32,385 nucleotides of DNA from positions 1 through 32,385 of the forward strand of contig JAFUWD010000097.1 in NCBI GenBank assembly GCA_017483645.1, in the 5' to 3' direction. Below, piece after piece: positions 1 to 32,385 of this stretch. A program made the position numbers and the translations under genes. The notes under the pieces were generated by a model. The model searched no databases, was not told where the DNA came from, and worked only from the letters and a program-made list of their open reading frames with translations. Positions within the stretch are counted from its first letter, which is position 1. Every line of letters begins with the position of its first letter. This stretch comes from Muribaculaceae bacterium (GTDB lineage Bacteria > Bacteroidota > Bacteroidia > Bacteroidales > Muribaculaceae).

Positions 1-248
1 CCGTGGTAGAGGGCGGCCCGCACGCGGGTGCGGCGGTCCACGCCGCGACTGTCGAGCCGGCGGTCGGCCTCGGCGATGAGCGGCAGGTCGGCCTCGGTGG
101 TGGTGTAGGCCTTGTAGCGGGCCTCGACGGTGTCGACGGCGGCCCGCGCGGCCCGCTCAGTCATGCCGCCGTGGCCGCAGGCGGCCAGCGCCAGCAGCGC
201 CGCCACCACCCCGGTTATCACATGCACTATGTTCCGGCAACCGTTCAT
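1..248 (-). CDS. Partial lipoprotein of unknown function (N-terminal part only)
   Basis: The reading frame starts at the ATG at 248-246 and stays open to the window edge, so only the first 82 residues are visible. The N-terminus has a hydrophobic stretch (LLALAACG) whose Cys fits a lipoprotein signal peptidase II site, so the product is probably anchored in a membrane. The mature part seen is alanine- and arginine-rich and looks helical (VDTVEARYKAYTTTEADLP), which could be the start of a TPR-type helical repeat protein, but that is a guess. No family is recognised. Base composition is odd: almost every third codon position is G or C, far more GC-rich than the neighbours. I chose this start because it places the lipobox at a normal distance. 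Confidence 0.6.
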   Translation of the reverse strand, partial: MNGCRNIVHVITGVVAALLALAACGHGGMTERAARAAVDTVEARYKAYTTTEADLPLIAEADRRLDSRGVDRRTRVRAALYH

Positions 249-254
249 CACACG

Positions 255-262
255 CAAAAATA
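255..262 (-). promoter_or_regulatory. Possible -7 box of the edge lipoprotein gene
   Basis: On the minus strand the sequence TATTTTTG matches the Bacteroidetes -7 consensus TAnnTTTG. It ends only seven bases before the chosen ATG, which would give an almost leaderless mRNA, and there is no clear TTG at the usual -33 distance. Weak. Confidence 0.25.
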
Positions 263-400
263 ACAATTATTCAAGGAAAAACATGGTTTTTTTGAAAAAA
301 GAACCGTTTCAAACGCAAAATGGAGAAACGTGTGCATTGTTGAAAATCTGTCAAAGGAATCTAAGGTCTTCCGAGTTGCAATAACTTTGGAATGGTGTGT

Positions 401-436
401 AAAAAAGATGCGGGCGCTCATGATTGAGTGTCCGCA
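401..436 (-). terminator. Rho-independent terminator downstream of rpmA
   Basis: Read on the minus strand, an imperfect 12-pair hairpin (409-436, arms TGCGGACACTCA and TGAGCGCCCGCA, two mismatches, ATCA loop) is followed by a T-rich run (401-407). It lies about 50 bases after the rpmA stop and should end the rplU-rpmA transcript. Confidence 0.6.
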
Positions 437-447
437 TTCTCAATGCT

Positions 448-472
448 GTAAAAACCGGCGTGTGCGCGGTTT
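448..472 (-). terminator. First of two tandem terminators after rpmA
   Basis: On the minus strand AAACCG (472-467) pairs with CGGTTT (457-452) around a nine-base loop and runs into TTTA. It is a short hairpin just 15 bases past the rpmA stop, upstream of the stronger one at 401-436. The rest of the gap down to 249 shows no further structure I can support. Confidence 0.45.
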
Positions 473-486
473 GTGCGATCAAGTGG

Positions 487-759
487 TCAGTTTTGCTCGG
501 TTTGCTCGGGAGCGGCCACCACATTGATATAGGTGTGCCCTGCCCTGTGCTGGAACTCGACGGTTCCGTCGACCAATGCATAAAGCGTGTGGTCCTTGCC
601 CATACCCACGTTCAGACCGGGGCGGTGCTGGGTGCCACGCTGGCGGCGAATGATGTTGCCAGCCTTTGCAAATTGCCCACCAAAAAGTTTCACGCCGAGT
701 CGTTTGCTTTCGGACTCGCGACCGTTCTTCGAACTACCTACACCTTTTTTATGTGCCAT
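487..759 (-). CDS. rpmA: 50S ribosomal protein L27
   Basis: This 90-residue protein is ribosomal protein L27, a basic component of the large subunit near the peptidyl-transferase centre. The N-terminus [16 protein letters not shown] and the blocks [16 protein letters not shown] and [10 protein letters not shown] are the family's conserved sequence, and the length is normal. It starts with AHKKG directly after Met, so no N-terminal pre-sequence of the Firmicutes type is present. It lies 21 bases after rplU and is surely co-transcribed with it from the promoter at 1189-1218. Two hairpins follow the stop codon. Confidence 0.97.
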
Positions 760-780
760 AATCGATACGTTTTTAATGGG

Positions 781-1101
781 TTAAGCAATAACTTGTTTGA
801 TCTCGAGTTGTGTGAACTGCTGACGGTGTCCGTTAAGACGACGATAGCCTTTGCGGCGTTTTTTCTTGAAGACGATGACGTGCTCACCCTTGACGAGCGG
901 ATTCATCACTTCGCAAACCACTTTGGCTCCTTCGACGGTGGGAGCGCCCACAGTCACTGCTCCATCGGCATCGACGAGGAGAACTTTGTCGAACTCGACA
1001 GCGTCGCCTTCCTTCTTGTCGTTTCCGAGGAAGTGGACAAACAATTTCTTGCCGGCTTCGGCGCGGAACTGCTGTCCCTGAATTTCTACAATTGCGTACA
1101 T
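781..1101 (-). CDS. rplU: 50S ribosomal protein L21
   Basis: This 106-residue protein is ribosomal protein L21, a 23S rRNA-binding protein of the large subunit. The start [19 protein letters not shown], the block [14 protein letters not shown] and the basic stretch [23 protein letters not shown] are diagnostic of the family, and the length is typical. It is the first gene of the conserved rplU-rpmA pair. A good promoter lies 88-117 bases upstream of the ATG, leaving a leader of roughly 80 bases, long enough for leader-mediated control, although I see no specific regulatory structure in it. Confidence 0.97.
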
Positions 1102-1188
1102 TTAATAAATTGTATTACAAGTTGGTCCGTACGGCGGTCGGTGCTGTGCGCCGACACTTATTTGTGCCTTTCGGAATAATAGCGGGTG

Positions 1189-1218
1189 CAAAGGTAATAA
1201 AAAATTGACAATTAACAA
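1189..1218 (-). promoter_or_regulatory. Promoter of rplU-rpmA
   Basis: On the minus strand TTG (1218-1216) is followed after 19 bases by TACCTTTG (1196-1189), a match to the Bacteroidetes sigma-ABfr consensus (TTTG, N19-21, TAnnTTTG) apart from the first T of the upstream box. The predicted transcript starts near 1184, about 80 bases before rplU. Confidence 0.65.
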
Positions 1219-1236
1219 TTATCGTAGCGCAATTTT

Positions 1237-1281
1237 CAAGATTTTTTTCATTCCGCACGTTTAGCGTGCCGAGAAATCTTG
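1237..1281 (-). terminator. Nested hairpin after the C25 gene train
   Basis: An outer stem (CAAGATTT at 1237-1244 with AAATCTTG at 1274-1281) encloses an inner stem (GCACG 1255-1259 with CGTGC 1265-1269). It begins 12 bases beyond the stop of the last gene in the train. There is no clean T-run after it, so it may be a processing or stabilising hairpin and not a terminator. Confidence 0.35.
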
Positions 1282-1292
1282 TGCCGGCGAGG

Positions 1293-1838
1293 TCAGTTGT
1301 CGGTGTCGTAGCGCCCGGTTGACTCTTCGATGAGCACGAGTTTGTTGTCGCGCCACTGGTAGACCGAGAAATAGAGGTCGTTGTCGACGCGATATCTGCC
1401 CGTGATGCGTCGGCTGCTGCTGTCGTAGTAAGGATCCATGATGTTGTAGAAGTTCTCCACCAGAGTGAAGCGGTGCAGCTTGTCGTCCCAGACGTATCCA
1501 TCGTAGGTGAAGCCTCCGTAGGCGTTTGTCGGTCCCAGGCAGATTTGCAGGTCGGGAATGCCGTCAAAATTGATGTCTTCTTCAGCGATGTCCCCGAATC
1601 CGGTCCAGAAATTCACATCAAGTGGCAACGTTTCGCTGGTAATGGCATACACGGGGCCGTTTTTGTCGATGACAAAGGTGATGATGCTGTCGACCACTAA
1701 ATTCCCGTCGTCGTCAATCGAGGTGCATATTTGTGACTTAAAGGAGAAGTCACTTCGCTGCGGTGTGTAGCTGCCGGCCGCATGAACATTCAGTGCCAGT
1801 GCCATCAGCCAAGCGGTAATTGAGAGACAATTTTTCAT
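1293..1838 (-). CDS. Secreted protein of unknown function with a calcium-loop-like motif
   Basis: The product is 181 residues. Residues 1-20 form a signal peptide (ITAWLMALALNVHA), so it is exported. Residues 88-96 read D-I-N-F-D-G-I-P-D, a calcium-loop pattern as found in dockerin, EF-hand-like and FG-GAP/VCBS repeats, and the rest is rich in aromatic and acidic residues (FWTGFGDI, YDGYVWDD, YFSVYQWRDNK). The whole resembles a small family of secreted proteins (XAC2610-like) of unknown role, but I do not recognise a named one. It starts 20 bases after the stop of the first C25 paralogue and is the last gene of the train, so it is probably co-transcribed with it. It could be a helper, inhibitor or substrate of the peptidases; nothing in the sequence decides this. 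Confidence 0.75.
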   Translation of the reverse strand: MKNCLSITAWLMALALNVHAAGSYTPQRSDFSFKSQICTSIDDDGNLVVDSIITFVIDKNGPVYAITSETLPLDVNFWTGFGDIAEEDINFDGIPDLQICLGPTNAYGGFTYDGYVWDDKLHRFTLVENFYNIMDPYYDSSSRRITGRYRVDNDLYFSVYQWRDNKLVLIEESTGRYDTDN

Positions 1839-1858
1839 TTTGGTGTTATGTTAAGGTG

Positions 1859-4800
1859 TCAATTTTTCACTGGGTCCACGATGATGATATCTTCGATGGG
1901 TGTGCCGCCAAAGTTTGTTCCGTCGTTATAGGTGCCGAAGAGGCGGTAGTGACCGTTGGCGACGGCTTGTCCGCTGTTGGAGCGCTGGTTCCATGTGACG
2001 GGGAATGAACTGGTGGTTGTGTTCCACACCAAGCGTCCGGCGGTGTCGGTGACCTTGACATCGACCTGCGGTGTCGAGCCCAGATTGCTTGAGAAGCCGA
2101 TGGTGACCGGTTGTCCCTTGGTGGCCATGATGTCGGGCGTGGAGAGTTTGGCACCGTTGTCCTGACCGACCATGAAGTTGATGGTGCGCGATGTGGCGTT
2201 GCCGGCCACGTCGAAGACGGTGAACGTGAGTCGGTGCAAACCGTCGCTCATGCCGGTAATCGGCATGGCCACATCCACCTGCTTGCCGTCGTTGGAGCAA
2301 GTGGCAAAAGCCTTGATGTTGAAGTCGGAGGCTTGGCCGTCGTCGAGCAGCACTTTCATGCTGTTGCCCACCGATTGCGATTGTGTGTTGATGGCATGGT
2401 CGTCGGTGGCGCGGACGTAGAGCGTGGAGTTCGATGCCACAATGGAGCCGTCACCAAAGCTGTTCTCGTCGTTGAAATAGAGGCTTTCGACCACGGGTGC
2501 CTGGGTGTCGTTGATAGCCTTGGCCGGGTCGTAGTCCTTGATGCGCACATTGCGCAGTTCGCCGTTCACCATGTTGTGGGTGCCTTGCTGGTGCGCATAG
2601 ATGCGCAGTATGCCGGGCGATGTGCTGCTTTGTGTGTAGCGCGGCACAACAATCTTTGCGGTGAAGTGTCCACGGTTCACAGTGCCTTTGACCTCGGCCA
2701 GCAGTTCGCGCTCCTTGTAGATTTTACGATAGTTGGCTATTCCGCCCGCACTGATGACACGGATGCTGTCGAAAAGTTCCTCGTGGCCGTAGAGCGAGGC
2801 GTAGGCCTCGCCTGTGAAGTTGGAGTTGACGGTAGTGGAGCCGTCGAGGGTGACATCGGCCTCGATGTTGATTTCCTGCAAGGGATAGATGTCGATGCCG
2901 GCGGCCGTCACCGCTTTGCCATTGATGCGTGTGATGGTGACGTTGGGCTTGGGATAGTTGATGTTGATGGCTGGGTCGCCCAAAAGGGCAAACACCAGCT
3001 TGTTGCTGTTCGACCCGGTGAAGTGCAGCTTGCTGTTCTTGTAGGCCTCGCCCAGTGTGGGCATGGTGCCCTTGGCTTGATAGGTGAACATGGCGTTGAC
3101 GAAGGCTCGGTTCAACTCGTCGTTGCTGCTGGCGTAGGCCGCGCGGGTCGATCCCAGCACGGCGATGCATCCGCCGTCGGGTTTGTGGAACATGGCATCG
3201 GCCACTCCGCGCTGATCGCTGTCGTACCGCGCCACGTCACAGCAAGCGGTGGTCCAGATGGGCAAGTGGGTGAACGATGTGTTCAGGGCGTCGTTCTTGG
3301 TCCACATGTGCGCTTGCTTGGTGAACATATTGGGTCCGGCATGTCCTACATAGGTGGCAAAATATTGTCCCTGCTGCGACAATTCCACCCAGTGCCGCTT
3401 GCCCTCCTTTGAAGTGCGGTTGCGCTCGTCCACAGCCGGCTCGTCGATGGCTCTGGGGAACATGGGGCAGTACACCTTGTTGATGTTCATTTGCGTCAGC
3501 AGATTGTCCTTGAGAATGTTTGCAACGCCCTCGGTTTGCGACATGTGCAGTCCGTCGTCATAGTCGTCGCAGGTGAGCATGATGTTGTTTCGCCAAGAGC
3601 CGTAATCGGGTTCGGCAACGTATTTGATGAGTTTGTCGACATTGCTGCGAGCCTCGTTCTCGTTGTTGCAAGTGAAACGTCCCACACCGATGCACAATTT
3701 GTCGCTGGCGATGTCGCGTCCAGAATTGTCGAGCAGGAAGCCGAAAAAGTCGTCGGTTGTGTACGAGTCGCGTTCAGAGTCGCTGCCCGGAGTTTCGTAG
3801 TTCACCACCAGGCTGCCATGATTTCCCATGACGTTGCGGTTGTCGTAGGTGCCATTGCCCAGCATCAGCAAATTCTTGAAGATGCCGTTGCAGCGGTCGT
3901 AGAGCATCTTGCACAGCAGGCGCACGGCCATCGGGTCTTTGGCTCCTGAAGAAAACTCGTTAAATATGTGTTCCTGCTCGACCACAGCCACCTTGATGCC
4001 GTCGACCTGTTCGTGCAGCCGGGCCACTCTTAAAGCCTGCTCATAGAAGGTCTTGCTGGTGACAATAAGCAGTTCGGGGATTTCCATGGCATGGAGGTCT
4101 TGATTCTCGACCGCATGGTAGCCGCCGATATGCTTCAATTCTTTGGTGGGGTCGAACATCACATACTGAGAGTAGCCGGAATTGGCCTTGTGGCTGAATG
4201 TGCGCCCGCCTGTGGCCTGCGTGAGGGTCATCGACACAGGAGCCAGCGGCTTGTCGATGTTCCACACCACCACATTGCTTCCGGCACCCGGCAGCATGAC
4301 CGATTGTGAGGTGCTTGCCGCCGAAAATCCCATGCGCAGTTGGTTGTCGTTGTCGGTGGGCAGGATGTTGTTGTGCTCGTAGGTGATGATGAAATAATCC
4401 AGTTTTGCACTGTTGATTACTCCTGAAACGGCTGTGATGCCCGCTTCCATCTGTCCGCGCTGTTGCAGACTGGGCAGCTCGATGTCGGCCGCCGGCGAAG
4501 CGATGCGGTAGAAGATGTAGTTGCTGCCCGGTGCGGCGATGGTGGACGAGTAGGGGAGTTCCAGGCGGCTGGTGCCGGATGTGATGGCGGCGTTCACCTT
4601 GGCCGATTCCGACACTTGCGCCGCGTAGACGGTGCGCACATTGATGACCGTGCTGGCCAACTGGGGCAGATAAAAGTCGATGACAGCATTGTTCACGGTG
4701 ATGTCCTCGCCCAGTAGCTGGCGTCCCGAATAGCTGAGCGTGCACAGGTCGCTCTCGTGCCAGAAGTAGTCGACGCTGGTGCTCACCGGTGTGCCTGTGG

Positions 4801-5263
4801 TTGCGGTGGAAGCCGGAGCCACAGTGATGGTCGGCTCGGCCGATGTGGCTTCGGTCAAGAAATAATATCCAGCATTGTCGTAACCATTATCATTGCGTGA
4901 ATAAGTGTTGTCGTAGGTGAAACTCACCGGTCCCTTGCCGTAAAAAATAATTTTGTTGTTCTGCCTCATCACCGGAACGGGTTGCAAGTCGTCGATATGC
5001 GTGCCGTCGAGCAGTTCGCTCAGCAGTCCGCCGCCCTGTCCGAAAATTCTGACATTTTGTGGAGCAGTGAAGCCCATGGCCTGAAGCTCGTTGTAGGTGA
5101 TTTGATACACCCCATTGTCGGGTATCGAGATTTTTACCCATCGTCCGCTGGCAAGTTTGGACGATGTGGCAAAAGCAGTGGCGGGCAAAGCCTGTGCACC
5201 CAAAGCGGCGCCCATGGCGCACAATATTGCGAGAACGGTTTTGAAGACAGATGATTTTGTCAT
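1859..5263 (-). CDS. C25-family (gingipain/PorU-like) cysteine peptidase, tandem copy 1
   Basis: This 1134-residue exported protein resembles the T9SS sortase PorU. A signal peptide covers about residues 1-25. An N-terminal beta-rich domain follows (RWVKISIPDNGVYQITYNEL, about 40-390), then the C25 catalytic domain (about 395-770), Ig-like modules, and a C-terminal FlgD-like/sorting-like beta domain (about 1040-1134). Catalytic candidates are His641 (YVGHAG) and Cys675 in the block TTACCDVARYD; Cys674 is next to it. NEFSSG (435-440) and LLGDPAI (760-766) are family signatures. It is the last of three tandem paralogues, 50 bases downstream of copy 2. PorU cleaves the C-terminal sorting domain of T9SS cargo and links the cargo to a surface glycolipid; this copy may do the same for other cargo or be a surface protease. 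Its tail lacks the NPA motif seen in the porU product. Confidence 0.85.
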   Translation of the reverse strand: MTKSSVFKTVLAILCAMGAALGAQALPATAFATSSKLASGRWVKISIPDNGVYQITYNELQAMGFTAPQNVRIFGQGGGLLSELLDGTHIDDLQPVPVMRQNNKIIFYGKGPVSFTYDNTYSRNDNGYDNAGYYFLTEATSAEPTITVAPASTATTGTPVSTSVDYFWHESDLCTLSYSGRQLLGEDITVNNAVIDFYLPQLASTVINVRTVYAAQVSESAKVNAAITSGTSRLELPYSSTIAAPGSNYIFYRIASPAADIELPSLQQRGQMEAGITAVSGVINSAKLDYFIITYEHNNILPTDNDNQLRMGFSAASTSQSVMLPGAGSNVVVWNIDKPLAPVSMTLTQATGGRTFSHKANSGYSQYVMFDPTKELKHIGGYHAVENQDLHAMEIPELLIVTSKTFYEQALRVARLHEQVDGIKVAVVEQEHIFNEFSSGAKDPMAVRLLCKMLYDRCNGIFKNLLMLGNGTYDNRNVMGNHGSLVVNYETPGSDSERDSYTTDDFFGFLLDNSGRDIASDKLCIGVGRFTCNNENEARSNVDKLIKYVAEPDYGSWRNNIMLTCDDYDDGLHMSQTEGVANILKDNLLTQMNINKVYCPMFPRAIDEPAVDERNRTSKEGKRHWVELSQQGQYFATYVGHAGPNMFTKQAHMWTKNDALNTSFTHLPIWTTACCDVARYDSDQRGVADAMFHKPDGGCIAVLGSTRAAYASSNDELNRAFVNAMFTYQAKGTMPTLGEAYKNSKLHFTGSNSNKLVFALLGDPAININYPKPNVTITRINGKAVTAAGIDIYPLQEINIEADVTLDGSTTVNSNFTGEAYASLYGHEELFDSIRVISAGGIANYRKIYKERELLAEVKGTVNRGHFTAKIVVPRYTQSSTSPGILRIYAHQQGTHNMVNGELRNVRIKDYDPAKAINDTQAPVVESLYFNDENSFGDGSIVASNSTLYVRATDDHAINTQSQSVGNSMKVLLDDGQASDFNIKAFATCSNDGKQVDVAMPITGMSDGLHRLTFTVFDVAGNATSRTINFMVGQDNGAKLSTPDIMATKGQPVTIGFSSNLGSTPQVDVKVTDTAGRLVWNTTTSSFPVTWNQRSNSGQAVANGHYRLFGTYNDGTNFGGTPIEDIIIVDPVKN

Positions 5264-5313
5264 TTTTTATCGGGATAATGGTTGATTGATTATGTGTATT
5301 CGTGTTTTGGGAG

Positions 5314-8300
5314 TTATTCCCCTGTGGTTATTGGATCCAGCACCACAAGATGACCGATGGGTGTGCCGCCAAAATTGGTTCCGTCGGAATAGGTGGCGAA
5401 GAAGCGGTAGGCGCCCGGTGCCACGTTGGCTCCGTCATTGTCGGTCAGAGGCCATGCAACAGGGAACGTCTTGGTCGTGGTGTTCCACACCAGCTTGCCT
5501 AATGCGTCGGTTACCTTCACCTGCACCTCGGGTGTCTCTTTCAGGTTGCAATCAAACGAAAAATCTGCTTGCTGGCCGCGAATTTTCATGATGTCGTCGA
5601 CAGTGAGCTGGGCCTCGTGGTCCTGCGTGACAACAAACGAGATGGAGCGCTTGGAGGAATTGCCCACGGCATCTTTGAGCGTGAGCGTGAGCGTGTGGTG
5701 CCCGTCGGCCAGGTTGGTGACAGGATAGGCGATGGACAGGGTGCGGCCATCGTCGAGGCAAGTGGCGTAAGCCATGACATTCGAGTAGGTAGTTTTTCCT
5801 TGGTCGAGAATCAATGAAACCGTGGTGCCTACCGAGCGGCTTCCCTGCGTGGCCATGCCGAAGTTGTCGGTTGCCAGGATATAAAGTGTCGAGTTTGACG
5901 GAACAATGGCGCCGTCGCCCATATTGTCGTTGTCGTTGAAATACATCGACTCAATCACGGGCGGCTCCTTGTCGGTGGGGGCGTTTTGTGCGTTGAGTGC
6001 GTTGATTTTTAAGCAAGCGGCATGTCCGTTCACCATGTTGCGTGTGCCGTCTTGATGGGCATAGACGCGCACCAGGGCCGAGACACCGTAAGCGCTGAGG
6101 TAGCGAGGCAGTACCACTGTGCCGGTGAAAATTCCATTCACCACGCGTCCTTTGACCTCGCCCAGCAGTTCCCGCTCGTGATAGACGGTGAGCGATTCCT
6201 CCACATTGGTGGAACTGTTTTTGCCTTTGACGGTGCCATAGGTGCGCTCGTTACTGTAAATCGACGCATAGGCATCGCCGGTGAAGAGCGAGTCGATAGC
6301 CGTTCCGTCTTCAAGCATCACCTGTGCCTCAATCTTTACAGCATGAGCCGGATAAACGGTTACTATGTCTGATTCAATCGATTTGTTGTTGACTTTGGTG
6401 ATTTGGAACAGTGGTTTGGGGTAATTCACTTCCATTGCCGGGTCACCCAGCAAAAAGAATGTGAGCTTGTTGGAATTGTCGCTGGTGAACCAGTTCTTGG
6501 CTTGGCGGTAAGCCTCGCCCAGCGTGGTGGTGCTGTGGGTGGTCTGGTAGGGGAACAGCGCGCGGATGAATGCGCGGTTGAGCAAGTCGTTGCTGCTGGC
6601 AAATGCCATGCGTGACGAGGTGAGCATGGCAATGGCGCCGCCGTCGGGTTTGTGGAACATCACTTCAGCCACGCCCCGTTGGTCACTGTCGTAGCGTGCC
6701 ACATCGCAGCAAGCTGTCGACCAGATGGGGAAGTGGTTGAAACTGGTGTTCTGCACGTCGGTCATGGTCCACATGTGGGCCACCTTGGTGAAGCCTGTAG
6801 GGCCGGCGTGTCCCACATAAGTGGCAAAGAACTGCCCCCTTTGAGAAAGCTCGGCCCAGTGACGTTTGCCTTCGGTAGCCGTTTTCTCATTGGCACCGAT
6901 GCGTGGCTCGTCCACGGCACGCGGATAGATGGGGCAATACACTTTGTTCATTTGCATCTTGGGTTGCAGCTCCGTCTTGATGATATTGGCAATACCTTCG
7001 GCCTGAAACATGTGCAGCCCGTCGTCCATGGCATCGCAAGTAATCATCAGGTTGTTTCGCCAGGTTCCATAGTCAGGATTGGCGTAATAACCGATTTGCT
7101 TGTCGGCGCATCGTTTGGCCTCCATCGCATCGCGGCAAGTGATGCGCCCCACACCGATAACCATTTTTTGCTTGCTCGATGAGAGCTTGTTGCTGTCGCC
7201 GTCGGTGAGATGGGCGAAAAAGTCGTCGGTGGTATAGGTGGCACTCTCCGAAACGGCTGTGGTCGAAATGTTGGCTTCATCCATCTCGTAGTTAATTAGC
7301 GCAAATCCATGAGTTTGCAAGATGTTGCGGTTGTCGAATGACGCACCTCCGAACAAAAGAAGGTTTTGGAACGTTGTGCCACCACGGTCATAGAACATTT
7401 TGCACAACAGTCGCAGCGCCATAGGGTCGCGCCGACCCGACGAAAACTCATTAAACACCTCTTCTTGGTCGATAACGGCCACTTTCAGGCCATCTATCAC
7501 TTCGTGCATGCGCGCCATTCGTTGGGCTTGTTCCATGAACATCTGGTTGGTGACAATGAGCAGATTGGGAACCTCCAATCCATGTAGATTCTGGTTGGGG
7601 ACCGCCTCGTGGCTTGCCACTTTTTTGAGTGTCTGCGCAGGGTCGAAGGCAATATACGAGGCGTAGCGGGCGTTGATGCCCGGTGAGAATGATTGGTCGT
7701 CGGTTTGCCACGGAAGCATGGTCATTGCTTTTGGTTGATAGGCGTCGGTGACATCCCATACCATAGTAGTGGCAGAGGCTCCGGGAAGTACCAGCCGGGT
7801 GGTATCGGCCAGCTGCACAACGGTCATCCGCAGTTGGTTGTTGGCGTCTTCCGGGATGATATTACTGTGTTGATAGGTGGCTATTATGTAGTCGAGTTTG
7901 GCCGAATTGATGATTCCCGAGGGAGAATACATGCCTACCTCAATCTGGCCCCGCTCTTCGGGCTGGTCAAGGGTCAGAGTGGTGCGGGGCGATGCTGTGT
8001 GATAATACACCTGGTCAGATGGCTTTTGGATAGCTGAAGACGCCATTGTATAGCCCACGTCTTGGCGAATGTCGCCCGTGTGGATGTACGTTTCGATGTA
8101 GCTCGATGCCGTCACCTTGCCGGCCGCCGTGGTCTGAAGCGTTATTTCTGGGCTCGACAGATGGGGCAGGTAGAAGTCGATAAAGACGTTGTTGTCGGCA
8201 ATGTCCTCGCCCAAAAGCCCGCGACCTGAGTTACTGAGAGTTGACATTTCTCTCTCGTGCCAAAAGTAGTCGTAACTGGTGGTAATCGGGGTAGAACTCA

Positions 8301-8784
8301 CCGTGCTCGACGGGGCAACAACGGGAATGTTGATTTCGGCTAATCCCGTTTCGCTGTCGGACAAGAAGTAGTAACCGTAGGAAGTGTAACCATTGAACCG
8401 ACGGCTGAAGTAGGGTGTGGTGAGGGGATTGTTGAGGGTGAATAACTCAGGTCCCTGCCCGTAAAAGACGAGTTTGTCGTCCAAGCGCATCATGGGTGCC
8501 GGCTTGATGTCGTCGTCGTGGCTGCCGTCGAGCGTCTCGGACCACCCGATGCCACCCTTGCCGTAGAGCCGCACCTGCTCGGGATTGTCAAATCCCATTT
8601 CACGCAGTTCGTCGAAGGTGATTTCATAGATTCCGCAATCGGGAACGGCGATTTTCACCCAGTTGCCCGTCGACAGCAGCGAGGTGGTGGTGAAATGCGC
8701 TGCATTATATGCTTGGGCGCTACCGGTCGCACAGATGGCAACCGCCAGTCCTATGGTCCATCGAAGAAATCCGAGTTTTTTCAT
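5314..8784 (-). CDS. C25-family (gingipain/PorU-like) cysteine peptidase, tandem copy 2
   Basis: The product is 1156 residues with a signal peptide (about 1-25, WTIGLAVAICATGSAQA) and the same layout as its two neighbours: an N-terminal beta domain with NWVKIAVPDCGIYEITFDEL, a C25 domain (about 410-790), Ig-like modules, and a terminal beta domain. The predicted catalytic pair is His659 (YVGHAG) and Cys693 (STACCDVARYD), 34 residues apart as in the other copies. Shared signatures include VFNEFSSG, MALRLLCKMFYDR, MFHKPDGG and LLGDPAM. The tail ends in NFGGTPIGHLVVLDP. Nucleotide differences from copies 1 and 3 around the active site are largely at third codon positions, which points to long-kept function. 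It lies 24 bases after copy 3 and 50 before copy 1, so one transcript is likely. Its substrate is unknown. Confidence 0.85.
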   Translation of the reverse strand: MKKLGFLRWTIGLAVAICATGSAQAYNAAHFTTTSLLSTGNWVKIAVPDCGIYEITFDELREMGFDNPEQVRLYGKGGIGWSETLDGSHDDDIKPAPMMRLDDKLVFYGQGPELFTLNNPLTTPYFSRRFNGYTSYGYYFLSDSETGLAEINIPVVAPSSTVSSTPITTSYDYFWHEREMSTLSNSGRGLLGEDIADNNVFIDFYLPHLSSPEITLQTTAAGKVTASSYIETYIHTGDIRQDVGYTMASSAIQKPSDQVYYHTASPRTTLTLDQPEERGQIEVGMYSPSGIINSAKLDYIIATYQHSNIIPEDANNQLRMTVVQLADTTRLVLPGASATTMVWDVTDAYQPKAMTMLPWQTDDQSFSPGINARYASYIAFDPAQTLKKVASHEAVPNQNLHGLEVPNLLIVTNQMFMEQAQRMARMHEVIDGLKVAVIDQEEVFNEFSSGRRDPMALRLLCKMFYDRGGTTFQNLLLFGGASFDNRNILQTHGFALINYEMDEANISTTAVSESATYTTDDFFAHLTDGDSNKLSSSKQKMVIGVGRITCRDAMEAKRCADKQIGYYANPDYGTWRNNLMITCDAMDDGLHMFQAEGIANIIKTELQPKMQMNKVYCPIYPRAVDEPRIGANEKTATEGKRHWAELSQRGQFFATYVGHAGPTGFTKVAHMWTMTDVQNTSFNHFPIWSTACCDVARYDSDQRGVAEVMFHKPDGGAIAMLTSSRMAFASSNDLLNRAFIRALFPYQTTHSTTTLGEAYRQAKNWFTSDNSNKLTFFLLGDPAMEVNYPKPLFQITKVNNKSIESDIVTVYPAHAVKIEAQVMLEDGTAIDSLFTGDAYASIYSNERTYGTVKGKNSSTNVEESLTVYHERELLGEVKGRVVNGIFTGTVVLPRYLSAYGVSALVRVYAHQDGTRNMVNGHAACLKINALNAQNAPTDKEPPVIESMYFNDNDNMGDGAIVPSNSTLYILATDNFGMATQGSRSVGTTVSLILDQGKTTYSNVMAYATCLDDGRTLSIAYPVTNLADGHHTLTLTLKDAVGNSSKRSISFVVTQDHEAQLTVDDIMKIRGQQADFSFDCNLKETPEVQVKVTDALGKLVWNTTTKTFPVAWPLTDNDGANVAPGAYRFFATYSDGTNFGGTPIGHLVVLDPITTGE

Positions 8785-8808
8785 CTTTATAACACTTAAT
8801 GGTGGAAA

Positions 8809-11800
8809 TTATTTATTGGTCTTGACAGGCGCGAGCACGATGAGACGCTGCGGAGCGGTTCCGCCGTAGGTCGAACCGTCGTTGAATGTGGCGAAATACC
8901 GATAGGCCCCCGCCGGAACGTTATTGCCTGTGTTGTCTTTCAAATCCCAAGTCAGGGGGAAGGATGTTGTGGTGTCGCTCCACACCAGCCGCCCGTTGTT
9001 ATCGGTGACTTTCACAGTTACCTCGGGTGCCGAGCGCAGTTCGGTCGTGAAATCGAAAGTTGTGGCCTGCCCCGATATGGTCATCATGTCGTTGGCGGTG
9101 AGCTGGGCATCAGCCGTTTTGGTCACAACAAACGAAATGGACCTCGATGCTTTGTTCCCGACTGCGTCGTAGACGCTGAACAGCAGTGTGTGCATGCCTT
9201 CGCTCAGCGCTGAGAGCGGCATGGCCACGTCGATGGTCTTGCCGTCGTCGGTGCACTCCATGTAGCTGTTAATATTCAGATAGGTGGTGCTGCCTTCATC
9301 GAGTATCAACGATAATCCGTTGCCCACCGAGTTGCTTTGTGTGTTAAATGCAAAGTCGTCGGTGGCATGGATGTAAAGCACACCGTCGGGTTGGACGATG
9401 GTGTTGCTTGCAAAGGTTTGCTCGTCATTGATAAACATGCTTTCGATGACCGGTGCCTGTTCATCGTTGATGGCTTGCTCGGGCATGAAGGTGCAAATGC
9501 GCACCTGCTCAGTCTGTCCGTTCACCATATTAGGTGTGTAGTCTTGATGTGCATAGACCCTCAGCATTCCTGTGCGGCCATTGGCAGTGGTGTTGCGCGG
9601 GACAATGAATTTGCCTGTGAACAAACCGTTCTCCACCCGTCCCTTGACCTCGGCCAGTCGTGCACGGTCGTAAAATACGGCACGAGGTAGGATGTCGGTT
9701 GACGAGTACTCATTGCGCACAGTGTCGTAGAAGGCTTTATAGTCATAGAGCGTGACGTAGGCGTCACCGGTGAATTCGGTGTTGACCGAGGTGCCGTCGT
9801 CAGTCATCACTTGTGCTTTGACTGTGACCTCCTGCAGGGGGTATACCGGTACGGTGTCGGTTCCCAGTTCGGTGCCGTTGATGCTGGTGATTTTGAAATA
9901 GGGCTTGGGGTAATTGACCTGGATGGCAGGGTCTCCCAGCAAGTAGAAGGACATCTTGTTGGAATTGGATCCGGAATAGTACTGTTTACAATTTTTGTAG
10001 GCTTCGCCCAGTGTGGGCATGGAGCCTTTTTCTTGGAAACTGAACATGGCGTTGATAAATGCTCGGTTCAGCACATCGTTGTCCGAAGCATAGGCTTGTC
10101 GCGACGATGTGAGCATGGCAATGCCCCCGCCATCGGGCTTGTGAAACATCACCTCGGCCACTCCACGGTTGGGACCGTCGTACCGAGCCACGTCACAGCA
10201 GGCAGTGGTCCAAATGGGCATGTGCTCGTAAGAGGTCTTTTTCACATCCTCCATTGTCCACATGTGGGCCACCTTGGTGAATCCTGCATGGCCTGCATGG
10301 CCAATGTATGAGGCAAAATATTGTCCTTGTTTCGACATCTTTTCCCAGTAACGGCGGCCTTCCTTGGCGGTGCGTTCGTCGGCTTTGATTTCCGTCTCGT
10401 CAGCTGCGCGTGGGAAAAGTGAGCAGTAAACCTTGTTGACGTTCATCTGAGTGTTCAAGTCGTTTTCAAGCGTATAGGCCACACGCTCGGCTTGGAACAT
10501 GTGCAGTTCTTGGTCAAATTGGTCACAGATGATCATCATGTTGTTGCGCCAAGTGCCGTAATCAGGGTTGCCAATATATTTCACGAGTTTGTCGACATCA
10601 GACTTGGCTTCTTCTAAGTCACGACTGGTGATGCGTCCCACGCCAATGCAGAGTTTGTTTGAGGTCACGTTTGATCCTGCATTATCAATCAACTGTCCGA
10701 AAAAATCATCCGCGGTAAACGAAGAGTCTTCTTCCTCACTATTGTCGGTCTCGAAATTGACGAGCATGTCATCGACTTTGCCGCCAAGCATGCCACGGTT
10801 ATCGAATGTGCCAGGGCCAAACATGAGAAGGTTTTTGAACTTGTCGGGGTCACGGTCGTAGAGCATCTTGCAGAACAGACGCACAGCCATTGCGTCCATG
10901 CCGCCCGATGAAAACTCGTTGAATACTTGTTCCTGTTCCACAACGGCCACGGTAATGCCATCGACTTGTTCATGCAGCTGGGCCAAACGATGTGCTTGCT
11001 CCACAAAAGACTTGTTGGTGACGATGAGCAGTTCCGGCACTTCCATGCCATGAAGGTTCTGGTTGTCGACATCTTTGTAGCCCGAAATTTTCTTGAGGGT
11101 GAGGGCCGGGTCAAAAGCCACATATTGCGCATAACGAGAGTTGACACCAGGAACAAAAGTACGGCTACCGTCTTCATCAGGGTCACTCAATTGCATCTTT
11201 TTAGGAGTTGTTGGGTTAGTTACATCCCACACCATCACCGTGGGTGCCACTTGAGGCAACTTCACCACATCGGTGTCGGAGGGATGGGCAAACCCCATGC
11301 GCACCTGATTGCCTTCCTCGGCAATGATGGTGTTGTGGTGCTTGTAGGTAATGATAAAATAGTCGAGATAAGCTTTGTTTACCACTCCGTTAGGTGACCA
11401 AAATCCAATTTCAAGCTGCCCTCTCTCAGTGGGAGTGATGAGGTTGATGGATTTACAGGGACTGATACATCTATAGTACTGAAAATCGTTTCTGGGCGGA
11501 GCGACTTTTGAAGAAGCCAGAGAATAAGTCATATCCTGCCGGTTATCTCCACTGTGCACGAAGGTTTCCAAGTAGGCGGTGGCAGTGACTTTAGCTGCGC
11601 CCGATGTAAGTACGGTAATGGTTGGATCGCTCAGATTGCGCAAAAAATAGTCCACCATGAGATAACCCTTAGGAATGGTTTCACCCAGCAATTGCTTTCC
11701 CATCAGTGCCACGCTGCACAGTTCCTGCTCGTGCCAGTAGTAGTCGAGACTGCTGGTGTGCGGATATAAGGTGAAGGGAATGCTTGCCGGGGTAACTGTT

Positions 11801-12282
11801 TCGATCGTGGTGGGCGCATCGGTTCTCTCGGTCAAGAAATAGTAGCCTTGCCTGTCGTAGGCGTTCATTCGCCGTGTGTAGTTGGGGTTGTTTAACGGGT
11901 CGCTGAGTGTGAAATTCACGGCGCCTTGCGCGTAGAAAACGATTTTATCGTTCTCATATGCAATAGGCACAGCACTCAGGTCATCGGGGTGACCACTCAG
12001 AATTTCGTCCATCATGTCACCTCCGCGTCCGAAAAGGCGTACATTCTCGGGTGCGGAAAATCCCATTTGAGCCAGTTCGTCGTAAGTGATTTCGTATATA
12101 CCGGTTTCAGGAATGGATATTTTCACCCATTTGCCGGTTGCCAGTTGTGACTGGGTTGTGAAATGAGAAGCGTTGAAAGCCCAAGCGTTCATGGCAAGCA
12201 GGGTGCCAAGTGCGAGCGAGAGCAGGCGGTGGATAGCTGAGTTTTGCATATTCGGTGAGTGTTTTAGTTGCGTTTTGTTCAA
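8809..12282 (-). CDS. C25-family (gingipain/PorU-like) cysteine peptidase, tandem copy 3
   Basis: The product is 1157 residues and is the first translated of the three tandem copies, 50 bases after the FAH-fold gene. The ATG at 12282 gives a rather long basic region before the hydrophobic signal core; an ATG at 12249 (residue 12) would give a more usual 24-residue signal peptide, so the start is uncertain. The C25 domain spans about 415-795. The predicted catalytic pair is His662 and Cys696 (TTACCDVARYD). The His loop reads GHAGHAG, placing a second His three residues on, unlike the other copies. Other family blocks are FNEFSSGG, MLYDRD, MFHKPDGGG and LLGDPAI. The terminal beta domain ends in STYGGTAPQRLIVL. 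It is probably a cell-surface T9SS-associated protease or sortase variant. Confidence 0.85.
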   Translation of the reverse strand: MNKTQLKHSPNMQNSAIHRLLSLALGTLLAMNAWAFNASHFTTQSQLATGKWVKISIPETGIYEITYDELAQMGFSAPENVRLFGRGGDMMDEILSGHPDDLSAVPIAYENDKIVFYAQGAVNFTLSDPLNNPNYTRRMNAYDRQGYYFLTERTDAPTTIETVTPASIPFTLYPHTSSLDYYWHEQELCSVALMGKQLLGETIPKGYLMVDYFLRNLSDPTITVLTSGAAKVTATAYLETFVHSGDNRQDMTYSLASSKVAPPRNDFQYYRCISPCKSINLITPTERGQLEIGFWSPNGVVNKAYLDYFIITYKHHNTIIAEEGNQVRMGFAHPSDTDVVKLPQVAPTVMVWDVTNPTTPKKMQLSDPDEDGSRTFVPGVNSRYAQYVAFDPALTLKKISGYKDVDNQNLHGMEVPELLIVTNKSFVEQAHRLAQLHEQVDGITVAVVEQEQVFNEFSSGGMDAMAVRLFCKMLYDRDPDKFKNLLMFGPGTFDNRGMLGGKVDDMLVNFETDNSEEEDSSFTADDFFGQLIDNAGSNVTSNKLCIGVGRITSRDLEEAKSDVDKLVKYIGNPDYGTWRNNMMIICDQFDQELHMFQAERVAYTLENDLNTQMNVNKVYCSLFPRAADETEIKADERTAKEGRRYWEKMSKQGQYFASYIGHAGHAGFTKVAHMWTMEDVKKTSYEHMPIWTTACCDVARYDGPNRGVAEVMFHKPDGGGIAMLTSSRQAYASDNDVLNRAFINAMFSFQEKGSMPTLGEAYKNCKQYYSGSNSNKMSFYLLGDPAIQVNYPKPYFKITSINGTELGTDTVPVYPLQEVTVKAQVMTDDGTSVNTEFTGDAYVTLYDYKAFYDTVRNEYSSTDILPRAVFYDRARLAEVKGRVENGLFTGKFIVPRNTTANGRTGMLRVYAHQDYTPNMVNGQTEQVRICTFMPEQAINDEQAPVIESMFINDEQTFASNTIVQPDGVLYIHATDDFAFNTQSNSVGNGLSLILDEGSTTYLNINSYMECTDDGKTIDVAMPLSALSEGMHTLLFSVYDAVGNKASRSISFVVTKTADAQLTANDMMTISGQATTFDFTTELRSAPEVTVKVTDNNGRLVWSDTTTSFPLTWDLKDNTGNNVPAGAYRYFATFNDGSTYGGTAPQRLIVLAPVKTNK

Positions 12283-12332
12283 TAGTGTTTATCCGTTTTG
12301 GCTCAGGTGGTGCTCGATGGTAGATGGTCAAG

Positions 12333-12914
12333 TCACCTGATTCGGATGTCGAGCACCGTTTTGTCGTCGATGGCGGCATGCAGGCGTTGCCCGATGGTCA
12401 ATGGCAATCCATAGGGATGCATTGCCAGAACGATGATGTCGCCCGTTTTCAGCGTGCAGTACCGGCTCACGCTTTCCACCACGGTAGCAGCATTGAATGC
12501 CAAGTGCTGTGTGGAGGCTTGGCATACTGCCTTGCCGTCGCACATCATGGTGAGTTGTGCATCATTCAGATGCTCCAGCTGCCGGTCATCAACAATCCAG
12601 TCACCAAGCATCAGGCTGCCGTCGATGGCGTCAACCAATGACTGGCGCAACCGCTCCTCGTCGTTCTCGGCAGTGGCCACAATGGCTGCTGTGAACTCGT
12701 TACAATAGCGGTGTACAAATTTGCTTGCCACAAATTTGCCAAGACGGCTGATGCGCATGGCCACTGCCAAGCGCCCCACCAGCCGTGGGGTCACATCGGG
12801 GATGAAAAAGGGCTTGTCGGTTCGCATAATGGCCGAATCGGCCATCAAGTGTGCCGCCACGCTTGGCGGGCAGTAATTTTCATCCCAATTATGTTCTACC
12901 GCAATAACCTTCAT
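12333..12914 (-). CDS. FAH-fold protein, probable pseudoenzyme
   Basis: This 193-residue protein fits the short fumarylacetoacetate-hydrolase (FAH) type known in Bacteroidetes: the blocks RISRLGK (54-60), HRY (68-70), DGSLMLGD (98-105) and the C-terminal LKTGDII...PLTIGQRL follow the FAH pattern. Active FAH enzymes bind a divalent metal through an ExE pair just before the R-RLGK block and an Asp about 25 residues later. Here, by eye, those positions are Arg48, Ala50 and Val79, the usual Arg-Asp after TA is Glu83-Asn84, and the usual Lys before the DGS block is Asp95. The metal site therefore looks lost and catalysis is doubtful. The gene starts 10 bases after rex and is followed by the C25 array. 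The comparison is with remembered family motifs, not an alignment. Confidence 0.7.
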   Translation of the reverse strand: MKVIAVEHNWDENYCPPSVAAHLMADSAIMRTDKPFFIPDVTPRLVGRLAVAMRISRLGKFVASKFVHRYCNEFTAAIVATAENDEERLRQSLVDAIDGSLMLGDWIVDDRQLEHLNDAQLTMMCDGKAVCQASTQHLAFNAATVVESVSRYCTLKTGDIIVLAMHPYGLPLTIGQRLHAAIDDKTVLDIRIR

Positions 12915-12924
12915 TCCAATCGGC

Positions 12925-13587
12925 TCACAGGTTGTTGAGCATCCTGTTGTAGATGATGGCCAGATGGGCGTAGATTGAAGTGTTGGCTATCACAATGTTG
13001 GCCGGCGCCTTGATGCGGAATGGGGTGAAATTCCAAATCGCTTTGATGCCAGCCTTGATGGCCATGTCGGCAGCTTCCTGTGAGTGCTCCACAGGCACGG
13101 TGAGGATAGCAATCGACACGTTATATTCTTTTTGCCGTTGATCGAGCTCGCCGATGTCGTATATGGGCACCCCGCAGATACTGCTGCCTATCAGGGTGTT
13201 GCTTACATCGAATCCCGCCACGATGTTTAGTCCGTACTGTGCCAGACCCACATCCTGCATCAGCGCTCCTCCCAGTGAGCCAGCGCCAATCACCACGGCA
13301 TTATGCTTTCTCTTGAATCCTAAAAAGTCCACCAGTTCTTTCACCAGTGTTTTTACTTCGTAGCCAATGCGTGTTTTGCCCTTGATATTGAGAAATGACA
13401 GGTCTTTGGCTATTTGGGAAGCGTCGACGTTGAGTTCTTTTGAGATTTGAGTCGACGACACATAATCCACCTGCTGGTTGTCCAGCATTTTCACATAAGC
13501 CAAGTACCACGGCAGTCGCCGCAGCGTAGGCTCGGGAAGGATGGGGCGGAGAGTTGTGTTTTTATTGTCGTTCATGCCTGATTTCAT
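12925..13587 (-). CDS. rex: Redox-sensing transcriptional repressor Rex
   Basis: The protein (220 residues from this start) is Rex, a dimeric repressor that leaves its operators when the NADH/NAD+ ratio rises and so controls fermentative and respiratory genes. The N-terminal winged helix is seen in QISKELNVDASQIAKDLSFL, and the Rossmann fold carries GAGSLGG (about 101-107) for dinucleotide binding, followed by GFDV and PVEHSQEAADMAIKAGI. The C-terminus ends in a domain-swap helix. An in-frame TTG further upstream (13605) lies before the likely transcription start, so it was rejected; ATG at 13575 is a fair alternative to 13587. It sits 70 bases after porU and 10 before the FAH-fold gene. I found no convincing Rex operator in the window. 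Confidence 0.95.
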   Translation of the reverse strand: MKSGMNDNKNTTLRPILPEPTLRRLPWYLAYVKMLDNQQVDYVSSTQISKELNVDASQIAKDLSFLNIKGKTRIGYEVKTLVKELVDFLGFKRKHNAVVIGAGSLGGALMQDVGLAQYGLNIVAGFDVSNTLIGSSICGVPIYDIGELDQRQKEYNVSIAILTVPVEHSQEAADMAIKAGIKAIWNFTPFRIKAPANIVIANTSIYAHLAIIYNRMLNNL

Positions 13588-13602
13588 GTCTTTACCAAAG
13601 TG

Positions 13603-13610
13603 CAAATATA
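13603..13610 (-). promoter_or_regulatory. Possible internal promoter for rex
   Basis: The minus strand reads TATATTTG, a full TAnnTTTG match, placing a transcription start near 13598, 11 bases before the chosen ATG. No clear -33 box is present. If real, rex, the FAH-fold gene and the C25 array can be transcribed separately from porU. Confidence 0.45.
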
Positions 13611-13657
13611 ATCATTTTTTGTTTTAAAAATGGTTAAAACGCGTAAGATATTGTAAA

Positions 13658-16600
13658 TCACTCGGAGGTGACAGCCAGTTTTTTGCTCTTGGTGGCCTCA
13701 TGGACTCCGTCGGTGGAAATGATGGCACGGTAGATGTAAATGCCGCGCTGAACCCGCCTGCCACCGTTGTCCTGGAGCGTCCAGGTAACGGGCACGGTGG
13801 TGTAGGAATCGCTCCGTCCAGTCTGGACTGTGTTCCAAATTCGGCGCCCCATCAGGTCAAACACTTCGATGGTCACGGTGACCATGGCGTCGGGACGGTT
13901 GTGCTTTACATAGAATTTTGTTTCCACCGATGCCGGGTTGCCCAATGCATATACATCGGCAATTTCGGGTTTAAGTCCATTTACTACATTGAACGTGATG
14001 GTGCGTTGGCTGGAATTGTTATAGACGTCCCACACCTTGAGCCGTAGTGTGTGCGGCCCTTCAGACAAATTGGTGAGCGGGTAATTGATATTACCGCGTG
14101 AGCCCTGCGTGGCCATCAGCGGGGTATAGTAGGTGGTGATGTTGTTGAAACTGGTTTTTTCGTCAAGGGTAAGGGAAATGGCGTGTCCGATGCCGCTTGT
14201 GGCCAAATTGATGCCGTTGGCATCACTCACGGTGGCCAGCAGTTGCGGGCTCTCGTTCACCTCATCCCCGTCGTTGAAAGCTGCGGTGTTCAGTGCCATG
14301 GTTTCAATGACGGGCCCCACGGTGTCGGGTTTCACCGTATGGTCGTAACCCAAGATACAGAAGTCCTCCGATGAACCGATGGCTTCGATGGAATCGCGGG
14401 TGGAGTAGGCGTATAGATTGATGCGTGCCGACAAGTCGGTGTCGTAGTTGGGTACGAGCATTTCGCTGGGCAGCGTGATTTTGACGTTGAATTTTCCATT
14501 GGTCACCGAGTCGACCGAGACGGCAAGTTTGTTCTCGCGGTCGTAGAACAGGAATGGTTTGCCATTGCCGTTGCCATGAGTGAGCGTGGAGTCGGCGCGG
14601 TCGAACAAGGTGGAAGTGATTGTGCCGTTAAAGCCTGTGGCCACTTGGCCGTTGGGGGCAACTATGGAGCCTGAGAAAGTCACCGTTTGGCGGGCTTGCA
14701 GCACAAGCAGGGTGTCGGAGTCGACCGATGTGCCGTTGATGCTCTCAATCACTGCGCGATGGCTGGGCATGGCAATGCGCATGGCCGGGTCGCCCAGCAG
14801 GAAGTAGCGTAGTGAGTTGCCGTTGCCCAGGCCGCGGTTCTTGCCCAGTCGCAAGATGTCGCCTACACGGCGGGGCAGATTGTTCTCGTCACGGCTGAAA
14901 ATGTATCGTCCCACGGCGGCGTTCAAGAAGCCGTTGCTGCCCGAGTAAACCAGTCGTGGCGGGGAAATGACGGCGATGGCGCCTCCGTTGGCGTTGAGAA
15001 ACACTTGCTCGCCGCACGACGGGTTGGTGCCGTCGAATCGCGTGAACTCGCAGGTGGCGGCATAGAGCACAGGAAGGTGGTGATAAAATAAATTCTGAGC
15101 CACATCGCCCCTGCGGAGCAAGTTGTTGGCTGTCATGGCGTTCGGGCTGGCGTGGCCCGTATAGTTCCACCATACCACACCCTCGCGCAGCGTGTTGTAC
15201 AATTTGTCGCGGGCCTCGGGATATTCTCGGTTACCGCCATTGCTCACGTCGTCAAAAGCGTCGATGAACACATGATTGAACTGGTAGTCACTGCCACCAT
15301 TGGCTTTAGCTATCTGTATCAAGTTCTCGGCTTGTTCCATGTGGGCGGCTTGGTCCTCGTCGTCGGCAACATTGAGCACCGATGCTTTCCACGAGCCAAA
15401 ATCGGGCTGTGAGGTGTATTTGATGAGTTTGTCGACGGCTGTGCGTGCCTCGTCAAGGCTGCGCACAGGGAAACGCCCCACGGCAATGTCGTGGTTGGCA
15501 TCGGCCAGTACGGCTCCCGAGCCGTCGGCCAGCGCGCTGCAGTAGTCATCGCTGGTGTATGAGCTGTTTTCGTAATTGCTTGCGGGCGTTTGCCATGTGA
15601 GCAGCTTGGGATAGCTCAGGGACTGCTTGCTGTCGCCAATGGAGCGGTTGTTATAGTTGCCGCATCCCAGCAGCAACATGTAGCCCAGTCGGTGGGAGGT
15701 GCTGTCGGTTCCACGGTCCCACATCATTTTGGCCAAATGCCGATAGGCAATGAAATCGGGTGTGCCCGATGAGAACTCGTTAAATACTGCTTCTTGGTCC
15801 ACAACGAGCACCCGCATCTTGTCCACCTTGCGGTGCATGGCGGCCACGCGCTCGGCCTGGGTCAGGTACTGAGTGGGGCTGATGATAATCAAGTCGGGGA
15901 TGGGCTGACCATGCAGGTCTTGTGTTTTTACCTTGTCACTGGCCAGCGTGGGGCGGTCAAAGGCATTGTCGCTCTCATCCCACACCACCAGTTCGCGCCG
16001 GCCGTTGGCAATGGGCGAAAAAAGCAAGTCGGTGCCATTTAGGCTGGTGGTTACCTGCTTGATGGCCCAGGGTTGTGTCACATCCCACACCTTGGTTGAT
16101 TGTCCTCCACCGGTGACAAGATAGGTTTGGGAGGTGGAGGCTTGGGCGAGTCCCACGCACAGCTGCGAGTTGTTGCTCATGTCGAGGGCGCGCTGGTAGT
16201 TCACCGTGATATAGTCGAGCCTGGCCAATGTGGCGTTGTTGTTCGAGAAATTGACGGTATAGGTGATTTCAGGAGTGGCACCGTTCTCCATTGCGATGCT
16301 CTTGGTGAAAGATTTGAACAAGTACAGGCAATGTGCGTCGGTTGTCGAGCCGATGGAGTCGCGTCGGTTGTTGGGGTTCAGGCTGTTGCCGTTGCACTGG
16401 AATGTGAGGTAATTGACACCCGATGTGGATCGTGCGGCAAAGTTGGTGACAACGTTCACCGATGTGCCGCCCTGCAGGCCGGGCAGGTCGAATTTGAATG
16501 ATTGCGACTTGGTGTAGCGGAAATCCTCACCCAGAAACACACGGCCAGTCTCGCCTGGATTGGTGTATTCCTCTTCGTGGAAGGCGCGCTCGGTGAATGT

Positions 16601-17098
16601 GCGAATCGGGCTGTCTGACTCGGCCACTGTTCCGGCTGCAGGAACTTCGATGTCCTCGCCCTGGTCGCTTACGAAATAATAGGCCAGCGTGGAGTAGGGG
16701 TGCTGCACCTGAATATGTGGCACAAGGGTGGACCCTGTCTGCCATGTGATGGGACCTTGCGCATAGAACAAGATGCGGTCATCACGCCTCACCACCGGCA
16801 CCGGCGGCAGGTCGTCGGGGGCGTCGTCACTGAGCACTTCCGACAATGGCGCGCCACCGAAGCCGTACACATGCACTTTGCTGAGGTCGGGAAAACCCCA
16901 GTTCCGTGCGTCGGCGGCAGTGATTTGGAAAATGCCGCTATGGTCAACGGCAATTTTTACCCATCTGCCCTCGGCCAGTTTTGAATGTGAGGCATAGCGC
17001 CCGGCGTCGTAGGCCAAAGCCGTCGAGTATCCTGTCAAGAATAACAAGAATGCAGTGGCACAGTGCTTTATGAATAATTTTGTGCGATATTTCATCAT
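13658..17098 (-). CDS. porU: Type IX secretion system sortase PorU
   Basis: This 1146-residue exported protein has the size and layout of PorU, the outer-membrane C25 peptidase that removes the C-terminal sorting signal from T9SS cargo and attaches the cargo to surface lipopolysaccharide. Signal peptide 1-29; N-terminal beta domain with RWVKIAVDHSGIFQIT; C25 domain about 400-775. The catalytic pair is His649 (YTGHAS) and Cys683 (AATCEFTRFD), 34 apart, in near-identical places to the PorU of Porphyromonas gingivalis as I recall it. After Ig-like modules the C-terminus carries GNPA (1053-1056), IEVFDLMGRRIW and GIYIYRAII, a CTD of the FlgD/T9SS type. It lies in front of rex; porV, the usual partner, is not in the window. 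Of the four C25 genes here, this one best deserves the name PorU. Confidence 0.88.
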   Translation of the reverse strand: MMKYRTKLFIKHCATAFLLFLTGYSTALAYDAGRYASHSKLAEGRWVKIAVDHSGIFQITAADARNWGFPDLSKVHVYGFGGAPLSEVLSDDAPDDLPPVPVVRRDDRILFYAQGPITWQTGSTLVPHIQVQHPYSTLAYYFVSDQGEDIEVPAAGTVAESDSPIRTFTERAFHEEEYTNPGETGRVFLGEDFRYTKSQSFKFDLPGLQGGTSVNVVTNFAARSTSGVNYLTFQCNGNSLNPNNRRDSIGSTTDAHCLYLFKSFTKSIAMENGATPEITYTVNFSNNNATLARLDYITVNYQRALDMSNNSQLCVGLAQASTSQTYLVTGGGQSTKVWDVTQPWAIKQVTTSLNGTDLLFSPIANGRRELVVWDESDNAFDRPTLASDKVKTQDLHGQPIPDLIIISPTQYLTQAERVAAMHRKVDKMRVLVVDQEAVFNEFSSGTPDFIAYRHLAKMMWDRGTDSTSHRLGYMLLLGCGNYNNRSIGDSKQSLSYPKLLTWQTPASNYENSSYTSDDYCSALADGSGAVLADANHDIAVGRFPVRSLDEARTAVDKLIKYTSQPDFGSWKASVLNVADDEDQAAHMEQAENLIQIAKANGGSDYQFNHVFIDAFDDVSNGGNREYPEARDKLYNTLREGVVWWNYTGHASPNAMTANNLLRRGDVAQNLFYHHLPVLYAATCEFTRFDGTNPSCGEQVFLNANGGAIAVISPPRLVYSGSNGFLNAAVGRYIFSRDENNLPRRVGDILRLGKNRGLGNGNSLRYFLLGDPAMRIAMPSHRAVIESINGTSVDSDTLLVLQARQTVTFSGSIVAPNGQVATGFNGTITSTLFDRADSTLTHGNGNGKPFLFYDRENKLAVSVDSVTNGKFNVKITLPSEMLVPNYDTDLSARINLYAYSTRDSIEAIGSSEDFCILGYDHTVKPDTVGPVIETMALNTAAFNDGDEVNESPQLLATVSDANGINLATSGIGHAISLTLDEKTSFNNITTYYTPLMATQGSRGNINYPLTNLSEGPHTLRLKVWDVYNNSSQRTITFNVVNGLKPEIADVYALGNPASVETKFYVKHNRPDAMVTVTIEVFDLMGRRIWNTVQTGRSDSYTTVPVTWTLQDNGGRRVQRGIYIYRAIISTDGVHEATKSKKLAVTSE

Positions 17099-17211
17099 AG
17101 AGTTATGTAGTCTTTACCTTAATAAATAACGCACATCACAGTCTTTTATTGTGTAACGGCTTTCATGCGCGCCCTTGAATATGGTTTGATGGGTGCAAAA
17201 ACGAATGGTTT

Positions 17212-18507
17212 TTATTCCACTCTCAGTTGTTTCTTGAGCCAAGCGTGCGCGTCGTCCAATTGCCAAGGGTAGAGCCAGTGGCCGGTGTCGCGGCCCACTT
17301 CCAGTGTCTTGGGGGCGGTGATGACATTGTAGGCGCTGAAAGTGGAAGTAGGACAGCATGCAGGGTCGTTGTAGCCCCATGCGTAAAACCCTGGAACCTT
17401 GAGCAGACGGGCAAAGTTCACGGTGTCGTAGTAGCGCGACACGGCCATGCGTGCCTCAAGGTTGGGCTCGGCAGGGTTGCGGAACAGGTGCGGCCAACCG
17501 CCGCCGCGGCCGTGATGGTAACCGGTGAGTTCACAGAATGCGGGGAAATAGGCAAACAATGCACTCACTTTCGGACTTAGTGCCGCAGTCATGATAGAGA
17601 GCATGCCGCCCTGGCTGCCGCCATAGGTGGCGATGCGGGTGCTGTCCACGTCGGGCCGGGTGCACAAATAGTCCACAGCGCGCACACATCCCAAAATGGC
17701 GCGTTTGTAGTAGTAAGTGTCGCGGTTGTCGATGCCGATGGTGGTGTAGCCCGACAAAGCGCCCTGCTCAAGCTGCCGGTAAATTTCTTGTGACTGGTCC
17801 ACCGGGATGCCGTGAACGCCGATTTCCAGCACCACATAACCTTGATAAGCCAGTTCGTTGGGACCGGTGAACGAGCGTACGGCGGCACCGGGCAGACGCA
17901 GAATGGCCGGCTTGCGTCCGGGCGTCTTGGGCACGGTGAGCACGCCGTAGACATAGTTGCCGCGCCTGTAAGACTGCAGGCGCAGATAGTATACGTCCAC
18001 ACGGTCGTTGCTTTGTTCCGCATTGTGGCGCAGGGTGGGCGTCATGGGCACTTGCGCGGCTTTGGCCATGGCATCGCTCCAGAATTGCTCGAAATCGGAG
18101 GGCATGGTGGTGGTGGGCACGATGCTGAAGGGGTCGGCGGCCAGATTGGTCATTGACGAATAGGTGCGCCCGTTGTGCTCCACTTTCACCCTGACGCTGG
18201 TGAAGCCCGGTTCCCTTGCTCCCGGCACGGTGAAGTGTGCCACACCCGAGGCGTCGGTGGTGACGGCGCCGCTATATACGGCATCGAGTTTGTCGGGACC
18301 GTAACTGTAACTGATGGTGGTGCCTGCCATGCGCGCGTTTTCCTTGATGGCGTAGACCGTGATGTGTGCCTCTTCACCCACATGATAAGTCCAGTCGGAG
18401 TGGTCGGGCTCGGCTACAACGGTGATGTATTGATGACTTGATGACTGTGCTGCACAAGCCAGCGCACAGCATGCAAAGATAAGAAAAAATGCGGATAAAC
18501 GATTCAT
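17212..18507 (-). CDS. Secreted acetyl esterase of the CE7 (acetyl xylan esterase/cephalosporin-C deacetylase) type
   Basis: This 431-residue protein is an alpha/beta hydrolase that likely removes acetyl groups from xylan-type or other acetylated sugars outside the cytoplasm. Residues 1-20 form a signal peptide. An N-terminal Ig-like domain (about 25-125) precedes the CE7 domain, which begins with DFEQFWSDAMAKA (138-150). Catalytic candidates are Ser298 (GGSQGG), Asp381 (GYNDPACCPTS) and His410 (DTGHW). The Asp loop resembles but does not match the usual CE7 form MDxxxPPST, and the His is followed by Trp, not the usual Glu-Gly. There is no sorting domain, so it is probably periplasmic. It is 113 bases upstream of porU on the same strand, with its own -7 box. 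No glycan-uptake genes surround it. Confidence 0.85.
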   Translation of the reverse strand: MNRLSAFFLIFACCALACAAQSSSHQYITVVAEPDHSDWTYHVGEEAHITVYAIKENARMAGTTISYSYGPDKLDAVYSGAVTTDASGVAHFTVPGAREPGFTSVRVKVEHNGRTYSSMTNLAADPFSIVPTTTMPSDFEQFWSDAMAKAAQVPMTPTLRHNAEQSNDRVDVYYLRLQSYRRGNYVYGVLTVPKTPGRKPAILRLPGAAVRSFTGPNELAYQGYVVLEIGVHGIPVDQSQEIYRQLEQGALSGYTTIGIDNRDTYYYKRAILGCVRAVDYLCTRPDVDSTRIATYGGSQGGMLSIMTAALSPKVSALFAYFPAFCELTGYHHGRGGGWPHLFRNPAEPNLEARMAVSRYYDTVNFARLLKVPGFYAWGYNDPACCPTSTFSAYNVITAPKTLEVGRDTGHWLYPWQLDDAHAWLKKQLRVE

Positions 18508-18541
18508 GGGTCTTTTTTAGTACGGTTAGTTAATGTCGATA

Positions 18542-18549
18542 CAAAGGTA
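18542..18549 (-). promoter_or_regulatory. -7 box of the esterase gene
   Basis: Minus-strand TACCTTTG matches TAnnTTTG and lies 35 bases upstream of the esterase ATG. A clear -33 TTG is lacking. The same octamer is used in front of rplU. Confidence 0.5.
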
Positions 18550-18623
18550 ATCATTTTTATCCTTTGCAGAACGACGATTATTGAAAAACCAAAAAAAGTG
18601 TCATTCTCTAATGTTTTTTTTTG

Positions 18624-18657
18624 TACTTTTGTTGCGTTAATTGCATAAATAATTTTG
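18624..18657 (+). promoter_or_regulatory. Two overlapping promoter candidates for the PepSY-like pair
   Basis: TACTTTTG (18624-18631) and TAATTTTG (18650-18657) both match TAnnTTTG. The second has a TTTG (18628-18631) 18 bases upstream, so the first box may double as the -33 element of the second. Leaders would be about 36 or 10 bases before the ATG at 18672. Confidence 0.45.
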
Positions 18658-18671
18658 TAAGAACGATTACT

Positions 18672-19109
18672 ATGAAATCAATCAAATTTATTTTGCCCTG
18701 TGTGGCGGCTGTGATGACACTGATGGTCTGCTCGTGTGACGACCGTCCTGTGGCTCCTGCCGAGTTGCCAGTTGCGATACAATCATTTGTGAAACAATAT
18801 TTTCCTCAGTCGCAGATTGCTTTCGCCCAAAAGGATATTGAATTGTTTGGGGCAAACTACTCACTTGTGTTGAACGACGGTACAGAGATTGACTTTGATG
18901 GCGAAAAGTGCGACAAAGTAGATGCCAAGATGAAAGCTGTGCCTCAGGCATTGGTGCCTGCTCCCATCAGCACCTACGTCACCACAACTTTCCCCGGTGT
19001 CATGATAACCAAGATTGACCAAGAGCGCTACGGCTATGAGATAGAGCTTTCGAGTGGCCTGGAGTTGAAATTCAACAAACAAGGTGCGCTCATGGAGATG
19101 GATGATTGA
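18672..19109 (+). CDS. PepSY-like lipoprotein
   Basis: From the ATG at 18672 the product is 145 residues. The hydrophobic N-terminus ends in MVCSCDD; Cys22 followed by two Asp fits a Bacteroidetes lipoprotein with a surface-export-like acidic tail. The mature part is a PepSY-like (putative beta-lactamase-inhibitor-like, DUF2874) fold made of two similar halves: LPVAIQSFVKQYFP...YSLVLNDGTEIDFD and APISTYVTTTFPG...YEIELSSGLELKFN. Such proteins are small, exported, and of largely unknown function in gut Bacteroidales. An in-frame TTG at 18621 was rejected because the promoter region lies over it and because this ATG places the signal at the N-terminus. The gene is 36 bases before a paralogue. 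Confidence 0.85.
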   Translation: MKSIKFILPCVAAVMTLMVCSCDDRPVAPAELPVAIQSFVKQYFPQSQIAFAQKDIELFGANYSLVLNDGTEIDFDGEKCDKVDAKMKAVPQALVPAPISTYVTTTFPGVMITKIDQERYGYEIELSSGLELKFNKQGALMEMDD

Positions 19110-19145
19110 GAACCAAATTATTAACACTATATATTATAATCGATT

Positions 19146-19577
19146 ATGAAAAACATTAAGATTTTAATGATGGCCATGATGGTCGTAGGGATGAGTTTTG
19201 CGGCAAAGGCCGACGACGACCGAGTTATTACTTTCCAGCAGCTGCCGGCAGCTGCCCAGGCATTCCACAAGGCACACTTCAGCAAAAATGTTCCTTTGGT
19301 TGTGACAATGGACTGGGATGACTATACCATTGTCTATGAGAGCGGTGAGAAAGTGGAATTTGACAGGAATGGCGAGTGGAAAGATATTGATTGCCGTATG
19401 TCGGTTGTTCCGTCTGTCCTCGTCCCCGAGCAAATCAAGGCTGCCGTGAAGACTACGTTCCCCGCTGCCTCAATTGTCAAGATTGACAGGAACCGCCGTG
19501 GTTATGAGGTGAAGCTCAACAACGGTATGGAGGTGGAGTTTAACAGGGCATTCCAAGTTATCGACATCGACGATTAA
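19146..19577 (+). CDS. PepSY-like secreted protein
   Basis: This 143-residue protein is a paralogue of the gene just before it. Residues 1-22 form a signal peptide with cleavage after AAKA, and there is no lipobox, so this copy is predicted soluble in the periplasm while its neighbour is lipid-anchored. The two-fold PepSY-like pattern is clear: LPAAAQAFHKAHFS...YTIVYESGEKVEFD and PEQIKAAVKTTFPA...YEVKLNNGMEVEFN. It ends in an acidic tail IDIDD. The two genes likely share a transcript that stops at the strong terminator 20 bases downstream. Function unknown; sensing or binding in the envelope is possible but not shown. Confidence 0.87.
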   Translation: MKNIKILMMAMMVVGMSFAAKADDDRVITFQQLPAAAQAFHKAHFSKNVPLVVTMDWDDYTIVYESGEKVEFDRNGEWKDIDCRMSVVPSVLVPEQIKAAVKTTFPAASIVKIDRNRRGYEVKLNNGMEVEFNRAFQVIDIDD

Positions 19578-19597
19578 ATCGCGTTTTTCCCCCGAAT

Positions 19598-19647
19598 AAA
19601 ACAACCGGCACTACCTGCGGCAGAAAGCAGGAGAGCCGGTTGTTTTT
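19598..19647. terminator. Bidirectional terminator between convergent genes
   Basis: AAAACAACCGGC (19598-19609) pairs with GCCGGTTGTTTT (19635-19646), with T-runs on both strands. The loop itself holds a second stem, CCTGC (19614-19618) with GCAGG (19627-19631). It serves the PepSY pair on the plus strand and the propeller gene on the minus strand. Confidence 0.75.
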
Positions 19648-19694
19648 TTGTGGCATTTAAAAGTCTGGCCAAAAGATTGTTGTGAAGGCAATCT

Positions 19695-20618
19695 TTACCG
19701 ATTAACTTTAAAGGCAATGTGTTTGTCGTAGATGGAAAGATAGAGCCGGCCGTCGCTGCCGAGGGCAAACCACTGCGGAGAAGAAGCAACCCAGAGCTGC
19801 TGTTTCCTGACACCCGTAAACCTGTTCAGAACGTAAACATAATCAGGTTTGCCCGACTCGCCAAATCCACAGACAATGGAATTGTCAATGATTAGGAAGT
19901 TGTCGGAGTTGCAAGTGTTTGGCTTGCTGACCCATAGGGTCTTGTCGGTGGCGGTGTCAATGGCCACGAGGTAGGCATTTTTTCCATTGTCGAAGCCCAG
20001 CAAGCCCGAAATGCTGAAGTAGAGTATCCCGTCCTTCACGACAGCCCAGTTAACCGACTGTCGGTCGATGTCGGCCGCACGGTTTTTGGGTGGGAAAGTC
20101 ATCGCCGAAGTGTTATAAACTTTCTTCACCTCTTTAGAAGGGTCAACGAGCATAATCAAGTGCGGGTCTCTTCCGCGTCGTGAGATGTCCAGCTCTGATT
20201 TTCCCCATGGCAGAAGCTCCGTTTTCGGAGCCCTTCCGTAAGTGGCCACGGGATAATCGCCGTCATAGAACACATCGTTCAGAATCCATTCATCGCTGTA
20301 GATTTCCGGCACGATGTCGGGAATACGGTAATCGGTGTCGTCCCACCCAAGAGTCGGGTGCCCGATGATATTTCCAACTTTCAACTCAGGCAAAGCCAGT
20401 GCGTTATAGTCGTCCATTGGCTTTATGTATTTCGTTCTAACGAGGGTGACGGTCTTTTTCTTCCCTTTTGGGGCGGTGGTGAGCGTCTGCCCGTTGAAAT
20501 TGGACACCGCTATAGGTACAATCTCAGTTTCATGCTCAACTCCGTTAAGCGTGTAATTCTGCGCCTGTGCAAAAAACATTGCCGACAATAACGCTGCTGA
20601 CAAGACAACTCTTTTCAT
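19695..20618 (-). CDS. Secreted PQQ-like/beta-propeller protein of unknown function
   Basis: From the ATG at 20618 the product is 307 residues with a signal peptide (RVVLSAALLSAMFFAQAQ). The middle and C-terminal parts show repeated short beta blades typical of PQQ-like or WD-type propellers: VKDGILYFSISGLLGFD, AYLVAIDTATDKTLWVS, DYVYVLNRFTGV and LGSDGRLYLSIYDKHIAF. It probably folds as a partial propeller outside the cytoplasm; no enzyme motif is visible. An earlier in-frame TTG-initiated extension to 20723 was rejected: it has no signal-like start and would begin upstream of the predicted transcription start. It is convergent with the PepSY pair and shares their terminator. Confidence 0.75.
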   Translation of the reverse strand: MKRVVLSAALLSAMFFAQAQNYTLNGVEHETEIVPIAVSNFNGQTLTTAPKGKKKTVTLVRTKYIKPMDDYNALALPELKVGNIIGHPTLGWDDTDYRIPDIVPEIYSDEWILNDVFYDGDYPVATYGRAPKTELLPWGKSELDISRRGRDPHLIMLVDPSKEVKKVYNTSAMTFPPKNRAADIDRQSVNWAVVKDGILYFSISGLLGFDNGKNAYLVAIDTATDKTLWVSKPNTCNSDNFLIIDNSIVCGFGESGKPDYVYVLNRFTGVRKQQLWVASSPQWFALGSDGRLYLSIYDKHIAFKVNR

Positions 20619-20709
20619 CATAAGAAATAATAATGTAGACAACAATAAAACTCCAAATGGTTTATGAGGATTACTATCGCTGAACTGGATAATCAGTAAG
20701 TCCTCACTA

Positions 20710-20739
20710 CAAAAATAGTTCATTTTGCAGAGAAATCAA
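20710..20739 (-). promoter_or_regulatory. Promoter of the propeller gene
   Basis: On the minus strand TTG (20739-20737), 19 bases, then TATTTTTG (20717-20710). The transcript would start near 20705 with a leader of about 85 bases, which supports the downstream ATG at 20618. Confidence 0.6.
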
Positions 20740-20879
20740 TATAATGATGTGGCAAAAATGGAAAATTATTGCGATTACATGATTTTTTTGTGCCATGTAT
20801 AGTGCCCTTTTTTGTGGCCGGCAACGTTGCTTGTTAATAATTTTTTTTTGTTATCAGGCTCATATAGCAAATTTATTGT

Positions 20880-20887
20880 TATCTTTG
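20880..20887 (+). promoter_or_regulatory. -7 box of tdk
   Basis: TATCTTTG matches TAnnTTTG and lies 43 bases before the tdk ATG. There is no TTG at the usual upstream distance. Confidence 0.45.
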
Positions 20888-20930
20888 TTGCAACGCTGGC
20901 GCTCACCATCTCGTCGGTGCACTTACAAAA

Positions 20931-21560
20931 ATGAACGGACAAGGCAAACTTTATTTCAGATACGGCACCATGGGCTCGGCCAAAACCGCCATGCTGCTCA
21001 CCCAGGCCTATAACTTTGAAGAGCGCGGCATGGAGTACCTGTGCATGAAACCCATCATCGATGACCGCGAGAATGACAACGTTATCCGTTCGCGCATCGG
21101 CATCGAGCGCAAATGCACATGGATTTATCCCGACACCGACCTCTATGAGATGCTCAAAGAATTATTTGAGCGCACTCTGGTTGTGAAAGATTGGATTCTG
21201 GTGGATGAGTCACAGTTCCTGAAGGCCCAGCAAATCGACCAGTTGGCCCGCGTGGTTGATGACTACGGAGTGAATGTGGTGTGCTATGGCCTACGCACCG
21301 ACTTCCAGTCACATCTGTTCGAGGGCTCCCGACGCCTGCTTGAGATAGCCGACACCATCGACGAGGTGAAATCCACCTGCTCATGTGGCCGAAAGACGAT
21401 TATCAACGCGCGTATCGACAGCTCGGGCAACATCGTCACCGATGGTGATCAAGTGGAGATAGGCGGCGACGACAAATACGTGGCACTCTGCCGCAGTTGC
21501 TGGCGCAACCGCCGCATTGAGAGTACCAATCGCAACGCATTGAAATTTGAGAGCGAGTGA
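20931..21560 (+). CDS. tdk: Thymidine kinase (type II)
   Basis: This 209-residue cytoplasmic enzyme phosphorylates thymidine to dTMP with ATP, the salvage route to dTTP. Visible signatures are the P-loop GTMGSAKT (12-19), the Asp-Glu of VDESQF (91-96, with Glu93 in the position of the general base region), and a zinc-binding lasso with Cys150, Cys152, Cys187 and Cys190 (CSCG ... CRSC). The length is normal for the family. It stands alone on the plus strand with a -7 box upstream and converges on the small membrane gene with only six bases between the stop codons, so the two messages may overlap at their 3' ends. Confidence 0.95.
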   Translation: MNGQGKLYFRYGTMGSAKTAMLLTQAYNFEERGMEYLCMKPIIDDRENDNVIRSRIGIERKCTWIYPDTDLYEMLKELFERTLVVKDWILVDESQFLKAQQIDQLARVVDDYGVNVVCYGLRTDFQSHLFEGSRRLLEIADTIDEVKSTCSCGRKTIINARIDSSGNIVTDGDQVEIGGDDKYVALCRSCWRNRRIESTNRNALKFESE

Positions 21561-21566
21561 GGCGTC

Positions 21567-21908
21567 TTATTTCTTTTTGCCCAGCAGCAGGTGCAGCAGC
21601 CAGCCCACGATGCACAATGCGATGCTGAATGCCAGAGCCCACCAGAAGTTTTCCACCTTGAAATAGTCACCCATGCACCAGTCGGCCAGCATCACCATCA
21701 GGGCATTGATGACCAGGGTGAACAATCCCAGTGTGAGCAGGTTGATGGGAAGCGACAAGAATTTGATAATGGGGCGAATTAGCGTGTTGATAACACCCAG
21801 CACCACGGCCACCAAAAGGGTGGCCCACCACGGCTGCACGGTGACACCGTCGAGCACCCATGCGGTGATTCCGACGGCCAAGGCCGAAATAATGAGTCGA
21901 AGAATCAT
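21567..21908 (-). CDS. Small membrane protein of the phage-holin-4 superfamily (YvlD-like)
   Basis: From the ATG at 21908 the product is 113 residues with four membrane segments: LRLIISALAVGITAWVL, WWATLLVAVVLGVINTLI, LTLGLFTLVINALMVML and WWALAFSIALCIVGWLL, ending in KKK. The pattern ...GVINTLIRPIIKFLSLPINLLTLGLFTLVINA is typical of the family named phage holin 4_2, which is common in non-phage chromosomes and of unknown function. Nothing near it is phage-like. A possible extension to 22034 was rejected: it would add a charged N-terminus and begin upstream of the -7 box at 21939-21946. Confidence 0.88.
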   Translation of the reverse strand: MILRLIISALAVGITAWVLDGVTVQPWWATLLVAVVLGVINTLIRPIIKFLSLPINLLTLGLFTLVINALMVMLADWCMGDYFKVENFWWALAFSIALCIVGWLLHLLLGKKK

Positions 21909-21938
21909 GTTTGTTACTGATATTTGAGTTGTTGACTT

Positions 21939-21946
21939 CAAAGATA
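21939..21946 (-). promoter_or_regulatory. -7 box of the YvlD-like gene
   Basis: Minus-strand TATCTTTG, 30 bases before the ATG. A TTTG lies 22 bases further upstream (21972-21969), slightly beyond the usual spacing. Confidence 0.45.
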
Positions 21947-22051
21947 GCGATTTTTCCCTCGCTAAGAGCAAAAAAAACGAAAAAAGCGCAGTTTTGTCGG
22001 CCGAAATGACTAATTTCGCATCATTAAAAGCCAAATCTAACTCAAACCGCC

Positions 22052-22990
22052 ATGACCGAAATCAATAAAAAACTGCTTAAGCAAGCGCAAGATTATGTGA
22101 TGATATTTCTTGGGCTGGCCTCCTATGCCTTTGGTTTCACGGCATTCATCTTGCCCGAGAAGGTGGTTACGGGTGGTGTCACGGGTGTGGCATCGCTCTT
22201 GTTCTTCGGGCTGGGATGGAATGTGGCTGTGACCTATTTCATCATCAATGTGATTTTGCTGGCCATAGCGTTCCGAACCGTGGGCAAGCAGTTTGTCATT
22301 CGCACGATTATCGGTGCCAGTGCCGCCACCCTGCTTATAGGCTTCATGGAACCGCTGTTCACTGAACCCATAGTGGCGCAACAGCCATTCATGAATGTCA
22401 TCATCGGCGCCATCTTTTGCGGAGTGGGAATCGGAACGGTGTTTGTCCATAACGGCAGCAGTGCCGGCACCGACATTGTGGCGGCCATGGTCACCAAGTA
22501 CACCAATATTTCCTTCGGACGCATGATGCTCTATATGGACCTGTTCATCATTTCATCGTCCTACATTATTTTTCAGAGCATCGACAAGATTGTGTATGGT
22601 CTTATTTTTATGATTATCAACTCCTTTGTGGCCGATATGGTGATTAACAATAACCGTCAGGCAGTGCAGTTCATGATTTTCTCGGAAAAATGGGAAGATA
22701 TAGCCAATGCCATCAACAATGAGGCTCGCCGCGGGTGCACATTGCTGCATGGAACCGGGTGGTACACCAAGCGCGACGTGAAAATTTTACTGGTGATGTG
22801 CCGAAAGATGGAAAGCGTCCACATCTTCCGAATCATCAAAGCTGTTGATGACCAGGCGCTCATTTCGCAATCGAACATGAACGGAGTGTACGGACTGGGA
22901 TTTGATGAGGTGAAAGTGCGCATGCACAAGTACAAACCCAAGATGGCCGACGAAACCACCGAGCGGCCTTCGTCCACCGACCCGTCATGA
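22052..22990 (+). CDS. YitT-family membrane protein (DUF161 plus DUF2179)
   Basis: This 312-residue inner-membrane protein has about five or six hydrophobic helices in residues 14-200 (MIFLGLASYAFGFTAFIL, VTYFIINVILLAIAF, MNVIIGAIFCGVGIGTVFV, LYMDLFIISSSYIIF) with the glycine-rich TGGVTGVASLLF and NGSSAGTDIVA blocks of the YitT family. A soluble C-terminal DUF2179 domain follows (about 220-290, RRGCTLLHGTGWYTKRDVKILLVM). The transported substrate is unknown. The last 20 residues are a Pro/Ser/Thr-rich tail. Its stop overlaps the start of the next gene by ATGA, so the two are translationally coupled. Confidence 0.9.
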   Translation: MTEINKKLLKQAQDYVMIFLGLASYAFGFTAFILPEKVVTGGVTGVASLLFFGLGWNVAVTYFIINVILLAIAFRTVGKQFVIRTIIGASAATLLIGFMEPLFTEPIVAQQPFMNVIIGAIFCGVGIGTVFVHNGSSAGTDIVAAMVTKYTNISFGRMMLYMDLFIISSSYIIFQSIDKIVYGLIFMIINSFVADMVINNNRQAVQFMIFSEKWEDIANAINNEARRGCTLLHGTGWYTKRDVKILLVMCRKMESVHIFRIIKAVDDQALISQSNMNGVYGLGFDEVKVRMHKYKPKMADETTERPSSTDPS

Positions 22991-23484
22991 CCCTCTCTCG
23001 CCTTATATCAACACGCCTGTGCCGGTGCTTGTGGCTGGTGGTGCTCACGTTGGCCGTTGCGCTGTGTGCCACGGCGCAGCCCGCCGGCAGCAAGTCGGTG
23101 GCAGTCAACTATGACTACGCCACCAAGCATCGCCAGAACGGCTTTGGCTTTAACTTGACTTTTGACATATTCAAGCGGTTCCGCTTGCAGCCCGAAATGA
23201 TTTATTTCACCACCCACAAGGGCGTTTCGACCCTCGACTTGGGGCTTAACCTGCATTATTTGGTGCCTGTCACTGGCGCACTGCGCGTATATCCCACAGC
23301 CGGCATCTGCTACACTCATTGGGGCTATGATGGCCCCGACGAGAGCCGAGTGGGTTTCATGGCAGGCGGAGGTGCAGAGTTTTGGCTGGGCAAGCGCTGG
23401 GCGCTGGTGGTGGAAGAACGCCTGCAACTGGTTTCGCACGAGTCACAAGCCATCACCACGCTGGGATTGCGCCATGCCTTCTGA
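22987..23484 (+). CDS. Small outer-membrane beta-barrel protein
   Basis: The product is 165 residues. A signal peptide (LWLVVLTLAVALCATAQ) is followed by alternating polar and aromatic strands (SVAVNYDYATKH, GFGFNLTFDIF, LDLGLNLHYLVPV, ALRVYPTAGICYTHWGY, VGFMAGGGAEFWLGKRWALV) and a C-terminal Phe, as in OmpA-like eight-strand barrels inserted by the BAM complex. It begins inside the last codons of the YitT gene (ATGA overlap). I cannot name a function; a small porin-like or structural barrel is likely. Confidence 0.85.
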   Translation: MTLSRLISTRLCRCLWLVVLTLAVALCATAQPAGSKSVAVNYDYATKHRQNGFGFNLTFDIFKRFRLQPEMIYFTTHKGVSTLDLGLNLHYLVPVTGALRVYPTAGICYTHWGYDGPDESRVGFMAGGGAEFWLGKRWALVVEERLQLVSHESQAITTLGLRHAF

Positions 23485-23503
23485 GCAGCGGGCGCATAGG
23501 GAG

Positions 23504-23537
23504 TAAAAACGACATCCCCACATTGGTGGAGATGTCG
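23504..23537 (-). terminator. Terminator of the ferredoxin gene
   Basis: On the minus strand a 12-pair hairpin with one mismatch (23537-23510, loop CAAT) is followed by TTTTTAC. It lies 40 bases past the ferredoxin stop; on the plus strand the same hairpin may help end the barrel transcript but has no T-run. Confidence 0.65.
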
Positions 23538-23577
23538 CTTGATTGAATAAATTGCTCTTTGTGTCAGGCAAATGCGA

Positions 23578-23745
23578 TTAGCCCTCGCTGATAGCCTCGT
23601 TGGGGCAGGCCTCGGCGCAAGTTCCGCAGCTGATGCAGGTGTCGGGGTCAATCACATAGATGTCGCCTTCGCTGATAGCGCCCGTGGGGCAAACCGACAT
23701 ACAGGTGCCGCAAGCAACACAATTATCGTCAATTACGTAAGCCAT
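23578..23745 (-). CDS. 2[4Fe-4S] ferredoxin
   Basis: This 55-residue clostridial-type ferredoxin is a small cytoplasmic electron carrier. It has two CxxCxxCxxxCP motifs: Cys9, Cys12, Cys15, Cys19 and Cys37, Cys40, Cys43, Cys47, each set completing a cluster shared crosswise between the halves. The protein begins MAYVIDDNCVACGTC and ends NEAISEG. Likely partners are pyruvate:ferredoxin oxidoreductase or hydrogenases, none of which is in the window. It stands alone, with a -7 box upstream and a terminator downstream, in keeping with high expression. Confidence 0.95.
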   Translation of the reverse strand: MAYVIDDNCVACGTCMSVCPTGAISEGDIYVIDPDTCISCGTCAEACPNEAISEG

Positions 23746-23795
23746 TGTAGTAAGTAATTAAAAAATGAATAATGTTAATAGTAGTAATCTTGGGG

Positions 23796-23803
23796 CAAAT
23801 GTA
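23796..23803 (-). promoter_or_regulatory. -7 box of the ferredoxin gene
   Basis: Minus-strand TACATTTG fits TAnnTTTG and would start a transcript about 45 bases before the ATG. No clear -33 TTG. Confidence 0.5.
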
Positions 23804-23900
23804 ATGCTTTTTGTTGAAAAAAACACCATGTTTGACCAAAATTCTTTGCGCTGACGGGCAAAATCTGTGCCAAATGCACTGCGATGTAGAAAAAATAACC

Positions 23901-23908
23901 TATCTTTG
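23901..23908 (+). promoter_or_regulatory. -7 box of the SUI1-like gene
   Basis: TATCTTTG lies 38 bases before the ATG at 23946. It probably drives the SUI1-like and helicase-nuclease genes together. Confidence 0.45.
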
Positions 23909-23945
23909 TCAATAATCATTTTCGACTCCTTAATCGCATAGTATA

Positions 23946-24293
23946 ATGGAAGACTGGAAACAACTCCTTGGTCAAGCTTTCGGCATCGACCCCGAAACCG
24001 CGCAGCCCGATGAAACTCACAACGACGAACGGCCTGCCGACGCTCTCGCGCAACAGGGAAAGTCCATGGTAAACATCGTGTTTGAGAAGAAAGGCCGCGC
24101 GGGCAAGCAGGCCACCATCATCACCGACCTGCTCGCCGATGACGAGGCACTCAAGCGTTTGGCCAGCGAGCTCAAGCAGCACTGCAGCACCGGTGGCAGC
24201 GCTCGAGGCGGTGAGATATTGCTGCAAGGCGACTGCCGGGACAAAGCCCTGGAGTGGCTGCGAGAGCGAGGGTTCAAGGCTCGTATTATTTGA
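23946..24293 (+). CDS. SUI1/YciH-family translation factor-like protein
   Basis: This 115-residue protein matches the bacterial relatives of eukaryotic initiation factor eIF1 (SUI1/YciH). The family core is seen in VFEKKGRAGKQATIITDL (about 45-62), LASELKQHCSTGGSARGGEILLQGD and the C-terminal LRERGFKARII. In bacteria the role is not firmly settled; it can influence start-site selection in vitro. The N-terminal 40 residues are acidic and poorly conserved-looking. It starts 38 bases after a -7 box and ends 27 bases before the helicase-nuclease ATG, so the two are probably one transcript. Confidence 0.9.
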   Translation: MEDWKQLLGQAFGIDPETAQPDETHNDERPADALAQQGKSMVNIVFEKKGRAGKQATIITDLLADDEALKRLASELKQHCSTGGSARGGEILLQGDCRDKALEWLRERGFKARII

Positions 24294-24320
24294 CAATCAT
24301 TGAAATACCAAAACGAGACA

Positions 24321-27300
24321 ATGGACGACACACCACATAATATGCTGATGATAAAAGCATCGGCCGGCTCGGGCAAGACCTACAATCTGGCTCTACGATA
24401 CATTGAACAACTGCTTTTTGACCGCCGTCATGACGGCCGACTTGAATTGCGCTCGGCCGGGCAGCGGCAGTATCATCGTCACATCCTGGCCATCACTTTC
24501 ACCAACAAGGCCACCGACGAGATGAAGCTTCGCATCATCAGGGAGTTGTACACACTGAGCCTGCCTGATGGCGGAAGTGGCTATTTGCCTTATTTCAAGC
24601 AAAACTGCACTCCCGAGGCGTTTGCCAAAATTCATGAGCATGCCGCTCAGGCACTCAACGATGTTTTGTTTGCTTACTCGGCATTCAATGTCAGCACCAT
24701 CGACTCGTTTTTCCAGACGGTGATGAGAGCCTTTGCGCGCGAGCTCGACCGTGATTACAACTACGAGGTTCAAATCGACGCGCAATATGCCATGCAAATG
24801 GCGGTGCACAACTTCTTGTTGTCGCTCGGCAACGACGCACATCGCATAGGTGGTCGTGAAAGCGAAGTCGACAAATGGGTGAAGAACTACATCGGTGAGC
24901 GGGTGAGCATGAGCGGTGACTGGGCATTCTTCAACAAAAGCAGCACGCTCGTCGGCTTTGCTAAAATCATGGAAACCGAATTGTTCCGTCAACACATGGG
25001 CGAATTGCGCGAATATCTGTCGAGTGACGACGGACATGGAGTGCGTCGTCCCACCCTGATGCGAATCGCCCGGTTTAGGAAATTGGCTCAGGATGTGTCG
25101 AAATCGTTGGCCGAGCGATATGCGGGCCTGTCGCAAGAGTTTGCCCAACTGCTCCAAAAACATGGCCTTGACACCGGGATGGTGAAAGGGAACAGCACCG
25201 CGGCGCTATATGTCAAAGAAATGAGCGTCGATAAAAAACTGAGCGAAAAGTTTCTTTCCCTCGACGGTGACGGCTTGGCCGGCTGTTTCAAGAAAGGAAC
25301 AAACCTCGGTGCGCAGGCCGTGGACGACTTGGTGGCTTTTAAGAAAACCACCGTGGGTATCTATTACTTCAGTGCTCTTTTCAACAAACTGGCCGACAAC
25401 CTCGCCCAACTGGGTCTTGTGGGACAAATTGACGAAAAACTCGAGGAATACCGCCGGGAAACAAACTCTATTCTGCTGGCCGACACCAACGACCTGATAG
25501 GAAAAGTGATTGAGGGTGGTGTTGATTTTATCTATGAGCGTGTGGGGACTTGGATTAACCACTACATGATTGATGAGTTTCAGGACACCAGCCGCAAGCA
25601 GTACGACAATTTCAAACCATTGCTGAAAGAGAGCTTGGCCAACCATCGTTTCAATCTGGTGATTGGAGATTCCAAGCAGTCGATATATCGTTTCCGAAAT
25701 GCCGACCCATCGCTCTTCAGAGAGCAGGTGCAGTCTGATTTTGCCGGCCATGTGCAGTTGGAGCCGCTCGGCACCAACTTCCGCAGTCTGGGCAATGTGG
25801 TCACGTTCAACAACAAGCTGCTGCGTGCCATCGTGGCACAATATGCCGATAGGCATGTGGTAGATACCACCTATCTCGATTCGCCGGACGACTCCTATGT
25901 GCAGCATGTGAAATCCGGCGCCGACGGCCAGGGAATGGTGCGCATCACCACCACCGACAGCCATCTTGAGCCGTTGAAAGCATCGGGCAGTGGCGAGGAA
26001 CAGAAGTATGTGCAGGTGCTCGACATGTTGCCACAATATCTGCTCAAATTGCATGAGCGCTATCAATGGGGCGAGATTGGTATTTTGGTCAACACCAATA
26101 GCGAGGGGACAGCCGTGGTGCGCTCTTTGCTTGACCATAACCGGCGGGTGAGAGAAACCCATCCTGAACTGGTTATTGATGTGGTGAGTGACGAGTCGAT
26201 GAAAATTGCCAGCGCAGCCAGTGTGCGCCGCATCGTGAGCGTGCTGCGCTTCATCGACCTCACTCAGTATGCTTCGGACGAGGAGGCTGCCGATGATGAA
26301 GAGTCAAAGGAATCTCATGATGACGATGCCATGCGCCGGCGAATGATGAGAAACCGCCTCAAGGAGCAACGCAAGCACAGCGTGATGGGCAACTTTGTGG
26401 ATGCCTTGGCGGCCGAGGATGAGGTGTCGGCCGAAAGGGCGGGCGAGCTGTTGCAACGCTGCTTTGACGACGAGGCGCAGTTTGCGCAAAAATCAAGCGA
26501 GGAGCAACAAGAGCGCTACGCCGCTTTGCTTAAAGAAATTCTTCCCGACGCAAGAACCGAACTGCTGAACCTGGTGAATGTGGTTGAGAAAATCATCGCA
26601 CGCTATCTGCTCGCCGACACCATGCCCGAAACAGCCTATATCCTCGCTTTCCAAGATGTGGTGGCCGATTTCGCAAGGAAGAACAACGGCGGCACCGTGC
26701 GCGAGTTTCTGCGGTTTTGGGACACCAAGGGGGCTTCCATCACTGTGGGGGCCGCGGCCAATGAGAATGCCATCCGCGTGATGACCATCCACAAGGCCAA
26801 GGGACTGGAGTTTTGGTGCCAGGTGGTGCCATTTGTCAACTGGGCCATTGAAGACACTGAGCGGAAGGGGGAATATTGGATTGAAAAAGGTGATTTTCTG
26901 AAGGGGTGTGCCGATGTGTTCAGTCAACTTCAGGATGGTGATGAACACGATATCGAGGATATTGTTCCACCCCTGCTGCCGGTCGACAAATCCACGGCAC
27001 TCAAGCTCAGGATGCATTGTGGGCGCTTCAAGGAATTTATGGATAGGCAGCTCGATGAAACCTTGCTCGACAATATCAACAAAACCTATGTGGCGCTCAC
27101 CCGGCCGCGAATGGAGATGCACCTGTTTCTTTATTCCGATTCCAAGGATTCGGCGGGTGCGTTGCTGGCCCGTGCCATGGCGCAGGTCGAGGGCTTGCGC
27201 CCCATGTCTTCCGACAAGGTTCCCCTGTTGCAGGCCGATGACCCGCAAACGCAAAAGAATCTTGAAGAAAATGGCGCTACGGGTTGGTGGCAATATGGTG

Positions 27301-27893
27301 AGGAACCCACAATAGGCTTGATTGAAGAAGAAAGGAAGAATGAGCGCAAGGGTGCATCGAAGACCAGCACTGTGCCCATGAAGCGGTATGATGTGGAGCC
27401 TGCCACTGGCAGGGTACAAGTTAGACTCGACAAAGAAGTGGAAGACGTGCGCGACCGTGGTAATCGGCTGCATCGCTTGCTCAGCTTGCTGCGTGATGAA
27501 AACGATGTGGAGTATGCCGTGCGTTACGCACAAGGCAAGGGACTTGCCGCCCCCGGCGATGCTGTGCTGACGCCCGACGAAGTTCAGACGCTGCTCACCG
27601 ACATGATGAAGGAAGCCGCCCCATTGGGATGGTTTGATGCTCAAAACAAGGTTTTTAACGAGCAATCGCTGGCCATCCGTGGCCGACAGGGAGCGGAAAT
27701 CAGACGCCCCGACAGGGTGGTGCAGCGTCCCGATGGCTCATTGGTGGTGGTAGACTATAAGTTTGGTGCGCCCGAAGACAGTTATACTGCGCAGGTGAAA
27801 GGTTATGTCAGCGCGCTGCATGTTGCCACCGGCCAGCCCGTGACAGGCTTCCTGTGGTACCCTCTGCGCCACAAAATCGAGCAGGTGGTCTGA
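24321..27893 (+). CDS. UvrD/RecB-family helicase-nuclease (AddA-like)
   Basis: This 1190-residue protein is an SF1A helicase fused to a RecB-type nuclease, as in AddA, which processes double-strand ends for recombination. In order: Walker A ASAGSGKT (13-20), motif Ia LAITFTNKATDEMK, motif II with Asp418-Glu419 (MIDEFQDTSRKQ), motif III VIGDSKQSIYRFR, motif V VMTIHKAKGLEF (near 821), motif VI YVALTRPR (near 923), and a PD-(D/E)xK nuclease with Asp1131 (RRPDRVV) and Asp1145-x-Lys1147 (VDYKFG). An acidic linker (about 650-670) interrupts the helicase. An in-frame TTG at 24300 is possible but the ATG fits better. No AddB-like partner is in the window. Confidence 0.92.
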   Translation: MDDTPHNMLMIKASAGSGKTYNLALRYIEQLLFDRRHDGRLELRSAGQRQYHRHILAITFTNKATDEMKLRIIRELYTLSLPDGGSGYLPYFKQNCTPEAFAKIHEHAAQALNDVLFAYSAFNVSTIDSFFQTVMRAFARELDRDYNYEVQIDAQYAMQMAVHNFLLSLGNDAHRIGGRESEVDKWVKNYIGERVSMSGDWAFFNKSSTLVGFAKIMETELFRQHMGELREYLSSDDGHGVRRPTLMRIARFRKLAQDVSKSLAERYAGLSQEFAQLLQKHGLDTGMVKGNSTAALYVKEMSVDKKLSEKFLSLDGDGLAGCFKKGTNLGAQAVDDLVAFKKTTVGIYYFSALFNKLADNLAQLGLVGQIDEKLEEYRRETNSILLADTNDLIGKVIEGGVDFIYERVGTWINHYMIDEFQDTSRKQYDNFKPLLKESLANHRFNLVIGDSKQSIYRFRNADPSLFREQVQSDFAGHVQLEPLGTNFRSLGNVVTFNNKLLRAIVAQYADRHVVDTTYLDSPDDSYVQHVKSGADGQGMVRITTTDSHLEPLKASGSGEEQKYVQVLDMLPQYLLKLHERYQWGEIGILVNTNSEGTAVVRSLLDHNRRVRETHPELVIDVVSDESMKIASAASVRRIVSVLRFIDLTQYASDEEAADDEESKESHDDDAMRRRMMRNRLKEQRKHSVMGNFVDALAAEDEVSAERAGELLQRCFDDEAQFAQKSSEEQQERYAALLKEILPDARTELLNLVNVVEKIIARYLLADTMPETAYILAFQDVVADFARKNNGGTVREFLRFWDTKGASITVGAAANENAIRVMTIHKAKGLEFWCQVVPFVNWAIEDTERKGEYWIEKGDFLKGCADVFSQLQDGDEHDIEDIVPPLLPVDKSTALKLRMHCGRFKEFMDRQLDETLLDNINKTYVALTRPRMEMHLFLYSDSKDSAGALLARAMAQVEGLRPMSSDKVPLLQADDPQTQKNLEENGATGWWQYGEEPTIGLIEEERKNERKGASKTSTVPMKRYDVEPATGRVQVRLDKEVEDVRDRGNRLHRLLSLLRDENDVEYAVRYAQGKGLAAPGDAVLTPDEVQTLLTDMMKEAAPLGWFDAQNKVFNEQSLAIRGRQGAEIRRPDRVVQRPDGSLVVVDYKFGAPEDSYTAQVKGYVSALHVATGQPVTGFLWYPLRHKIEQVV

Positions 27894-27969
27894 CCCGCAG
27901 ACGCCAATTTCTCATGTGCCACTTGCTCATCGGCCATCAAATAATTGACTATGTTATTGAAATTCAATC

Positions 27970-28752
27970 ATGATGCAGCCCGTACTTCATCAATATGACT
28001 TGGGGCCTGGAGTGAAAGCTTTCAGTTCCACACGTCACGGAGGGGTGGGGACGGGAAACTATGCTTCGTTTAACATCAACTATTATTGTGGCGACAATGA
28101 CGCCGACGTCGTAGCCAACCGCGAGTTATTGTGCCAGATGCTTGGTATTGACGAATGGCATTTGGTGTATCCTCATCAGGTACATGGTGATGTGGTGGGA
28201 GTCATCGACAGCCAGTGGATGGAGTCGCTCAGTCCAATTGAGAAGAGAATCAGTCTTGATGGCGTCGACGCCGTGATGACCAACCTTAGTGGGGTATGCA
28301 TAGGCGTCGGCACAGCCGACTGTATTCCCATACTGCTCTACGACGCCGCGCACCATGCCAGCTGTGCCGTGCACGCGGGATGGAGAGGCACTGTGAAACG
28401 AATAGCGCAAAAGGCGGTCGAGGCGATGGCGGGTCACTATGGTTCTGACGCCATGAAACTTAGGGCGGTCATTGGCCCGGGTATATCGCTCCAAGCTTTC
28501 GAGGTGGGCGATGAGGTCTACCAGGAGTTCGAAAAGGCTCATTTCGACATGGCTCGCATAGCACGCAGATATCGGAAATGGCACATCGACTTGTGGGAGT
28601 GTAATCGGCTGCAACTCGTTGATGTTGGTATTCCCCAAGCCTGCATCCAGATAGCGGGTATCTGCACCTACGAGCAGCACGACGATTTCTTTTCGGCACG
28701 GCGCTTGGGCATTCATTCCGGACGTATCTTCTCGGGAATCATGATGGAGTGA
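27970..28752 (+). CDS. pgeF: Peptidoglycan editing factor PgeF (laccase-domain, YfiH/YlmD family)
   Basis: This 260-residue cytoplasmic enzyme belongs to the family once called polyphenol oxidase. Its E. coli member hydrolyses misbuilt UDP-MurNAc-L-Ser so that peptidoglycan keeps L-Ala first; purine nucleoside phosphorylase activity is also reported for the family. The zinc ligands are visible: His72 (HQVHG), Cys118 (TADCIPILLYD) and His135 (VHAGWRGT). The blocks GPGIS and DLWECNRLQL also match. Length is normal. Two adjacent ATG codons begin the frame and either could be used. It follows the helicase-nuclease gene by 77 bases, with no clear promoter between. Confidence 0.95.
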   Translation: MMQPVLHQYDLGPGVKAFSSTRHGGVGTGNYASFNINYYCGDNDADVVANRELLCQMLGIDEWHLVYPHQVHGDVVGVIDSQWMESLSPIEKRISLDGVDAVMTNLSGVCIGVGTADCIPILLYDAAHHASCAVHAGWRGTVKRIAQKAVEAMAGHYGSDAMKLRAVIGPGISLQAFEVGDEVYQEFEKAHFDMARIARRYRKWHIDLWECNRLQLVDVGIPQACIQIAGICTYEQHDDFFSARRLGIHSGRIFSGIMME

Positions 28753-28773
28753 TTCTAAGTGAGGTGTCATATA

Positions 28774-28870
28774 TTTTGCGCTCGCTTATTCGTAACGTTG
28801 GCATTCGCCGAAGTTACTCTCGCTCGGCAAAACTCAAATAAATTTGGTTTTGCGCTCGCTTATTCGTAAC
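28774..28870 (+). repeat. 23-base direct repeat around a hairpin, upstream of a secreted-protein gene
   Basis: TTTTGCGCTCGCTTATTCGTAAC is present exactly at 28774-28796 and 28848-28870. Between the copies, 28792-28817 can fold into a hairpin (GTAAC/GTTAC arms, GGC/GCC inner stem, ATTC loop). The second copy carries the -7 box TAACTTTG, and the first carries TAACGTTG, one base off. It looks like a recurring promoter-type intergenic element. Confidence 0.7.
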
Positions 28871-28874
28871 TTTG
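28843..28874 (+). promoter_or_regulatory. Promoter of the secreted-protein gene, probably also argS
   Basis: TTTG (28843-28846), 20 bases, TAACTTTG (28867-28874): a full match to the Bacteroidetes consensus. The transcript would start near 28879, about 37 bases before the ATG at 28916. Confidence 0.65.
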
Positions 28875-28915
28875 CCGTTTCAGAGAGGGTTGTTTGACTT
28901 TTTAGCGAATCGAAA

Positions 28916-29551
28916 ATGAAAAATTCTCTTTTCATATTGCTACTGCTGACTGCGGCGACGGTTTATGCGCAAAATGCGGCATCACAGGACTATAGTTTGG
29001 AAACTTTGGCCTCTTGGAACAATATTGAGGCGAAAGGCGACCTGAACAAGGACGGTATCAACGACTGGGTGATGATTTCCCATCCGCCTTATAAGATGAA
29101 AGACGAAGATGGCGATGAATACAGCCAGCCTGTTCTTACTATTTGCTGGGGAAACGGTGACGGCAGTTTTACGATTTTCCGACAATACCGCGACGTGATG
29201 CCTGTCAGCTATGGCGACGACGTGGTGCTTGAGTGGACGGTGGACATCACCCCTCGCGGGGTGCTCAACATCGGGGTGTCGAGTTTTGCCACTGCAGGCA
29301 GCTGGGAAACGTGGCAAGAGACCAATGTGCTGCGTTATCAGAATGGCGATTTTTTCTTGATTGGCAAGGAAGAAAGCAGCTTGATGCGCAATACGGGCAA
29401 AAAAGTAGACACCAGCACCAACTATCTCACCGGCAAGCGTTGCACGACAACCGGCAACGAGTTTGACCGCTCGGTGACCCCCCGAAGCGTTTGGACGCGC
29501 TTGCCCAAGGGCGACCTCAAGAAGCTGGGAACCTGGCAACTGGGGCAATAA
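28916..29551 (+). CDS. Secreted protein of unknown function with a calcium-loop motif
   Basis: The 211-residue product begins with a signal peptide (LFILLLLTAATVYA). Residues 42-50 read D-L-N-K-D-G-I-N-D, a calcium-binding-loop pattern as in FG-GAP/VCBS repeats, followed by WVMIS. The rest (LTICWGNGDGSFTIFRQY, WTVDITPRGVLNIGVSSFA, TNVLRYQNGDFFLIGKEES) looks like one or two propeller-type blades. It is similar in style to the secreted protein at 1293-1838 but no clear homology is visible. It lies 49 bases before argS and may share its transcript. No enzymatic motif is seen. Confidence 0.75.
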   Translation: MKNSLFILLLLTAATVYAQNAASQDYSLETLASWNNIEAKGDLNKDGINDWVMISHPPYKMKDEDGDEYSQPVLTICWGNGDGSFTIFRQYRDVMPVSYGDDVVLEWTVDITPRGVLNIGVSSFATAGSWETWQETNVLRYQNGDFFLIGKEESSLMRNTGKKVDTSTNYLTGKRCTTTGNEFDRSVTPRSVWTRLPKGDLKKLGTWQLGQ

Positions 29552-29600
29552 GAAAGGACACAATTCAGCTTATTCACAAAACCGATTAAAACCATACATT

Positions 29601-31388
29601 ATGTCGATTGACAACATTCTTTCGCAGGCAACCGCCGAGGCCGTCAAGGCTCTGTATGGCGTGGATTTTCCTGCCAGTCAAATAGTTCCGCAGACCACTA
29701 AAAAGGAGTTTGAGGGAAATGAGACCATTGTGGTGTTCCCGTTTCTCAAGGCATCGCACAAGGCTCCCGACGCCACAGCCCAGGAGATAGGCGATTACTT
29801 GGTGGCACACCAGCCCGCTGTGGAAAAGTTTAACGTCATCAAGGGCTTTTTGAACATCACTATCAAGCCCACCTACTGGACAGGTGTGCTGCAACACATT
29901 GCCTCGCAGCCACATTACGGCATCGTGGAGCCCGGTGAGGACAGTCCGCTGGTGATGATAGAGTACTCCTCGCCTAACACCAACAAGCCGCTGCATTTGG
30001 GTCATGTGCGCAACAATCTGCTGGGATATAGCTTGGCGTGCATCATGCAGGCCAATGGCAATCGCGTGGTAAAAACCAATATCGTGAACGACCGCGGCAT
30101 CCACATCTGCAAGTCGATGCTCGCGTGGCTCAAATGGGGTGACGGCATTACTCCTGAGAAAGCCGGCAAGAAGGGCGACCACCTGATTGGCGACTTCTAT
30201 GTGGAGTTCGACAAGCATTACAAGGCCGAGGTGGCGCAGCTCATGGCTGATGAGGGACTATCCAAGGAAGAAGCCGAAAAAGCCAGCCCGCTCATGCAGG
30301 AAGCCCACGACATGCTCCGCCGCTGGGAGGATGGCGACGAGCAGGTGCGCTCGCTGTGGCGCACAATGAACGAATGGGTGTATGCCGGCTTCGACGAGAC
30401 CTATAAGCGCCTGGGTGTGGATTTTGATAAAATCTATTACGAGAGCAACACCTACCTTGAGGGCAAGGGAAAAGTGCTCGAAGGCTTGGAGAAAGGTTTG
30501 TTCTATCGCAAGGACGATGGTAGCGTTTGGGCCGACCTCACGCCGGATGGACTCGACCACACGTTGCTGCTGCGCAGCGACGGCACATCGGTCTATCTGA
30601 CACAGGATATCGGCACCGCTAAACTGCGCTATCAGGACTATCCCATTGACAAGATGATTTATGTGGTGGGCAATGAGCAGAATTATCACTTCCAGGTGTT
30701 GTCGCTCCTGCTCGACAAATTAGGCTTCAAGTGGGGCAAGGACCTGATTCATTTCTCTTATGGTATGGTGGAACTGCCCAACGGCAAGATGAAATCGCGC
30801 GAGGGAACAGTGGTTGACGCCGACGACCTGATGGACGAGATGATTGACACCGCCCGTCGCATGAGCAATGAGCCGGGGCGCTTGCAAGGTGTAGCCGAGG
30901 AGGAGCGTGAAGACGTGCTGCGAATGATTGGTCTGGGCGCTTTGAAATACTTCATCCTCAAGGTCGACCCGCGCAAGAACATGACGTTCAACCCTCAGGA
31001 GTCCATCGACTTCAATGGCAATACCGGCCCTTTCATCCAGTACACCTATGCGCGCATTCAGTCGCTTCTGCGTAAGGCAACTGATGATGTGCAGGCCTTC
31101 GACATTAACTCCGTGGAGCCTAACGACAAAGAAACCGCCCTGATTCAGCGCCTGGCCGACTTTGCCGCCGCGGTGACTGAGGCCGGTCGCAGCTACAGCC
31201 CTGCCTTGATAGCCAACTACGTCTACGACTTGGCAAAGGAATACAACCAGTTCTATCACGACTACAGCATCCTGCGCGAGGAGGACTCCGCACGGCGGGT
31301 GTTCCGGTTGAAGTTGTCGGCCACGGTGGCCACCATCATCGGGCAGGCCATGTCGCTGCTGGGCATCGAGATGCCCCAGCGCATGTGA
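29601..31388 (+). CDS. argS: Arginyl-tRNA synthetase
   Basis: This 595-residue class I synthetase charges tRNA-Arg. The N-terminal additional domain (1-110) is followed by the HIGH-type motif HLGH (132-135) in SSPNTNKPLHLGHVRNN and by the KMSKS-type motif KMKSR (396-400) in ELPNGKMKSREGTVV. The C-terminal anticodon-binding DALR domain begins near GPFIQYTYARIQS and ends with AMSLLGIEMPQRM, as usual. Length is normal for Bacteroidetes. It follows a secreted-protein gene by 49 bases and precedes the Bax-inhibitor-1 gene by 52, so a three-gene transcript is possible. Confidence 0.97.
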   Translation: MSIDNILSQATAEAVKALYGVDFPASQIVPQTTKKEFEGNETIVVFPFLKASHKAPDATAQEIGDYLVAHQPAVEKFNVIKGFLNITIKPTYWTGVLQHIASQPHYGIVEPGEDSPLVMIEYSSPNTNKPLHLGHVRNNLLGYSLACIMQANGNRVVKTNIVNDRGIHICKSMLAWLKWGDGITPEKAGKKGDHLIGDFYVEFDKHYKAEVAQLMADEGLSKEEAEKASPLMQEAHDMLRRWEDGDEQVRSLWRTMNEWVYAGFDETYKRLGVDFDKIYYESNTYLEGKGKVLEGLEKGLFYRKDDGSVWADLTPDGLDHTLLLRSDGTSVYLTQDIGTAKLRYQDYPIDKMIYVVGNEQNYHFQVLSLLLDKLGFKWGKDLIHFSYGMVELPNGKMKSREGTVVDADDLMDEMIDTARRMSNEPGRLQGVAEEEREDVLRMIGLGALKYFILKVDPRKNMTFNPQESIDFNGNTGPFIQYTYARIQSLLRKATDDVQAFDINSVEPNDKETALIQRLADFAAAVTEAGRSYSPALIANYVYDLAKEYNQFYHDYSILREEDSARRVFRLKLSATVATIIGQAMSLLGIEMPQRM

Positions 31389-31440
31389 TTTGGCATGGTT
31401 TTTGCAAAGAATCATCACAGTTATCATAAAAATTACAACA

Positions 31441-32172
31441 ATGAACAGTTACAACGATTTCAATCAGAATGCCGGATATAGCAGCGTGGCACAGCTTGAG
31501 AGTGAAATGTCGCTCCAGGCCTATGTGGCTCGCGTGATGCGCGGTGTATATTTCAAGATGTTCCTGGGACTGCTGGTCACTGCGGCAGCGTCGTTCTTCA
31601 CATTAGGCAGCGAGTCGTTCCTGGCACTGGTCTATGGCAACAAGGCCGTGTTCTTCGGCATCATCATCGCCGAGTTGGCCCTCGTGTTCGGTCTGAGTGC
31701 CGCTATCAACAAGTTGAGCACAGGCATGGCCACTTTGCTGTTTTTCCTTTATTCGGCACTGAATGGTGTGACCCTGAGCTACATCTTCGCAATTTATTCC
31801 CCTCAATCCATCTTCCTCACTTTCTGCATCACTGCGGGTACCTTCGGGGCAATGAGTGTCTATGGATATTTCACCAAGCAAGACCTCACCAAAATAGGTT
31901 CCTTCTTGATAATGGCTTTGTTGGGGCTTATTGTGTGTGCCGTGGTCAATATTTTTCTGGCCAGCAGCGCGCTCGACTGGCTGATAAGCATTGCCGGTGT
32001 GGCGATTTTCGTGGGACTTACGGCATGGGATACGCAGAAAATCAAACAAATGGCTGCCATGACCGACACCACCAATGCCGGAAAAGTGGCCACGCTGGGC
32101 GCCTTGTCGCTCTATCTTGACTTTGTGAACCTGTTTATTCACCTGCTGCGCATCTTTGGTTCGCGTGATTAA
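31441..32172 (+). CDS. Bax inhibitor-1/YccA family membrane protein
   Basis: From the ATG at 31441 the product is 243 residues. A soluble N-terminus (MNSYNDFNQNAGYSSVAQLE) is followed by seven predicted helices, among them FKMFLGLLVTAAASFFTL, AVFFGIIIAELALVFGL, MATLLFFLYSALNGVTLSYIF, FLTFCITAGTFGAMSVYGY and FLIMALLGLIVCAVVNIFL. The C-terminal blocks GLTAWDTQKIKQM and LYLDFVNLFIHLLRIFG are hallmarks of the BI-1 family (YccA, YetJ), inner-membrane proteins linked to FtsH control or pH-gated calcium leak. A TTG-started extension from 31390 was rejected. A strong terminator follows. Confidence 0.93.
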   Translation: MNSYNDFNQNAGYSSVAQLESEMSLQAYVARVMRGVYFKMFLGLLVTAAASFFTLGSESFLALVYGNKAVFFGIIIAELALVFGLSAAINKLSTGMATLLFFLYSALNGVTLSYIFAIYSPQSIFLTFCITAGTFGAMSVYGYFTKQDLTKIGSFLIMALLGLIVCAVVNIFLASSALDWLISIAGVAIFVGLTAWDTQKIKQMAAMTDTTNAGKVATLGALSLYLDFVNLFIHLLRIFGSRD

Positions 32173-32207
32173 ACCGATTGATTTCTAATAGCTTGCAAAA
32201 TTAAAAT

Positions 32208-32247
32208 AAAACGGCGCCGATGGCTCTGCCACCGGCGCCGTTTTGTT
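32208..32247 (+). terminator. Strong rho-independent terminator after the BI-1 gene
   Basis: AAAACGGCGCCG (32208-32219) pairs perfectly with CGGCGCCGTTTT (32233-32244); an upper stem TGGC/GCCA extends it past one mismatch. The T-tract is followed at once by the intron-like sequence. Confidence 0.8.
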
Positions 32248-32248
32248 G

Positions 32249-32385
32249 GTATGACGGGCATGTTATACATCTGTGGTGAAAGTCCACCCGGGGCGTAGTC
32301 ACCGACGAACCCTATAGCGACTTGCAAGTTTCAAGCGGTGACGCTTGGGAGAGAAGAAGCAATAGCGAAATCGTGGCTTGACGAA
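32249..32385 (+). mobile_element. Probable 5' end of a group II intron, cut by the window edge
   Basis: From about 32249 (GTATG, close to the intron 5' consensus GTGYG) the sequence no longer looks like intergenic or coding DNA but like the domain I of a group II ribozyme. GTGG (32273-32276) pairs with CCAC (32284-32287) around TGAAAGT, the GTGAAAGTCC-type segment common in such introns. GTCACC (32298-32303) pairs with GGTGAC (32337-32342), with GCG/CGC-type pairs below a bulge. A later stretch, AGCGAAATCGTGGCTTGACGAA, also fits in style. The reverse transcriptase gene would lie beyond the window. Insertion directly after a terminator T-tract is how class C introns usually land. Exact boundary and class are uncertain. 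Confidence 0.55.

Follow-up and report, generated by a model that had tools for sequence, protein, structure and literature searches.

A probable ancient family of PorU in-paralogs, tandemly amplified beside porU in one genus of Bacteroidales

PorU, the C-terminal signal peptidase and sortase that cuts the C-terminal domain (CTD) from secreted cargo and attaches the cargo to LPS, is usually regarded as a single, essential component of the type IX secretion system (T9SS). In P. gingivalis, PorU-PorV and PorQ-PorZ subcomplexes are known, as sections of PMC8545088 and PMC5562754 set out, and the surface protein PorZ binds A-LPS and then PorU, as sections of the former describe. A genome survey of the family to which the present locus belongs (apparently Muribaculaceae) found all ten T9SS components, PorU included, in 22 of 30 genomes, and excerpts of that survey make no mention of a second PorU copy (PMC4936053). 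The main text of PMC7323717 contains neither 'paralog' nor 'duplicat'. A search of the open-access literature found no description of PorU paralogs among the papers listed, which within that scope supports the statement in a preliminary description of this DNA that the arrangement is not known as a described system.

The window, the whole stretch of 32,385 nucleotides that was analysed, comes from a genome of 2.11 Mb in 101 contigs that is 78.8% complete. Next to porU it holds three large C25 genes which, together with their clade, are here given the coined name UL (PorU-like). The genes run in one direction in the order porU, rex, FAH-like, UL3, UL2, UL1, with gaps of 10 to 83 bases (Table 1). 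The preliminary description had reported three tandem minus-strand PorU-like genes beside porU, and their positions, their common layout and their matches to the PorU and C25 models were all confirmed. In UL1 the layout is a signal peptide (read by eye), an N-terminal beta domain, the C25 domain, two Ig-like domains and a CTD-like C-terminal domain. UL3 was listed as an open reading frame at 8809-12282 with a TTG start and 1157 residues. An ATG 33 bases further in directly abuts the signal peptide, and for this reason the start at 12249 is the likelier one.

Table 1. Genes of the UL locus and its surroundings in the window.
Feature	Position	Strand	Length	Description
XAC2610-related protein	1293..1838	minus		secreted
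UL1 (P0001)	1859..5263	minus	1134 aa	probable PorU in-paralog
UL2 (P0002)	5314..8784	minus	1156 aa	probable second tandem PorU in-paralog; layout as UL1
UL3 (P0003)	8809..12249	minus	1146 aa	probable third tandem PorU in-paralog; likelier start used
FAH-like protein	12333..12914	minus	193 aa	between rex and UL3
rex	12925..13605	minus		redox-sensing repressor; conserved neighbour of UL locus
porU (P0004)	13658..17098	minus	1146 aa	canonical T9SS sortase, slower-evolving
two PepSY-like proteins	18621..19577	plus		adjacent to each other

The XAC2610-related gene lies 20 bases past UL1, and among 95 loci scanned its relatives occur only in L133 and L035 (one assembly) and in L034.

The NCBIfam PorU model NF033707 (length 1095, cut-off 420 bits) is matched by UL1, UL2, UL3 and the window's PorU at 718.6, 673.7, 716.9 and 941.6 bits, respectively. 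The three UL proteins cover positions 2-1071 or 2-1078 of this model, and all four proteins also match the Pfam model Peptidase_C25. UL1-3 are 51-52% identical to one another and about 30-32% identical to the window's PorU. Two other C25 families were considered. The putative PorU2 family (NF052324) is matched partially, to about position 778 of 879, and at 87.7, 88.2 and 94.8 bits by UL1-3; as these scores are close to that of the window's own PorU (85 bits) and lie below the cut-off of 450, membership in PorU2 was rejected. Descent from gingipains was likewise rejected on profile scores, since a UL profile gives 730.9 bits against P. gingivalis PorU (6za2) and 32 bits against gingipain R. 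The gingipains RgpB and Kgp have accessory domains that differ from those of UL, and they are not its closest family by sequence. An AlphaFold model of UL (pLDDT 88.9) has 6za2 as its top Foldseek match over the whole length, with separase, CHAT proteases and complement far below gingipains and PorU. With PorU (NF033707; 6za2), UL shares the C25 His and Cys and the N-terminal beta, Ig-like and CTD-like domains. It differs from PorU in forming a separate sister clade with only about 30% identity within a genome, in evolving faster, in an altered last CTD strand followed by a short tail, and in occurring as several tandem copies. On the tree UL falls outside PorU in the strict sense; in its working parts the likeness is strong.

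The trees comprise 211 non-identical proteins, including 114 UL and 62 PorU proteins of the same family. In a FastTree of full-length sequences, UL forms one clade (support 0.973), the family's PorU another (1.0), and the two join in a clade apart from other Bacteroidales (1.0). With the C25 domain only and P. gingivalis PorU included, the corresponding values are 0.953, 0.998 and 0.993, and P. gingivalis falls outside. A fast IQ-TREE run under a simpler model, for which a subset of 70 of these proteins was used, gave SH-aLRT values of 95.5 (UL), 100 and 100. Because UL is monophyletic and sister to the PorU of the same family, it consists of PorU in-paralogs that date from the family's stem, and UL and family PorU together are co-orthologous to P. 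gingivalis PorU. The most probable history is an ancient in-paralog family that was duplicated in the ancestor of the family and then tandemly amplified in one genus. This agrees with the earlier suggestion that the copies arose from the sortase, and they lie outside ordinary PorU. The copies had also been called old. Each of UL1, UL2 and UL3 has its own partner in the sister genome of L133, and for UL1 and UL3 there are further full-length partners in L034 and L036 (one assembly, RUG12782); this copy-by-copy pairing puts the triplication before the split of these species. Across 32 multi-copy loci, about 14 of 80 UL proteins (duplicates removed) have their nearest relative in their own locus. 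Measured from the UL/PorU split, depth is 1.76 substitutions per site for UL in the genus and 1.94 in the family, against 1.07 and 1.08 for PorU, so that UL evolves at about 1.7 times the rate of PorU. It is very improbable, then, that UL is merely extra porU dosage with no separate role. Such a role would fit the fact that UL1-3 and PorU all pass NCBI's PorU cut-off, and tandem PorU pairs do recur elsewhere (see below), but UL and PorU remain separate sister clades throughout the family, with this difference in rate and about 30% identity, and the window's copies predate the split from the sister genome in L133.

In the window's own genome the PorU model has four matches, all on the window's contig. 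The preliminary description had taken one PorU to be the norm for a T9SS genome, a view that is not supported: at least two matches are found in 61 of 61 genomes of the genus (own genome included), and these matches are read as porU together with between one and six UL copies. Seventeen genomes have one UL copy, 20 have two, 11 have three, nine have four, two have five and two have six. These numbers are PorU-model matches minus one PorU-type match, or minus two in seven genomes, and some are uncertain due to cuts at contig ends; a few genomes have only a fragment of porU. In the family as a whole (apparently Muribaculaceae), 82 of 99 genomes have at least two matches, 16 have one and one has none. 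Named relatives of the genus include assemblies from ruminants (sheep, goat, water buffalo, yak and red deer). The seven genomes just mentioned carry, besides UL, a second PorU-type match of about 845-881 bits, for instance at 13376-16810 and 16938-19991 in L135. The second match adjoins the first in G048; in other genomes, G018, G002, G031 and G034 among them, it lies away from it.

Gene order around UL was read in 20 regions chosen from the family regions listed; 17 of them hold UL, and the other three (L158, L166 and L167) have porU without UL. In all 17 UL-bearing loci rex and the FAH-like gene precede UL, in 15 porU lies upstream of rex, and in 11 porV follows directly after UL. Two loci from other families (L186 and L188) have the order rex-FAH-porU-porV, which means that UL occupies the slot held there by porU, with the family's porU placed upstream of rex. 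The window's array has no adjoining porV, and the genome's best match to the model NF033709 lies on another contig (C73). The FAH-like protein of 193 residues is kept between rex and UL or porU, including in the two loci from other families.

Side-by-side PorU genes are also found outside the family: among 198 genomes sampled from the whole order, at least 22 have them. In 15 such loci that were fetched (L171-L185), the upstream copies group as a single clade (0.999), and in 13 of these loci a porV gene was found next to the second copy. Compared with UL, the proteins of these pairs are mostly longer, at about 1270 aa, and in the 22 pairs counted both members score above 1170 bits. They also fall in a separate part of the tree, and no rex-FAH was seen between their copies. 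These separate tandem pairs mean that PorU was duplicated more than once in the Bacteroidales.

Selection on the UL copies was estimated against the sister genome, giving dN/dS values of 0.092 (UL1), 0.075 (UL2), 0.097 (UL3) and 0.069 (porU); when only the C25 domain is compared, the values are 0.045, 0.047, 0.069 and 0.051. Judged by these ratios, each UL copy is under strong purifying selection, as had been proposed earlier, and within UL no domain, or hardly any, is more constrained than C25. For one active-site stretch of the first two copies, the earlier description had seen DNA differences mostly at third codon positions. Between UL1-3, pN is 0.33-0.34 and pS is 0.64-0.69, which bears this out; the corresponding dN/dS of 0.23-0.32 is indicative only, with dS at 1.4-1.9. 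No internal stops occur among the PorU-model matches listed for the genus, and one UL match in the family list carries a TAG (G147). The FAH-like protein has a dN/dS of 0.18, the highest among the seven genes compared.

The earlier observation that His and Cys stand 34 residues apart in all four proteins is correct, but the distance is 32-34 among the aligned C25 rows listed (33 in P. gingivalis PorU), so that the identical spacing is not in itself remarkable. Both catalytic residues occur without exception in the 237 C25 proteins that reach 1000 aa (26 of these are identical duplicates), which supports the earlier claim of intact active sites. Shorter proteins, mostly truncated at contig ends, were excluded from this count and from the tree. 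UL proteins of the genus also have conserved residues of their own close to the active Cys, such as Cys 674 and Trp 654; a second Cys just before the active one is found in 0.95 of 96 proteins. These data bear on the idea that UL regulates PorU or serves it as a structural partner, for example in a heterodimer that keeps PorU latent or widens the complex, with catalysis being secondary. The idea draws on the crystallisation of P. gingivalis PorU as a latent dimer (6za2) and on the PorU fold that UL shows over its whole length. A purely structural role should have cost some proteins their His or Cys, but none of the 237 has lost either, and the C25 domain is as constrained as described above. 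The structural reading is consequently improbable.

The C-terminal domain of UL is partly conserved. Portions of PMC11285876 report that a glycine in the CTD beta3-beta4 loop is essential for export and that the last strand contributes a lysine to the C-terminal CTD motif. In our reading of the alignment this loop glycine would be Gly 1076 of UL1, which does not vary in any of 27 aligned UL proteins. UL1-3 are without the KK pattern that PorU has in the last strand and carry a short added tail; among the rows listed, several other UL proteins of the genus retain one Lys at the KK site. A new C-terminal sorting motif common to UL and PorZ paralogs was sought by eye and not found.

The T9SS parts found in the window's genome are a SprA fragment at a contig end, genes of the PorV/PorQ family and PorZ. 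PorZ is itself duplicated here, as two tandem PorZ-type genes score 474 and 238 bits (contig C1, 6311-10957; L192 and L193), the latter lying under the family cut-off of 260 bits. All but one of the 61 genus genomes carry two or more PorZ-type matches, with as many as six in one (G006); in fetched loci, including L254-L264 and L271-L273, the extra copies are lineage-specific, often tandem sets. The numbers of UL and extra PorZ copies are weakly correlated (Spearman 0.35, p 0.006, n = 61), but the link is not significant by independent contrasts in 37 of the 61 genomes (r 0.29, p 0.08). In the family, a second PorZ-type gene is found among the matches listed in 14 of 59 genomes, all 14 with at least two PorU-model matches, and 33 other genomes with at least two PorU-model matches show no second PorZ-type gene among the matches listed. 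This co-occurrence is only suggestive, as the genomes are related.

The preliminary description had proposed either dedicated sortases for separate cargo classes or a surface protease family, with T9SS genes and cargo CTDs as a check. The T9SS parts present are those listed above. UL copy number shows no correlation with the count of type A CTD matches (Spearman 0.09, p 0.47, n = 61; the counts include some CTDs of PorU itself), a result that speaks against a separate sortase for each class of cargo. The model NF033709 was searched in 59 genomes, among them three genus members (G000, G033 and G099), each with two strong matches near 400-427 and 174-190 bits. The stronger and weaker matches are read as PorV and PorQ, respectively. 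With two strong matches in each genus genome examined (G033 has a third, unlisted one), the idea that PorV shuttles have multiplied to match UL was rejected.

Taken together, the sequence of UL and the parallel amplification of PorZ point to the attachment machinery rather than to a gingipain-like effector. The reading we favour, at about even odds, is that UL proteins work as accessory sortases within the T9SS attachment complex and share PorV and PorQ. In such a scheme, UL would be exported through the T9SS and held at the outer membrane by its CTD, which would stay uncleaved and sit on the common PorV or PorQ barrels; there it would act as an accessory C25 transpeptidase or peptidase. Cleavage by the active Cys would take place at the junction between cargo and CTD, or in some other protein of the surface. 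An amine-bearing glycolipid from PorZ or a PorZ-like paralog, or else water, would then resolve the acyl-enzyme. Substrate or glycan partner might vary from copy to copy. A more far-reaching version, which is rather unlikely, is a diversified attachment machinery in which one PorV and one PorQ serve several pairs of sortase and glycan carrier, each UL having a PorZ-like partner, so that surface proteins would end up on different glycolipids or be attached at different junctions. If true, this would be a Gram-negative counterpart of the class-specific sortases of Gram-positive bacteria.

The main rival to accessory sortases is a cysteine endopeptidase, either on the surface or released: UL would then be an effector of the T9SS, derived from the sortase and acting on dietary, host or competitor proteins, gingipain-like in role though not in descent. 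In favour of this reading are the tandem amplification, taken as one to six copies in the genus, the faster evolution compared with PorU, the UL-specific residues Cys 674 and Trp 654 near the active Cys, and the missing link with the number of CTD matches. The retention of the whole PorU layout, N-terminal and CTD-like domains included, is harder to account for on this reading, as are the wide gap between the profile scores to gingipain R and PorU, the place of UL directly before porV in 11 of the 17 family loci and the amplification of PorZ in the same genus. We regard the protease as a possible explanation, though a less probable one than accessory sortases.

The NCBI model would give every UL gene of the window the name porU. 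If UL is a distinct paralog family, annotation and the interpretation of mutants in this abundant gut and rumen family would need to be corrected. The amplification of both PorU-type and PorZ-type genes in one genus would also offer a direct way to ask whether T9SS anchoring diversifies in the way that Gram-positive sortases do.
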